In this document: one piece after another, positions 1 through 64,000 of the stretch
Layout of the letters: each line of letters opens with the position of its first letter
Position numbering within the stretch: the first letter of the stretch is position 1
Assembly (NCBI GenBank): GCA_008015835.1
Contig: SSGH01000007.1
Span: 310,001 to 374,000 of the forward strand
Reading direction: 5' to 3'
DNA: 64,000 nucleotides
Source of the DNA: Lysobacter sp.
Lineage (GTDB): Bacteria; Pseudomonadota; Gammaproteobacteria; Xanthomonadales; Xanthomonadaceae
The notes under the pieces: model-generated
What the model saw: the letters and a program-made list of their open reading frames with translations, nothing else
What the model was told of the DNA's origin: nothing
Databases searched by the model: none
Translations under genes and position numbers: made by a program

Positions 1-75
1 CAGCGGCATCGCGCCCCAGATCAGGAACGCGCTGGCGGCGACCCACAGGCCTTTGCGCGACTCGGGCATGCTCAT
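1..75 (-). CDS. EamA/RarD-like permease, N-terminal fragment (cut by window start)
   Basis: Reverse strand from ATG at 75 reads MSMPESRKGLWVAASAFLIWGAMPL, a RarD-like first TM segment. Confidence 0.55.
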   Translation of the reverse strand, partial: MSMPESRKGLWVAASAFLIWGAMPL

Positions 76-162
76 GACCGCATGCTCATGACTGCACGCG
101 TATGGCCGCACGCGCGCGAACGCAGCGCGACGAATCGTCGATCGGCAGCATCGTCTCGCGCC

Positions 163-1110
163 TCATGCGGTCTTCGCCGAGGCATCGGCGACCGGCGCCG
201 ACGGCGCGGCTTTCGCGCGGGCCAAGGTGATGATCGCCACGCCGACCAAAATCACCGCCATCGCGCCGATATCGTGCGCACTCACCTGTTCATCGGCCAG
301 CCACACGCCCAGCAGCACCGCGACCGGCGGGTTCACATAGGCGTAGCTCGACGCCAACGCCGGACGCACGTGATTCAGCAGCCACAGATACGCGCTGAAC
401 GCGACGATGGAGCCGAACACCGCGAGGTACAGCAAGGCGGCGGTGCCGAGCGGCGTCGGCGCCGTGGGCAAGCGCTCGCCGAGCGCGAATCCGAGCGGGA
501 TCAGCATCGCGCCGCCGCACATCATTTGCCCCGCCGCGGTCATCAGCGGCGACGGCAGATCGCGCCCGCGCGACCACACCGAACCGAACGCCCAGGCGAT
601 CGGCGCGATCAACAGCAGCACCAACCCCGTGGGTTGCGCCGACAGACTGCTGCCGGCGTTCAACCACAGCACGCCGAGAAAGCCGACGCCGATGCCGAGC
701 CATTCGCGCGTGGTCGGACGACGGCCGAAGGCCCAACCGAACAAGCCCATCCACAGCGGCATCGAGGCGATCGCGATCGCCGCGAGCCCCGACGACACGG
801 TTTTCTCCGCCAGCACCACGAAGCCGTTGCCCATCAGCATCATCGTCGCGCCCATCAGCGCGAGCGCGCGCCATTGCGCCCGCGTGGGCGCCGCCACGCC
901 GCGCCAACGCAGCACCGCGTACATGGCGAGACCGGCGAACAGCATGCGCGCGCCGGACACGACCGACAGCGCGGGATAACCGCCTTCCAGCGCGAAACGG
1001 ATGCCGAGATACGTCGACCCCCAGATGGTGTAGAGGGACAGCAGCGCCGCGGCGACTTTGAACGCGCCGGGCGCCGCCGGTGAGGTCGGCGGCGAGGAAG
1101 TGGGGGTCAT
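163..1110 (-). CDS. EamA-family drug/metabolite exporter (YedA-like)
   Basis: 315 aa, ten hydrophobic segments, IWGSTYLGIRFAL motif typical of EamA. Confidence 0.88.
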   Translation of the reverse strand: MTPTSSPPTSPAAPGAFKVAAALLSLYTIWGSTYLGIRFALEGGYPALSVVSGARMLFAGLAMYAVLRWRGVAAPTRAQWRALALMGATMMLMGNGFVVLAEKTVSSGLAAIAIASMPLWMGLFGWAFGRRPTTREWLGIGVGFLGVLWLNAGSSLSAQPTGLVLLLIAPIAWAFGSVWSRGRDLPSPLMTAAGQMMCGGAMLIPLGFALGERLPTAPTPLGTAALLYLAVFGSIVAFSAYLWLLNHVRPALASSYAYVNPPVAVLLGVWLADEQVSAHDIGAMAVILVGVAIITLARAKAAPSAPVADASAKTA

Positions 1111-1178
1111 GGCTTCACGTTAACCGCTCGGGCCGGATAGCGTTTGAAAAAATATGCGCCCTCGCGCAAAATTTTTGC

Positions 1179-1673
1179 GTGCCCGCACCGCCGCTCGCCC
1201 TCGACGACTTCGATCACCGCCTCCTCGACCTGCTGCAGCAGGACGCCGGGCGCACCTTGACCGCGCTCGGCGAAGGCGTCGGCCTGTCCGCGAGCGCGGT
1301 ACAGCGGCGGATCGCGCGTTACCGCGAGCACGGCCTGCTGCGCGAAGTGGCGGTGCTCGACCCCGCCGATTTCCCGGCGGTGACGTTGGCCACGGTCTGG
1401 GTCGCGATGGAGCGCGAGTCGGCGAAGCGTCATGCCGCGTTCCGCGCGCGTATGCGCCAAGCGAGCGAAGTGCAGCAGTGCTACACGCTGACCGGCGAAT
1501 GGGATTACCTCGCGATCCTCGCCGTCACCAGCGTGGCGCATCTGCGCGAGGTCGCCGACCGCTTGTTCAGCGACGAAGGCACGATCAAACGCTACGAAAC
1601 GCGGATGGTGTTCGACGTGGTGAAGTACGGCCTGCAATTGCCGACGCGCCCCGCGGCGAGAAAGCGTCGGTAA
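1179..1673 (+). CDS. Lrp/AsnC-family transcriptional regulator
   Basis: LDDFDHRLLDLLQQDAGRTLTALGEGVGLSASAVQRRIARYREHGLL HTH plus C-terminal RAM-like domain; GTG start at 1179 preferred over longer ORF; divergent from the EamA gene. Confidence 0.85.
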   Translation: MPAPPLALDDFDHRLLDLLQQDAGRTLTALGEGVGLSASAVQRRIARYREHGLLREVAVLDPADFPAVTLATVWVAMERESAKRHAAFRARMRQASEVQQCYTLTGEWDYLAILAVTSVAHLREVADRLFSDEGTIKRYETRMVFDVVKYGLQLPTRPAARKRR

Positions 1674-1692
1674 CGCCGGCAATGCCCGTGCC

Positions 1693-1718
1693 GTAGAGCG
1701 GAGCGCAACTCCGCTGAG
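1693..1718. repeat. REP-like palindromic element, family A (GTAGAGCGGAGCGCARCTCCGCTGA)
   Basis: Same word seen at 25258-25283 and inverted at 25338-25360. Confidence 0.6.
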
Positions 1719-1744
1719 AATATTTTTTGGCGCATGGCGAAATC

Positions 1745-1780
1745 AAAAAACAGGTCCCTCGCTACGCTCGGGGCGACAGT
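1745..1780. repeat. Dispersed intergenic repeat, family C (AAACAGGTCCCTCGCnnCGCTCGGGATGACAG)
   Basis: Near-matching copies at 51070-51110 (inverted) and 51501-51534. Confidence 0.6.
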
Positions 1781-1798
1781 GGAATCCGCACGAACGCA

Positions 1799-2689
1799 TC
1801 ACACCGCCGCTTCGCGCTCCAACAACATGCGCTTCATCGGCAAACCCCAACGATAACCGCCGAGCGAGCCGTCGCCGCGAATCACGCGATGGCACGGCAC
1901 CACGATCGCGACGCGGTTGTGCGCGCAGGCGCTGGCCACCGCGCGCGCCGCGTTCGGCGCACCGAGATCGGCGGCGAGTTCGGCGTAACTGCGGGTCTCG
2001 CCCGGCGGGATTTTCATCAACGCGTCCCACACCCGCTTCTGGAACGCGGTGCCGATCAGATCGACCGGAAGAGTCGGCGTCTGCGTCGACGCGGCATCGC
2101 GATTGCGTAGGCGCGCGGAGCCGCCCGCCAAGGCCTCCGCGACGGCGCGCACGCGCGGCGCGAGGAATTCGTCGCGCCCCGCATCCACGCGCGACAGCGC
2201 GGCCTGCGGAAATTCGTCGCGGAGTTTTCGCGCCAATGCGTCTTCGTCGTCGCCCAATTCGATCGCGCACACGCCGCGCGCGGTCGCCGCGACCAGCGCG
2301 GGGCCGAGCGCGGTAGCGACGATGCTCCAGCGGATGTCTTCGCCCGCGCCGCCGGCGCGATAACGCGCCGGCGTCATCCCGAGTTTCGCCGCGCCCGCTT
2401 CGTACACGCGCGAGGGCGAACCGTAACCGGCGTCGTACAGCGCGGCGCTCACGTCGAGGCCTTCGCGCAGCGCGGTTTTGAGCGTGCCGAGCTTGCGCTG
2501 CGCGAGGTATTCGGCGGGCGTCAGCCCGAAGCGCGCGCGGAACCGCCGCTGCAGCACCGTCGGCGCGAGACCGACGGCTTCGGCCAACGCGGTCGCAGTG
2601 AATTCGTCGGTGTCCAGCAAACGACGCGCGCGCTCGAGCGGATCGGCGGCAGCGTGTTGGGCGGAGTCGCGTCGGGCGTTCGAGTTCAT
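1799..2689 (-). CDS. Ada-like protein: AraC-type HTH fused to O6-methylguanine-DNA methyltransferase (no N-terminal zinc domain)
   Basis: AraC HTH at N-terminus; MGMT active-site motif VVPCHRVIRGDGSLGGYRWG. Confidence 0.88.
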   Translation of the reverse strand: MNSNARRDSAQHAAADPLERARRLLDTDEFTATALAEAVGLAPTVLQRRFRARFGLTPAEYLAQRKLGTLKTALREGLDVSAALYDAGYGSPSRVYEAGAAKLGMTPARYRAGGAGEDIRWSIVATALGPALVAATARGVCAIELGDDEDALARKLRDEFPQAALSRVDAGRDEFLAPRVRAVAEALAGGSARLRNRDAASTQTPTLPVDLIGTAFQKRVWDALMKIPPGETRSYAELAADLGAPNAARAVASACAHNRVAIVVPCHRVIRGDGSLGGYRWGLPMKRMLLEREAAV

Positions 2690-2766
2690 GCGCGCAGGCT
2701 ACGCGCGCGCGCCGAACCGCGCTATCCGTTTTCGACACGTCGCGACGTGTCGTCCCGCCCAAACGC

Positions 2767-2793
2767 GACGGCCCGCGCCGAAGCGCGGGCCGT
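2767..2793. terminator. GC-rich hairpin between ada-like gene and prc
   Basis: ACGGCCCGCGC-CGAA-GCGCGGGCCGT stem; no clear T-tract. Confidence 0.4.
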
Positions 2794-2843
2794 ACGGTGT
2801 TGGCGATGCGACGGAGAAGATCGCCGCCGTCGTCGGGGTTCGA

Positions 2844-5069
2844 TCACTCGGTCCAGCGACCCATGCCCTTGGACTCCGGCAACACTTGCGCCGACAACTG
2901 GCGGTCTTCGCTCAACACGCGCATGGCGTCGGCCAGAATCGATGCCGATTCGCGCAGCAGCGGGTCGGGACGCTTCTCGGCGGCTTTCTCGCGCTGCGCG
3001 TCCTTGACGATATCGCGCTCGTTCGAGGTCAGACCGTCGTCGTCGGAATCGTCGGCCAGCGGGTCGAGATCCAGGCCCAAGGTCTTCCGGGCGTCCTGCC
3101 GCGCTTTGCGCTTGGCCGCGTCGCGGTCGCGTTCGGCGCGACGCTCGGCCTCGTTGAGCGAAACCCACTTCTTCGCGGTTTCGGCACGGAATTGGGCGAC
3201 GTCCTCGGCCCACCACTGGAATTCCTTGTCGCCCGCGACGCGCGCTTCGTGCGCAGCGCGCAAACGCGGCAGCAGCGAAGCGAAATTGCCGTACTGCGTG
3301 TGCTTGACCTCATCGATCTTGGTCCACGGCAGCGCGTTGTCGTAGGTGCTCTCGCCGAACTCGCTGGCGTCCACGCTGACCGGGAAGGCGATGTCGGGCA
3401 CCACGCCCTTGTTCTGCGTGCTGCTGCCGCCGGGCAGGAAGAACTGCGCGATGGTGAGCTTCACTTGGCCGAAACGCTGATCGGTATTCATCGGCCAGCG
3501 GTCGAGATCGACCAAGTTCTGCACCGTGCCTTTACCGAAGCTGGTTTCGCCGATGATCAGGCCGCGGCCGTAGTCTTGGATCGCGCCGGCGAAAATTTCC
3601 GAGGCCGAGGCCGAGCCGCGATTGATCAACACCGCCAGCGGGCCGTCCCAGGTGACGCCAGCGTCGCCGTCGCCGTCCACGCTGACGCGGCCGCCGGATT
3701 CGCGCACCTGCACCACCGGGCCTTTATCGATGAACAGGCCGGTCAATTCGACCGCTTCGCTGAGCGAGCCGCCGCCGTTGTTGCGCAGGTCGATGATGAC
3801 GCCGTCGACCTTCTGCTCGCGGAAGCCGCGCAGCAGGCGTTCGGTGTCGCGGGTGGCGGAGGCGTAGTCGTCGCTGTTGCGGCGCTTGCCCTCGAAATCC
3901 TGATAGAACGCCGGCAGTTTCACCACGCCGATGCGCAGCGCCGGGCGGTCGCCGAGCGCGGGCACGTTCAGCACTTCGCCTTTCGCCGCCTGCTCTTCCA
4001 AGCGGATCTTCGCGCGGTTCAGCGTGATGCGATTGGGCTTGCTGTCGAGCACGGCTTCGGCCGGCACGATATCCAGACGCACCTGCGTGCCTTTCGGGCC
4101 TTTGATCTTCGCCACGACATCGTCGATGCGCCAGCCGATCACGTCTTCCATCGGCCCGCTCGCGCCTTGGCCGACGGCGACGATGCGATCGCCCTGCTTG
4201 AGCTTGCCGCTGGCCAAGGCCGGACCGCCGGGAATCAGCTCGCGGATCACGGTCACGTCGTCCTGCTTCTGCAACTGCGCGCCGATGCCTTCCAGCGACA
4301 GCGACATGCTCTGATTGAAGCGTTCGGCCGCGCGCGGGTCGAAATAATCGGTGTGCGGGTCGATCGAGGTGGCGTAGGCGTTGAGGAAGGTTTGGAAGGC
4401 GTCGTTGCTGTTGAGCTCGGCGACGCTCTTGGCCATGTTCGCGTAGCGCTTATCGAGCGTCTTGCGGATTTCGTCGGGCGCTTTGCCGGCGAGCTTCAAG
4501 CGCAGCCAATCGTTGCGCACCGACTGCTTCCACACCTCGTCCAGTTCGGCGGTCGTCGCCGGCCACGGCGCGTCTTCGCGGTCGTAATACCAGCGGTCCT
4601 GGCCGTCGAATTTGAAGATGTCCTGGGTCAACAGGCCGCGAGCGTAAGCGACGCGTTCGTTCACGCGCTGCTGGTACAGCGAGAACATCGAGAACGCCAC
4701 GTCGACTTCGCCGCTTTTGATCGCGTCGTCGAGCTTGGTTTTGTGCTCGCCGAGTTTGGCCACGTCCGCCGCGGTGAAGAATTGCTTGCCCGCATCCAAG
4801 GCTTCGAGATAGCGCTTGAAGACTTCGGCCGACAGCGCGTCGTCGAGCGCGCGCGGGCGGTAAGCGTAGCGGCTGTCCGAGAGCAGGCCGTAGACCAGTT
4901 TCGACGCGGTGGCTTGATCGACGCTGGGGCCGTTGCCCTCGGCGTTGGCGGTCAAGCCCGCCACCGACGCGGCGACGGCCATCACGAGCAAGGAAATCGG
5001 CAAAGCTTTGGCGAGTTTCATCGGGACTCTCTCGGGCGACGCAGCAGCGGCGCGTGGGGAACGAGGCAT
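2844..5069 (-). CDS. prc: Carboxy-terminal processing peptidase (Tsp/Prc)
   Basis: 741 aa; signal peptide, PDZ and S41 core (IIDLRNNGGGSLSEAVELTGLFI ... NRGSASASEIFAGAIQDYGRGLIIGETSFGKGTVQ). Confidence 0.95.
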   Translation of the reverse strand: MPRSPRAAAASPERVPMKLAKALPISLLVMAVAASVAGLTANAEGNGPSVDQATASKLVYGLLSDSRYAYRPRALDDALSAEVFKRYLEALDAGKQFFTAADVAKLGEHKTKLDDAIKSGEVDVAFSMFSLYQQRVNERVAYARGLLTQDIFKFDGQDRWYYDREDAPWPATTAELDEVWKQSVRNDWLRLKLAGKAPDEIRKTLDKRYANMAKSVAELNSNDAFQTFLNAYATSIDPHTDYFDPRAAERFNQSMSLSLEGIGAQLQKQDDVTVIRELIPGGPALASGKLKQGDRIVAVGQGASGPMEDVIGWRIDDVVAKIKGPKGTQVRLDIVPAEAVLDSKPNRITLNRAKIRLEEQAAKGEVLNVPALGDRPALRIGVVKLPAFYQDFEGKRRNSDDYASATRDTERLLRGFREQKVDGVIIDLRNNGGGSLSEAVELTGLFIDKGPVVQVRESGGRVSVDGDGDAGVTWDGPLAVLINRGSASASEIFAGAIQDYGRGLIIGETSFGKGTVQNLVDLDRWPMNTDQRFGQVKLTIAQFFLPGGSSTQNKGVVPDIAFPVSVDASEFGESTYDNALPWTKIDEVKHTQYGNFASLLPRLRAAHEARVAGDKEFQWWAEDVAQFRAETAKKWVSLNEAERRAERDRDAAKRKARQDARKTLGLDLDPLADDSDDDGLTSNERDIVKDAQREKAAEKRPDPLLRESASILADAMRVLSEDRQLSAQVLPESKGMGRWTE

Positions 5070-5237
5070 GACGCGTGCGGACGGGACACGTTCGAATCGA
5101 ACATCGGTACCGCTCCGACTGCCGAGATTACCGAAAGTTTCGGACGCCGGAACGTGTCGCAGGTCACCGCCGATGGAAGGCTGCGGCCCAGCGCCTGAAC
5201 GGTCCCCGCCCGCGTCCGGGCGACGGTCGGCGCGCGT

Positions 5238-6242
5238 TCAGGCGACGACGCCGGCCCCGGCCGCTTGCCGATCGGCGTGATACGAGCTGCGCACGAGCGG
5301 CCCGGAGGCGACGTGGGTGAAGCCCAACGCCATGCCGAAGTCTTCGAACGCCTTGAATTCGTCGGGCGTCCAATAGCGCAGCACCGGGTGATGGTGGGCG
5401 CTGGGTTGCAGATATTGGCCGATCGTGACCATATCGACGTCGTGAGCGCGCAAATCGCGCAAGGTGCCTTCGACTTGTTCCTGGGTTTCGCCCAGGCCGA
5501 GCATGATGCCGCTCTTGGTGGCGACGGCCGGGTGCTGCGCTTTGAACCGCTGCAGCAGGGTCAGCGACCACTGGTAGTCGGCGCCGGGGCGCACGTTGCG
5601 GTAGAGGTCCGGCACCGTCTCGACGTTATGGTTGAACACGTCGGGCGGGTTGCGCGCCAGAATCTCCAGGGCGCGTTCCATCCGGCCTTTGCCGCGGAAA
5701 TCCGGGGTGAGGATTTCGATCTTCGTGCCCGGGCTGCGCGCGCGGATCGCGGCGATGCAGTCGACGAAGTGCTGAGCGCCGCCGTCGCGCAGATCGTCGC
5801 GATCCACGCTGGTCACGACCACGTACTTCAAGCCCATATCGGCGACGGTGCGGGCGAGGTTCTCGGGTTCCTCCGCGTCCGGCGGTTTCGGCCGGCCGTG
5901 GGCCACATCGCAGAACGAGCAGCGCCGCGTGCAGACCTCGCCGAGAATCATGAACGTGGCGGTGCCGTGGCCGAAGCATTCGTGGATGTTCGGGCAAGTC
6001 GCTTCTTCGCACACCGTGACGAGGCGGTTTTCGCGCAATTTGGCTTTCAGCGCGCCGACCGCGTTGCCGCTGGGCAGGCGCACGCGAATCCACGAGGGTT
6101 TGCGCAAGACCGGTGCGTCGGCGAACTGCACCGGCGAACGCGCGATCTTGTCGCCCGCCAGTTGTTTCGCGCCGGGTTCCAGCGATGCGGGCGTATCGCC
6201 GACGACGGCGAGCGGAATGGTCTTGTCGGCGGGCATGGACAT
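5238..6242 (-). CDS. lipA: Lipoyl synthase
   Basis: Radical [16 protein letters not shown], upstream [13 protein letters not shown]; adjacent to lipB. Confidence 0.97.
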
Positions 6243-7052
6243 TCAGGCGGTCCGGCTCTCGGGGGCGGTGATGTCGGGGACGGTGGTGTCGGGGGCGGCG
6301 GCGAGCGCGGCCAGATCCGGCGGCGACGCGGGCTGCGGGCGAAGGCCGAACTGCGCGGCGAACGCGTCGAGCAGCACGGGTTTCACCGCATCCAGGCTAG
6401 ACGGCCCGCCGAGGTCGTGCATTGACGTCACCTGCAGACCGGCGTAGCCGCAGGGATTGATGCGATGGAACGGCGAGAGGTCCATCGCGATGTTGAACGC
6501 GAGGCCGTGGAAGGTACAGCCGCGCCGCACGCGAATGCCCAACGCGGCGATCTTCGCGCCGCCGACGTACACGCCCGGCGCGCCGTCGCGGCGTTCGCCG
6601 TGGAGGTTCCAGTGCGCGAGCGTGTCGATCACCGATTGCTCGAGTTTGCAGACGTAATCGCGCACGCCGATCTTCAGGCGTTTCAGATCGAGCAGCGGAT
6701 ACGCCACGATCTGTCCGGGGCCGTGATAAGTCACTTGGCCGCCGCGATCGACGTTCAGCACCGGAATCTCGCCCGGCATCAGCACGTGTTCGGCTTTAGC
6801 GGCTTGGCCGAGCGTGAACACGGGGTCGTGCTCGACCCACCACAACTCGTCGTCGGTGTTCGCGTTGCGGGCGTCGGTGAAGCCCTGCATCGCACGCCAC
6901 ACCGGCGCATAAGGCTGACGACCGAGGTCGCGGACGCGCACGGGGGCAACCTCGGCGGCCACCGAGGGGCCCTGGCCGGAGCAGGCCGCCGTCGATGAGG
7001 TCTTCGACGCCGACAGCGAAGGGTCAACGGACGCGTGCGTCATCGGCGGCAT
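6243..7052 (-). CDS. lipB: Octanoyltransferase
   Basis: [22 protein letters not shown] and G-x-K-I-AALGI-x-V-R motifs. Confidence 0.96.
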
Positions 7053-7473
7053 GCCCCGCCAAAAAATCCAACAGCCGATGCGCGGGCGGACGCGTCGCCA
7101 GCGCGCGCAGCACGTATTCCGCGTCGCGCTCGGATTCGACGCCCGACATCACCGCGCGGCCGCGAATGTTCGGCACTTCGGCGAAGCCCATTTGCCAATC
7201 CGGAAACAGCCGCTCCTCCTCGGGCTCGCTGAACTCCAACGTCACGTTGCGATGACGGGGATCCAGCGCGATCCGCCGATACAGCGCCTCCACCGCTTCG
7301 CGCGGGCCTTCCAGCGCCTGCATGAACCGGTCCTCGTGATACAGCAGTAAGCCGGTGATGTCGTGTTCGATGTTGTAGGAACGCGCGTCCAGCAGCAGCT
7401 TGAGCATATCCGCCGCGTCCATTCGGTACAGCGCATCGCTGCGATAGAGCAAGATCCAGAGATCCCTCATCAC
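7024..7473 (-). CDS. BLUF-domain blue-light sensor protein
   Basis: 149 aa; BLUF flavin residues Y10, N34 (ARSYN), Q52 (FMQALEG), W93/M95 (FPDWQMGF) at canonical spacing. Confidence 0.9.
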
Positions 7474-7503
7474 ATCCTCCTCGCCGCCGCGAAACGGTCG
7501 CGA

Positions 7504-7782
7504 TCACAGCGTCCATTTGATGTCCGGCTCGGCGCGCAGCGCGGCGTGCGCGGCTTCGTAGCGGCCGCGGTCGGCGGCTTCGATGCTGACCCGAATCGAC
7601 ACGAATTTGCCGCCGGACGAATTACGCGAGGCCACGGTTTCGCGCAGCACGGGAATGCCGGCGGCTTCGAGCACCTGCGGGATGCGTTCTTCCAGGCCGC
7701 GGCCGGCGGGGCCCATCGCAGTGATCTCGAAGACCCCCGGGAATTGGAAACCGTGGTCGGGATTGTCGGAGTGGACGGTCAT
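7504..7782 (-). CDS. ybeD: YbeD/DUF493 family protein
   Basis: FQFPGVFEITAMG...S..GKFVSIRVSIEA; located upstream of lipB as in many gammaproteobacteria. Confidence 0.85.
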   Translation of the reverse strand: MTVHSDNPDHGFQFPGVFEITAMGPAGRGLEERIPQVLEAAGIPVLRETVASRNSSGGKFVSIRVSIEAADRGRYEAAHAALRAEPDIKWTL

Positions 7783-7900
7783 GGCCGGAATTATGGGCTC
7801 GGGGCGAGCGCAACCCAAGGGCCGCCATCGGAATGGAACGGTGCGCGACCCGATGCGATGCGCGCGTCCGGCCTGCGACCGAGCCGCGATCGAGAGACGC

Positions 7901-8617
7901 TCAGGGCGCGTCTCCGAGCCGATCGAGAGCGGTCTCGGGCGCCAACACGTTCAAATCCACCGGCCCGACGATGCCCGCGACACGACCGCGGTTGTGGTAC
8001 TGCCAAAGCCGCCAGGACGCCGCGCCATCGGGTTCGCGCAGGATCGAGCGCCGCCACAGCGCGCGCGGCGGCAATGCCTCGGCGTAGGCGGCGAGGAATT
8101 CGGGCGTCACGTACAGCACCGCCGCCTTGCCGTAGGCGCGTTCGACGGGAGCGAGGAAGGCGTCGAGTTCGGCCCGCATCGTCGCCGCGTCGGGCGTTTT
8201 CCCGCAATTGCCGCCGAACTCCAGATCCACCCCGGGCGGCAGCGCATCGGCCTCGACCGGCACGACGGCGAGGAAATTCTTCGCCTGATCGGCGCCGGGG
8301 CGGCAGAAGGTGAAGAAGTGATAGGCGCCGACCGCGAGCCCCGCCGCGCGGGCGTCGCGCCAGTTTCGGGCGAAAGCGCGATCGCGATGATCGCCGCCTT
8401 CGGTGGCTTTCATGTAGACGAAGGCGACGTCGTCGCGCGCGACCCGCCGCCAATCGATCGCGCCCTGATGATGCGAAACGTCGATGCCGCGAATCGGAAA
8501 GCGCGCGCGATCCGGGGCGTATTCGCGAAACCACCACCACGCCGCGAGCGCCGCGCATGCGCCGAGCGCGATCATCGCGAACGCGCCCAGCGCCCATCGA
8601 CGCACGGGCCGAGACAC
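7901..8617 (-). CDS. Glycoside hydrolase family 25 (lysozyme-like), membrane anchored
   Basis: N-terminal TM then GIDVSHHQGAIDWRRVARDDVAFVYMKATEGGDHRDRAF; GTG start at 8617 inferred. Confidence 0.88.
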   Translation of the reverse strand: MSRPVRRWALGAFAMIALGACAALAAWWWFREYAPDRARFPIRGIDVSHHQGAIDWRRVARDDVAFVYMKATEGGDHRDRAFARNWRDARAAGLAVGAYHFFTFCRPGADQAKNFLAVVPVEADALPPGVDLEFGGNCGKTPDAATMRAELDAFLAPVERAYGKAAVLYVTPEFLAAYAEALPPRALWRRSILREPDGAASWRLWQYHNRGRVAGIVGPVDLNVLAPETALDRLGDAP

Positions 8618-8625
8618 GCGCGGCC

Positions 8626-9390
8626 TCAATTCCACTTCGGCAGTTTGCCGTGATCCAAACCGGCCACTTCGAACACTGCGACGCGCTTGCCCATGCCTTT
8701 GGCCGGGAACTCGACGGTCATCGTTTTCGCGCCCTTGGTCGCTTTCCACAGCGCGCGTTCGTCTTCGATGAACATCGCGATGGCGTCGTCGGTCTTCGGG
8801 CGCGACGCGGCCATCGCGTTCGCCGGTTTGTCGTCGATCGTCACCCGCACCTTGCAGCCGCCGTAGCAATCGAAATCGCCGGCCTGCAGCACCAAATAGC
8901 TGCTGCGGCCCCACGACGGGTGGTCGCGGAAGATCAAACGCACCGCGGTCGGGCCGCTGCCGTCCACATCGACCGGATCTTTGGCGTAGATCGCCGCCGA
9001 GGTTTGCTTGCCGCCCGGCACGTCCTGCACGGTGTAGCTCCACAGCGCGGCGGTGCGCGCGTCTTCGCGCTCCGCCTCCGCTTTGGCTTTCACCTCGTCG
9101 TAATCGGCCTGCAGGCGTTGGGCGGTGGGCGTACCGGGGTATTTCTGCATCAACACGTCGGCGTGCGCTTTGGCCATCTGCCAGTTCTGTTCGACCATCG
9201 CGGTGTCGTACGCGGCGGCCTCGGCTTTCGCCGCCGCCTCGTTCGCGGCGGCCTGTTCGGCCTGCGCTTTCGCGATGGCGGCCGGATCTTCGCCGCAGCC
9301 GACGAGCGCGACCGCCAGCGCGAGAACCAGCGCCGCGCGCGCGCGATTCGCGCCGGGCACGCGGGCGTTTCGGGGAACGTTTCGAATCAT
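8626..9390 (-). CDS. Lipoprotein of unknown function
   Basis: Signal with lipobox ALVGC; Ala-rich coiled region; conserved-looking C-terminal domain. Confidence 0.7.
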   Translation of the reverse strand: MIRNVPRNARVPGANRARAALVLALAVALVGCGEDPAAIAKAQAEQAAANEAAAKAEAAAYDTAMVEQNWQMAKAHADVLMQKYPGTPTAQRLQADYDEVKAKAEAEREDARTAALWSYTVQDVPGGKQTSAAIYAKDPVDVDGSGPTAVRLIFRDHPSWGRSSYLVLQAGDFDCYGGCKVRVTIDDKPANAMAASRPKTDDAIAMFIEDERALWKATKGAKTMTVEFPAKGMGKRVAVFEVAGLDHGKLPKWN

Positions 9391-10451
9391 CGCCACCGTC
9401 CTCGTTCGGCCAGCATTTCGATCGCGCCGGCGGTATCGCCCGGGCGCTCCATCAGCGACATATGCCCGCAGCCGTCCAGCAACACCTGGGTCGCCTGCGG
9501 CAGACTGCGCCCGTACAGCGTCATCGCGCTCGGGTCGATCACGCGGTCCTGCTTGCACCACAGCAGCAGCGCGGGTTGCTTGATGCGCGCGGCGACTTCG
9601 CCGGGCAGGAAGCGCTCGTCGCCGCGGCCGATCTTATCGAGCACGCGCTGTTCGAACGCCGCGTCGCGCTGACGCTCGGCGATGTAGAGCTTGTCCGCGG
9701 GCCACGGAATCCACGGCCGCGCCTCGCGCACGACGAACAGCGTGTCGAGATAGCGTTGCAGCGACGCCGCATCGCTCACCGCGAACGGGTTCCGACCGGC
9801 CAATACGTCCAAACCGAATTGGTTGTCGTCGAAACGCACGCCGGAGGCGTCGATCAGACCGACGCGGGCGACGCGGCCCGGCGCGCGCGCGGCGGTGGTG
9901 GCGACGATGCCGCCGCCCATCGAATGCCCGACCAACACCACCGGCTGCGGGCTGATCTCGCCGATGAACGCGGCGAGACGTTCGCTTTGCGCGAGATAGC
10001 CGTAATCGGCGTCGGGTTTGCGCTCGCTGCGGCCCCAGCCCGGCAAATCGGGCATCACCACGCGATAGCGACCTTTCAGCCGGCGCGCGACGCGGTACCA
10101 ATTCTCTTTGGTGCCGGTGAAGCCATGCACCAGCACGATGGTCTGCGCGCCCGCCGTGTCCGCATCGAGTTCGGTGTACACCCAGCGATGCTCGCCCGCC
10201 TCCACCGTGCCCGTCCGCGCGCCCAGCAGTATCCGCTGTTTCGCGAATTCGGCGCGGATCGGCAGGCTCGGATCGCGCCACAGCGCGACCGCGAATGCGA
10301 TCAGCACCGCGGCGGCGATCAGATTGGCGATCTTGAAGCGCTTGGCGCGCCGGGCCGCATCGGCGGCGGCGGTCGAAGCGGCATCCGAAGCGACGGCCGC
10401 CTGGGCCGCCGCTTCGCGCGCGTCGCGCTTGGCGCGGCGTCGTTTCGACAC
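9387..10451 (-). CDS. Alpha/beta hydrolase
   Basis: VLVHGFTGTKENWY, GHSMGG nucleophile elbow, DRVIDP, GCGHMSLMERP; 4-bp overlap with next gene. Confidence 0.9.
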   Translation of the reverse strand: MSKRRRAKRDAREAAAQAAVASDAASTAAADAARRAKRFKIANLIAAAVLIAFAVALWRDPSLPIRAEFAKQRILLGARTGTVEAGEHRWVYTELDADTAGAQTIVLVHGFTGTKENWYRVARRLKGRYRVVMPDLPGWGRSERKPDADYGYLAQSERLAAFIGEISPQPVVLVGHSMGGGIVATTAARAPGRVARVGLIDASGVRFDDNQFGLDVLAGRNPFAVSDAASLQRYLDTLFVVREARPWIPWPADKLYIAERQRDAAFEQRVLDKIGRGDERFLPGEVAARIKQPALLLWCKQDRVIDPSAMTLYGRSLPQATQVLLDGCGHMSLMERPGDTAGAIEMLAERGRWR

Positions 10452-10456
10452 TCAGA

Positions 10457-12472
10457 TCACCGCGTCGGCGCCGGGTTGGACGCGTCGGTGGACGAGGTCG
10501 GCGTGTTCGGCGTCGGCGGCGCTTCGGGCTTGGCCGGCGCCGGCGCAGCCGATGCGGCCGTGGGCTTGGCCTCGTCGATCACCTTCTGCACCGAACCGCT
10601 GGTGATCGGGTGATAGCCCGGTTTGGCTTTGGCGAAAATCTCGCGCGCCAGGGCCAGACCCGACTCGCTCTTCGCCAGCGCGGTGTAGGTCGGCATGATC
10701 AGTTTGCGGCGACCGATGCGCTGCAAGAACGAGGCGATCGCGCCGTTGGCCTCGGTGTACCCGTTGTCCACCGCCAGCGGATACCAACGCTGCGCGATCT
10801 CGCCGTTCATCGTGCCGGTGAAGGCGTAGGCGGCGTCGAGCTGCGCCAATTTTTCGCGGTTGAGGTCGTCGGGCAAGCCTTCGATGAAATGCACCCATTC
10901 TTGCGTGGTCCAGGCCTGGGTGATTTCGGCCGGCGGCAAGTTGCCGCTGGCGAGCCAGCCCAAGCGCGACGAGTCCACCACGCCGAACCGGCGCGCCTGC
11001 ACCTGCGGCGCGGTGGCCGGAATGCCGGCTTCGTACAGCCACTCGTCGAATTCCTTGATGTCCACCACGTTCGGGTACTTCGCCAACAGATTGGCCTTGG
11101 CGTACTTGGCGAACTGTTCGCTGTCGATGCTCTGGAACGCGAAGTGATCGAAATAGCCGCGCAGGAACGGGTCGAACTTGTCGCGGCCGAAACGCTCTTC
11201 CAGGAAATGCAGGAACCACGCGCCCTTGGTGTAGACGGTGGCGCTGCTGCTGTTGTCGGGGTCTTTCAGCACGCCCGGCTTGGTCGCCAGCATCTGCAGC
11301 GACGGATCGATTTCGGCGAACTCTTTCTTCAGCTCGTTGCGCTCGATCACGTTCTCCATCGCGGCTTGGTCTTTGCCGTACAGCGCTTCGATGATGCGGT
11401 TCTCGACGTAGCTGGTGAAGCCTTCGTTGAGCCACGCGTCCTTCGCGCTGGAGAACGTGACGAGATTGCCCGACCAGCTATGCGCCAATTCGTGCGCGAT
11501 CAGCGAGACGAGCGTCTTGTCGCCGACGATCACGGTCGGGGTGAGGAAGGTCAGGCGCGGATTTTCCATGCCGCCGTACGGGAACGAGGGCGGCAGCACC
11601 AGCATGTCGTAGCGATCCCAGCGGTACGGGCCGTACAGGGCCTCGGCGGTGGCGATCATCTTCTCGGTGTCTTCGAATTCCTTGACCGCCTTGTCCAGCA
11701 TGGTCGGCTCGGACCACACGCCGCTGCGCTGCGAGATGGCCTTGAAGCTCAAGTCGCCGGCCGCGATCGCCATCAGATACGACGGAATCTTCTGCGGCAT
11801 CTTGAAGGTGTAATCGCCGTCGCGCACCGCGTTCGGGTCGTTGTCGGCGCTCATCAGCACCATCACGTCCGGGCGCGAGGTCACGTGCGCGCCGTAGGTG
11901 TAGCGCACGCTCGGCGTGTCCTGCAGCGGCACCCACGAACGCGCGTGGATCTGCTGCGATTGGCTGAACATGAAGGGCAGTTGCTTGCCCTCGGTCATGC
12001 TCGGCTCCAGCCACTGCAGACCGGACGCGGTCGGCGCGGTCTTGTAGGTCACGCGGACCTGCGCGTTGCGCTTGGGCGTTTCGATGCTGAGCTTTTGGCC
12101 GAGCACCGGGTGGGGGTCCGCGAGCTTGAAATTCAACGGCGTCCACGCGCCGGCGGCGTCGGCGCCTTCCACTTTCTCGATGGTCAGTTCGCGGGTATCG
12201 AGCAACAGCGCGGTCGCGGCGTTGTCCTTCCAATCCAGCGAATAGGTGGCCGTGCCGGCCAGCGTCTTGGTGTCGAAATCGAGCTTCAGATCGAGCTGCA
12301 GGTCGTCGATGACGACTTTGTCGGGCTCGGCGTAGGAATGTTCGTCCATCGCTTTGGGTTTCGCGGCGACCGACGCGGGGGCGGCGGTGGGGGTGGGAGC
12401 GGGCGCTTCGGACGAGCAGGAGGTCATCAGCAGGGCGCCCAAGAGCGGCAGGGCCAGGAAAGAGACGCGCAT
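10457..12472 (-). CDS. M1 family metallopeptidase (leukotriene A4 hydrolase/aminopeptidase-like)
   Basis: GGMENP, HELAHSW...NEGFTSYVE zinc motif; lipobox signal MTSC. Confidence 0.93.
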   Translation of the reverse strand: MRVSFLALPLLGALLMTSCSSEAPAPTPTAAPASVAAKPKAMDEHSYAEPDKVVIDDLQLDLKLDFDTKTLAGTATYSLDWKDNAATALLLDTRELTIEKVEGADAAGAWTPLNFKLADPHPVLGQKLSIETPKRNAQVRVTYKTAPTASGLQWLEPSMTEGKQLPFMFSQSQQIHARSWVPLQDTPSVRYTYGAHVTSRPDVMVLMSADNDPNAVRDGDYTFKMPQKIPSYLMAIAAGDLSFKAISQRSGVWSEPTMLDKAVKEFEDTEKMIATAEALYGPYRWDRYDMLVLPPSFPYGGMENPRLTFLTPTVIVGDKTLVSLIAHELAHSWSGNLVTFSSAKDAWLNEGFTSYVENRIIEALYGKDQAAMENVIERNELKKEFAEIDPSLQMLATKPGVLKDPDNSSSATVYTKGAWFLHFLEERFGRDKFDPFLRGYFDHFAFQSIDSEQFAKYAKANLLAKYPNVVDIKEFDEWLYEAGIPATAPQVQARRFGVVDSSRLGWLASGNLPPAEITQAWTTQEWVHFIEGLPDDLNREKLAQLDAAYAFTGTMNGEIAQRWYPLAVDNGYTEANGAIASFLQRIGRRKLIMPTYTALAKSESGLALAREIFAKAKPGYHPITSGSVQKVIDEAKPTAASAAPAPAKPEAPPTPNTPTSSTDASNPAPTR

Positions 12473-12813
12473 GGCGGTCGGGGGTCCGGGTGGAAAACCG
12501 CGAGTGTACCCGCACCGCCCGAGGACTGCCGCTCTCCAGGTGCGCCGCCGAGCGGGTCGCACCGGCTGGCGCAGGCCGCCGGTTTCGTCGCGCGACGCGG
12601 GCGCAGGGCGCGCGTTCGGCTGAACGAACGCCTGCCCCGCGCCCGCGCGAGTGGTCGTAAAATTGTCCCCAGGGGGCGGCGCATTCCGTTTGTTGCAGGA
12701 CCGGCACCGACCCGGTGCTGCGCTTTCGGCGGGCCGAAGCACGACATCGCGATGTCGCGCGTCTCCCGCCGAAGCGTGCCGTTCTTCCTCACACTTATCG
12801 AAGGTACTTGACC

Positions 12814-13779
12814 ATGAGTCTTCCCATCCGCGGTTCCGCTGTCCTCTCGGCCGGCCTGATGACCGTCCTTCTCGCCGCGCTCGCCTCCCCGGCCGACGCG
12901 CAGCGCCAGAGCGCGCAGGACCAGCGCAAGCAGAAGATGGCCGAAATCCCGACCTGCGCGAAGCCGCTGGGCACGCTGTCGGTGCTGGAGCCGGAAGACG
13001 CCGTGAATTGGTGGACCGGTCAGCAGTTGCCGGCGCCGTCGAAGCTGATCAAGGTCTTCGTCAGCAAGTCGCGCTGCTTCACCCTGGTGGACCGCGGCGC
13101 GGGCCTCGACGCCGCGCAGCGCGAGCGCGCCCTCGGCGCCAGCGGCGAATTGCGCAACCGCTCGAACGTCGGCAAGGGCCAGATGAAAGCCGCCGATTAC
13201 GTGATGGTGCCCGACTTGATCGCCGCCAACAGCAACGCCGGCGGTAACGCCATCGGCGGCCTGCTCGGCGGCTTGGTCGGCGGTCGCGCCGGCGCCGCGA
13301 TCGGCGGCCTGGATTTCAAGAAGAAAACCGCCGACGTGGTGCTGACCGTCACCGACGTGCGCTCGACCGAGCAAGTGGCGATGGCCGAAGGCAGCGCCAA
13401 GAAGACCGACATCGGCTGGGGCGCGGGCGGCGGCCTGTTCGGCTACAGCGGCTTCGGCGCAATGGGCGCCAGCGGCTACGCCAACACCGAAATCGGCCAA
13501 GTCATCACCCTCGCCTATCTGCAGGCGTACACCGACATCGTCGCCCAGCTCGGCGGTCTGCCGGATAGCGCCTCCGCCGCCAACGCGCAGCAGGCCGTGA
13601 CCGTGACCAAGCCCGCGCGTCTGTTCACCACCGCGAAGGGCACGAAAGTGGTGCGCAGCCTCGACCCGGGCATGATGCTGTACCCCACCGGCAACAAGGA
13701 AGGCATGATGTGGGAAGTGGAAGACGAACTCGGCAATAAGGGCTGGATTTCGTCGACGCTGATCGAGCTGTCGCGCTGA
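12814..13779 (+). CDS. CsgG/HfaB-like exported protein with C-terminal SH3-like domain
   Basis: Signal peptide; SRCFTLVDR...AADYVMVPDLI; glycine zipper GGLLGGLVGGRAGAAIGG; C-terminal SH3-like segment. Confidence 0.65.
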   Translation: MSLPIRGSAVLSAGLMTVLLAALASPADAQRQSAQDQRKQKMAEIPTCAKPLGTLSVLEPEDAVNWWTGQQLPAPSKLIKVFVSKSRCFTLVDRGAGLDAAQRERALGASGELRNRSNVGKGQMKAADYVMVPDLIAANSNAGGNAIGGLLGGLVGGRAGAAIGGLDFKKKTADVVLTVTDVRSTEQVAMAEGSAKKTDIGWGAGGGLFGYSGFGAMGASGYANTEIGQVITLAYLQAYTDIVAQLGGLPDSASAANAQQAVTVTKPARLFTTAKGTKVVRSLDPGMMLYPTGNKEGMMWEVEDELGNKGWISSTLIELSR

Positions 13780-13947
13780 TCGAACGCTCGCGCTGATCGC
13801 GCAGTTCGAGTCGCGCATCGATTGCGGTACCGCGAAGGGCGCTCCGGCGCCCTTCGCGCCGTCTGCGCCGAGCGTTCGGCCGCGACGCGCTCAGGAATAC
13901 GATTTCGCGAACGTTCGTTTCGCATCTTCGGCCGCTACTCTTGGCCG

Positions 13948-16185
13948 ATGCAGACGAGTCTTCTTACACGGATGTTGCTCGGCGTCCTCGCGCTCGGCGC
14001 GGCGTTCGCCAGTCAAGCCGCGCCAGCGCCGGAACCGATGCGGATTCCCGGCCTCGACGCGCGCGATGCGCAGGCCATCGCGATCGACGGCGCGGTCGAC
14101 GAAGCCGCGTGGGCCGATGCGGCCGAAATCGAGCTGAAATACGAGAACAACCCGGGCGACAACATTCCCGCGCCGGTGCGCACCGTCGCCCGCATCTTCC
14201 ACACCGACGAGGCGCTGTACATCGGCTTCGTCGCCGACGACCCCGCACCCGAACAGCTCCGCGCCTTTCTGCGCGACCGCGACGCGCTGTACGAAGACGA
14301 CTTCATCGGCCTGCAGCTCGACACCTTCGACGATCAGCGCCGCGCCTACGAATTCTTCGTCAATCCGGTCGGCGCGCAGGCCGACGGCGTGCGCGAAAAC
14401 GATGCGGACAACGGCGACAACGCCTGGGACGGCGTGTGGAGCAGCGCGGCGCGGATCACCTCGCGCGGCTACGAAGCGGAAATGCGCATTCCGTTCGCGA
14501 CGCTGCGCTTCGACGGCGCGGAAGGTCTGCGCCGCTGGGGCCTGCGACTGATGCGCATCCGTCCGCGCGATTATCTCTACGTGTACTTCAACGAACCGCG
14601 CGAACGCGGCGCGACCTGCGATCTGTGCGCGATGCGCAAGATCGAAGGTTTCGCGGACGTGCGCCGCAGCCGCAATCTGGAAATCGCGCCGACGCTGACC
14701 GTGCGTCATGCGCAAACCCGCGACGCGCGCGCCGGACGTCCCGCGTGGCGCAGCGAGGAAGGCACCGAAATCGAACCGGGTCTCGACGTGGCCTGGGCGC
14801 CGACGCCCAACCTCACCCTCAACGGCACGCTCAATCCCGATTTCTCGCAGGTCGAATCGGATACGGCGCAGCTCGATCTGAGTTCGAACTTCGCGCTGTT
14901 TTTCCCCGAAAAACGCCCGTTCTTTCTGGAGAGCGCGGATTATTTCAATACGCCGCTGGACGTGATCTACACGCGCCAAATCGCCGACCCCGACATCGGC
15001 GTGCGCGTCACCGGTCGCAGCGGGCGACAGGCCTACGGCGTGGTGGCCGCGCGCGACGCGACTACGCAATTGCTGATTCCCGGCGCGCTGGGCTCGTCGA
15101 TCCGCCAACTCGACCGCAGCGCGAACGCGATGCTCGCGCGCTATCGCTACGATCTCGATGCGCACACCAGTCTCGGCGCGGTGGCGACGTATCGCGGCGG
15201 CGACGAGTACCGCAACGCGCTCGCCGGCGCGGATCTGCGTTGGCAGCGCGGCAGCCATCGCTTCACGGCGCAGTGGCTGCGCAGCGATTCGCGCTATCCC
15301 GCCGGCCTGCGCGACGACGGCGATCGCACGCCCGCGGGCAACGCCTTCGATGCGCAGTACCGCTACGGCGACAGTCGTTGGGACTTCGCGTTGGGCCATA
15401 CCCGCATCGCGCCGGGATTCAGCGCCGACCTCGGCTTCATCGGTCAGGTCGGCTATCGCAAAAGCCTGCTCGGCGGCGGCCGCACCTGGTACGGCCGCGA
15501 AGGCGCGAAGATCAACAGCGTGACGGCATACGCGGATGCGGACATCACCCACGCCAGCGACGGCCGCCTGCTGGAACGCGAACTCGAAGGCTATGTGGAA
15601 TTGGCCGGTCCGCTGCAATCCACCGCGCGCGTGAGCGGACTGCGCCGCGCGCGCTTTTGGAACGACCGCTTATTCGACGAAGCGTGGCTGTCGCTGTACG
15701 GCAAGGCCACGCCGCTGCCCGGCGCGATCGTGTCGCTCACGCTGCGCGCGGGCGATCAACTCGATTTACTGGCTTCGCGCGTGGGCCGCGTCGAGGAATG
15801 GCAGCCGACGCTCTCGCTCGATCTCGGCCGCGGCACGCATTTCGAACTGCGCTACACCGCGCAACGTTTGCATCGCGACGGCGGCATCGCCTACCGCGCG
15901 ACCGTGCTCGACGCGCGCTACGCATGGCAGTTCGATCCGCGGCAACGGCTGCGCGTTTCGCTGCAGGGCACCGACATCCGCCGCGACACAACGCTGTACG
16001 CAACCCCGGCGAGCGCCCGCAATCGCGACCTCGCCGCGCAAGTGCTCTACGCCTATCGCCTGAACCCGCGCACCGGCGTGTACCTGGGCTATTCCCACGG
16101 CGGCTATTCCGACGACGACCAACGCGACCTCAGCGACCGCAGCCGCAGCGTGTTCTTGAAGCTCGGCTACGCGTGGCAACCGTAA
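13948..16185 (+). CDS. DUF5916 / CBM9-like N-terminal domain outer-membrane beta-barrel protein
   Basis: Signal peptide; IDGAVDEAAWADA; NPDFSQVESDTAQLDLSSNFALFFPEKRPFFLESADYF signature. Confidence 0.85.
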   Translation: MQTSLLTRMLLGVLALGAAFASQAAPAPEPMRIPGLDARDAQAIAIDGAVDEAAWADAAEIELKYENNPGDNIPAPVRTVARIFHTDEALYIGFVADDPAPEQLRAFLRDRDALYEDDFIGLQLDTFDDQRRAYEFFVNPVGAQADGVRENDADNGDNAWDGVWSSAARITSRGYEAEMRIPFATLRFDGAEGLRRWGLRLMRIRPRDYLYVYFNEPRERGATCDLCAMRKIEGFADVRRSRNLEIAPTLTVRHAQTRDARAGRPAWRSEEGTEIEPGLDVAWAPTPNLTLNGTLNPDFSQVESDTAQLDLSSNFALFFPEKRPFFLESADYFNTPLDVIYTRQIADPDIGVRVTGRSGRQAYGVVAARDATTQLLIPGALGSSIRQLDRSANAMLARYRYDLDAHTSLGAVATYRGGDEYRNALAGADLRWQRGSHRFTAQWLRSDSRYPAGLRDDGDRTPAGNAFDAQYRYGDSRWDFALGHTRIAPGFSADLGFIGQVGYRKSLLGGGRTWYGREGAKINSVTAYADADITHASDGRLLERELEGYVELAGPLQSTARVSGLRRARFWNDRLFDEAWLSLYGKATPLPGAIVSLTLRAGDQLDLLASRVGRVEEWQPTLSLDLGRGTHFELRYTAQRLHRDGGIAYRATVLDARYAWQFDPRQRLRVSLQGTDIRRDTTLYATPASARNRDLAAQVLYAYRLNPRTGVYLGYSHGGYSDDDQRDLSDRSRSVFLKLGYAWQP

Positions 16186-16239
16186 CGCCTCTCGCGAACC
16201 CTATCGCACCCCTGTAGGAGCGCCGGAAGGCGCGATCGG
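16096..16239 (+). repeat. Direct repeat copy 1: last 30 codons of DUF5916 gene plus downstream flank
   Basis: Repeats at +263 bp (16359-16502); coding 90 bp identical, non-coding part carries a few substitutions. Confidence 0.95.
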
Positions 16240-16253
16240 ACGCGCAGCGAGAG

Positions 16254-16347
16254 GTAGCCCGGGTAAGGCCAACGGCCGCACCCGGGATATATGGTGAAGT
16301 GTTTCACCATATATCCCGGGTGCGCGCTTTGCGCTTACCCGGGCTAC
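16254..16347. repeat. 94-bp near-palindrome (REPIN-like): GTAGCCCGGGTAAG...CGCACCCGGGATATATGGTGAA / inverse
   Basis: Arms read directly; only the short GCCAACGGC / CGCAAAGCG segment and the apex differ. Confidence 0.9.
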
Positions 16348-16358
16348 GTAACGACTCG

Positions 16359-16502
16359 CACGGCGGCTATTCCGACGACGACCAACGCGACCTCAGCGAC
16401 CGCAGCCGCAGCGTGTTCTTGAAGCTCGGCTACGCGTGGCAACCGTAACGCGTCTCGCAAACCTCATCGCACCCCTGTAGGAGCGCCGGAAGGCGCGACC
16501 GG
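16359..16502 (+). repeat. Direct repeat copy 2: duplicated 3' end of DUF5916 gene (non-functional tail)
   Basis: Includes the TAA stop and the GTAGGAGCGCCGGAAGGCGCGA element. Confidence 0.95.
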
Positions 16503-16648
16503 TGCCTGCGCAAAGCGTCGCCCAGGTCGGGCCGAATACGGCTCGTGGCGCATCGAAGATGCGCGCGCTGCAATCTCCGGGTACGCACTGCGCGCGCACC
16601 CGGGCTACGTAACTAAGTGACAATCTGTAGCCCCGCTGTATCAGCTTA

Positions 16649-17878
16649 TTATTTCTGCCCGCCGTTTGAGCAAACTCTAACTCTTGTAATTTCTGAAATT
16701 ATTCGAAGCGCCTCAGATACATTCTCGTGCGGGCGCTCTAAAGCAAAGATTGGACAATTACGCTTTACTCCAACTTTAAAGCCGACTTTACATGGAGATT
16801 CATAACTTTCTATACGAATGACTTTTTCATTTTCTATTTTTGAAGAGATTCGAGATGCATCAAAACGCCCCCAAAACAATTTTGCCTCACTCTCAGACAA
16901 GCAAGACATTTCGCCAGTGATTCGCGAGCAATCAGACATACATGCATCCTCAACCTCAGATGTAAGCACAAGAAATATCGGTTTTAAAATTATTTTTTTT
17001 GCCTCTTCTGGAAAGTCTTCTCCCCAGAAATTTTGAATTAGACTTGAAGTACGATTCGAGCCAAGCCTGTGAGTCGCGAAGTGGACGAGATATGCCAGAG
17101 ATTTAATAATCGGCTTCTGATCTATACCGTAACCTTCTGAGCGTGAAATTAAGTGGATGAAATTCAGTAGGCCATGGCACATTGCATACGCGAGCCGATC
17201 ATCAGAGACAGTAGCCGCCCAAGGTCTTTCATATATATCACCGTTCGCAAATTCTGACGCTATGAGCGCAAAAAGTGCTCTTTCGTCAATTTCAACCTTG
17301 TCTCTATCTTTCCAGATTTCCGCCAACGCTGCGCCATCACTGAGCTGCGAGTATTGCCAGAGCTTCGAGCTGACAACCTCTACTCGCCCTTGCGGGCTCA
17401 ACGCTCTTTTATGAAGACGTATTATCGCCAAAGGGTTCTTCGAGCATAGGCTCTCCAATTGGGGTTTTTCCCAAAGCTTAACTACTGGCCTTGGGTGGCT
17501 TTTTTGCCACTCTTTAACCCAATCTCTGGTTGGATTTGAAAATTGCGTGTTAGTTGCGACGACTAATACATCAAGGTTTAGTCTGGACTGAGCGTTGAGG
17601 ACAGCTTCCTTGACATCTTTTGCATCAACAGTTCCAGACCTTCCTTTAGCTTCTATCCACCACGTTTGCTTAGACATAGAGCCGTCTGGAGATGCTGCAA
17701 AAAACTCTAACTCCAAATCTCTTCCGGAGTCGCTCGTTCCTGCACCATTCCCTCCGATTCTCCACTCAAGATTTTTTGCCCCCATCGAATCGAATAGCCA
17801 GTACAGGAGTGACTCAAGATCCTGTCCTTTAATTTCAGCCCATGGGATTTGAGATGGCAAGATTAAATTGGTAGACAT
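16649..17878 (-). CDS. Mrr-like PD-(D/E)xK restriction endonuclease-related protein, orphan
   Basis: 409 aa; GQDLESLLYWLFDSMGAKN...SGRDLELEF...WWIEAKGRSGTVDAKDVKEAVLNAQ...DVLVVATN; strikingly AT-rich versus surroundings. Confidence 0.72.
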   Translation of the reverse strand: MSTNLILPSQIPWAEIKGQDLESLLYWLFDSMGAKNLEWRIGGNGAGTSDSGRDLELEFFAASPDGSMSKQTWWIEAKGRSGTVDAKDVKEAVLNAQSRLNLDVLVVATNTQFSNPTRDWVKEWQKSHPRPVVKLWEKPQLESLCSKNPLAIIRLHKRALSPQGRVEVVSSKLWQYSQLSDGAALAEIWKDRDKVEIDERALFALIASEFANGDIYERPWAATVSDDRLAYAMCHGLLNFIHLISRSEGYGIDQKPIIKSLAYLVHFATHRLGSNRTSSLIQNFWGEDFPEEAKKIILKPIFLVLTSEVEDACMSDCSRITGEMSCLSESEAKLFWGRFDASRISSKIENEKVIRIESYESPCKVGFKVGVKRNCPIFALERPHENVSEALRIISEITRVRVCSNGGQK

Positions 17879-17900
17879 AGGAGCTTCCTTAGTGGCAGCA

Positions 17901-18689
17901 CTACACCCGATACCCGGTATGAATCGCCACGATCCCCGCCGATAGATTCTTATACGAACACCGCGCGAAGCCCGCCGCTTCCATCATCGCTTTGAGTTCG
18001 TCCTGCGGCGGGTGTTTGCGGATCGATTCGGCGAGGTATTGGTAGCTGTCGCTGTCGTTCGCGAACAGCTTGCCCAGCTTCGGCAAAATCTTGAACGAGT
18101 GGAAGTCGTAGATCGGTTTGAACCAATCGGCGGTGACTTCCGAGAATTCCAGCACGCGGGCTTGGCCGCCGACTTTCAGCACGCGGTGCATGTCGCGCAG
18201 GGCGGCGTCTTTGTCGGTGACGTTGCGCAGGCCGAAGGCGATGGTGACGAGGTCGAAGCTAGCGTCGGGGAACGGCAATTTTTCGGCGTTGCATTGCACG
18301 TATTCGAAGCCGCGGACGTTGCCGCGGTCGGTCATGCGGTCGCGGCCGACGCGCAGCATCGCGCCGTTGATGTCGCCGAGGATCAGCTCGCCGGTTTCGC
18401 CGACGCGGCTCTTCAGCAACGCGGCGATGTCGCCGGTGCCGCCGGCGAGATCGAGCACGCGGTCGCCCGGGCGGACCTGCGCGGTGGCGACGAAATAGCG
18501 TTTCCAGGCCCGATGGATGCCGAGGCTCATCAGGTCGTTCATCAGGTCGTAGTTGCCGGCGACCGAGGAGAACACTTGGCCGACCAGCTTCTGTTTTTCG
18601 GCCACCGGCACGTCGCGGAAGCCGAAGTGGGTGGTGTCGGCGCGACCGTTGGAGGTCGCCTCGTCGGGGGCGGAGGTTTTGTCGTTCAT
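17901..18689 (-). CDS. ubiE: Demethylmenaquinone/ubiquinone methyltransferase
   Basis: [47 protein letters not shown]. Confidence 0.96.
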
Positions 18690-18840
18690 GCGGCCATTAT
18701 CGCCTGCGCGGGCCGCTGTGAGCCGTCCGCCCGCATTCTGGCGATTGGAGCCGTCGTGGCCGTCGGCAGCCGCCCGGCATGTGATTTCGGTCAAAGGCAG
18801 TGCGCGGCCCCATGGTCATGATGGCTGGACAGGGGGCCGT

Positions 18841-20532
18841 ATGACATTCGACCGTTCCAAGACGCCTGCGCCGACGCTACTCGAGAACGATGCCGCGCTC
18901 GATCGCTACTTGCGCGACTATCCCCGCATCGCCTACGGCGGCACGACGGAAACGCGCACGGTCGATCCCGCCGCGTGGCGCGCGCTCGGCGACGACGCCA
19001 CCGAGGAAAGCTTCCGCATCGCGGCCACGCTCGGCTTACCGCTGGTGCGTTTGGCGCATCTGCGGCCCGATCCCGAAGCGACCGCGCGGCTGACGCCCGA
19101 CGTCGCCCGGCAACTGCGCGCGGTACCGCTGCGCATCCGCAACGGCATGATCGCGGTGGCGATGGAAGACCCCAGCGTCGGCCGCGTGCAGAACGTGCTG
19201 GATTTCATCAGCCGCGAGCGCGTGATCCCGCTGGTGGCCTCGCCGCGCGACATCCGCGCCGGCATCGCGCGCTACTACGACCGCGTGGAAGACCGCGATG
19301 TCGCGCGACAGCTCGGCATCGACCCGGAATCCAGCGCGGCGGTCGCCGGCAGCGCGCAAGAAACGCAGCGCTTGGCGAAGGAGCGGCCGGTGGTGCGCAT
19401 CGTCAACGCGCTGATCGCCGACGCGGTGGCGCGCCGCGCCTCGGACATTCATCTGCGCCCCGGCGAAGACGGCACCGATGTGCTGTACCGCATCGACGAC
19501 GAGTTGGTGCCCGTGCGCGAACTCCTGCGCGCGCTGCATCCGGCGGTGGTCGGCCGCATCAAAGTGCTGGGCGATATGAATTTGGCCGAGCATCGCAAAC
19601 CGCAGGACGGCCGCACCAGCTTCGCGCTGGAGGACGGGCGCTCGATCGATTTGCGCATCTCGGTGCTGCCGGCGGTGTTCGGCGAAAGCGTCGTGATTCG
19701 CCTGCTGGACGCCCGCGAAAGCCTGTGGGATTTGGATCGGATCGGGCTGAGCGAACGCGACCGCCAACGCATCGACGACGTGATGGCGCGCAGCCACGGC
19801 ATGTTCCTCGCCACCGGGCCGACCGGTTGCGGCAAATCCACCACGCTGTACGCGATGCTGCTGGCGATGCGCGAACGCCGCATCAACATCCTCACCATCG
19901 AAGATCCGGTCGAATTCCACATCGAGGACGTCCAGCAAATGCAGGTGAACCGCGCCGCCGGTTTCACTTTCGCCAGCGCGATGCGCAATTTTCTGCGCCA
20001 CGACCCGGACGCGATCATGGTCGGCGAAATCCGCGACCGCGAAACCGCGCAGATCGCGGTGGAAAGCGCGCTCACCGGCCATCTTTTGCTCAGCACGCTG
20101 CACACCAACACCGCCGCGACCACGGTGACGCGCCTGCTGGATTTGGGCGTGGAACCCTATCTGCTGCGCGCATCGTTGCTCGCGGTGATGTCGCAACGCT
20201 TGGTGCGCACCACCTGCCCGCATTGCCGCGCGGTCGAAACCGTACCGCCGCACGTGCGCGACGCCTTCGGCATCGCCCCGGGCGAAACGTTCTACGCCGG
20301 CCGCGGCTGCGACCGCTGCGAAGGCCTGGGCGTGTACGGCCGTCGCGCCGTGTACGAACTGATGATCGTCACCCCGCGACTGCGCGCCTTGATCGTCCCC
20401 GGCGCCGAAGCCGACGCGATCCACACCGCCGCGATCGAAGACGGCATGGTGCCGATCACGCAAGCCGCGATCGCGCTGGCCCGCGAAGGCGCGATCGCGC
20501 TCGCGGAAGCCTGGCGCGTGCGGGCGGATTGA
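18841..20532 (+). CDS. GspE/PilB-family secretion ATPase, stand-alone
   Basis: Walker A GPTGCGKSTTLY, Asp box, GEIRDRETAQIAVESALTGHLLLSTLHTN, CxxC zinc pairs. Confidence 0.92.
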   Translation: MTFDRSKTPAPTLLENDAALDRYLRDYPRIAYGGTTETRTVDPAAWRALGDDATEESFRIAATLGLPLVRLAHLRPDPEATARLTPDVARQLRAVPLRIRNGMIAVAMEDPSVGRVQNVLDFISRERVIPLVASPRDIRAGIARYYDRVEDRDVARQLGIDPESSAAVAGSAQETQRLAKERPVVRIVNALIADAVARRASDIHLRPGEDGTDVLYRIDDELVPVRELLRALHPAVVGRIKVLGDMNLAEHRKPQDGRTSFALEDGRSIDLRISVLPAVFGESVVIRLLDARESLWDLDRIGLSERDRQRIDDVMARSHGMFLATGPTGCGKSTTLYAMLLAMRERRINILTIEDPVEFHIEDVQQMQVNRAAGFTFASAMRNFLRHDPDAIMVGEIRDRETAQIAVESALTGHLLLSTLHTNTAATTVTRLLDLGVEPYLLRASLLAVMSQRLVRTTCPHCRAVETVPPHVRDAFGIAPGETFYAGRGCDRCEGLGVYGRRAVYELMIVTPRLRALIVPGAEADAIHTAAIEDGMVPITQAAIALAREGAIALAEAWRVRAD

Positions 20533-20594
20533 CGGGCGAGAGGCGATCGATTCGAGATCGATCGAAGCGGCGAGCAGACGATCGCTTCCTAACG

Positions 20595-20624
20595 CAACAA
20601 CGCCGCCCGAGGGCGGCGTTGTTG
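20595..20624. terminator. Hairpin between convergent genes
   Basis: CAACAACGCCGCCC-GA-GGGCGGCGTTGTTG. Confidence 0.7.
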
Positions 20625-20677
20625 TCTGCGCTCGGCGCATACGGCCGTCGTCGACGGCGCGCGTTGCGCGATTGGGC

Positions 20678-22132
20678 TCAGCGTGCGGGGCGCGCGGCTT
20701 CCTGCACTGGAACGTCCTGCTGCTGCGGAGCGAGGTCGCGGCCGGCTTGCGCTTGGGCTTGGCTTTGTCCGGGTTGCAGCGTTTCGAGATTGCGCTGCGC
20801 GGTGGGCAGATCGGTCGCGATCGCGTGCGAGACCGGGAGCGGCGTGGACAGGCGCGCGGTCGGGTCGGACAGTCCGCCCTGCACCGCGATCAACTCGTTG
20901 CCGCGGCCGTTGAAGACGATGTGATCGGGGCGCACGTCCTGGCCCGCGGCGTGCACCGCCATGCCGGCGGCGACGCGCAAACGATCCTGGCCGAAGGCGT
21001 CGGCCGGAATGTTCGGCGAGCGATCCAACGCATCCATCGCGTTCTGCACCGCCGGGTGATTGGGCTGCCCCGGCTGGGCATGTTGCGCGGGGGTATGCGC
21101 GGGCGGCTGCGCGCCGGGCGGGTTGGGCGCGTTGATCGGCACGTGCTGATGCGTGGCTTGGGTGTCGTCGAAACGGCCCTGCGTCGGCGGATTGGTGCTG
21201 GTGTCGTAATACGTTTGTCGGCCGCCCGCGCCGCCGATGTTCATCCCGTTGCGCTCCAATTGCGCTTCGTTGATGCCCAGCGTGCCCATGTTCAGATGCA
21301 ACTGCGTGGTGATGCCGTTCGCCGCATGCGTCGGTGCGTAAAACTGTTCCACGCGCGCGATGGTGCTGGTCGGATTCGCGGCGTAGTAGTTCTGATAGTT
21401 GGAGTCGCCGTTGTGGCCGAGCCCCGCGCGCGCGGCGGGCATGTCGTAGTAGTACTGACCCATCGCTCGCGTATTCGCGGCGTCCGGGGTCATCGTCATG
21501 TCGGCGTTGAGCGTGTAGCCCGCGCGCAGCGCATAGGTGTTCGGCGTGCCCGGGGTGACCGCGATGACGTCCTGCATGCGCCCCGGATTGGCGCGATAGA
21601 TGTCTTCGAGGCTCGGGTTCTGATTGCCGTTGCCGCTGCGCAGCATGCCCACCGTGGCGTTGTAGCCGGCGATGTTGGCGGTCGATTCGTCGTTGCGATT
21701 GGCGGTGAGCAGCGTGTTCAGCGGCGCGGTGTAGTCGTGCACCGCCTGCGCGCTTTGGCCGATGCGATTCACGTCGGCGTCGAACGTGGTGTAGGCGGCG
21801 GCGACGGTGGGGCGGTTGATCGCATGCTGCAGTTCGTGCCCAGCGACGAAGGTCAGTTCGCCTGGATCGAACCGCGCGGGGGCCGTGGGCGAGGTCATAA
21901 TCGACGCGGGCAACTGCAGCGTGCGGCTGGTCGGGTCGTACTGCCCGCCCGCGTTGGTGCCGGCCGGCAGCAGCGCGAATCCGTTGAGATCGCCGGACGC
22001 GACGGCCGCGTTGATCTGGGTGACCAGCGCCGGCGAATTCTGCAGGGCGTTGTTGAAATTGGTGCGTTGGTCCGCGGTCAAACCGGCGGTGAAGTTATCG
22101 GCCAACGTCTGCGCTTGTTGACTCAGTGGCAT
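20678..22132 (-). CDS. Candidate X-T4SS effector (X-Tfe): HExxH metallopeptidase-like N-terminus + XVIPCD C-terminus
   Basis: TFVAGHELQHAINR; C-terminus HPAVQNAMDALDR...DRLRVAAGMAVHAAGQDVRPDHIVFNGRGNELIAVQGGLSDPTARL...Q-rich tail matches XVIPCD pattern. Confidence 0.8.
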   Translation of the reverse strand: MPLSQQAQTLADNFTAGLTADQRTNFNNALQNSPALVTQINAAVASGDLNGFALLPAGTNAGGQYDPTSRTLQLPASIMTSPTAPARFDPGELTFVAGHELQHAINRPTVAAAYTTFDADVNRIGQSAQAVHDYTAPLNTLLTANRNDESTANIAGYNATVGMLRSGNGNQNPSLEDIYRANPGRMQDVIAVTPGTPNTYALRAGYTLNADMTMTPDAANTRAMGQYYYDMPAARAGLGHNGDSNYQNYYAANPTSTIARVEQFYAPTHAANGITTQLHLNMGTLGINEAQLERNGMNIGGAGGRQTYYDTSTNPPTQGRFDDTQATHQHVPINAPNPPGAQPPAHTPAQHAQPGQPNHPAVQNAMDALDRSPNIPADAFGQDRLRVAAGMAVHAAGQDVRPDHIVFNGRGNELIAVQGGLSDPTARLSTPLPVSHAIATDLPTAQRNLETLQPGQSQAQAQAGRDLAPQQQDVPVQEAARPAR

Positions 22133-22190
22133 CGGTGCGTTCCTCTCGGCGGCCGCGGCGCGTCATGCGCGTCGGCCGGCGACGTCGGTT

Positions 22191-22793
22191 TCAGTGAATG
22201 TGGACCATCTGCACGCAGGCGTGCGCGATCTTCTCGGGCGAGGCGTCGGATTCGCCGCGGGTGTAGACCGTGACGGTCAGACCCGGGCGCTCGAAACGCT
22301 CGTGGATCACGCGGTTGTGTTCGCCGCGGTAGGTCTCGCGGGCGAAGCCCATCGTTTGCAGTTCGGCGGCGAAGCGCTCGAAATCGACGGCGCAAATGTC
22401 GCTGGCGGTCGGGTACGCATCGGGCTGGGCCGGACGGAACGCGAACTCGAACTGTTTGCCGTAGGCGCGCGTGGGGTCCCATTCGTAGGACGACCACCAA
22501 TCGCGCGAAAGTTGCTCGGCGAAGCCGAGACGGCCGGAATGTTCGGCGAACGGCAGATCGAAGGTTTTTTGCAGGCGCTCGGCGATGTCCTCGACGCTCT
22601 TGCTGTCGCGGATCAGATCGAGCACGCGCAGCAGCGCGTGTTCGGCGTCGAGACGAGGCGAGAACGTCTGCTCGGCGGCGGAAGCGGTGGTCATAGCGGG
22701 TGTCTCCTGGGTGGAACCGGGCGATGGTGCGGTGTTGGCGCAGGCCGCAAGGCCGAGCGTCGCGAACACGAGGGGAAGCCTGGGGACCGACAT
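22191..22793 (-). CDS. Lipoprotein, candidate X-Tfi immunity protein for the adjacent effector
   Basis: Lipobox LAAC; same strand, 58 bp upstream of the effector gene. Confidence 0.6.
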   Translation of the reverse strand: MSVPRLPLVFATLGLAACANTAPSPGSTQETPAMTTASAAEQTFSPRLDAEHALLRVLDLIRDSKSVEDIAERLQKTFDLPFAEHSGRLGFAEQLSRDWWSSYEWDPTRAYGKQFEFAFRPAQPDAYPTASDICAVDFERFAAELQTMGFARETYRGEHNRVIHERFERPGLTVTVYTRGESDASPEKIAHACVQMVHIH

Positions 22794-23078
22794 GGGGCGG
22801 CGTCCTGGTGGCGGGCGGATCGACTATACGCCGTCGGGAGGAGGCGGGCGGCGCGTCCCTGGCTTCGCGCGGGCGAAGAACGCGTGGGCCGCGAACGCGC
22901 CGAACCCCTCCGTGGCGTGCAATAGGAAACGCGAAAGACTCGCAAAGCGGGTCAGCGTCGCCGACGAACGGTCGAGAAACGGTTGCGCTCGCGTTCGCAG
23001 CGGCGACGCGCAAGGGCGTGTCTCAAGACACGTCCGGACCTGAACGCGGGCGTCGCGCGCACCGCGTTCGCGCGAGTC

Positions 23079-24473
23079 TCAAAGAATGTAGCGGGACAGA
23101 TCCGGATCCTGAACCAGATCGCCGAGATGCGCATCGACGTAGGCGCGATCGATCGTCACTTCGGCGCCGCCGCGATCGGGCGCTTCGTAGCTCAGCGTAT
23201 CGAGCAGCCGTTCCAGCACGGTGTGCAGCCGGCGCGCGCCGATGTTCTCCTGACGCTCGTTCACGGTGGCGGCGATCTCGGCCAAGCGCTCGATCGCGTC
23301 GGGCGCGAAGCGCAAGCCGACGCCTTCGGTCTTCAGCAATTCCACGTACTGCGTGGTGAGCGCGGCTTTGGGTTCGGTGAGGATGCGGACGAAATCCTGT
23401 TTGCCCAACGCATCGAGTTCGACCCGAATCGGGAAGCGGCCCTGCATCTCGGGAATCAAATCGCTGGGCTTAGCGAGATGGAACGCGCCGCTGGCGATGA
23501 ACAGGATGTGGTCGGTTTTGACCGCACCGTATTTGGTGCTGACGGTGGAGCCTTCCACCAACGGCAACAGATCGCGCTGCACGCCTTCGCGGCTGACGTC
23601 GGCGCCGTGGCCTTCGGAACGCTTGGCGACTTTGTCGATTTCGTCGATGAACACGATGCCGTGTTGCTCGCAGGCCTCGATCGCGGCTTCGCGGATATCG
23701 TCCTCGTTCACCAGCGCGGCCGCTTCCTCGTCGATCAACTGCGTGCGCGCGGCGCGGATGCTGAGTTTGCGCGCATGGGTTTTGTTGCCGGCGATGTTGG
23801 AGAACATCTGCCGCAGTTGCTGGCCCATCTCCTCCATGCCCGGCGGGGCCATGATGTCCACGCCGACGTTCACCGCCGTTTCGATTTCGATCTCGCGCTC
23901 GTCCAATTCGCCGGCGCGCAATTGCTTGCGGAGTTTGGCGCGTGTGTCGGCTTGGGGGTCGCGCGTCTCGCCGCTGCTCACATCGAGCGCGGTCTGCGCG
24001 GGATCCGCGCCGAAGCCGAAACCGTTGGGCTGACGGCGCGGCAACAGCGCATCGAGGATGCGATCCTCGGCGCGCGCTTCGGCCTGCGCGCGCACGCGGG
24101 TCTTGGCTTGTTCACGATACAGTTTGACCGCGGTGTCGGCCAAATCGCGGATGATCTGTTCGACATCCTTACCGACGTAGCCCACTTCGGTGAAGCGCGT
24201 CGCTTCGACTTTCACGAACGGCGCGTTCGCCAGCGTGGCGAGACGACGCGCGATTTCGGTTTTACCCACTCCGGTCGGGCCGATCATCAGAATATTCTTC
24301 GGCATCACTTCGTTGCGCAGCGCCGGATCGAGCTGCATGCGCCGCCAACGGTTGCGCAGCGCGATGGCGACCGCGCGCTTGGCGGCGGTCTGGCCGACGA
24401 TGTGGCGGTCGAGCTCCTGCACGATTTCGCGCGGGGTCATGGTGCTGCTGGCGTATTCGGGCTTGTTCGGCAT
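23079..24473 (-). CDS. hslU: HslU ATPase subunit of HslVU protease
   Basis: [53 protein letters not shown]-terminal LSRYIL. Confidence 0.98.
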
Positions 24474-24547
24474 TGCGGAGTCTTCGCGTTGAGGCGCCCG
24501 AAGGCGCGGCCGTGAATCGACAAAATCAAAAAAATCGTGGGGCTACT

Positions 24548-24617
24548 TTGTGGGAGCGCCGGAAGGCGCGATTGTGGGTTGGGAAGGTTCGATTCGCGCC
24601 TTCCGGCGCTCCCACAA
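24548..24617. repeat. Inverted REP-like pair, family B (TTGTGGGAGCGCCGGAAGGCGCGA), between hslV and hslU
   Basis: 24-bp perfect arms 24548-24571 and 24594-24617. Confidence 0.85.
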
Positions 24618-24624
24618 GCGCGGG

Positions 24625-25176
24625 TCAGAGTTCTTCGACGACGATATTGCGATTGGTGTAAATGCACACGTCGCCGGCGATGTTCAGCGCCTCGGTCGCG
24701 ATGGCGCGGGCGTCGAGCTGCGTATGCGCCAGCAGCGCGCGGGCCGCGGACAGCGCGTACATGCCGCCGGAGCCGATCGCGACCAAGCCGTCTTCGGGTT
24801 CGATGACATCGCCGGTGCCGCTGACGATCAGCGAGGTTTCGCGGTCGGCCACGGCCAGCAGGGCTTCGAGCTTGCCGAAGCGCCGCTCGGTGCGCCAATC
24901 CTTCGCCAACTCGACCGCCGCGCGCAGCAGTTGCCCGTGTTTCTCCAATTTCGATTCGAACAACTCGAACAAGGTGAACGCATCGGCGGCGGCGCCCGCG
25001 AACCCGGCCAGCACCTGGCCGTCGCGGCCGAGCCGACGGACCTTGCGCGCGTTGGCTTTCATCACGGTGTGGCCGAGCGTGACTTGGCCGTCGCCGGCCA
25101 CCACCACGCGGCCTTCGCGCCGCACGGACACGATGGTGGTGGCGTGGAAGACATTGGGATTTCGACTGGGGTCCAT
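24625..25176 (-). CDS. hslV: HslV protease subunit
   Basis: [37 protein letters not shown]; upstream of hslU. Confidence 0.97.
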
Positions 25177-25257
25177 GCGGCCTCCTGAGCGGTCCGTCGG
25201 TTGTGGGGACGGCCGCGGCGACGGGCAAGGGGTGACCGACGACACGGCGCCGAACCT

Positions 25258-25360
25258 GTAGAGCGGAGCGCAGCTCCGCTGAACACCAAACCCGTGCCGC
25301 GGAACAAACTCCGCTGAACCGTCTTCGGGAATACGGCAGCGGAGCTGCGCTCCGCTCTAC
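25258..25360. repeat. Inverted REP-like pair, family A, between hslV and xerC
   Basis: GTAGAGCGGAGCGCAGCTCCGCTGAA ... AGCGGAGCTGCGCTCCGCTCTAC. Confidence 0.8.
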
Positions 25361-25369
25361 ATGGCGGGA

Positions 25370-26257
25370 TCAGGATTTTCGCTTCGCCCGCGGATGCGCG
25401 CCGTCGTACACCTTCGCGAGGTGCTGGTAATCCAAATGCGTGTAGATCTGGGTGGTGGCGATATCGGCGTGACCGAGCAATTCCTGCACGCCGCGCAGAT
25501 CGCCCGACGACTCCAGCACATGGCTGGCGAAGGAATGCCGCAACAAATGCGGATGCACGCGTTTGAACAGGCCCTGACGCTGCGCGAGTTGGCGCAAGCG
25601 AATTTGCACCGCGCGCGGCGTGATCGGCCCGCCGCCGCGGCCCGGAAAGACCGGCGTTTCGTTGCGGCCCTGCGAATCCTCGCGCCAAGCCTGCAGCGCG
25701 GCGCGCGCATGCGAACCGACCGGCACCGTGCGCTGTTTGCTGCCTTTGCCGAGCACGGTGACGAGGCCTTCGGCGAAATCGAGATCGCGCCACCGGAGCG
25801 CGCACAGTTCGCTCAGGCGCAGACCGGAACTGTAGAACAGCTCCAGCATCGCGCGGTCGCGCAAGCCCAGCGGCGCGTCGGTGGGCAATTCCACCAACTG
25901 CACGGCTTCGTCCACATCCAAGACCTGCGGCAGTTTGCGCGGCGCTTTCGGCGCGCGCAGCCCAGCGGCGGGGCTGGCGGCGATGCGGCCGTGCTTGAGC
26001 AACCACCGATAGAAACTACGGCACGCCGACAACCGCCGCTGCAGGCTTTTCGGCGACAGCCCGCGCCGGTGCTCCGCGGCGACGAACGCGCGCAGTTGTT
26101 CCAGATGCAGCTCGGCCACATCGACGACGCCCTGCCCTTGCGCCCACTGCGTCAACGCCTCCAAATCGCGGCGATACGCATCGAGCGTATGCGCGGACAT
26201 CCGGCGCTCCACCTGCAGATGCGCGAGGAAGTCGTCGATGGGCGACATCGGGCTCAT
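25370..26257 (-). CDS. xerC: Tyrosine recombinase XerC
   Basis: RHRY motifs: [48 protein letters not shown]. Confidence 0.95.
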
Positions 26258-26682
26258 CTTCGCGGCCAAGCCTCGGCGATGCCGAGCCAATGCGTCGCGC
26301 CGAACACGAGGCAAATCGCCGAACTCCACCACCAAAACGCGCGGTCTCGCGGCCGGCGTAGCGCGGCGTAGGCGACGCCGGCCAATCCGCGCAAGGTATA
26401 CACGCTCGCGATGGCGAGCAGCGCCGGCCAAAGCCCTGGCAAGGGCGGAATCGCGCCCGCGCCGGACAGCGCGTACAGCGACCACGCCGACAGCACCACA
26501 ACGATCGGCGCGGTCACCGCCGCGGGCCGCCAGTCGCCGGCCTCGGCGAGCCGCGCCATACGTTCCCCCGCGCCGAAAAACCGATACCACGGCGCGCCGA
26601 ATACGATGCAGCCGACGTGCAGCGACGCGGCCAGCGCACTGAGCGCGGCGGCCGACAGCAACAGCGGATCGACGGGCCGCAT
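26254..26682 (-). CDS. Small integral membrane protein, unknown
   Basis: 142 aa, four hydrophobic segments; 4-bp overlap with xerC. Confidence 0.7.
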
Positions 26683-26697
26683 CGTTCGCTTGTCTTC

Positions 26698-27387
26698 TTA
26701 GCCGTCGAAGCGCCGCATCGCCGCCACGAACGCCTCGCCCATCATGCGCAGGAACAGCGTGCCCATGCCGGGATAGAAACGATTGGGTTCGCGACTGCCG
26801 ACGGCGAGAAGACCGAGACCCGACAGCGGCAGCAGGGCCGTGGATTGCACCTCATCGATGCGATCGCCGTAGAGCACCGCATTCTTGTCGGGGTGCAGAC
26901 GGCCGCAGATCGGTTGGCCGTCGCGGATGCAATCGCGGAACGGCGACAGACGTTCGTCCGCTTCGGGCACGATGCGCAGCCATTCGTTCTCGTCCAACCC
27001 CGGCACGGCGGCGAACAGCACGAAACGCACGGCGTCGCCGTCGAAATCCTCGGCCAGCGCGGCGGCCATGGCGCGCGCGGTGTCGGCCGCGTTGGTCTGT
27101 TTCATCAGCGCCAGCGTCAACTGATGCGTGCGCACGGCCAAGCGTTCGTTCTCTTGCGCGTTGCCGAACAAGTCCTGCAGCCGCCGCGACAGTTCGCGGT
27201 TCTTCTCGCGCAGGATGTCGAGCTGATAGCTTGCCAGCGACGCCGCCGACCCCTGCTCGCGCGGCACCACCAAGGTGATCGCGAGATCGGGGAATTGCTG
27301 CAGAAAACTCGGATGCCGTCGCAGCCACGCGGCGACTTCGTGCGCGCCCAGCTTCTCGCCGGACGCTTTGTCGAACGGATCGATCAT
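26698..27387 (-). CDS. DUF484 family protein
   Basis: [53 protein letters not shown]; between dapF and xerC. Confidence 0.93.
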
Positions 27388-28274
27388 CGCCACCACTCTC
27401 CCTCGAAAACGAATGCGGCCGGGCCGGCCATCGCGATGGGGGACGCATCGTCGGGCCAGACGATGCGCAACACGCCGCCGGGCAACACCACATCGACATC
27501 GCGATCGATGCGATCGCGGCGCATCAGGATCGCGGCCGCCGCGCAGGCGCCGCTGCCGCAGGCCAGGGTTTCGCCGACGCCGCGCTCGAACACGCGCAGT
27601 TTGATGCGGTCGCGCGCGACGACTTCGGCGAAGCCCACGTTCACCGACTCGGGAAACATGCGATGCCCCTGCAAATACGCGCCGAGCAGCGCGACCGGCG
27701 CGGTCGCGGCTTCGGGCACCTCGATCAGGGCGTGCGGGTTGCCCATCGACACCGCGCCGAAGCGCAGCGGGCGGCCGCCGAACTCCAGCACATAGCCGTC
27801 TTGGGCGTTCTCGAACCCGACCAGCGGGATCGCGTCGAGCGCGAACTCCGGCACGCCCATGGCGATCCGGAACCGATCGCCGCCGAGCGCGTCGACGGCG
27901 TGCGTCCCGCTGGGGCTGTCGAGCGCGAAACGGCCGCCTTCCGGCGGCGGCAGGCCGCGCTGCGCACGGTCGCGCAGCACCCAGGCGGCGACGCAGCGCG
28001 CGCCGTTGCCGCATTGGCGGGCGCTGGACGCGTCGCTGTTCCAGATGCGATAGCTCGCCAGCGCGCCCGCGCTGCGCGGCGATTCGACGGTGAGCAGTTG
28101 ATCGCAGCCGATGCCGGTGTGGCGATCGGTCAAGGCCCGGCACAGCGCGGGCGTGGGCGGCGGCGCGTCGACGGCGCCGTCGCGGCCGCGGCCGCGCAGG
28201 TCGAGCACGACGAAGTCGTTGCCCGCGCCGTGCATCTTGCTGAACCGCAGCGGGGGCTGCGCGGCCGGCGCCAT
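27384..28274 (-). CDS. dapF: Diaminopimelate epimerase
   Basis: [35 protein letters not shown]. Confidence 0.97.
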
Positions 28275-28278
28275 GGCG

Positions 28279-28491
28279 TCAGCGGCCGGGCGGCGGCGGG
28301 GACTCGGCGGCCGGCGTCTCCGCGGGCGCGGGCGCATCGGCCGCCGGTTCGACGGGCGTTTCGGCCTTCGCGTCGGGCGCGGGGCGATCCGGTAACACCA
28401 AGGGGCCTTTATTGCCGCAGGCGGCGAGCGCGAACGGCAGGACGAGCGCGAGGCACAGCGACTTCAGGCGCGGCGAGAGGCATCGATTCAT
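28279..28491 (-). CDS. lptM: LptM (YifL)-like small lipoprotein
   Basis: Lipobox AAC followed by GNKGPLVLP; immediately upstream of dapF. Confidence 0.85.
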
Positions 28492-28556
28492 CGGCGCAGT
28501 GTAGCCGCGCGCCTCGGTCTGGGGAATGCGGCGCGCGCGGACGGCCGAGCCGCCGC

Positions 28557-28970
28557 TCATGCGCGTCGCGGTTCGGGCCGACGCCAGAGCCACAGCGCGA
28601 CGAGGGTCATGGTCGCGGTGCCGGTGGCGGCCATCCAAAGTTTCGGCGCGGTGAGGAACATCACCACGGCGCAGAAGGCCATGCTCACGGTCGCCAACCA
28701 CTTCGAACGGCGGCTCACCGCGCCCTGCTCCTGCCAGTCGCGGATCATCGGGCCGAAGCGGCGGTGCCCCAGCAGCCACGTATGCAAACGCTGCGAACCG
28801 CGCGCGGCCGCGAACGCCGACAGCAGCACGAACGGCACCGTCGGCAGCCCCGGCAGCGCGATGCCGACGATGCCCAGGCCCAAACTCGCGTAGGCCAACA
28901 GCCACCACGCCCAGCGCCAGCGGCGCGACGCCGGTGCGACGGCGGCTTTAGGCGAAGAATCGAGCGTCAT
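28557..28970 (-). CDS. DUF454 (YbaN-like) membrane protein
   Basis: GIVGIALPGLPTVPFVLLSAFAAARGSQRLHTWLLGHRRFGPMIRDW. Confidence 0.88.
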   Translation of the reverse strand: MTLDSSPKAAVAPASRRWRWAWWLLAYASLGLGIVGIALPGLPTVPFVLLSAFAAARGSQRLHTWLLGHRRFGPMIRDWQEQGAVSRRSKWLATVSMAFCAVVMFLTAPKLWMAATGTATMTLVALWLWRRPEPRRA

Positions 28971-29034
28971 CGGGGCGGTCGGCGTCCTGTCCGGCGCCGC
29001 GACGCATCCGCTCGGAGCGTCGCGGCGCGCGCGC

Positions 29035-31203
29035 TCACTTCGCGACCGGCGCGTCGGCCAAGCCCAGTCGATCGAGCATGAACGCGAACATCTCGGCGCT
29101 TTCGCGATAACGACGGAAGCGGCCCGATTTGCCGCCGTGACCGGCGTCCATGTTCGTGCGGAACACCACCGGCGCCTTCGACACGTTCACGTCGCGCAGC
29201 CGCGCGACGTATTTCGCCGGCTCCCAGTACTGCACCTGCGAATCCCACAGGCCGGTGCCGACGAACATCGCCGGGTACGCCTGCTTGGACAGATTGTCGT
29301 AAGGCGAATACGACAGCATGTAGTCGTAATAGGTTTTCTTTTCCGGGTTGCCCCACTCGTCGTATTCGTTGGTGGTCAGCGGGATGCTGGGGTCGAGCAT
29401 CGTCGTCACCACGTCCACGAACGGCACCTGCGACAGAATGACGCTGTACTTCTCCGGGGCCATATTGGCGATCGCGCCCATCAGCAAGCCGCCGGCGCTG
29501 CCGCCGTAGGCCGCCACGCGATCCTTCGCGGCGTAGCCGCGCGCGACCAAGGCGTCGGTCACATCGACGAAATCGGTGAAGGTATTTTTCTTCCGGAACA
29601 GCTTGCCGTCCTCGTACCACTTGCGGCCCATTTCCTGGCCGCCGCGAATGTGCGCGATGGCATAGACCATGCCGCGATCGAGCAGGCTCACGGTGGTGAG
29701 GCTGAAGTTCGGGTCGGTGGAACTGCCGTAGCTGCCGTAGGCGTACTGCAGCAACGCGGCTTTGCCGTTCTTCTCGAAGCCCTTGCGATAGACCAACGAC
29801 ACCGGAATCTTGGCGCCGTCGCGCGCATCCACCCACAGCCGCTCGGTGACGTAGTTCGAGGCGTCGTAACCGATCACCGGCATTTGCTTGAGCATGCGGC
29901 GCTCGCCGGTGGCGACGTTCAATTCGTAGGTGGTGGACGGCGTGGTCAACGAGGTATAGCTGTAGCGCAGCCAGGTCGTGTCGGGCTCGGCGTTCGTCGA
30001 CAGCGCCATGGAATACGCGGGTTCATCGGCCTTCACGAACTCTTCCTTCGCATCCGCGCCGGCATCGGCCTTGAGCAGACGGATCCGCTCCAGCCCGTCC
30101 GAGCGCTCGGCGATGGCGGTGAAGCCGTCGAACAGTTCGAAGCCATCGATGAACACGTCGTCGCGATGCGGCACCCATTCCTGCCAGGCGTCGCGCGAGG
30201 CGGCGTCGGTCGGCGCGGTCATCAGCTTGAAATTGGCGGCCGGCTTGCCGTCGGCGCCGGGCGCGTTGGTGCGAATCACCCAACGGCCGTCGAGATGATC
30301 GGCGTCGTATTCCACGTCGCGCTGGCGCGGCGCGAACACGGTGAAGGTTTTCGGGTCGGCGGCCGGCGCGCAGCGCATTTCGCTGGAGACGGTGCTTTCG
30401 ACCACGATGCAGATGAAGGCGTCGTCGCGGGTGCGATCCAGGCCCATATAGAAACTATCGTCTTTTTCCTCGTACACCAGTTCGTCGGCCGAGGCGGACG
30501 TGCCCAGCACGTGCTTCTTCACGCGCACGGTGAGCAGCGTGTCCGGATCGTTCTCGACGTAGAACAAGGTCTTGTTGTCGTCGGCCCAGACCACGTTCGG
30601 GGACACGCCGGTCACCCGATCGGGATACAACTCGCCGGTCTCGAGATTCTTGAAGCGAATGGTGTACTGGCGGCGGCCGTTATCGTCTTCGGCATAGGCC
30701 AGCAAACGATTGTCGCGACTGACGTCGAAATCGCCGACGCTGTAGTAGTTCTTGTCCTTGGCCAACGCGTTCACGTCGAGCAGAACCTCTTCGTCCTGAC
30801 CCTGACTGCCGTCGGCGGCGGCCTTGGCGCGCAGGTACACCGGGTAATCCTGGCCGGCCTTGAAGCGGCTGAAGTACCAATAGCCGCGTTCCCGATACGG
30901 CACCGAGTCGTCGTCCTGCTTCACGCGGCCGACGATTTCGTCGTAGACGCGATTCTCCAAGGGCTTGAGCGGCGCCATCACTTGGTCGGCATAGGCGTTC
31001 TCGGCGTTGAGATACGCCAGCATCTCGGGTTTTTTGCGATCGTCGTCGCGCAGCCAGTAGTACTCGTCGTTGCGCACCGCGCCATGCGGCGCTTTGATTT
31101 CGTGCGGTTTCTTGGCGGCGTCGGGGGGCGGGGGAAGATCGGCGGCGAGGCCGGAGAGCGGCAGAGTCATGAGTAGGCCGAGGACAGTGATTCGAAGGGG
31201 CAT
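29035..31203 (-). CDS. ptrB: S9 family peptidase, oligopeptidase B-like
   Basis: GSYGSSTDPNFSLTTVSLLDRGMVYAIAHIRGGQEMGR, YGGSAGGLLMGA, signal peptide. Confidence 0.92.
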   Translation of the reverse strand: MPLRITVLGLLMTLPLSGLAADLPPPPDAAKKPHEIKAPHGAVRNDEYYWLRDDDRKKPEMLAYLNAENAYADQVMAPLKPLENRVYDEIVGRVKQDDDSVPYRERGYWYFSRFKAGQDYPVYLRAKAAADGSQGQDEEVLLDVNALAKDKNYYSVGDFDVSRDNRLLAYAEDDNGRRQYTIRFKNLETGELYPDRVTGVSPNVVWADDNKTLFYVENDPDTLLTVRVKKHVLGTSASADELVYEEKDDSFYMGLDRTRDDAFICIVVESTVSSEMRCAPAADPKTFTVFAPRQRDVEYDADHLDGRWVIRTNAPGADGKPAANFKLMTAPTDAASRDAWQEWVPHRDDVFIDGFELFDGFTAIAERSDGLERIRLLKADAGADAKEEFVKADEPAYSMALSTNAEPDTTWLRYSYTSLTTPSTTYELNVATGERRMLKQMPVIGYDASNYVTERLWVDARDGAKIPVSLVYRKGFEKNGKAALLQYAYGSYGSSTDPNFSLTTVSLLDRGMVYAIAHIRGGQEMGRKWYEDGKLFRKKNTFTDFVDVTDALVARGYAAKDRVAAYGGSAGGLLMGAIANMAPEKYSVILSQVPFVDVVTTMLDPSIPLTTNEYDEWGNPEKKTYYDYMLSYSPYDNLSKQAYPAMFVGTGLWDSQVQYWEPAKYVARLRDVNVSKAPVVFRTNMDAGHGGKSGRFRRYRESAEMFAFMLDRLGLADAPVAK

Positions 31204-31574
31204 CGAGGGTGGGCTCCGCAGAAGGGCGGTCGGCGTCGACGACGTCGGCGCGCAAGAGCGCACAGCATACCGGACGCCGATGGCGACGCCCCAGGTCGTC
31301 GGTCGCCGCGGGCGCACGCGGGATCGCGAAAGGGTCGCGGTCTCGCCCGCTTGGGGCGGCCGCCGATCTCGCCTCGTCGGCCGCTTCGACCCATGGTCAC
31401 GAATCGACTCGGACTCGCTTTCGGTCGCGCTGGCCGAGGCAGCGGCCCGGCCACGTTGTCTCCATCGGGACGAAGTGCGAACCTACGACACGACGCGCAT
31501 CATCGACGGTGCCGACGGCGCGATCCGAGCAACGGGATACCGCCTGGGCACGCACAAGACGCAAGGAAAGCGCC

Positions 31575-32765
31575 ATGCCGAAGACCATCAACGTCAGCAT
31601 CAACGAATGGGCGGTGGTGGACCGCGACGCCGGGGCCGAGTTGATGACCACCGACATGATCGACTGCGTCGCGATCGCGATCCGCACCGAAGATCGCATC
31701 GGCCTGACCCATATTTTCGACAAGGCGGGCGATCGCGAAAAATTCCCCGCCTACGTTCCCGGGCTCGATCAATTCATCGGCGCGCTCGGCGACAAGAGCC
31801 AAATTCGCGAAGTGCATATCGTACGCAATCGTTTGGGTGCGGACGAAGAGCCCGACAACGCCCTCGCGCGAGTCCTCGCGCGACATCTGATCGATCGCGG
31901 CCTCGTCGAAGCGGGCGCGATCCGGATGCATGAGGATAGCGGCTGCACGATCTCCCCGAAGCGGTTTTATCTTTCCGAGCACGACAATCCTAAGATTTAC
32001 CGAAGCGCGTTCGCCAATACCGAATTGGAAGGATTTTCGCCCGAGGACACGGAAAATATCAAACCGCGCTTAACGATCGGAAAATTCGAAAACACAGGTT
32101 GCGACGCGCACCCCGCCGAGATCGCTCCGCTTCGATCGACGCAGGGCGAGCCCTTCCGCCACAAAAAGAGCGCACGCTCGGATGGCGAGCCGTTCGAGCG
32201 CAGGCCGACAGAACGACCGTTTTCGACCGAGCCGCAAGCGCGCGAGGTCGACCTCGAACGCCCAGAGCCCGCCAATAACCCCAAAAAGCGCGCGCGCGCC
32301 GCGCTGGAAGATTCGCACGCGAAGGACGGCGGATTGCGCACGAACTTCGACGGAACTCACTCGGAGTCCGGCGAAAAAATCGCCGACCCCGATCTGCCTT
32401 CGGCGAAAAAATCGAAATCGCAAACGGCGCATGCTCGCGAGGCCGACACATCGCTCGGGGACCCGATGCTCGAAGACATTCGGCGCAGGTTACAGGGCCT
32501 ACCGAAATGGCATCAATTCAGCGGCGACATCGACGCAGGGACGCAGGTCGTGTACGCGTTCGCGAAAAAGCAAGGCATCGATTCGCTCACTTCGCTCTTG
32601 CCTGCGCCGAGGGGCAATGAAGCGATCATGATCGAAGGCCTCAACGCAAAGGGCGAAACTGTCGTGCCTCAGGATGCGCTGCGCTGGCGAGAAGTGTCGG
32701 CGCCGACCCAGCCCTCGCCTTCGCCCGACGCCCCGCAGCCGGGCCGACGACATCAGCAGCTTTAA
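31575..32765 (+). CDS. Candidate X-T4SS effector: CheD-like deamidase domain + charged linker + divergent XVIPCD-like C-terminus
   Basis: 396 aa; ELMTTDMIDCVAIAIRTEDRIGLTHIFDKAG (C31/H46/T25) resembles the CheD catalytic segment; C-term DPMLEDIRRRLQGLP...QVVYAFAKKQGIDSLTSL...GNEAIMIEGL, Pro/Gln tail. Confidence 0.6.
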   Translation: MPKTINVSINEWAVVDRDAGAELMTTDMIDCVAIAIRTEDRIGLTHIFDKAGDREKFPAYVPGLDQFIGALGDKSQIREVHIVRNRLGADEEPDNALARVLARHLIDRGLVEAGAIRMHEDSGCTISPKRFYLSEHDNPKIYRSAFANTELEGFSPEDTENIKPRLTIGKFENTGCDAHPAEIAPLRSTQGEPFRHKKSARSDGEPFERRPTERPFSTEPQAREVDLERPEPANNPKKRARAALEDSHAKDGGLRTNFDGTHSESGEKIADPDLPSAKKSKSQTAHAREADTSLGDPMLEDIRRRLQGLPKWHQFSGDIDAGTQVVYAFAKKQGIDSLTSLLPAPRGNEAIMIEGLNAKGETVVPQDALRWREVSAPTQPSPSPDAPQPGRRHQQL

Positions 32766-33109
32766 CGGGCGATGACCTCGACGCTGCGCGTGCGGATCGA
32801 TCGCCGACGCGACAGCGCACGCCGCCTCCCGACGCCCTACGCGGTCCGTCGGATCGCCATCGCACATCGGCGCATTCGGTCCGAACGAAGGCGGTCGAAC
32901 GCCGCGACCGATTGAACACTCTAATCGGGCTGTGGTATCCAGGGCGCGAGGCTTCCGGCCTCGACGGACAACCGAGCATGCGGCCGCCCACGCTTCGCGG
33001 GCCGCGATTCGCGCGAGGTTCTCCGGTTTCATGCAGTCGCGCAACGGACCATGCTCGGACATCGACACGATGCTCCGCCTCGACGCCCTCTTGATTGGAG
33101 GAACAGCAC

Positions 33110-35164
33110 ATGCCTTATCAAGCCTCGGACGGCCGCGATCCCGCGGTCGGGATCGAAAACGCCTACACCGCGACCGCCGACGATCTGGCGACTTACGACG
33201 CGGCCCGACAACGGATCGCGGCGATGCGTCCCGATTCGCCTTCCTTCGACATCAAGGACCCGAACCGGTACGTGTTCGTCGCCGCCTTCGACGGGACCGG
33301 CAACGATGCGACGCAAACCCTCGACTCGCGCACGAACGTGCATGCGCTGTACGAGAACTACGACAAATTCATCCACGGCGACGGCCCCGATAAGCCGGGT
33401 TTCAGCCGCATGCACGCCCGCTACATCGAAGGCCCGGGCACGCAAGAGAGCATGCGCCAGAACGTGCCGGACCAAGCCAACGGCAACACCGTGCAGGACC
33501 GCGTGTTCGAGATGTACAAGGACCTGGGCGATCAAGCGCGGCGCTGGAAGCAGGAAAATCCGGATGCGCAGATCAGCGTGGTCACCTTCGGCTTCAGTCG
33601 CGGCGCGGTGGAAGCGGCGGAATTCGCCTCGGTGGTCGGCAAGTACGGCATCCAAGCCGATCTAGGGTACGCCGTGCAGCGGGACGACGACCTGCGCAAC
33701 GCCAGCCAGAGTTGGTCGGACTGGGCGCGCGGACGGCCGCCGACCGTGCAGGACAAAGAATTCCGCGAGTTGTCGGGCGAAATCGTCTCGCCGGGCAAGG
33801 CGCCGATCGCGGCGGTGCTGTTCGATCCGGTGGCGACCGGCGCGGCCGAGCAGCACGATCGCATGCTGCCGAAAAACATCGACACCGCGATCCAGTTCAC
33901 CGCGCTCGACGAGCACCGCGTCACCTTCCCGGTGAACAAGACCGTCACCGACGCGATGGAGAACGCGAATCCCGATCGGTTCGCGAACATCGGCTTGGCC
34001 GGCTGCCATTCCGACATCGGCGGCGGCTACGCCGACGGCAAAGGGCTGGCGCAGATGTCGGGCAATCTGGCGGGTCAGTATTTGAACGATTTGGTCGGCC
34101 ATCGCATCCATCGCGAGGTGCAGCCCGATCCCGACAGCTTGGTGGTGCACGATTCCAACTCGACGTTCTTTCAGCGCATCGGCTACGCGAAAACCGGCTT
34201 CTGGTACGCCGACCGCACGCAGGACACGCCGAGCCTGCAAGGCGTCGACGGCGATGTGCGCGTCGGCCCCGGCATCGACAACAACATCATCGGCAAGAAC
34301 CGCGTCGCGCTCGACTCGGTGCACATGCATCCGGAGACCAGCGTCGACGATGGGCTGCGGCCGAAACAAGGCATTCTCGAATCCCGCCTGCATCCGCGGC
34401 CGGACGACCACCACACGCCGGTGCCGAACGAAACCTTCGTCGGCTTGCACGATCGTTATGAAATCGACCCGACCAAGTTGTTCTTGGAAAGCTCGCAGCG
34501 GGTCTCGACGCTGATGGACCGCAACACCAATCCGACCACCGCGGCGCTGCTGCACGAACGTGCGGACGCCCCCGATGCGCGCCATTCGCGCTTCGGCCTG
34601 GACGAAAGCGCGCAGGGCCGGCTGTCGGCCGCGGTCGCGCTGAGCGCCAAGGAAATGGATATGGACCGCATCGGCGAAGTAGCGCTGAGCCGCGACGGCC
34701 GATCGCTGCTGATCAAGGAAATGAACGACACCCATGCCGACAGCCGCAAAGTCGCGGTCGTCGATATCGACACCGCGCTGCGCACGCCGATGAACGACTC
34801 GCTGCGCGAACTGGATCCCGCGCTCGCGCGTCGGCCCGACAATCCCAAGCCGCAGTCGCTGTACGGCCAGGCGCACGAGTTGCTGCAGCACACCGAGTTG
34901 GGCCGTCAGCATCCGGACCAGTTGGTCGAAGCGGCGTCGCGCGTGGCCTCGCAAGCGCGTCACGACGGCCTGACCGCGATCAGCGGCATCCAACTGGGCA
35001 CCGGCGAAGACGGGCGGCCGACGCTGACCGCGCGCCAGGAGGGCCTCGACGGTCTGAAGCAGACGGCGCCGATGGCGGTCGCGCAGATGTTCCCGAACGC
35101 GCAGGTCGCGCAGCCGCAGCAGGACCGCGAGCCGGAACAGCATCGCGGCCATCATCTCGGCTGA
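33110..35164 (+). CDS. Candidate X-T4SS effector: DUF2235/Tle1-like lipase + XVIPCD-like C-terminus
   Basis: GFSRGAVEAAEF, VLFDPVATGA, GCHSDIGGGY triad motifs; C-term RVASQARHDGLTAISGIQLGTGEDGRPTLTARQEGL with Q-rich tail; GGAGGA RBS. Confidence 0.82.
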   Translation: MPYQASDGRDPAVGIENAYTATADDLATYDAARQRIAAMRPDSPSFDIKDPNRYVFVAAFDGTGNDATQTLDSRTNVHALYENYDKFIHGDGPDKPGFSRMHARYIEGPGTQESMRQNVPDQANGNTVQDRVFEMYKDLGDQARRWKQENPDAQISVVTFGFSRGAVEAAEFASVVGKYGIQADLGYAVQRDDDLRNASQSWSDWARGRPPTVQDKEFRELSGEIVSPGKAPIAAVLFDPVATGAAEQHDRMLPKNIDTAIQFTALDEHRVTFPVNKTVTDAMENANPDRFANIGLAGCHSDIGGGYADGKGLAQMSGNLAGQYLNDLVGHRIHREVQPDPDSLVVHDSNSTFFQRIGYAKTGFWYADRTQDTPSLQGVDGDVRVGPGIDNNIIGKNRVALDSVHMHPETSVDDGLRPKQGILESRLHPRPDDHHTPVPNETFVGLHDRYEIDPTKLFLESSQRVSTLMDRNTNPTTAALLHERADAPDARHSRFGLDESAQGRLSAAVALSAKEMDMDRIGEVALSRDGRSLLIKEMNDTHADSRKVAVVDIDTALRTPMNDSLRELDPALARRPDNPKPQSLYGQAHELLQHTELGRQHPDQLVEAASRVASQARHDGLTAISGIQLGTGEDGRPTLTARQEGLDGLKQTAPMAVAQMFPNAQVAQPQQDREPEQHRGHHLG

Positions 35165-35188
35165 TCCTTCCGCGTCAGCGCGATACCG

Positions 35189-35220
35189 CATCGGAGCGGC
35201 CCCGACGGGCCGCTCCGATG
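35189..35220. terminator. Hairpin after DUF2235 effector gene
   Basis: CATCGGAGCGGCCC-CGAC-GGGCCGCTCCGATG. Confidence 0.6.
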
Positions 35221-35326
35221 CGTTTGGGGGTTCCGGTGAAGGAGCCGGTCGCGGCCCCATGCGGGCGTCGACTACGATGACGCTCGGTTTCGTCGCTTCT
35301 CTCTCTTCGCTCTCATCGCCCGCGCC

Positions 35327-36916
35327 ATGCCCGATCGCGCACCGCCTGCCGTCCGCCATCTGATCGTCGTCCTCGGCGATCAGCTCGATCTCGCCTCGAC
35401 CGTCTTCGACGACTTCGATCCCGATCGCGACGCGGTGTGGATGGCCGAGGTCGCGCACGAGGCCGAACAGGTGTGGAGCACGAAAGCGCGCATCGCCGTG
35501 TTTCTCGCGGCGATGCGCCATTTCCGCGACGCACTGCGCGAACGCGGTCGGCGGGTCGAATACCGCGCGCTCGATCGGCACGCGCATCCGACGCTGGAGG
35601 CCGCGCTGGCCGCGGATTTGGCGACGCTGCGGCCCGAGCGCGTCGTCGCGGTGCGTCCGGGCGAATGGCGTTTGGCGCAGTCGCTGCCCGCGGTCTGCCG
35701 CGAAGCCGGGGTCGCATGGTCGGAGCGCATCGACACGCATTTCTACTGCGACCCGCACGACTTCGCCGATTGGGCCAAGGGCAAAAAAGAGCTGCGCCTG
35801 GAATTTTTCTACCGCTGGCTGCGCAAACGCGAAGATGTGCTGATGGCCGACGGCGAGCCGGTCGGCGGACGCTGGAATTTCGATGCGGAGAATCGCGGCA
35901 GTTTCGGCAAACGCGGCCCGGAGCGGCTGCCGAAACCGCGCGCGTTTCCGCCCGATGCGACGACGCGGGAGGTCGTCGCACTGGTCGAATCGCGCTTCGC
36001 TTCGCATCCGGGCCGGTTACACGATTTCGATTGGCCGCTGACCCCGGCGCAGGCCCAGGACGCGCTCGACGATTTCGTGGCGCATCGATTGCCGCTGTTC
36101 GGCCAATACCAAGACGCGATGTGGCGGGACGCGCCGTGGCTGTACCACTCGCGACTGTCCGCGGCGATGAACTTCAAACTGATTTCGCCGCGGCGCGTGG
36201 TCGATGCCGCGATCGACGCGTATCGTCGAGGCCATGCGCCGATCGAAGCGGTCGAGGGCTTCGTGCGCCAAATTCTGGGCTGGCGCGAATTCGTGCGCGG
36301 CGTGTACTGGCTGCGGATGCCCGGTTTTCTCGACGACAACGCGCTCGGCGCCGACGCGCCGCTGCCGGCGTTCTATTGGACCGGCCGCACCGAGATGGCC
36401 TGCCTACGCGATGCGCTGCGGCAGACGCTCGATCTGGGTTACGCGCACCACATCCAGCGGCTGATGGTCACCGGTCTGTTCGCGCTGCTGTTCGGCGTGC
36501 GTCCGCGCGAGATCCATGCGTGGTATCTGGCGGTGTACGTCGATGCCGTGGAATGGGTGGAGTTGCCCAACGTGCTGGGCATGAGCCAATACGCCGACGG
36601 CGGCAAGATGGTGTCGAAACCTTACGCCGCTTCGGGCAAATACATTCAACGCATGTCGAATTACTGCGCCGGCTGCCGCTTCGACCCCGGCGAAGCGCTC
36701 GGCCCGAACGCCTGCCCGTTCACCACGCTGTACTGGGATTTTCTCGATCGCCACGCCGACCGCTTTCGCGACCACCCGCGCGCGGGCATGCAGTGGCGCA
36801 ACCTGGATCGCATTCCCGAGGAACGCATGCGCGCGATCCGCGAACGCGCCGCGCGCCTGCGCGAGACGATCGACGCGACGTCGGCGGATGCGGCTTCGTT
36901 GTTTCCGAACGATTAA
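35327..36916 (+). CDS. FeS-type bacterial cryptochrome/(6-4) photolyase-like protein (PhrB family)
   Basis: [15 protein letters not shown]-terminus; C-x87-C-x2-C-x12-C (MACLRD...YCAGCRF...NACPF) cluster ligands; 529 aa. Confidence 0.9.
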
Positions 36917-37089
36917 CCGTCCGGCGCATCTCGCTGCGTCGTCGACGGCGCGGCCTTACGCATCCGACAGCCATCCGAACAGTATTTGACGTTCGCCCAA
37001 TCGCGCTCCCATTTCTTGCGCCAGGCGAACGGCCGCCCGCAGGTCGCGCAGACTTTCGTCGGCAGATCGGATTTGCGCGTGCCCTTCAT
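36913..37089 (-). CDS. DUF2256 family small zinc-ribbon-like protein
   Basis: 58 aa; [29 protein letters not shown]. Confidence 0.88.
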
Positions 37090-37163
37090 GGCGAGAACCG
37101 GCGAAGGTACGGGGCAAAGGTTGGAGGCGAGCGCGGCGCGACGGCGTCCGTCGATCGCGCGAC

Positions 37164-38369
37164 TCAGCCCGCGATCAACCGCACCCGCGCGAAATTGCGT
37201 TTGCCCACCTGCAGCACGCCCTCGAACCCGGGCGCGAAGCTGGCGTTCGGGTCTTCGACGACATGGCCGTCCACTTTCACCGCGCGCTCCTTGAGTTTGC
37301 GGCCGGCTTCGGAATTGCTCGGGGTGATGCCGGCGGCGGTGAGCAGCGCGGCGATGCGGATGCCTTCGGCCGGCACGGTCACGTCCTGCAGCGGCAACAG
37401 CGAGGTATCGCCCTGCCCCGTCACCGCAGCGTGCCAACCGGCGATCGCGGTCTCGGCGGCGACGGCATCGTGGAAGCGCGCGGCGAGTTCGCGCGCGAGG
37501 CGCAGCTTCACGTCGCGCGGATTCAATTGTCCGGCCTCGATTTCGGTCTTCAAGCGCCTCGCCTCGTCGATGCCGATCTCGAAACTCAGCAGATCGATCC
37601 AGCGCCACATCAGCTCGTCGCCGATCTTCATCGTCTTGTTGACGATATCGATCGCCGGCTCGGCGATGCCGATGTAGTTGCCCAGCGATTTCGACATTTT
37701 GTTGACGCCGTCGATGCCTTCCAGCAGCGGCATCGTGAGCACGATCTGCGGCGGCTGGCCGAAGTGTTCCTGCAGGCCGCGGCCCATCAGCAGATTGAAT
37801 TTCTGGTCGGTGCCGCCGAGTTCCACGTCCGCCTTCAACGCGACCGAGTCGTAGCCCTGCACCAGCGGGTAGAGGAATTCGTGGATCGCGATCGACTGCT
37901 GCGCGGCGTAGCGCTTGGCGAAGTCGTCGCGCTCGAGCATGCGCGCCACCGTGTGCTGACCCGCGAGTTTGATCATGTCGGCCGCGCTCATCGCGCCGAA
38001 CCACTCGCTGTTGAAGCGCACTTCGGTGCGTTCGCGGTCGAGCACCTTGAACACCTGATCGGCGTAGGTCTTGGCGTTCGCTTCCACGTCTTCGCGGCTC
38101 TGCGGCTTACGGGTGACGTTCTTGCCGGTGGGATCGCCGATCATTCCGGTGAAGTCGCCGATCAGGAAGATCACCTGATGGCCGAGGTCCTGGAACTGCC
38201 GCATCTTGTTCAACAGCACGGTGTGGCCGATATGCAGATCCGGCGCGGTCGGGTCGAAGCCGGCCTTGATGCGCAGCGGACGGCCCAGGCGCAGGCGGGC
38301 GTCCAATTCCTCGCGCTTGAGAATTTCGTCGGCGCCGCGGGCGATGAGTTCGATGGCTTCGGTGGACAT
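37164..38369 (-). CDS. tyrS: Tyrosyl-tRNA synthetase
   Basis: [38 protein letters not shown]-terminal S4. Confidence 0.97.
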
Positions 38370-38520
38370 TCGGATGAACGGTCGGTGGCGAAAGTGTGAC
38401 CGCCGGAGGACTGGCCCGACGACGGCGTGACCCCGGTCCGGGAACCGGAGGATGAATGGGCGAAACGTGTTAACGCTTAGTTAAACCGAAATGTTAAAAA
38501 AAACCAAGCCGGTCAAGGAT

Positions 38521-38550
38521 TTGACGCAATCTTTTCGACTAATTTATGGT
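38521..38550 (+). promoter_or_regulatory. Possible sigma70 promoter for M23 peptidase gene
   Basis: TTGACG - 18 bp - TATGGT, preceded by AT-rich tract. Confidence 0.35.
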
Positions 38551-38586
38551 ACCGCTTTGGCCGTGCCGACAGGGGAACCCCGTTTC

Positions 38587-40041
38587 ATGTCAACGCCTTC
38601 GAGTCGCGTGCAGCGCAATCGCTTGGTCCGCCTGCGCAATTTGCGCACAGCGTCCGAGCAGGAAGCGCGGCTCGCCGCCGCGGATTCTTCGTCTTCCGAC
38701 GCCTTTCCCGGCCGCTGGACCCGTCGCCAATGGGCGCACGCCAGCCTGATCGCCACCATCGTCGTCCTCGTCGGCGCCATCGTGCCCGGCTTCGCCAGCG
38801 TGCTGGAGCCGGTGCAGGGCGCGCAGATCCAAACCCTCTCGCTCAGCCTGCCGCCGCTGTCGCGCGCGCGCCAGCAGGGCGCGTTCGGCGATAGCTGGCA
38901 GACGGTCGGCGTCCAGCACGGCCGCACCCTGAGCCACGCCTTCTCCGAACTGGGCATCCCCAAGGCCACGTTGAAGCGGGTTCTCGCGCATCCGGGCGTG
39001 AAGAGCGAACTGAGCCGGCTCTCGCCCGGCACCGAGCTGGCGTTCGATCTGCCGGTGGGCGGCGAACTGCGCGCCATTCGCTACACCCGCAAGGACGGCC
39101 AGAAGGTCCAACTCGACCTGACCGGCAAGAAGATCGAAGAGACGCTGATCCGCCGCGAAGTGGACGTGCGCACGGTGGTGCTGAGCGGCAAGGTCGGCAA
39201 ATCGCTGTTCCGCTCGGCGCGCAAGCTGGGCATGAGCGGCTCGCATCTGGATCAGTTGACCGACGAAATCTTCAAGTACGACGTGGACTTCGATTCCGAC
39301 CTGGACGCCGACGACCGCTTCAGCGTGGTGGTCGATCAGACCTGGGTGGATGGGCAGCTCAAGACCACCGGTCCGGTGTTGGCGGCGGCGATTACCGTCG
39401 ACGGCAAGCTCTACACCGGTTTCCGCCACATCCGTAACGGCCGTCCGGAATACTTCACCGCCGACGGCCGGCCGCTCAAGAAAGCGTTCATCCGCATGCC
39501 GATTCCCTACGCGCGGCTGAGCTCCAGCTTCGGCGCGCGCCGGCATCCGGTGCTCGGCCGCATGCGCATGCACAAGGGCGTGGACTACGCCGCCGGCACC
39601 GGCACGCCGATCCAGGCCGCGGGCGACGCGCGCGTGCAGTCCGTCGGCTGGCAGGGCGGCTACGGCAAGGCGGTGGTGCTCGATCACGGCCGCGGCTACA
39701 CCACGCTGTACGGCCACATGTCGCGCTTCGGCAATATCCGTCCGGGTCAGCGCATCGCCCAGGGCACGGTGATCGGCTACGTCGGCAGCACCGGCATGTC
39801 CACCGGCCCGCATCTGCACTACGAATTCCGCATCAACGGCGTGCATCGCAATCCGCTGGCGGTGACGCTGCCGCCACCGGAGCCGCTGCGCGGCGCCGAA
39901 TTGGCGAATTTCCGCACCGCCACCTACCGCGCCATCACGCATATCCGCAAGGTCGAGACGATCATCTACCCGGCGGCGCTCGACGCGGAGCAACAGCGGC
40001 TCGCGGCCGCGCTGCAGGCGAGCAAGCGCAAACGCGGCTGA
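38587..40041 (+). CDS. M23 family murein endopeptidase
   Basis: SSSFGARRHPVLGRMRMHKGVDYAAGTGTPIQAAGDARV...STGMSTGPHLHYEFRINGV; N-terminal TM. Confidence 0.95.
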   Translation: MSTPSSRVQRNRLVRLRNLRTASEQEARLAAADSSSSDAFPGRWTRRQWAHASLIATIVVLVGAIVPGFASVLEPVQGAQIQTLSLSLPPLSRARQQGAFGDSWQTVGVQHGRTLSHAFSELGIPKATLKRVLAHPGVKSELSRLSPGTELAFDLPVGGELRAIRYTRKDGQKVQLDLTGKKIEETLIRREVDVRTVVLSGKVGKSLFRSARKLGMSGSHLDQLTDEIFKYDVDFDSDLDADDRFSVVVDQTWVDGQLKTTGPVLAAAITVDGKLYTGFRHIRNGRPEYFTADGRPLKKAFIRMPIPYARLSSSFGARRHPVLGRMRMHKGVDYAAGTGTPIQAAGDARVQSVGWQGGYGKAVVLDHGRGYTTLYGHMSRFGNIRPGQRIAQGTVIGYVGSTGMSTGPHLHYEFRINGVHRNPLAVTLPPPEPLRGAELANFRTATYRAITHIRKVETIIYPAALDAEQQRLAAALQASKRKRG

Positions 40042-40065
40042 GCATCGCGGATCGCGCGGACTCCG

Positions 40066-40091
40066 AAAGCGGGCGGCGACGCCCGCTTTTT
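40066..40091 (+). terminator. Rho-independent terminator
   Basis: AAAGCGGGC-GGCGAC-GCCCGCTTTTT. Confidence 0.8.
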
Positions 40092-40172
40092 CGTGGACGC
40101 CGATTTTTTGAACGGCGCTTCCGCCGTGCGCCGCGCTTGCGCGCGCGCGTCGCCTCCGCCGATCATGCCGCC

Positions 40173-41303
40173 ATGACGCAAGCAGCCCCCGACCTGTATC
40201 TCGGCCTGATTTCCGGCACCAGCACCGACGGCATCGACACCGCGATCGTGCGCTTCGGCGACGACGGCCGCAGCGCGGAATTGCTGTTCGGCCGCACCTA
40301 CGCCTGGCCGTCCGACCTGCGCGCGCGCTTGGTCGAACTCGGCCAACGCGGCGTGGCGCTGACGCTCGACGACATCGGCGAATTGGACACGCGCATCGGC
40401 CGGATCTTCGCCGATGCGGCGGCGCACGCGTTGCGCGATAGCGGCATCGACCGTGCGCGCATCGCCGCGATCGGTTCGCACGGGCAAACCCTGCGGCACC
40501 GGCCGCAGGGCGACCATCCGTTCACGATGCAACTGGGCGACCCGAACCTGATCGCCGAGACCTGCGGCGTGCGCGTGGTGGCCGACTTCCGCCGTCGCGA
40601 CGTCGCCGCGGGCGGTCACGGCGCGCCGCTGTTGCCGGCGCTGCACGCGGCCTTGCTGACCGCGCCGGAGGAACAGCGCGCGGTGGTGAATCTGGGCGGC
40701 ATCGCCAACATCACCCTGTTGCCGCCGCCGAGCGAGGCGCAGGGCGAGGTGCGCGGGTTCGACACCGGCCCGGCGAACGCGCTGATGGATGCGTGGTGCC
40801 TGCGCCACACCGGCGCGGGCTACGACCGCGACGGCGCGTTCGCGCTGAGCGGACGCGTGGACACCGCGCTGCTGTCGAAACTGCTGCAGGAACCGTGGTT
40901 CTCGCTGCCGGCGCCGAAATCGACCGGGCGCGATCAATTCCATCTCGGTTGGTTGGAGCGGCATCTCACCGGCCAGGAATCGCCGCCCGACGTACAAGCG
41001 ACCTTGCTGGCGCTGACCGCGCGCACCGTGGCCGACGCATTGAACGCGGCCCAGCCCGGCACCGCGCGTTTGATCGCCTGCGGCGGCGGCGTGCACAACC
41101 CGGCGCTGATGCGCGCGCTGGCGGCCACGCTGCCGCGCGTGACCGTGGAATCCAGCACGGCGCACGGCCTGGACCCCGATCTCGTCGAAGCGATGGGCTT
41201 CGCCTGGCTGGCGCGGCAAACCGTGCTCGGCCTGCCCGGCAATCTGCCGAGCGTCAGCGGCGCCAAAGGGCTACGGGTGTTGGGCGCGATGTATTCGGCG
41301 TAG
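40173..41303 (+). CDS. anmK: Anhydro-N-acetylmuramic acid kinase
   Basis: LGLISGTSTDGIDTAIV; GSHGQTLRHRP; VNLGGIANIT. Confidence 0.96.
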   Translation: MTQAAPDLYLGLISGTSTDGIDTAIVRFGDDGRSAELLFGRTYAWPSDLRARLVELGQRGVALTLDDIGELDTRIGRIFADAAAHALRDSGIDRARIAAIGSHGQTLRHRPQGDHPFTMQLGDPNLIAETCGVRVVADFRRRDVAAGGHGAPLLPALHAALLTAPEEQRAVVNLGGIANITLLPPPSEAQGEVRGFDTGPANALMDAWCLRHTGAGYDRDGAFALSGRVDTALLSKLLQEPWFSLPAPKSTGRDQFHLGWLERHLTGQESPPDVQATLLALTARTVADALNAAQPGTARLIACGGGVHNPALMRALAATLPRVTVESSTAHGLDPDLVEAMGFAWLARQTVLGLPGNLPSVSGAKGLRVLGAMYSA

Positions 41304-41425
41304 GGGGATTCGAGGCCGATTCGCTCGATTCGGGCTCTCGCACGCGATTCCGACGCTCGTCTCCGCTCGCAAGCGCTGCCGAAGGTCGCCGCGACAGCGA
41401 TGCGCGGCCCTCGCGCCGAGACGCC

Positions 41426-41776
41426 TCAGCGTTTTTCCTTGCCCGCTTCCACGCGCGCGGCGGCTTCGTCCAGCTCGCGCATCAAATCCAACTCGGTGAG
41501 CGTCGGTGCGACCGGTTCCTCGGGGAGCTCGCGCGCGACGCGGCCGATCAACGAAAAACCCGGATCGTTCGGCACCGTCTCCAACGCCGCGATCGCCGAC
41601 TGGATCACGTCGGATTCCGTGCCGTCGAAGCGCAACGCGCCGCCTTCGCTGGCGAACAGCCCGCGCTCGATCAGATGCAGGATCGTCTCGTGCATCGCCC
41701 ACCCGTTGGTCTCCGCCACGCGACGAATGCGCGCGGCGAGCATCGGGTCGATATCGCGAAGCACGAGGTCGGTCAT
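41426..41776 (-). CDS. Ribbon-helix-helix/FitA-like small protein (no partner toxin seen)
   Basis: MTDLVLRDIDPMLAARIRRVAETNGWAMHETILHLIERGL. Confidence 0.55.
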   Translation of the reverse strand: MTDLVLRDIDPMLAARIRRVAETNGWAMHETILHLIERGLFASEGGALRFDGTESDVIQSAIAALETVPNDPGFSLIGRVARELPEEPVAPTLTELDLMRELDEAAARVEAGKEKR

Positions 41777-41780
41777 GGCG

Positions 41781-43172
41781 TCACGACGATGTCGGGGCCG
41801 CTTGCGGAACCGATTTCGCGACGATGCGCGCGTGCCGCACCAACCACAGGCACAACAGCAGCGCCGGAATCCCGGCGAGCGCCGTACCGAGGAAGAACAA
41901 CGCGTAGGCGTCGAGCAACGTCCGTCCGACTTCCAGATGCTCCACCGCCACGCCCGAGAAGCCCTTCAGCACTTTGCCCAGCAGCGCGTAGAACGAGCTG
42001 AGCAGCGCGTACTGCGTGGCGGTGTAACCGGCGCTGGTGAGGCTGGACATATAAGCCACCAACGCGGTGCCGGCGAACCCGGTCGAGATGTTGTCGACGA
42101 TCATCGCGATCGCGAAGTTGGTCATCGTCGGTTCCTGATGCGCCAACCACGCGAACGCGGCGTTGGAGCCCGGACCGAGAATCGCGCCGGCCAACAGCGT
42201 GGGCACCAGCCCGAAACGCACCGCCGACAACCCGCCCATCGCGATGCCGCACAGCGATGCGATCAGGCCGAACGACGCGCGCACCTCGCCGACCGTCTCC
42301 TTGCTCAAACCGAGATCTTTGTAGAACGGATTCGCCATCGGCCCGAGCACGAAATCCGGCATGCGATACAGGCTGATCGCGAGCAGCATCAGCAGCGCGA
42401 ATTTGCCGTGAACGCGGAAGAACGCGACGAACGGCCCCAGCACCGCATCGAACAGGCCGCGCGCGGTCCACAGCATCGGCGCGGAGGTCGATGCCGATCC
42501 GGAGTCGTCGGCCGCGAGTTTGCGCACCGGCTCGCGCGCGAGGAACACCGCGACCATGCCGACGCCCATCAGCAGCGCCATCACCCAGTACGACGGCGCC
42601 CAACCGATATTCGCGGCCAGAATCAGGATCAACGCATCGGTGACGAGCAGCGCGGCGCGGTAGCCCAGTTGCGAACTCGCGCTGAGCAATCCGAGCTCTT
42701 CGCCGTTGTCCGAAATCTCGATGCGCCAGGCATCGATGACGATGTCCTGCGTGGCGGAGGCAAAGGCCGCGATCAAGGCCATCACCCCGAATGCGGTCAG
42801 CCCGCCCTGCGGTTGGATGGTCGCCATGCCGATGAGGCCAGCGGCCACCACGCACTGCGACAGCAGAATCCAGCCGCGCAGATGGCCCAATCGGCCGAGC
42901 AAGGGCACACGGGTTTTGTCGATGACCGGCGCCCACAGGAATTTGAGCGTGTAGGCCAATCCCACCCACGAGAGGAAGCCGATCGCGGACAATTCGCTGC
43001 CGCCGTCGCGCATCCAGTACCCCATCGTGTTGCCGACCAGATACAGCGGCAGGCCCGAGGCGAAACCGAGCATCAGCATCGCCGCGACCTTGCGCTGACG
43101 CAGGCTGCGCAGCACATCGCGCCAACCCGCGCGCTTCGGCGGCGTCTCGGCGTTCGCGTTCGTCGCGCTCAT
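41781..43172 (-). CDS. ampG: AmpG-family muropeptide MFS permease
   Basis: 12-TM; FASGLPLYLVGNTMGYWMRDGG...SWVGLAYTLKFLWAPVIDK. Confidence 0.9.
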   Translation of the reverse strand: MSATNANAETPPKRAGWRDVLRSLRQRKVAAMLMLGFASGLPLYLVGNTMGYWMRDGGSELSAIGFLSWVGLAYTLKFLWAPVIDKTRVPLLGRLGHLRGWILLSQCVVAAGLIGMATIQPQGGLTAFGVMALIAAFASATQDIVIDAWRIEISDNGEELGLLSASSQLGYRAALLVTDALILILAANIGWAPSYWVMALLMGVGMVAVFLAREPVRKLAADDSGSASTSAPMLWTARGLFDAVLGPFVAFFRVHGKFALLMLLAISLYRMPDFVLGPMANPFYKDLGLSKETVGEVRASFGLIASLCGIAMGGLSAVRFGLVPTLLAGAILGPGSNAAFAWLAHQEPTMTNFAIAMIVDNISTGFAGTALVAYMSSLTSAGYTATQYALLSSFYALLGKVLKGFSGVAVEHLEVGRTLLDAYALFFLGTALAGIPALLLCLWLVRHARIVAKSVPQAAPTSS

Positions 43173-44110
43173 CGCGCGCCGCCTTTGCCGCCGCGGCCTT
43201 TCGCCGCAGCCGATTTTTCGGCGCTCGCGGTCGTGTTCGCGACCGTCGCGCTTCCGCCCCAGGCGCCGTCCTCCGCGTAATCCACCACATACGGCGCATG
43301 ATCGGAGAACCGCGGGTCCTTATGGATCGCGCAGGCCTTCACCGCATCGCGCAGACCCGGGGTGACGAATTGATAGTCGATGCGCCAACCCACGTCGTTG
43401 GCGCGCGCGGCGCCGCGCTGCGACCACCAGGTGTAATCGGTCGCATCGGGTTTGAGCAGACGGTAACTGTCCAGCCAGCCGTGGTCGGGCGCGGACGTGC
43501 CGTCGCCGCGGTCGTCGGCGATCATGCCGTTCAACCACGCGCGCTCTTCGGGCAAGCATCCCGAATTCTTTTGGTTCGAGGTCCAGTTCTTGATGTCGTT
43601 GCGCGCGCGCACGATGTTCCAATCGCCGCACAGCACGTACTCGCGGCCGCTGGTCAGCCATTGATCGAGAATGGGCTTGAGCCAGCGCATCACTTCGATC
43701 TTGAACGCTTGCCGCACCTCGCCGGACGACCCGGACGGGATGTAGAACGAGACCACGCTGAGATTGCCGAAGCGCGCCTCGATGTAGCGGCCTTCGTCGT
43801 CGAACGGCGCCCAGCCGAGCGAAGTGCGCACCTCGTCGGGCGGCTGGCGGGTGTAGATGCCGACGCCGCTGTAGCCTTTCTTGGTGATCGCGTCCTTGAA
43901 GAACGTGCGATAGCCGGCCGATTGCAGTTCGGGGGCCGACAATTGGTGCTCCTGCGCCTTGGTCTCCTGCACGCACAGCACGTCCGCATCCTGCTTCGCG
44001 AACCATTCGAAAAAGCCTTTGTTGGCGGCCGAGCGCAGGCCGTTGGCGTTGAAACTGATGATTCTCACGGCGGGAATAGGCGGTCGAAGTGGGGATCGAG
44101 AATTGGACAT
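43169..44110 (-). CDS. xth: Exodeoxyribonuclease III-like AP endonuclease
   Basis: VRIISFNANGLRSAANKGFFEWFAKQDADVLCVQETKAQ; GDWNIVRARNDIKNW; SDHAPYVVDY. Confidence 0.93.
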   Translation of the reverse strand: MSNSRSPLRPPIPAVRIISFNANGLRSAANKGFFEWFAKQDADVLCVQETKAQEHQLSAPELQSAGYRTFFKDAITKKGYSGVGIYTRQPPDEVRTSLGWAPFDDEGRYIEARFGNLSVVSFYIPSGSSGEVRQAFKIEVMRWLKPILDQWLTSGREYVLCGDWNIVRARNDIKNWTSNQKNSGCLPEERAWLNGMIADDRGDGTSAPDHGWLDSYRLLKPDATDYTWWSQRGAARANDVGWRIDYQFVTPGLRDAVKACAIHKDPRFSDHAPYVVDYAEDGAWGGSATVANTTASAEKSAAAKGRGGKGGAR

Positions 44111-44279
44111 CGGACAACGGCTTCCCCGCATCCGGCTGTCGCAGCCTAGCCGATCGCGCCGGCCTTGGCACCCCGCGCCACGGTCGCGACCGAGCTCGCG
44201 GCGGCGCCGGGCCGCGACTTTGCGCCCGTTCGCCTTTACGATTCGTCTTTCTACGCTCCCGCCACTCGCCCCCGCCCTC

Positions 44280-44984
44280 TTGAACGACCATCGCGCCCGT
44301 TTCCTGCGCTCGGCCCTCCGGGTCGAGGCCCTGCGTTTCGGCGAGTTCACGCTGAAGTCCGGCCGGGTCAGCCCGTATTTCTTCAACGCCGGACGCTTCG
44401 ATTCCGGCGCCGCCTTGGCCGATCTGGCGGCCTGCTACGCCGACGCCGTCGAGGCTTCGGGGGTCGAATTCGACCTCTTGTTCGGCCCGGCCTACAAAGG
44501 CATCCCGCTGGCGACCGCGCTGGCCTGCGAATACGCACGCCGCGGCCGCGACCTGCCGCTGGCGTTCAATCGTAAGGAGGCCAAGACCCACGGCGAAGGC
44601 GGCCTGTTGATCGGCGCCCCGCTGGCCGGCCGCCGGGTGCTGATCGTGGACGACGTGATCACGGCGGGCACCGCCATTCGCGAAGCCTTGGCGCAGATCC
44701 GCGAGGCCGGGGGACAGCCGGCCGGGATCGCGATCGCGCTCGACCGCCAGGAAATCGCGCCGGAAGCCCCGGCCGGAGCCGCGCCGCGCTCGGCGGCGCA
44801 GGCGGTGGCCGAGGACACCGGAATTCCGGTGGTGGCGGTGGCGGGTTTGTCCGACCTGCTTGCATTCGTCGGCGAAACCGCCGAACTTTCCGCGCAGCGC
44901 GACCGTTTGCTGGCCTATCGGGCTCGCTACGGGTGCCGCGCACCGGAGGACACCATGCCGACAGGGGGGCTGGGGCCATCATGA
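44280..44984 (+). CDS. pyrE: Orotate phosphoribosyltransferase
   Basis: FGEFTLKSGRVSPYFFNAGRFDSG; VLIVDDVITAGTA; TTG start inferred. Confidence 0.95.
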   Translation: MNDHRARFLRSALRVEALRFGEFTLKSGRVSPYFFNAGRFDSGAALADLAACYADAVEASGVEFDLLFGPAYKGIPLATALACEYARRGRDLPLAFNRKEAKTHGEGGLLIGAPLAGRRVLIVDDVITAGTAIREALAQIREAGGQPAGIAIALDRQEIAPEAPAGAAPRSAAQAVAEDTGIPVVAVAGLSDLLAFVGETAELSAQRDRLLAYRARYGCRAPEDTMPTGGLGPS

Positions 44985-45802
44985 GCCGTCGAAACATTCG
45001 CGCTTCGAGCGTCCTCGCTGCGAAGAGCCACAATCCGAACCTGCACGACCCAAGCCTGCACGCGCCAGGCCTGCATGAGCTAGGCGCGCGCGATCGAAAG
45101 GCCGTTCGCCGCAGTGCGCGAATCGTCGCCGCCGCGACGCTGTTCGGCGCCTGCGCGCTGTTCGGCGCGCAACTCGCCGCCCAGGACAAGGGCGACAAGA
45201 AACTCTATTGCTGGAACGAGAACGGCAGCAAAGTCTGCAGCGACGCCCTGCCGCCCAGCGCGGTGGACCGCCAACGGGTCGAGATCAATCAAACCAGCGG
45301 CACCGCGGTGCGCGCGGTGTCGCGCGCGCTCACCGACGCCGAACGCGAACAGGCCGCCTTGGCCGCGAAGACTGCCGAAAGCGAAAACGACCGGCTGCGC
45401 CGCGAACTGGCGATGGTGCACACCTTCGCGACCGAAGCCGATCTGGAGCGCTCCTTCCGCAATCGTTTCGAACTGCTGGACGAGTCGTTGAAGGGCTCGG
45501 CGCTCTCGGCGAAGAATCTGCGCGACAGCTTGTTGCGGCTGTTGGAAGAGGCCAATAACGACGAGTTGGAGAACAAGCTCGTCGGCAAGCGCACGGTCGA
45601 AAAAATCCGGATGCAGAAGCAAGAGCTGCGCGAATTGCTGGCCCTGGAACAGCGGCAAAGCAAGGAGCGGGCCGAACTGGACGTGCAGTTCAAAGCGGCG
45701 CTGGAACGCTATCGCGAGCTGAAGAAAGCGATGGCCGAAGCCGCGGCGCAGGGCACCACGCTGTTGCCGACCGCGCCCACGCCGTCGCCGAGCGGCGGTT
45801 GA
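44981..45802 (+). CDS. DUF4124-type protein, exported, coiled-coil
   Basis: Hydrophobic segment then KLYCWNENGSKVCSDALPPSA; ATGA overlap with pyrE. Confidence 0.75.
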   Translation: MSRRNIRASSVLAAKSHNPNLHDPSLHAPGLHELGARDRKAVRRSARIVAAATLFGACALFGAQLAAQDKGDKKLYCWNENGSKVCSDALPPSAVDRQRVEINQTSGTAVRAVSRALTDAEREQAALAAKTAESENDRLRRELAMVHTFATEADLERSFRNRFELLDESLKGSALSAKNLRDSLLRLLEEANNDELENKLVGKRTVEKIRMQKQELRELLALEQRQSKERAELDVQFKAALERYRELKKAMAEAAAQGTTLLPTAPTPSPSGG

Positions 45803-45975
45803 TCGCCGAGGCCTCGACGGGCCACGCCTTCCTCGGCGAGCCACGCGTGACGCATCGGTATCTGATCGCTCCTCGATCGCTCGCCTGTCGCCTCTAGACC
45901 ATCGAGTCGCCGCACGGACCTTGCCGCGCGGCGTGATCCGCCGCGCGTTTCGGCGCGGCGCGACCGACCCCGCCC

Positions 45976-48303
45976 TCAGAACGGCAACAGCAAGTCGGGC
46001 TTCAACGCCAGCAATTGCGTGCGGAACGCGCCTTCGATGCGCGACAGCGCGGCTTGGTCGTCGGCGTCGAAACGCATCACCAACACCGGCGTGGTGTTCG
46101 AGGCGCGGATCAATCCCCAGCCGTCGGGCCAATCCACGCGCAGGCCATCGATCGTCGACAAGCGCCCGCCTTCGAAGTGCGCCATCTCGCGGAACCGCTC
46201 GACGAAGGCATGCGGGTCGCCGTTCGGGGCCGGGACTTTGATCTCCGGCGTCGACACGCCCTTGGGCAACGCGCGCAGAACTTCGTCGGGGGAGTCGTAG
46301 GCCGAGGCGAGAATTTCGAGCAGGCGCGCCGCGGCGTAGATGCCGTCGTCGAAGCCGTACCACCGTTCGGCGAAGAAGAAATGCCCGCTCATTTCGCCGG
46401 CCAATTCCGCGCCGGTTTCGCGCATCTTGGCCTTGATCAGCGAATGCCCGGTCTTCCACATCAGCGGGCTGCCGCCGTTGCGCAGAATATGCGACGGCAA
46501 GCGTCCGGTGCATTTGACGTCGTAGACGATCACCGCGCCGGGATTGCGCTCCAGCACGTCGGCCGCGAACAGCATCAGCAGACGATCCGCGTAGATGTTT
46601 TCGCCGTCGCGAGTGACCACGCCCAGGCGGTCGCCGTCGCCGTCGAAGGCGATGCCGAGGTCCGCGCCGCGGCGCTGGACCATCTTGATCAGGTCTTCGA
46701 GATTGTGCGGCTCGCTCGGGTCGGGATGATGGTTCGGGAAATTGCCGTCGATTTCGCAGTACAGCTCCTCGACCTCCGCGCCGATCGCTTCCAGCACCCG
46801 CGGCCCGATTTCGCCGGCCACGCCGTTGCCGGCGTCGACCACCACCTTCAGCCGCTGACCGAGCTGCACGTCGGTCGAAATGCGGTAGACGTAGTCGCCG
46901 CTGATGTCGCGGCTGGTGACGGTGCCGTAGCTGGCGGACGCGTACAGCCGGCGCTCGACGATGCGGTTGTAGAGGTCGACGATGGCGTCGCCGGACAGGG
47001 TTTCGCCGCCGATGACGATCTTGAAGCCGTTGTAGTCCGACGGATTGTGGCTGCCGGTCACCGACACGCAGGTGCCGGTGCGAAGGTGATACGCGCCGAA
47101 GTACACCACCGGCGTCGGCACCATGCCGATATCGATCACGTTGCGCCCGGCTTTGCGCAGGCCTTCGATCAGGCCGTCGACCATGGCTTGCCCCGACAAA
47201 CGCCCGTCGCGGCCGACGACGATGTCCTGCAGGCCTTTGTCGTGCATGACCGAGCCGATGGCGTGGCCGATCAGCGAGGCGACGTTCGGGTCGAGGCTCT
47301 GCCCCACCACGCCGCGGATGTCGTAGGCGCGGAAGATGCCGGCGTCGATCGAGACCGGCGGGGGCGGCGGCGGGGCCTTGATTTCTAGCGCCAGTTTCGG
47401 CGCCTCCGGCGGCGGTTCGAGCGCGGCCATCTCGCTGAGCGTCGGCGCCGTTTCGGCGTTCGGCGACGCACGGCGCAGTTGCAGCGTCAGCGGTGCGCGC
47501 GACAGGCGCCAGAGCACGTACACCACGCCCAGACACACGAACGCGAGCACCAGCGACGGCACCGCATCCAAACCGAACACGCCGTGCGGCGGCTTCGACG
47601 CGCCCATCAGCATGCGCAAATGTGATTGCGGCAGGGTGGTGCCGTACCGCTCCGCGTCCTCGAGGAAGGTTTTGTCGCCGCGTTCCCACAGCGGCACGTT
47701 ACCTTGACGCAACGCGAGATAGCTGTCTTTCACTTCCGCGACCGTCGACAAGCCGGAGGTCAGCTCGGTCAGCGCCACTTCGACGTAGGCCACGCCGACG
47801 AGGCGGTCGCCGACCCGCGCCGGGGCCGCGAGCGCCAGTTGCGGGCCCTGCGCGGTGCGCACCACGCGATGGGTCGTTTTGTTCTCGAACAGCGCCGCCT
47901 CGGCGACGGCCAAACGGCCGAAACCGCTTTTGGGCAACTGCGCATAGGCCTCGCTGAGGTCGGGGGGCAGGATCGTCGAGGTCTGCAACTGCGGCCACGC
48001 GGCGCCGAGCAATTTGGCCGCCAAGGCGGTATCGCCGGCCTCCAGCGCGGCCTGCACCGCCGGCTGCGCCAAACCGTCTTTCATGCGCTTGGATTGCTGG
48101 GTCAGCGCCTGCTGCACGAACTGGCCGGCCATATCGCGCGCGGCCTGCAGGTCGCTGCGGCGATTACTGTCGATGATCTGCGCGATGCTGGTCCAAATCA
48201 GCCACAGCGCGAGCAAACCGAGCACCACCGCCATCGGCAGAAACGCTTTCTGCGCGTATTTCATGACGGCGTCGCGGCCGATTTTCGGGTTGGTCTTGCT
48301 CAT
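45976..48303 (-). CDS. algC: Phosphomannomutase/phosphoglucomutase with N-terminal membrane sensor-like domain
   Basis: C-terminal IFRAYDIRGVVG, TGSHNPSDYNG, DGDGDRLG; two TM segments flank a roughly 200-aa N-terminal domain. Confidence 0.93.
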   Translation of the reverse strand: MSKTNPKIGRDAVMKYAQKAFLPMAVVLGLLALWLIWTSIAQIIDSNRRSDLQAARDMAGQFVQQALTQQSKRMKDGLAQPAVQAALEAGDTALAAKLLGAAWPQLQTSTILPPDLSEAYAQLPKSGFGRLAVAEAALFENKTTHRVVRTAQGPQLALAAPARVGDRLVGVAYVEVALTELTSGLSTVAEVKDSYLALRQGNVPLWERGDKTFLEDAERYGTTLPQSHLRMLMGASKPPHGVFGLDAVPSLVLAFVCLGVVYVLWRLSRAPLTLQLRRASPNAETAPTLSEMAALEPPPEAPKLALEIKAPPPPPPVSIDAGIFRAYDIRGVVGQSLDPNVASLIGHAIGSVMHDKGLQDIVVGRDGRLSGQAMVDGLIEGLRKAGRNVIDIGMVPTPVVYFGAYHLRTGTCVSVTGSHNPSDYNGFKIVIGGETLSGDAIVDLYNRIVERRLYASASYGTVTSRDISGDYVYRISTDVQLGQRLKVVVDAGNGVAGEIGPRVLEAIGAEVEELYCEIDGNFPNHHPDPSEPHNLEDLIKMVQRRGADLGIAFDGDGDRLGVVTRDGENIYADRLLMLFAADVLERNPGAVIVYDVKCTGRLPSHILRNGGSPLMWKTGHSLIKAKMRETGAELAGEMSGHFFFAERWYGFDDGIYAAARLLEILASAYDSPDEVLRALPKGVSTPEIKVPAPNGDPHAFVERFREMAHFEGGRLSTIDGLRVDWPDGWGLIRASNTTPVLVMRFDADDQAALSRIEGAFRTQLLALKPDLLLPF

Positions 48304-48420
48304 GCGATTTGATCGTTCCCCCGGCGAGTGGTCGAAAAACGGCCCATCGACCGTCTGTTGCGGCGCGCGCCGCGCGGGCGCGCTCGCGAGCGGCGTCGCC
48401 GCCGCCCGCTCGGCGCCCGA

Positions 48421-48885
48421 TCAGCGGACGCCGGTGTGACCGAAGCCGCCCGCTCCGCGGGCGCTGTCGGCGAAAGTATCCACCACGCGCAGCGTGGCGC
48501 GCACGATCGGCAGCACCACCAGTTGCGCGATGCGGTCGCCGGGTTCGATCACGAACGCCGACGCGCCGCGGTTCCACACGCTGATCATCAGCGGCCCCTG
48601 GTAGTCGGCGTCGATCAGCCCGGTGCCGTTGCCGAGCACGATACCGTGCTTATGGCCCAAACCGGACCGCGGCAGGATCACCGCGCACAGGCCGGGGTCG
48701 CCCAGGTGGATCGCCAGCCCCGACGGCACCAGATGCGCCTCGCCCGGCGCCAGCGTCAGCGGCGCATCGAGCGCCGCGCGCAGGTCCAGGCCCGCGGAGG
48801 CATCCGTGGCGTAGGCCGGCAGCGGCCAGTCCGCGCCGAAACGCGGGTCGAGAATCTTCACGTCGAGCGCGAATTCGGCGGACAT
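48421..48885 (-). CDS. dut: dUTP diphosphatase
   Basis: [48 protein letters not shown]. Confidence 0.97.
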
Positions 48886-48942
48886 CGCGTTATCGCCGCG
48901 CCATCGCGGAGCCGCGGGCGGAGAACGAGACCGCGGAAGGCG

Positions 48943-50178
48943 TCATGCCGACGCTCCCGCGAGCCGCTCGCGGATCAAGTCGAGCAACGCGTCGGCCAAC
49001 TCGGTCTTCGGCCCCGGCCCCAGCGCTTGCGCGCCATCGGCCGACAGCACGGTCAACGCGTTGTCTTCGCTCTCGAAGCCGCAGCCGGCCACGCCGACGC
49101 GGTTGGCGGCCACCAGGTCCAAGCCCTTGCGCACCAACTTGTCGCGGGCGTAGCGCTCGACCTCGTGGGTTTCGGCGGCGAAGCCCACCACCACGCGCGG
49201 CCGTTGGGCGTGCGCGGCGATCTCGGCCAGCACATCGGCGGTGCGCACCAACTCGACGGTGAGCGTCTCGCCGCCGCCGGGTTGTTGGGTTTTCTTGATC
49301 TTCTCGGTCGCCACCGTGCGCGGAGTGTAGTCGGCGACAGCCGCCGCGCCGATGTAAACATCGGCCGGCAGCGCGCCCAATGCCGCATCGCGCATCTGTG
49401 CGGCCGAGCGCACGTCGATCCGGCGCACGCCGGCGGGCGTCGCCAGCGCCACCGGGCCGGCGACCAGGGCCACGTCCGCGCCCCGGCGTGCGGCCGCCGC
49501 GGCGATGGCGAACCCCATCTTGCCGCTGCTGCGGTTGCCGATGAAACGGACAGGATCGAGGTCTTCGAACGTCGGCCCGGCGCTGATCAGCACTCGCAGG
49601 CCGGCGAAGTCTTGCGCAGGCGCGCTCGTGGCGGAGAGCGCGGCGAGGTCGGCGACCAAATCGTTCGGCTCGCGCAGGCGCCCCGGACCGACTTCGCCGC
49701 AGGCCTGCGCGCCGTCGTCCGGGCCGTACACGCGCACGCCGCGCGCCTTGAGCGTCGCCACGTTCGCCTGCGTCGCGGGGTGCAACCACATGCGGTTGTT
49801 CATCGCCGGCGCCACCGCGATCGGCGCGGTGGTGGCGAGGCATAAGGTCCCGACCAGGTCGTCGGCGAAACCGTGCGCCAAGCGGGCCAGGATGTCGGCG
49901 GTGGCCGGCGCGACCAATACCCGGTCGGCCCAGCGCGCCAGTTCGATATGCCCCATCGCCGCTTCGGCGGCCGCATCCCACAGCGAATCGCGCACCGGTC
50001 GGCCGGACACCGCCTGCAGGCTGGTCGCGCCGACGAAACGCTTGGCGTTCTCGGTCATCGCCACCTGCACCTCGGCCCCCGCCTCGCGCAGGCGGCGCAC
50101 CAACTCGATGGTCTTGTACGCGGCGATGCCCCCGCACACACACAGCAGGATGCGTTGGCCGGCCAGCGACTGCGTCAT
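48943..50178 (-). CDS. coaBC: Bifunctional phosphopantothenoylcysteine decarboxylase/synthetase
   Basis: ILLCVCGGIAAYKTIELVRRL; APAMNNRMW; ISAGPTFEDLDPVRFIGNRSSGKMG. Confidence 0.97.
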   Translation of the reverse strand: MTQSLAGQRILLCVCGGIAAYKTIELVRRLREAGAEVQVAMTENAKRFVGATSLQAVSGRPVRDSLWDAAAEAAMGHIELARWADRVLVAPATADILARLAHGFADDLVGTLCLATTAPIAVAPAMNNRMWLHPATQANVATLKARGVRVYGPDDGAQACGEVGPGRLREPNDLVADLAALSATSAPAQDFAGLRVLISAGPTFEDLDPVRFIGNRSSGKMGFAIAAAAARRGADVALVAGPVALATPAGVRRIDVRSAAQMRDAALGALPADVYIGAAAVADYTPRTVATEKIKKTQQPGGGETLTVELVRTADVLAEIAAHAQRPRVVVGFAAETHEVERYARDKLVRKGLDLVAANRVGVAGCGFESEDNALTVLSADGAQALGPGPKTELADALLDLIRERLAGASA

Positions 50179-50328
50179 GGGTCAGAAATGTCCGACAGCG
50201 AAATCAGGCGACAGCTTACCCGATGGCGGGCGGTCGCCCGACGGCGCCCACCGTCGCCGCGCGATGGAATGGCCTCGATGCGGGCGCCGGTGCGGGTCCG
50301 CCCACCCCTCCGCTACCGACTCGCCCAT

Positions 50329-51003
50329 ATGCACATCCGAGATTGGCCCGAAAGCGAACGTCCCCGCGAAAAACTGCTGCGCCGCGGGCCGAACACCTTG
50401 TCCGACGCCGAATTGCTGGCGCTGTTTCTCGGCTCCGGCCTGCGCGGCAGCGACGCCGTGGCCGGCGCGCGCCGGCTGCTGACCGATCACGGGCCGCTGC
50501 GCAAACTGCTCGAACGCGACCCCGCCGAACTGATGCGCCTGCCCGGCATCGGCCCCGCACGCGCCTGCGGCTTGGCCGCCGCGCTCGAACTGGGCGCGCG
50601 CTACATGGCCGCAGGCTTGGAGCGCGGCGATGCGCTCACCGATCCCTTCGCGGCCGGGCGCTACTTCGCCCAGCGCCTGCGCGGCCTGCCGCACGAGGTG
50701 TTCGCCGCGCTGTTCCTCGATACCCGCCATCGCGCCATCGCCTTCGAAGAACTGTTCCGCGGCACCGTCGACGGCGCCGAAGTGCATCCGCGCGAGGTCG
50801 TCCGCCGCGCCCTCGCCCACAACGCCAGCGCGATCGTCGTCGGCCACAACCACCCCAGCGGCAACGCCGAACCCAGCATCGCCGACCGCGCCATCACCGC
50901 CCGCCTGAAACAGGCGCTATCGCTGGTGGAAATCCGCCTGCTCGACCACTTCATCGTCGGCGACGGCGCACCGGTTTCGCTGTCGGCGCGCGGGTGGGTG
51001 TGA
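50329..51003 (+). CDS. radC: RadC family JAB-domain protein
   Basis: LRRGPNTLSDAELLALFLGSG; VGHNHPSGNAEPS; divergent from coaBC. Confidence 0.95.
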   Translation: MHIRDWPESERPREKLLRRGPNTLSDAELLALFLGSGLRGSDAVAGARRLLTDHGPLRKLLERDPAELMRLPGIGPARACGLAAALELGARYMAAGLERGDALTDPFAAGRYFAQRLRGLPHEVFAALFLDTRHRAIAFEELFRGTVDGAEVHPREVVRRALAHNASAIVVGHNHPSGNAEPSIADRAITARLKQALSLVEIRLLDHFIVGDGAPVSLSARGWV

Positions 51004-51069
51004 GGCGAGATCTCCGCTCCCGCATCCGAATGCGCAGGCGAGCGCGTGGCGCGCAGGCCTATGTTCGCT

Positions 51070-51110
51070 GTCATCCCGAATCCGCCGCAGGCGGGTGAGG
51101 GACCTGTTTT
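51070..51110. repeat. Family C dispersed repeat, inverted copy, left of GIY-YIG gene
   Basis: GTCATCCCGAATCCGCCGCAGGCGGGTGAGGGACCTGTTTT. Confidence 0.65.
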
Positions 51111-51126
51111 TCGCGAGACACCCGCC

Positions 51127-51438
51127 ATGGCCGCGCCCGCGCTGTATTTCGTCTACATCGCATCGAGCAAATCGCGCGCGATCTACGTCGGCATCACATC
51201 CGATCTCGTGGGCCGGATGCACCAACACCGGAGCCGCAGCATTCCCGGGCACACCTCGAAATATCGAATCGACCGTCTCGTTTACTTCGAAACGACGGAG
51301 GACGTGAGGTCTGCGATTCAGCGAGAAAAACAAATCAAAGGCTGGCGCCGGGAGAAGAAGGTTCGCCTGATCGAATCTCAAAACCCCACCTGGGAGGACT
51401 TGGCGGCCGAGTGGTTCGTGTCTACGAACCATCGCTGA
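51127..51438 (+). CDS. Small GIY-YIG nuclease-family protein
   Basis: ALYFVYIASSKSRAIYVGITSDLVGRMHQHR...KGWRREKKVRLIESQNPTWEDLA. Confidence 0.9.
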   Translation: MAAPALYFVYIASSKSRAIYVGITSDLVGRMHQHRSRSIPGHTSKYRIDRLVYFETTEDVRSAIQREKQIKGWRREKKVRLIESQNPTWEDLAAEWFVSTNHR

Positions 51439-51500
51439 GGCGGTGACTTTCTGTCGCCTTTCTTGAGGCCGATTCGACGCTTGTGTCTTCCCGAATCGTC

Positions 51501-51534
51501 AAAGCAGGTCCCTCGCCTTCGGCTCGGGATGACA
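51501..51534. repeat. Family C dispersed repeat, right of GIY-YIG gene
   Basis: AAAGCAGGTCCCTCGCCTTCGGCTCGGGATGACA. Confidence 0.65.
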
Positions 51535-51671
51535 GCGGGGTGGATGCCGTGAACGTATTCGAGATTGCCGCTAGCCCCGAACATGGACGGGTTATTTTTC
51601 GCCCCTCTCGCCGAATTCTGCCCAGGCGCCTCGGCTACAATGCCCGTCCATCGCACCGCCCGAAAATCTCC

Positions 51672-53393
51672 GTGAAATCCCAGCTCCGCGCGCTCATCGA
51701 ACAGAGCATCGACACCCTGCGCCGCAACGGCGGTTTGCCGGCCGATCTGGCCACCCCCGACTTCGTGGTCGAGCGCCCGAGAGACCGCAGCCACGGCGAT
51801 TTCGCCAGCAACGTCGCGATGTTGCTGGCGCGCCCCGCGAAATCCAACCCGCGCGCCGTCGCGCAGGCGCTGATCGACGCGCTGCCGACGAACGGGGACA
51901 TCGCGGCCATCGAGATCGCCGGCCCGGGGTTCTTGAACGTGCGTCTGACCGCCGGCGCATGGCAGCGTCAACTGCGGCGCGTCCACGCCGAGGGCGCGGC
52001 GTACGGCCGCAACGCCTCCGGCGCCGGACGCACGGCCGGCGTGGAATACGTCTCCGCCAACCCCACCGGCCCGCTGCACGTCGGCCACGGCCGCGCCGCC
52101 GCGATCGGCGATTGCATCGCCCGCGTACTCGACGCCAACGGTTGGAACGTGAAGCGCGAGTTCTACTACAACGATGCCGGCGTGCAGATCGAAAATCTCG
52201 CGCGCTCCACACAGGCGCGCGCGAAAGGCCTGAAACCCGGCGACGCGGGCTGGTCCGACGAGTGGTACCGCGGCGACTACATCGCCGATGTCGCGCAGGC
52301 CTATCTCGACGGCGCCTCGGTCGACGTGGACGGCGCGGTCGTGGTCGGCGCGCGCGATGTCGACGATTACGACGCGATCCGCCGCTTCGCGGTGGCGTAT
52401 CTGCGCCGCGAACAGAATCTCGATTTAGAGGCGTTCCGCGTGTCGTTCGACGTCTATTACCTCGAATCCTCGCTCTACGCCGACGGTAAAGTCGAGGAGG
52501 CGGTGCGCGAGTTGATCGCCCACGGTCACACCTACGAACACGAAGGCGCGCTGTGGCTGAAGTCGACCGACTTCGGCGACGACAAAGACCGCGTGATGCG
52601 CAAGTCCGACGGCACCTACACCTATTTCGTGCCGGATGTGGCGTACCACCTCACGAAATGGCAGCGCGGCTACGAACGCGCGATCACCGAACTCGGCGCG
52701 GACCACCATGGCTCGCTAGCGCGCGTGAAGGCCGGTCTGCAGGCGTTGGACTGCGGTATTCCGCAACACTGGCCCGAGTACGTGCTGCATCAGATGGTCA
52801 CCGTGATGCGCGGCGGCGAGGAAGTGAAAATCTCCAAGCGCGCCGGCAGCTATGTAACGCTGCGCGATCTGATCGACGAAACCGGCCCTGATGCCGTGCG
52901 CTGGTTCCTGATCGCGCGCAAGCCCGATTCGCAGCTCGTGTTCGATATCGACTTGGCGCGTTCGCAGTCGCTCGACAACCCGGTGTACTACGTGCAGTTG
53001 TCGCATGCGCGCACCTTCGGCGTCGTGCGCAAGATGGCCGAGCGCGGCCTGTCGTTCGATCTCGACGCCGGTCTGTCGCAGCCGATCGACATCGCCGACG
53101 CCATCGTGCGCGACGTGTTGATCGACCTCTCGCGCTGGCCGGAGATCGTCGAACAAGCCGGCGTCGATCTCGAACCGCACCTGATCGCGACTTACTTGGT
53201 CGAACTCGCCCAAGCCTTCCAGCGCTACTACAACGCGAACATTTTCCTGGTCGACGATGCCGACACGCGTAACGCCCGCCTCGCGCTGGGCTTCGCGGTG
53301 CAGCGCGTGCTCGCCAACGGCCTCGCCCTGCTCGGCGTGTCCGCGCCGGAGGAAATGTACTTCGCCGACGCCGAGAACGAGGACGCCGCCTAA
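51672..53393 (+). CDS. argS: Arginyl-tRNA synthetase
   Basis: [45 protein letters not shown] start inferred. Confidence 0.96.
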
Positions 53394-54193
53394 TGGCCGC
53401 GAAACGCAATAAATCGCAGGCCAAGCGCAACGGCGGCGGCAACGGCGCGATGCCCGCCTGGGCGTGGTTGGTGCTGGGCTTGGCGCTGGGCATCGGCGTG
53501 TTTTTGATCGCGCCGAAATTCATCGGCGGCGAAGAAGGCTTCTTCCGCCCGAAACCCAACGCCGACGCGCAGCCGCCGGCGCTGGACGCCACCGATCGCG
53601 ACGAACCCATCGTCGCCGACGCCGATGCGGGCAACCCGCCGAAAGCGACGCCGACGCCGGGCGAAGAGCCGGACTACGCGTTCTACAACATGCTCTCCGG
53701 CGAAGAACAGCCGCTCAGCGACGCCGAATTGGCCGCGAATGCGCGCGCGGAAGAGGAGCGCGCCGCGAAAGCGCGCGAAGCGGCGGAAAAGGCCGCGGCC
53801 GACGCCGCGAAGAACGACGACGCCAAGAACGGCGCCACCGCCAACGTCGACGACGCGCCGAAACCCATCGATGCGCCGATCGATCCACCGCCCGCCGTCG
53901 ACGCGCGTCCCGACGCGCGCGATACCGCCGATCCGCGCCCGCAATCGGCCAATGCCGCCGATGCGCGCTATCTGCTGCAGGCCGGCGCCTTCGCCGCCTC
54001 CGGCGACGCCGAAGCGCTGAAAGCGAAGATCGCGTTCCTCGGCCTCAGCGCGCGCGTGGAATCGGCGCAGATCAAAGGCAACACCGTTTACCGCGTGCGC
54101 ATGGGGCCCTACGGCAGCGCGACCGAACTGGCCGACGCCAAACGCAAACTCGCCGGCGGCGGATTGCCGGCGATGGCGATCAAGGTGAAGTGA
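53393..54193 (+). CDS. SPOR-domain protein
   Basis: TM near N-terminus; C-terminal YLLQAGAFAASGDAEALKAKIAFLGLSARVES...YRVRMGPYGSATELADAKRKLAGGGL. Confidence 0.9.
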   Translation: MAAKRNKSQAKRNGGGNGAMPAWAWLVLGLALGIGVFLIAPKFIGGEEGFFRPKPNADAQPPALDATDRDEPIVADADAGNPPKATPTPGEEPDYAFYNMLSGEEQPLSDAELAANARAEEERAAKAREAAEKAAADAAKNDDAKNGATANVDDAPKPIDAPIDPPPAVDARPDARDTADPRPQSANAADARYLLQAGAFAASGDAEALKAKIAFLGLSARVESAQIKGNTVYRVRMGPYGSATELADAKRKLAGGGLPAMAIKVK

Positions 54194-54208
54194 ACGAGAG
54201 CCCGCGCG

Positions 54209-55054
54209 ATGCTCCGAACCCGCACACTCCTGTCTTTGTGGATGTTCGCGATCTCGGCCGCGTTGTCGTTCGGGGCGCTCTCTTCGAGCGCGATCGCGAG
54301 CGAGTATTCCCCGCCCGCCGAAGAGGCCGATCGCATTCAGCGATTGAGCGCCGCGTATTTCGAACACCTGGACGGCGGCGAATACGCCGAAGCCTACGCG
54401 CTGTATACGGCCGAACTGCGCGCCATGATTCCGTTCGACGCGTGGCGTCGAGACGAACGCCGCAGGCGAGACGCGTGGGGCGCGCTACGCCGCCGCGATC
54501 GCGTCGCGGTCACGTGGTACCTGGATCCGCCCGATTCGCCGCGACCGGGGCTTTACGTCGCCGTCGACTACGTCAGCGATTACGCCGAACTCGCGCAGCA
54601 CACCGAATTCCTGATCTGGTACCGCGCCAAACCCGGCGACGCCTTCGAATTGACTCGGCACGAGGTCAACGCGGTGGCGAAGAGCGAAGACGGACGCGGT
54701 TTACCGCATCCGGGCGCGCCGGTCGGGCGCATTCCCTACCCCAACGTCGATACGGCGCGCGCCGCGTTAGCCGCCCGCATGGACGCTCGTAAGACCGACG
54801 TCGACGGTTGGACGGTTTTCGACGTACCGGATCAACGCGCGCGTTGGCTTTTCACGCCCGCACAGCATCCAGCGCACCCGTCGATGGTGCTGTTCGCGCC
54901 GATCGAGCGGAACGGCGAGTGGGTGCCCGGCCTCGACATCATGTGCGGCAGCGCGCCGCCGATTTGCCAAGCGTTGATCGAACAAGCGATCGCTCTGCAC
55001 GAACGCCTCGATGCCGATGCCGCATCTTCGGCACCGTCTTCGCCGCCTCGATAA
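54209..55054 (+). CDS. Exported DUF4019-like protein
   Basis: Signal peptide; YFEHLDGGEYAEAYALYTAELRAMIPFDAWRR. Confidence 0.6.
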   Translation: MLRTRTLLSLWMFAISAALSFGALSSSAIASEYSPPAEEADRIQRLSAAYFEHLDGGEYAEAYALYTAELRAMIPFDAWRRDERRRRDAWGALRRRDRVAVTWYLDPPDSPRPGLYVAVDYVSDYAELAQHTEFLIWYRAKPGDAFELTRHEVNAVAKSEDGRGLPHPGAPVGRIPYPNVDTARAALAARMDARKTDVDGWTVFDVPDQRARWLFTPAQHPAHPSMVLFAPIERNGEWVPGLDIMCGSAPPICQALIEQAIALHERLDADAASSAPSSPPR

Positions 55055-55141
55055 CGCGCGGAAGCGCCGGTCGGATCGCGTTTTCTGAGACGCCCCTCGC
55101 GCATGCTGTGCTTCCCGGACACGCACGCAAGGAGGCCTGCG

Positions 55142-55570
55142 ATGCCGCCGATCGAAGCCGCATTGATCAAACCGGTCGTGGACGCGCTGCTCGGCCTGTT
55201 CAAGCAGGGCGAGAATCTCACGCTCAAGCGCAACGCCGAGAAAGCGCTGCGCGAAGCGATCCGCGAACTGCTGCTGGCCAACCCCGACGAGAACAAAGCC
55301 GAGGCGCGCATCGCGATCGCCAAGGCGGCGGGGATTCTGTCCGAGGACATCCTGCTCGCCGAGGACATGCTGGAAAAACATCGCGCCAACAAAGCGCGCA
55401 CGCGCGGCAAAACCGGCAGCGCGCGCAAACGCAAGGCGCACGCCGGCAAATGCGCGGGCCGACGTAAGCCCGCGTGCGCGACGGATGCGGACGCGCCGAC
55501 GCCCGAGGACGACGCCTGCTGCGCGCCGCACGGCGACGCCGCGCACGCGCGGCCCACCGATACCGACTGA
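55142..55570 (+). CDS. Hypothetical protein with basic, Cys-containing C-terminal tail
   Basis: ORF from ATG 55142; helical N-terminal half, Lys/Arg-rich C-terminal half. Confidence 0.6.
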   Translation: MPPIEAALIKPVVDALLGLFKQGENLTLKRNAEKALREAIRELLLANPDENKAEARIAIAKAAGILSEDILLAEDMLEKHRANKARTRGKTGSARKRKAHAGKCAGRRKPACATDADAPTPEDDACCAPHGDAAHARPTDTD

Positions 55571-55682
55571 CGCGACGCGCGGGCCGGGTATCGCGCTGCG
55601 TCGAGCGGGTGCCGCTCAACGGCGCGCGACGATGCGCCGCTCGCATACAATCGCGGCATCGACCGCGACGGCGTGCCCGCCC

Positions 55683-56435
55683 ATGACCAAGACGATTCTC
55701 ATCACCGGCGCGACCTCCGGTTTCGGGCGCGCCGCCGTCGAACGGTTTCACGGCGCGGGTTGGCGCGTGATCGCCACCGGACGCCGCGCGGAACGGCTCG
55801 ATGCGCTGGCCGATGCGCTCGGCCGCGAGCGTCTGCACACCGCCGCGTTCGACATGCGAGACGAGGCCGCGATGCGCGCCGCGATCGACGCCTTGCCCGA
55901 TGGTTTTCGCGACATCGACGCGCTGGTCAACAACGCCGGCCTGGCGCTCGGCACCGCGCCCGCGCAGCGCGCGGATTTGGCGCAGTGGAAACAAATGATC
56001 GACACCAACGTCACCGCGCTGGCGACGATGACCTATCTGCTGCTGCCGCGGCTGATCGAACGCAAGGGCGCGATCCTAAACATCGGCTCGGTCGCCGGCA
56101 CCTATCCGTACACCGGCGGGAATGTGTACGCAGGCACCAAGGCGTTCGTCTCGCAGTTCTCGCTCGATCTTCGCTGCGACCTGCACGGCACCGGCGTGCG
56201 CGTGACCAGCCTCGAACCCGGCATGGCGGAAACCGAATTCACTCTCGTACGCACCGGCGGCGACCAAACCGCATCGGACACGCTGTACAAAGGCGCGGAA
56301 CCGATGACCGCCGAGGACATCGCCGAGACCTTGTTCTGGGTGGCGACTCTGCCGCCGCACCTCAACGTCAATCGCATCGAATTGATGCCGGTGCGGCAAT
56401 CGTTCGCGGGGTTTCAGGTCGCGCGCGAAGGATGA
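55683..56435 (+). CDS. SDR oxidoreductase, YdfG-like
   Basis: ILITGATSGFGRAAVERF; NNAGLALG; YTGGNVYAGTKAFVSQFSLDLR. Confidence 0.93.
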   Translation: MTKTILITGATSGFGRAAVERFHGAGWRVIATGRRAERLDALADALGRERLHTAAFDMRDEAAMRAAIDALPDGFRDIDALVNNAGLALGTAPAQRADLAQWKQMIDTNVTALATMTYLLLPRLIERKGAILNIGSVAGTYPYTGGNVYAGTKAFVSQFSLDLRCDLHGTGVRVTSLEPGMAETEFTLVRTGGDQTASDTLYKGAEPMTAEDIAETLFWVATLPPHLNVNRIELMPVRQSFAGFQVAREG

Positions 56436-57604
56436 TCGTCCGCGCGCGCGACGCGAACGCGCGATAAGGCGTCGCGCAGCCGCAATCCCGGTCGCTCGAC
56501 GGCGTAGTGCAACACCGCGGCGGCGAATAACGACGCTGCGCCATACGTCGCGAACGCGACGAAGCCGCGGCCGTCCAAGGCTTCGCCTAAATGGATCTCG
56601 ACCAAGCCGTAGATCGGCTTATGGATCAGATACAAGCTGTAGGAGATCGCCGCGACCCACGCCGCGCCGGGCACCGCGCGATGGCCGATCCAACCCTTCG
56701 TCTGCGCACCGGCGAACACCAACGCCGCCAGCGACGCCGACAGCACCGGCCAACCGATGCTGTTGCCGAGCAGGCCCGCGCGTTCGCGGAACAGCCAGAA
56801 CGATAGCGCCATGCCCGCGAGGCCGATCATGAACGCGACGTTCGCGCGCGCGCCGAGCCGCGCCCACAGCGCGGGCCGATACGTCTTCACCACCGCGAGC
56901 GAAACGCCGGCGAGCAAGCCGTCGAGCCGATTCCAAGTCGGATAGTAAATATTTTCGACGAACCAATTGCGATCCGGCGCCAATGCGTCGAAGTGCAGCC
57001 AGATCGCGGTGCGCAGCGCGATCCCGCCCACCACCAGCGCGACGCAGAACGCCACGAGCGCGGCGCGGGAGCGCAGTCGCGCGAATCCCAACGCCAGCAT
57101 CGGAAAGAGCAGATAGAAGTGTTCTTCCACGCACAGCGACCACGCGTGCGAAAACGCGGCGTTGCGGTCGTAGTCGATGGAGACGTTCACGAAGAAGAGC
57201 GCGAATTTCCACCACGGCTCCATCCCCGGCGCTTCGGCGAAATCCGGCCACAGCAGATACAGCGCCAACACCGCCCAGAACGCCGGAAGAATGCGGAACG
57301 CGCGGCGAAGATAGAAGTCGCCGAAGGAAAAGCGCTCGCCGCGCACCAACGGCGCCAGCACCTGCGCGCCGATCAAAAATCCGCTGAGGACGAAGAACAA
57401 ATCCACGCCCATCCAGCCGTAGCGCTGCGCCCAGCGCCAATCCTCGCCCAGCCCGCCGACGAGAAAGGAGTGGAACAACATCGTCCATACCACGGCGATC
57501 GCCCGCAGCGAATCCAATCCAGGCATGCGGCGGTGGTTCAATGACGTCGGCGCGCCGGAGTCGTTCGATGCGCTGCCGTGCGATGCGATGGTCGTGTCGT
57601 TCAA
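56414..57604 (-). CDS. Acyltransferase 3 family membrane protein
   Basis: GLDSLRAIAVVWTMLFHSFL...YGWMGVDLFFVLSGFLIGAQV; start uncertain (57526 or 57604). Confidence 0.88.
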   Translation of the reverse strand: MNDTTIASHGSASNDSGAPTSLNHRRMPGLDSLRAIAVVWTMLFHSFLVGGLGEDWRWAQRYGWMGVDLFFVLSGFLIGAQVLAPLVRGERFSFGDFYLRRAFRILPAFWAVLALYLLWPDFAEAPGMEPWWKFALFFVNVSIDYDRNAAFSHAWSLCVEEHFYLLFPMLALGFARLRSRAALVAFCVALVVGGIALRTAIWLHFDALAPDRNWFVENIYYPTWNRLDGLLAGVSLAVVKTYRPALWARLGARANVAFMIGLAGMALSFWLFRERAGLLGNSIGWPVLSASLAALVFAGAQTKGWIGHRAVPGAAWVAAISYSLYLIHKPIYGLVEIHLGEALDGRGFVAFATYGAASLFAAAVLHYAVERPGLRLRDALSRVRVARADDHPSRAT

Positions 57605-57750
57605 GGCGATCTCTGCCGGCTCCCGAGCCGTCTCGCGCCATCGTAACCCGCGCGTCTCGCACGACCCCAACGCCGAACTGTCACCGCCGCAACCGCGCGG
57701 CGCGTCGTTTCGCTCGGCGCATTCGAGCGCTTCGTCGATATCGATGCGCA

Positions 57751-57784
57751 AAAAAACGCAGGCCGGAATCCCGGCCTGCGTTTT
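57751..57784. terminator. Bidirectional rho-independent terminator
   Basis: AAAAAACGCAGGCCGG-AATC-CCGGCCTGCGTTTT. Confidence 0.9.
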
Positions 57785-57805
57785 GGCGACGCCGAGACCG
57801 TTCGA

Positions 57806-58024
57806 TCAGGGAATCGGGCAACCGCAGCCGCGGTGACACAGCCGCGCGCGCGAAGAGCAGGTCGCATAAGACGTGCCGGCGGCCAAACAGGCATCGAACG
57901 CCGCATCGCAACGATCGTGGCAGGTCAGACAACCGACCGCCGAGGGTTGGAAGGCGCTCGCCGAAATCGCGAAACCGAAGGCGAAGACGGCGGCCGACAT
58001 CAGGGATAAACGCTTCAGGTTCAT
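57806..58024 (-). CDS. Exported 8-Cys mini-protein, paralogue 1
   Basis: 72 aa; signal peptide; GCLTCHDRCDAAFDACLAAGTSYATCSSRARLCHRGCGC. Confidence 0.75.
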   Translation of the reverse strand: MNLKRLSLMSAAVFAFGFAISASAFQPSAVGCLTCHDRCDAAFDACLAAGTSYATCSSRARLCHRGCGCPIP

Positions 58025-58106
58025 GGGTACGCTCCTTGTAAGCCCGGAATCGGGCGAGGCCACACTAACGCCGCGGTGCCGACGCGGGCAAGCCTGCTCG
58101 ATCGGC

Positions 58107-58223
58107 TCATCCCTGCGACGTATCGCGAATGCAGTCGTCGCAAACGCAATCCTTGCGAACGCGCGCGACGCGCGTCGGCTGAATCGCAGCGACGCGCGAA
58201 ACGATCGACGCGTCGCGACGCAT
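58107..58223 (-). CDS. Possible 38-aa micro-ORF ending KDCVCDDCIRDTSQG
   Basis: ATG preceded by AAGGGGAA; read manually, not in supplied ORF track. Confidence 0.25.
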   Translation of the reverse strand: MRRDASIVSRVAAIQPTRVARVRKDCVCDDCIRDTSQG

Positions 58224-58293
58224 CGTTCCCCTTCGCCCGCCGGTTACGAGCGACGCGCGGTACGAACCAGCGAACGCTCCGCGCCCTACGCGC

Positions 58294-58497
58294 TCAGCAG
58301 GCGCAATCCGCGCGACACGCGGTGTATTGACTCGAGCATGTCGATGCCGGTTTTCCGGACGCCAGGCATTTGTCGTAGGCGGCTTTGCACGCGGCGCGGC
58401 AAGGCGCGCAACCGCCCGTGGCCGTCGTCTCGAACGCGATGCCGGACCCGAACGCGAACGCCGCGGTCGCGGCCCCGATCAACCATTTCGATGTCAT
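58294..58497 (-). CDS. Exported 8-Cys mini-protein, paralogue 2
   Basis: 67 aa; hydrophobic leader; GCAPCRAACKAAYDKCLASGKPASTCSSQYTACRADCAC. Confidence 0.75.
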   Translation of the reverse strand: MTSKWLIGAATAAFAFGSGIAFETTATGGCAPCRAACKAAYDKCLASGKPASTCSSQYTACRADCAC

Positions 58498-58646
58498 GGC
58501 GTCATCCTCCGTTGATTGCGAAATCGACTGGATCTCCGCGCGAACGTCGCGTCCGCGCGGCGCGCCCCCTGGCCGATCACCATAGGTCGATTCGACGCCC
58601 GAGAACGCCAGTTCAGTCACAGTTCGCGACGCATGCGCCGCGGCGA

Positions 58647-60545
58647 TCAGACCGCCGGTTCGTCGTTCAGATACGTGTACGCAGTCAAGCCGTTTTCCAG
58701 CGCCTCGTTCAGCCGCGTCGCGTCGCCTTTGCTCAGCTCCACGGCGCCGACTTTCGCGCGATAGATCCGACGCAGGTCGTCGACCTTGTAGCCGACGTAA
58801 TCCAGCATCACGTCGGTGGTGTCGCCGCGACGCTGCTGCGCGAGTTTGAACCCGCGGTCTTCCCGCTCGTCCACGCGCACTTCCACCGCATCGGTGTCGC
58901 CGAACAGGTTGTGGATGTCGCCGAGGATTTCCTGATACGCGCCGACGAGAAAGAACCCGAGGCGATAGCGTTCGCCCGGGCGCGGCGCGTGCAGCGGCAG
59001 GGAGCTATCGAGGTCTTCGTTCTCGACGTAGGTGTCGATCTTGCCGTCGGAATCGCAGGTGAGGTCGGCGATCACGCCGCGACGCTCGGGTTTTTCGTCC
59101 AGGCGCTCGATCGGCACGATCGGGAACACCTGATCGATCGCCCACACGTCCGGCATCGATTCGAACAGACTGAAATTGACGAAGTATTTGTCGACCAATC
59201 GCTCGTTGAGCTCGTCGAGCAAATCGCGGTGGCTTTTCTCGTCGTAGGTCAGCCGCGCGCGCACCGCATGCGCGATGGCGTAGAACAGGTCGTCCAGACG
59301 CGCGCGCGCGACCAAATCCAGTTGGCCCAACGCGTACAGCGACAAGCCTTCGCTGTGATGATGCTGCGCTTCGTGGAACAGCTCCACCGCCGGGCGCGTA
59401 TCGATCTCGGCGTAAATCTCGCGCAGGTGGCGGATCGTCGCGGCTTCGTCGTCGTGCGCGGGCGGCACGCGGCCTTCCGGCGCGCGCTCCACTTCGGACA
59501 CGTTGGTCACCAGCACGGCGTGATGCGCGGTCATCGCACGGCCGCATTCGGTGACGATGCGCGGCGGCGCGAAGCCGTGCGCTTCGCACGCCTCCGCCAG
59601 CGGCTGCACGATGCTGGACGCGTACTGGCCGATGCCGTAGTTGATCGAGCAGTAGCTGCGCGAACGCGTGCCTTCGTAATCGATGCCGAGGCCGCCGCCG
59701 ACGTCGACGTGGCTGATCTTCGCGCCCAGTTTGGACAGCTCGACGAAATAACGCGTCGCTTCGCGCATACCGTTGGCGATGTCGCGCACGTTGCTGATCT
59801 GCGAACCCATGTGGAAATGCAGCAGGCCCAAGCAGTCGCTCATGCCGCTGTCGCGCAACGACTTCCACAAATCCAGCACTTGCCGCGGCGAGAGGCCGAA
59901 TTTCGCTTTGTCGCCGCCGCTGTTCTGCCATTTGCCGGCGCCGAGCGAGGCCAAACGCATGCGCACGCCGAGGCCTGGCGTCACGCCGAGGGCTTTGGCC
60001 TCTTCCATCACCAACGGCAGTTCCGACGGCTTCTCGACGACGATGAAGGTTTCCATGCCGAGCTTGCGCCCGATCAGCGCCAAGCGGATGTATTCGCGGT
60101 CCTTGTAGCCGTTGCAGACGATCAAACCGCCGGGGCGGCTCAGCGCCAGCACCGCCATCAATTCCGGCTTGCTGCCGGCTTCCAGGCCGAAGCCTTCGCC
60201 CGCGTGCGAGGCCAAGGTGCCGGCGACGCCGGCATGCTGATTGACCTTGATCGGATACACCGCGGTGTAGCCGCCGGCGTAGTCCCACTCGGCCTGCGCC
60301 TGCGCGAACGCCGCCTGCAGCTTACCCAGGCGGTCGCCGAGAATGTCGGGGAAGCGCAGCAACAGCGGCAGCTTCGCGCCCTGCGCCAGCGCCGCGTCGA
60401 CGATCTCCGGCAACGCCGCGCCTGGCCCTTGCGCGCCGCGCGGCTGCACGCGGATGCGGCCCGCGGCGTCGACGTCGAAATAGCCCTCGGCCCAGTGCGG
60501 AATCGAGTACGTTTTGCGGGCGAGGTCGATCGACCAAGCGGTCAT
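58647..60545 (-). CDS. speA: Biosynthetic arginine decarboxylase
   Basis: YPIKVNQHAGV; HFHMGSQISNVRDI; DVGGGLGIDYEG; ECGRAMTAHHAVLVTNV. Confidence 0.96.
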   Translation of the reverse strand: MTAWSIDLARKTYSIPHWAEGYFDVDAAGRIRVQPRGAQGPGAALPEIVDAALAQGAKLPLLLRFPDILGDRLGKLQAAFAQAQAEWDYAGGYTAVYPIKVNQHAGVAGTLASHAGEGFGLEAGSKPELMAVLALSRPGGLIVCNGYKDREYIRLALIGRKLGMETFIVVEKPSELPLVMEEAKALGVTPGLGVRMRLASLGAGKWQNSGGDKAKFGLSPRQVLDLWKSLRDSGMSDCLGLLHFHMGSQISNVRDIANGMREATRYFVELSKLGAKISHVDVGGGLGIDYEGTRSRSYCSINYGIGQYASSIVQPLAEACEAHGFAPPRIVTECGRAMTAHHAVLVTNVSEVERAPEGRVPPAHDDEAATIRHLREIYAEIDTRPAVELFHEAQHHHSEGLSLYALGQLDLVARARLDDLFYAIAHAVRARLTYDEKSHRDLLDELNERLVDKYFVNFSLFESMPDVWAIDQVFPIVPIERLDEKPERRGVIADLTCDSDGKIDTYVENEDLDSSLPLHAPRPGERYRLGFFLVGAYQEILGDIHNLFGDTDAVEVRVDEREDRGFKLAQQRRGDTTDVMLDYVGYKVDDLRRIYRAKVGAVELSKGDATRLNEALENGLTAYTYLNDEPAV

Positions 60546-60609
60546 GGGCGGGGGTCCGGCGGGTTGAACGGGACGCGCATTGTAGGGCCTGCCTTCCCGG
60601 CGGGGGCGT

Positions 60610-62523
60610 TCAGCGGCCTTTGCGGTAAATCGCCTCTGGACAGGCCTCGCGCATGCGCTTGGCGAGCGCGCGCTGGCCGCTGTCGCCGAAGACGGTGACG
60701 CTGGCGGGCAGCGGCCATGCGGCGACGATGCGTTTCAGACCGGCGTCCTCGCTGGCGACCGAACCGCGCCACGTCACCAGCAGCGTGAAGTGCGCCGGCT
60801 CGTCGGCCAGCGCCAAGCGTTTGCGCACCAACCACGCCGCGCCGACCTGCGGGATCCGCGCCAGCGCTTCGCGCAGCGCCGCCGCCTCGGTCTCGTCGAG
60901 CGCGTGCGCCAGGAACGCATCGTCCTCGTCCACGCCGTCGCGAGCGATCAGCGACGCCGCCTGCGACGCGAACTCCTCGCGCAGGGCGGCGATCGCCGCG
61001 GCGGTCTCCGGCGCGAGCGTCGCGTCGCGTTGGAATGCGTCGAGTCGCTCGAAAATCGGCCGAATCGTGCCGGCGTCCAAGCGCATGGCGCGGCGCAGAT
61101 CGTCGGCGCCGCCGGGGTCGTCGCGATCGATCCGCAGCGCGCCGAGCCGGACCCAGCCGGCGGCGCGATCGGGCGCCGCTTCGAGCGCGCGTCGGTACAG
61201 CGGCGTCGCGTCGTAGTCGGGCCGCAGACGTTCGACCAAGCGCGCGTGCTCCAGGCGCTCTTCGACGCTCCATTCGCCGCGGCGCTCGATCGCGTCCAAG
61301 CGCTCGCGCTCCGCCGCGGCGGCAGCGTAGGCCGCGGCCCACGGCGCGCGCATATCCTCGCGCCAGATCTCGTCCAAGCGACGCTCGATCTTCGCCAGCG
61401 ATTCGCCCAACAGCGCGATCGCGGCGACGCCTTGTTCGCGCAGCGTCGGCGTTGCGGCCCCTATCGAGATCGTTGTTGCGCTCGTTGTCGCGCCCATCGT
61501 CGCACCCTGGGCGTCCCCGCTCACTGCGCCCACGCGCTGCGGCAGCGTCGGATGGGTGTCCTCCAGATCGTTCTCGCGCGCGGCGGCGGTCAGCAAGCGC
61601 GCCGCATCCACCGGCGGCGTCTCGCGCAGCGCCGCCGCCAGCAGCGCGTTGTACGCCGGCGAAGGCTGCGGCTGCGAACGCATGCGCGCCTGCATCTGCG
61701 GAAAGAATCGGCGCTTCAAATGCTGCGCCGTATGCTCCACGCGCATCAGCGCCGACACCCGCGCCGCCTCGCCGACCAAACGCGCGCTGACGGCGTCGGC
61801 TTCGTATTCGTCCTCGCGCGCCAGCACGAAACTGTAGGCGCTGAAATACGGCGCGTACCAGCGAAAGAACGGCAGCAGCGCGAACGCGAACGTGCCGCTG
61901 CCCGCGAGCGCATCGGCGAAGCGAAACCAACTGAGCCGCAGCCGGTAGATCCACGCGGAAAAGCGGCCGTGGCCGCCGCGAAAATGGCCGAATTCGTGCG
62001 CGAGCACCGCCGAGAGCTCCTCGCGATCCAGCGCGCGCAGCAGCGGCAATCCGATCACCAGCGTGTGCCGATGGCCGAATAAGCCCAGCCATTTCGGCAT
62101 GCTGGCGGCGCCCGCGTTCAGATCGCTGTCGATCACCACCTCGTCCAGCGCGGGCGCGCCGGCCGCCAGGCGCAATCGCTCGATTTCGTTCGCCAATTCC
62201 GGCGCCTCCTCGGGCGATAGGCGGTAGCCGCGCGGCGGCTCGAAACGCAGCCACAGCGCACGCACCAACATCGCCGCGAACACGGTCTGCGGCAGCAACA
62301 CGTACACCGCCCACCCGTCGAAGCCGCGACCCGTGGCCCACAGCGCCGCCGCGATGCCGATCGGCAATCCCAACCCCACCAACAACAGCGTGGCCAACAC
62401 GCCGTAGCCCACGCCCGCGAGCAAGGCCACGCGCATCCGATACGCCCGCGGCGCCGCTTTCGCGTCGGCCGCGAGGCGCTCGATCAGCGCGCGATAACGC
62501 CGTTGTTCCGAAGTGTTCGCCAT
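60610..62523 (-). CDS. M48 family metalloprotease
   Basis: SAVLAHEFGHFRGGHGRFSAWIYRLR; EDEYEADA; N-terminal TM segments. Confidence 0.92.
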   Translation of the reverse strand: MANTSEQRRYRALIERLAADAKAAPRAYRMRVALLAGVGYGVLATLLLVGLGLPIGIAAALWATGRGFDGWAVYVLLPQTVFAAMLVRALWLRFEPPRGYRLSPEEAPELANEIERLRLAAGAPALDEVVIDSDLNAGAASMPKWLGLFGHRHTLVIGLPLLRALDREELSAVLAHEFGHFRGGHGRFSAWIYRLRLSWFRFADALAGSGTFAFALLPFFRWYAPYFSAYSFVLAREDEYEADAVSARLVGEAARVSALMRVEHTAQHLKRRFFPQMQARMRSQPQPSPAYNALLAAALRETPPVDAARLLTAAARENDLEDTHPTLPQRVGAVSGDAQGATMGATTSATTISIGAATPTLREQGVAAIALLGESLAKIERRLDEIWREDMRAPWAAAYAAAAAERERLDAIERRGEWSVEERLEHARLVERLRPDYDATPLYRRALEAAPDRAAGWVRLGALRIDRDDPGGADDLRRAMRLDAGTIRPIFERLDAFQRDATLAPETAAAIAALREEFASQAASLIARDGVDEDDAFLAHALDETEAAALREALARIPQVGAAWLVRKRLALADEPAHFTLLVTWRGSVASEDAGLKRIVAAWPLPASVTVFGDSGQRALAKRMREACPEAIYRKGR

Positions 62524-62608
62524 GCGGTCCTCCCGGGGCGACATCCTAGGGCCTCGCGGCGCGCTCCGGTACAATGCCGCCCCCTCATCGCCCTTCGGAC
62601 CCGCCGCC

Positions 62609-63457
62609 ATGACCGCGACTTCCTGGCACTACGAGAACTTCGAGCCCGCCGGTTCGGCCATCGGCTATCGCATCGTCCGCAAGCTGGACGAGGTGCAATC
62701 GCCGTTCCAGAAGATCGAAATCTACGAGAGCACCGACTGGGGCAATCTGATGCTGATCGACGGCGCGATGATGCTGACCGCGCGCGACAATTTCCTCTAT
62801 CACGAAATGATGTCGCACCCGGCGCTGTTCACGCACCCGAACCCGAAACAGGTGGCGATCATCGGCGGCGGCGACTGCGGCACGCTGCGCGAAGTGCTCA
62901 AGCACCCCGGCGTGGAAAGCGCCGTGCAGTGCGACATCGACGAACAGGTCACGCGGATGTCGGAAAAATGGTTCCCGGAACTGTGCGAGCGCAACGGCGA
63001 CCCGCGCGCGACGCTGATGTTCGACGACGGCATCGCCTACATGGCGAACCGCGCCCCGGGCAGCCTGGACATCGTGATCGTCGATTCGACCGACCCGGTC
63101 GGCCCGGCCGAGGGCTTGTTCAACAAGGCCTTCTACGAAAGCTGCTTCCGCGCGCTCAAGGACGACGGCATTCTGGTGCAGCAGTCGGAATCGCCGCTGG
63201 TGCTGCTCGATCTGATCCAGGAAATGCGCGGCGAAATGGCGAAGGCCGGTTTCGCGGCGTTCCGCACCCTGCCCTTCCCGCAGCCGTGCTACCCCACCGG
63301 CTGGTGGAGCGCGACCCTGGCAAGGAAGTCCGGCGGATTCGACTTCCGCGAAACCGACGCCCGCGGCAAATCCTTCGAGACGCTGTACTACAGCGCCGAT
63401 ATCCACCGCGGCGCGTTGGTGTACCCGCCGTTCGTGGCCGCCGCGCTGGGCGAATGA
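62609..63457 (+). CDS. speE: Spermidine synthase
   Basis: YHEMMSHPALFTHPNPKQVAIIGGGDCGTLREVLKHPGVE; VDSTDPVGPAEGLF. Confidence 0.95.
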   Translation: MTATSWHYENFEPAGSAIGYRIVRKLDEVQSPFQKIEIYESTDWGNLMLIDGAMMLTARDNFLYHEMMSHPALFTHPNPKQVAIIGGGDCGTLREVLKHPGVESAVQCDIDEQVTRMSEKWFPELCERNGDPRATLMFDDGIAYMANRAPGSLDIVIVDSTDPVGPAEGLFNKAFYESCFRALKDDGILVQQSESPLVLLDLIQEMRGEMAKAGFAAFRTLPFPQPCYPTGWWSATLARKSGGFDFRETDARGKSFETLYYSADIHRGALVYPPFVAAALGE

Positions 63458-63558
63458 GACCGCCGTCGCGCGCCGTAACGCGATCGCAACATTCGCCTCA
63501 TGCCGGGTTAAGTCTTCGCGTCTAAAACGGCTCCCCTATCGTCAGGGGAACCGTTCGT

Positions 63559-64000
63559 ATGCCGTCGCCGGCCCATTCGCCATCGCGATCGTCCAGACGC
63601 GCCCGCGGCGGCGCGCTGCGCTTGGTCCCGACGCGACCTTCGGAAAGCGACGCCGCGCGATTCCGCTACCGGCACCTGTGGCTCCCCCTGGCCCTGTTCG
63701 CGGTCGCCGTCGTCGCCATCGAAACCTTCGCGCTGGACTGGCGCATCGCGCGCGCCGTGTACGACTGGCAGGGCTACCGCTGGCTGCTGAAGCATTGGTT
63801 CGTGACCGAAACGCTGATCCATCGGGTCGGCCGCAACGCCAGCATCGCCGCGTGGCTGGGCGTGGCGGTGGCGTGGGCCGTCGCGATGCGCCGCGACGCC
63901 TACGCCGCGTGGCGCGCGCCCCTGGGCTATCTCGCGCTGTCGGTGTTGCTGACCACGCTGGCGGTGTCGTGGGTTAAATCGTGGTCGAACATGGACTGCC
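63559..64000 (+). CDS. PAP2-family phosphatase-like membrane protein, truncated by window end
   Basis: Manual translation MPSPAHSPSRSS...LSVLLTTLAVSWVKSWSNMDC, resembling the segment before the PAP2 motif. Confidence 0.6.
   Translation, partial: MPSPAHSPSRSSRRARGGALRLVPTRPSESDAARFRYRHLWLPLALFAVAVVAIETFALDWRIARAVYDWQGYRWLLKHWFVTETLIHRVGRNASIAAWLGVAVAWAVAMRRDAYAAWRAPLGYLALSVLLTTLAVSWVKSWSNMDC

What the first reader, a model, noticed from the sequence alone, without database searches (positions are those of the whole stretch)
31575..32765. CheD-like deamidase domain in a candidate X-T4SS effector
Seen: residues 20-50 read GAELMTTDMIDCVAIAIRTEDRIGLTHIFDKAG. This mirrors the CheD catalytic segment (TTxxxxCVAxxxxxxxxIGxxxHxxxxxG), with Thr at Cys-6 and a His 15 residues after the Cys. 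A second block, IRMHEDSGCTISPKRFYLSE, sits where CheD has its late strands. A long charged linker and a C-terminus shaped like XVIPCD follow. Known: CheD, CNF1 and BLF1 share a Cys-His glutamine-deamidase fold, and some of these are toxins. Inference: this is a deamidase toxin exported by an X-T4SS, an effector chemistry I do not recognise as described for XVIPCD proteins.
Basis: partly seen in the sequence, partly recalled or inferred. Interest (0 to 1): 0.78.

Follow-up and report, generated by a model that had tools for sequence, protein, structure and literature searches.

The report
CheD/CNF1-fold domain in Lysobacter T4SS effectors
A gene in this Lysobacter-related genome carries a domain with the predicted fold and catalytic residues of protein-deamidating enzymes, joined to a worn but probable export tag of the type IV weapon these bacteria use on other bacteria; it belongs to a small, unnamed family of such effectors whose target is unknown.

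Summary
ORF 31575-32765 (396 aa) reads as quoted. [quoted passage not shown] Twelve homologous domains, from Lysobacter and the window's own genus, keep T25, C31 and H46 in identical spacing (T-x5-C-x14-H). The 12 full-length homologues all end in a detectable XVIPCD, the X-T4SS export signal, and the ten genomes holding them have VirB4 and 20 or more XVIPCD hits. By sequence it is not a CheD: no Pfam hit, hhalign negative, no chemotaxis neighbours.

Two cautions concern the window copy. Its XVIPCD is below every cut-off, although an end-to-end alignment beats 1000 of 1000 shuffles. It is also the only member whose catalytic loop (TDGLxGC) is rewritten, to TTDMIDC. No immunity-like gene is adjacent in the loci read.

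Best reading: a new X-T4SS effector family with a CNF1/CheD-fold amide-hydrolase domain, most likely a protein deamidase acting on a target the producer lacks or tolerates. Activity, toxicity and target are untested. The open-access papers searched describe no such X-T4SS effector. New variant of a known kind.

The parts
31575..32765 (+). Candidate X-T4SS effector gene, 396 aa (stop included)
   Evidence: Open frame; AAGGAAAG at 31563-31570; third-position GC 0.66-0.90 along the gene; orthologue in the same position relative to the S9 peptidase gene in G116
31575..32010 (+). N-terminal CNF1/YfiH/CheD-fold domain, about residues 1-145
   Evidence: AF2 model pLDDT 83.2, pTM 0.81; Foldseek top hit CheD 2f9z_C E 1.7e-6, then NTAN1, CNF1, CNFy, YfiH
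31647..31649 (+). Thr25 codon (matched to CheD Thr21 by motif)
   Evidence: Invariant in 12 of 12; at Cys-6 as in CheD Thr21/Cys27 and NTAN1 Ser69/Cys75 (PMC7022378)
31650..31664 (+). Catalytic loop residues 26-30, TDMID; DGLxG in the other 11 aligned XVIPCD-bearing members
   Evidence: D26T, G27D, L28M and G30D are departures unique to this copy
31665..31667 (+). Cys31 codon, predicted nucleophile
   Evidence: Invariant in 12 of 12; kept in 15 of 16 of the wider set
31710..31712 (+). His46 codon, predicted general base
   Evidence: Invariant in 16 of 16
31944..31946 (+). Cys124 codon in a conserved D-x-G-C motif, role unknown
   Evidence: Cys invariant in 16 of 16
32011..32456 (+). Charged linker, about residues 146-294
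   Evidence: Translation; not conserved in the homologues
32457..32702 (+). Divergent XVIPCD-like domain, about residues 295-376
   Evidence: End-to-end score 2.6 bits against shuffle mean -30.1, SD 5.8, maximum -2.2, 0 of 1000 shuffles reach it; local score not significant; the 12 full-length homologues have a significant XVIPCD at their C-termini
32703..32762 (+). Pro/Gln/Arg-rich tail ending RRHQQL
   Evidence: Translation; glutamine-rich C-terminal regions are described for XVIPCDs (PMC6536674)
33110..35164 (+). Neighbouring gene, 684 aa: Tle1-like phospholipase-type catalytic domain (PF09994, DUF2235) with XVIPCD, a known X-T4SS effector architecture
   Evidence: PF09994 E 2.4e-22 and PF20410 E 1.1e-12; two XVIPCD stretches; GGAGGA at 33097-33102
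29038..31317 (-). Divergent upstream gene: S9 prolyl oligopeptidase; a similar gene stands upstream of the G116 orthologue
   Evidence: PF02897 E 1e-119 and PF00326; G116

Best explanation
This is a member of an unnamed X-T4SS effector family of Lysobacter and the window's own genus. Its N-terminal part is a CNF1/YfiH-like cysteine hydrolase with a Thr-Cys-His active site. Its C-terminal part is a linker plus a (here very divergent) XVIPCD export signal. Proposed mechanism: VirD4 recognises the XVIPCD and the X-T4SS injects the protein into a neighbouring cell. There His46, oriented by Thr25, activates Cys31, which attacks a carboxamide of a target protein and turns Gln (or Asn) into Glu (or Asp), changing the target's activity. 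No immunity-like gene is adjacent, so the target is probably absent from the producer, or its modification is harmless there. Shown computationally: predicted fold, conserved residues, XVIPCD in the homologues, X-T4SS genes in the genomes. Inferred: translocation, deamidation, target, and that the window copy is still active.
For: Fold: Foldseek ranks 1-17 are all CNF1/YfiH-like superfamily members, from an AF2 model with pLDDT 83; one of five significant viral-library hits is annotated as CheD. Active site: T-x5-C-x14-H in 12 of 12 homologous domains; Thr/Ser at Cys-6 is the third triad residue in CheD and NTAN1 (PMC7022378). Nine domains carry the L-S-G-C motif that BLF1 and CNF1 share around the nucleophile (PMC8960835). 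One domain has a marginal PF02578 (YfiH) match, E 0.0021. Export: XVIPCD in 12 of 12 full-length homologues, 11 of 13 by Pfam. X-T4SS: VirB4 in 12 of 12 genomes, a virB-type cluster in the window's genome, 20 XVIPCD hits there. Neighbour: a known type of XVIPCD effector. Immunity: no candidate adjacent in the loci read. Precedents for effectors without adjacent immunity: LqqE1, whose target the producer lacks (PMC10504337), and a CNF1-domain T6SS effector in Vibrio (PMC5666596).
Against: No sequence-level match to CheD; the link rests on a predicted model, with TM-scores about 0.5 and rmsd 5-8 A. The window copy has lost the DGLxG loop, including the Gly before Cys. Its XVIPCD is not significant in local searches and its C-terminal model is low-confidence with no XVIPCD match in the PDB. 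One paralogue, L040, lacks both Thr and Cys yet keeps its reading frame, so catalysis may not be needed in all members. No wet data.
Confidence: 0.62

Rival explanations
1. The family is as described, but the window copy is a decaying or repurposed effector: it keeps Thr, Cys and His but has lost the catalytic-loop consensus and most of its XVIPCD, and is poorly active or poorly exported.
For: Eleven departures at otherwise invariant columns against 0-2 in any other aligned member, four of them in the catalytic loop; the only member without a significant XVIPCD.
Against: Frame of 396 codons intact with coding-like third positions throughout; Thr, Cys, His and Cys124 kept; the XVIPCD core still aligns end to end; G116 keeps a homologue in the same place.
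Confidence: 0.3
2. Non-enzymatic effector: the fold binds a target protein (as LqqE1 and LtaE bind theirs) and the Cys/His pair is structural or ancestral.
For: Two characterised Lysobacter X-T4SS effectors act by binding; L040 lost Thr and Cys but persists; a second invariant Cys, C124, could pair with C31.
Against: T25, C31 and H46 are among only 18 invariant columns in 12 diverse domains and match the catalytic spacing of the superfamily in a domain with that predicted fold.
Confidence: 0.15
3. Anti-eukaryotic deamidase: like the CNF1-domain T6SS effector of Vibrio, it acts on protozoa, fungi or other eukaryotes, which explains the missing immunity gene.
For: CNF1 and BLF1 act on eukaryotic proteins; the Vibrio CNF1 effector also lacks an adjacent immunity gene; Lysobacter lives among fungi and protozoa (general knowledge).
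Against: The export signal belongs to a bacteria-killing system; I know of no X-T4SS effector shown to act in eukaryotes; LqqE1 shows that effectors aimed at bacteria can also lack immunity.
Confidence: 0.15
4. Cell-wall precursor amidohydrolase of the YfiH/YlmD type rather than a protein deamidase, in keeping with the many peptidoglycan-directed X-T4SS effectors.
For: YfiH/YlmD are structural neighbours; one domain has a marginal PF02578 match; most known X. citri X-Tfes are predicted to attack the envelope.
Against: YfiH has an active-site zinc, one of whose ligands is an upstream His (own knowledge); the family has no conserved His before Cys31. CheD and NTAN1 rank higher than YfiH.
Confidence: 0.08
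5. A true chemotaxis CheD acting at home.
For: CheD is the best structural hit.
Against: No PF03975 match; hhalign against 14 CheD of the same bacterial family negative; no chemotaxis genes nearby; joined to an export signal in the family.
Confidence: 0.01

Closest known systems
CheD chemoreceptor glutamine deamidase (PF03975; Thermotoga maritima 2f9z)
   Same: Best structural match; Thr at Cys-6, Cys, His on the following hairpin
   Different: No sequence-profile match; hairpin two residues shorter (C-x14-H; CheD C27/H44 is C-x16-H); joined to an export domain; not in a chemotaxis locus
CNF1, CNFy and BLF1 deamidase toxins
   Same: Same superfamily fold; L-S-G-C around the nucleophile in about half of the family; effector-like delivery
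   Different: Very low sequence identity; delivered by other routes; known targets are eukaryotic
Vibrio proteolyticus Vpr01570, a T6SS MIX-effector with a CNF1 domain (PMC5666596)
   Same: CNF1-fold effector of a contact-dependent secretion system, no adjacent immunity gene
   Different: T6SS and MIX signal, a recognisable CNF1 domain, anti-eukaryotic
X-Tfes with XVIPCD (PF20410), for example Lysobacter LqqE1 and LtaE and the DUF2235 X-Tfes
   Same: C-terminal XVIPCD in genomes with an X-T4SS; LqqE1 has no target in its producer
   Different: No CNF1/CheD-fold domain in the published domain list I read (PMC6536674)

Membership tests
X-T4SS effectors (X-Tfe) | C-terminal XVIPCD | tested here: inconclusive
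   Window copy: none by Pfam, local HMM score near chance, end-to-end score above 1000 of 1000 shuffles. Homologues: 12 of 12 significant
X-T4SS effectors (X-Tfe) | X-T4SS encoded in the genome | tested here: met
   VirB4 and neighbouring virB-type genes at G000:C7; 20 XVIPCD hits
X-T4SS effectors (X-Tfe) | VirD4-dependent translocation | not testable with these tools
   Needs a translocation assay
X-T4SS effectors (X-Tfe) | Adjacent immunity gene (usual, not universal) | tested here: not met
   No candidate in the loci read, by eye from open frames; LqqE1 shows that it is not always needed
CNF1/YfiH-like cysteine hydrolase superfamily | alpha-beta-beta sandwich fold | tested here: met
   Foldseek ranks 1-17; on a predicted model, not a solved structure
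CNF1/YfiH-like cysteine hydrolase superfamily | Catalytic Cys and His, often Thr or Ser at Cys-6 | tested here: met
   T25, C31 and H46 invariant in 12 of 12
CNF1/YfiH-like cysteine hydrolase superfamily | Amide hydrolase activity | not testable with these tools
   Needs an enzyme assay
CheD (PF03975) | Sequence profile | tested here: not met
CheD (PF03975) | Chemotaxis gene neighbourhood | tested here: not met
YfiH/YlmD (PF02578) | Sequence profile, and zinc-binding His before the Cys (the latter from own knowledge) | tested here: not met
   One marginal match, E 0.0021, in 16 domains; no conserved upstream His

The most novel reading that the evidence does not exclude
An antibacterial protein deamidase, built on the CheD/CNF1 fold, injected into competing bacteria by an X-T4SS and needing no immunity protein because it modifies a protein that the producer lacks. 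It would be the first deamidase-fold effector known for this secretion system and a rare antibacterial member of this fold.
Probability: 0.35. Interest if true: 0.75.

Novelty: new variant of a known kind. Interest (0 to 1): 0.58.

Why it matters
X-T4SS effectors characterised so far are mostly envelope hydrolases, nucleases, or proteins that bind a target. A deamidase-fold family would add a new chemistry, single-residue editing of a target protein, to interbacterial competition, and gives a directly testable case of an effector without adjacent immunity. It also describes a family whose N-terminal domain Pfam and NCBIfam do not recognise.

Tried and rejected
Pfam, NCBIfam, PHROGs and PADLOC scans of the window protein: nothing. 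PDB sequence searches: nothing relevant. hhalign of the family against CheD of the same bacterial family: negative with 12 and with 16 rows; both profiles are narrow (Neff 2-3), so this is weak evidence of absence. First genome-contig scan with the single sequence: nothing; the second, with the alignment, gave named Lysobacter records. Weak hits L011, L012, L013, L036, L037, L038 and L042 were set aside because their frames read as unrelated proteins; L039 and L077 were set aside on score and partial coverage alone. AF2 of the C-terminus on an XVIPCD alignment was low-confidence (pLDDT 70) and Foldseek gave no XVIPCD; since that alignment was itself made of XVIPCDs, a positive result would have been partly circular. 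An iterated XVIPCD HMM did not help. Home chemotaxis function rejected. The target guess 'prey chemoreceptors' was not pursued: the producers have one or two MCPs themselves.

Full report
Observation. T25, C31 and H46 form T-x5-C-x14-H; a second block holds C124. A ribosome-binding-like AAGGAAAG precedes the ATG, and third-position GC is 0.66-0.90 along the gene. No Pfam or NCBIfam model matches the protein.

Family. A search of 299 genomes of the same bacterial family found convincing homologues in nine genomes besides the window's own, in two genera: the window's (g1) and g16. Named records of the same contigs are Lysobacter, including L. antibioticus, plus one Lysobacterales MAG. Three genomes have two copies in tandem by that search, and a fourth, G117, by the profile search. 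Sampled searches of the order, class and phylum gave no convincing member elsewhere; such samples do not exclude rare members. The twelve aligned domains (the window's and eleven others) are 25-33% identical to the window domain and share 18 invariant columns, among them T25, C31, H46 and C124. Three stand-alone versions of about 180-200 aa without XVIPCD were found in two g16 genomes; they keep Thr, Cys and His. One tandem copy in G117 (L040) has lost both Thr and Cys.

Fold. AF2 with this alignment gave pLDDT 83.2 and pTM 0.81. Foldseek against the PDB ranked CheD first (E 1.7e-6, probability 1.00), then human NTAN1, CNF1, CNFy, YfiH and YlmD, with BLF1 at rank 19 (E 0.087); ranks 1-17 all belong to the CNF1/YfiH-like superfamily. 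TM-scores are about 0.5, so the model gives a fold assignment, not an atomic guide. In CheD and NTAN1 the triads are Thr21/Cys27/His44 and Ser69/Cys75/His92 (PMC7022378), so Thr or Ser lies at Cys-6 as here. BLF1 and CNF1 share an L-S-G-C motif at the nucleophile (PMC8960835), and nine of the 16 domains have literal LSGC. By sequence there is no tie to CheD: no PF03975 hit, and hhalign against 14 CheD of the same bacterial family fails. I therefore place the domain in the superfamily and not in CheD.

Export signal. Of 13 full-length proteins (the window protein and 12 homologues), 11 match Pfam XVIPCD. With a model built from 22 XVIPCDs of these genomes all 12 homologues are significant and the window protein is not. 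For the window protein, local scoring is close to chance: 6.7 bits against a best shuffle of 5.2 with one model, and below several shuffles with the iterated one. End-to-end scoring gives 2.6 bits against a shuffle mean of -30.1, SD 5.8, maximum -2.2 in 1000. Among 629 segments of 100 residues from other translated frames, the four that scored higher and the next below (2.0) were XVIPCDs of family members; the best unrelated segment scored -0.8. I read it as a probable, very divergent XVIPCD. I chose the scored range (286-385) after seeing the sequence, which may flatter the score a little; the whole C-terminus (281-396) gives the same score. This end-to-end test was added after the local tests had failed.

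Genome setting. The genome has VirB4 in a cluster whose open frames I read by eye as virB1-like to virB6-like with a virD4-like gene on the other strand, and 20 XVIPCD hits. The next gene, 33110-35164, has a Tle1-like (DUF2235) domain and XVIPCD; DUF2235 is already listed among X-Tfe domains. Upstream is a divergent S9 peptidase, as beside the G116 homologue, where a frame that reads as tyrosyl-tRNA synthetase follows directly. I saw no immunity-like gene next to the effector in the window or in the fetched effector loci whose frames I read by eye (L043-L048, L050, L051). L049 was fetched but not read, and L051 has a small secreted-looking frame beside the effector that its near relative L050 lacks.

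Window copy. It is the outlier of the family: 11 departures at columns otherwise invariant, against 0-2 in any other aligned member, and four lie in the loop between Thr and Cys (D26T, G27D, L28M, G30D). In BLF1 main-chain nitrogens of this loop hold the substrate amide, so the change may alter specificity or reduce activity. With the worn XVIPCD this leaves open that this particular copy is decaying.

Mechanism. Inferred: VirD4 recruits through the XVIPCD, the protein is injected, and Cys-His(-Thr) hydrolyses a carboxamide in a target protein. Shown here: fold by prediction, residue conservation, architecture in the homologues, presence of the secretion genes. Not shown: translocation, activity, toxicity, target. 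The missing immunity gene fits a target absent from the producer, as for LqqE1, or a eukaryotic target, as for the Vibrio CNF1 T6SS effector.

Novelty. The X-Tfe domain list of PMC6536674 has no such domain, no paper in the library holds X-Tfe or XVIPCD together with 'deamidase', and related searches gave none. The library is open-access only and supplementary files were not readable, so an earlier mention is possible. CNF-type domains are known in polymorphic toxins and T6SS proteins.

Noticed in passing
window 33110-35164: Tle1-like (DUF2235) effector with two successive XVIPCD stretches (residues 501-568 and 576-643), and no immunity-like gene seen beside it.
   Followed up: partly
L047 (G117:C50), copy L040: Tandem paralogue that has lost the catalytic Thr (to Ala) and Cys (to Gly) but keeps an intact frame and the His; it sits next to an intact copy.
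   Followed up: partly
L052, L053, L054 (copies L034, L035, L041): Stand-alone versions of the domain without XVIPCD; published 'atypical T4Es' (PMC10989847) are likewise XVIPCD-less homologues of effectors.
   Followed up: partly
window 29038-31317; L043, L044, L045, L046, L048, L050, L051: A gene that reads as an S9-type peptidase lies near the effector in most loci although the loci differ; only the window copy was identified by profile.
   Followed up: no
L044 3603-5438, L046 8903-10714, L048 6994-8676: Gene with an N-terminal LysM-like stretch, function unknown, beside the effector copies in g16.
   Followed up: no
window 31944-31946 (residue 124) and its equivalents: A second Cys, mostly in a D-x-G-C motif, is invariant in all 16 domains; role unknown.
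   Followed up: no
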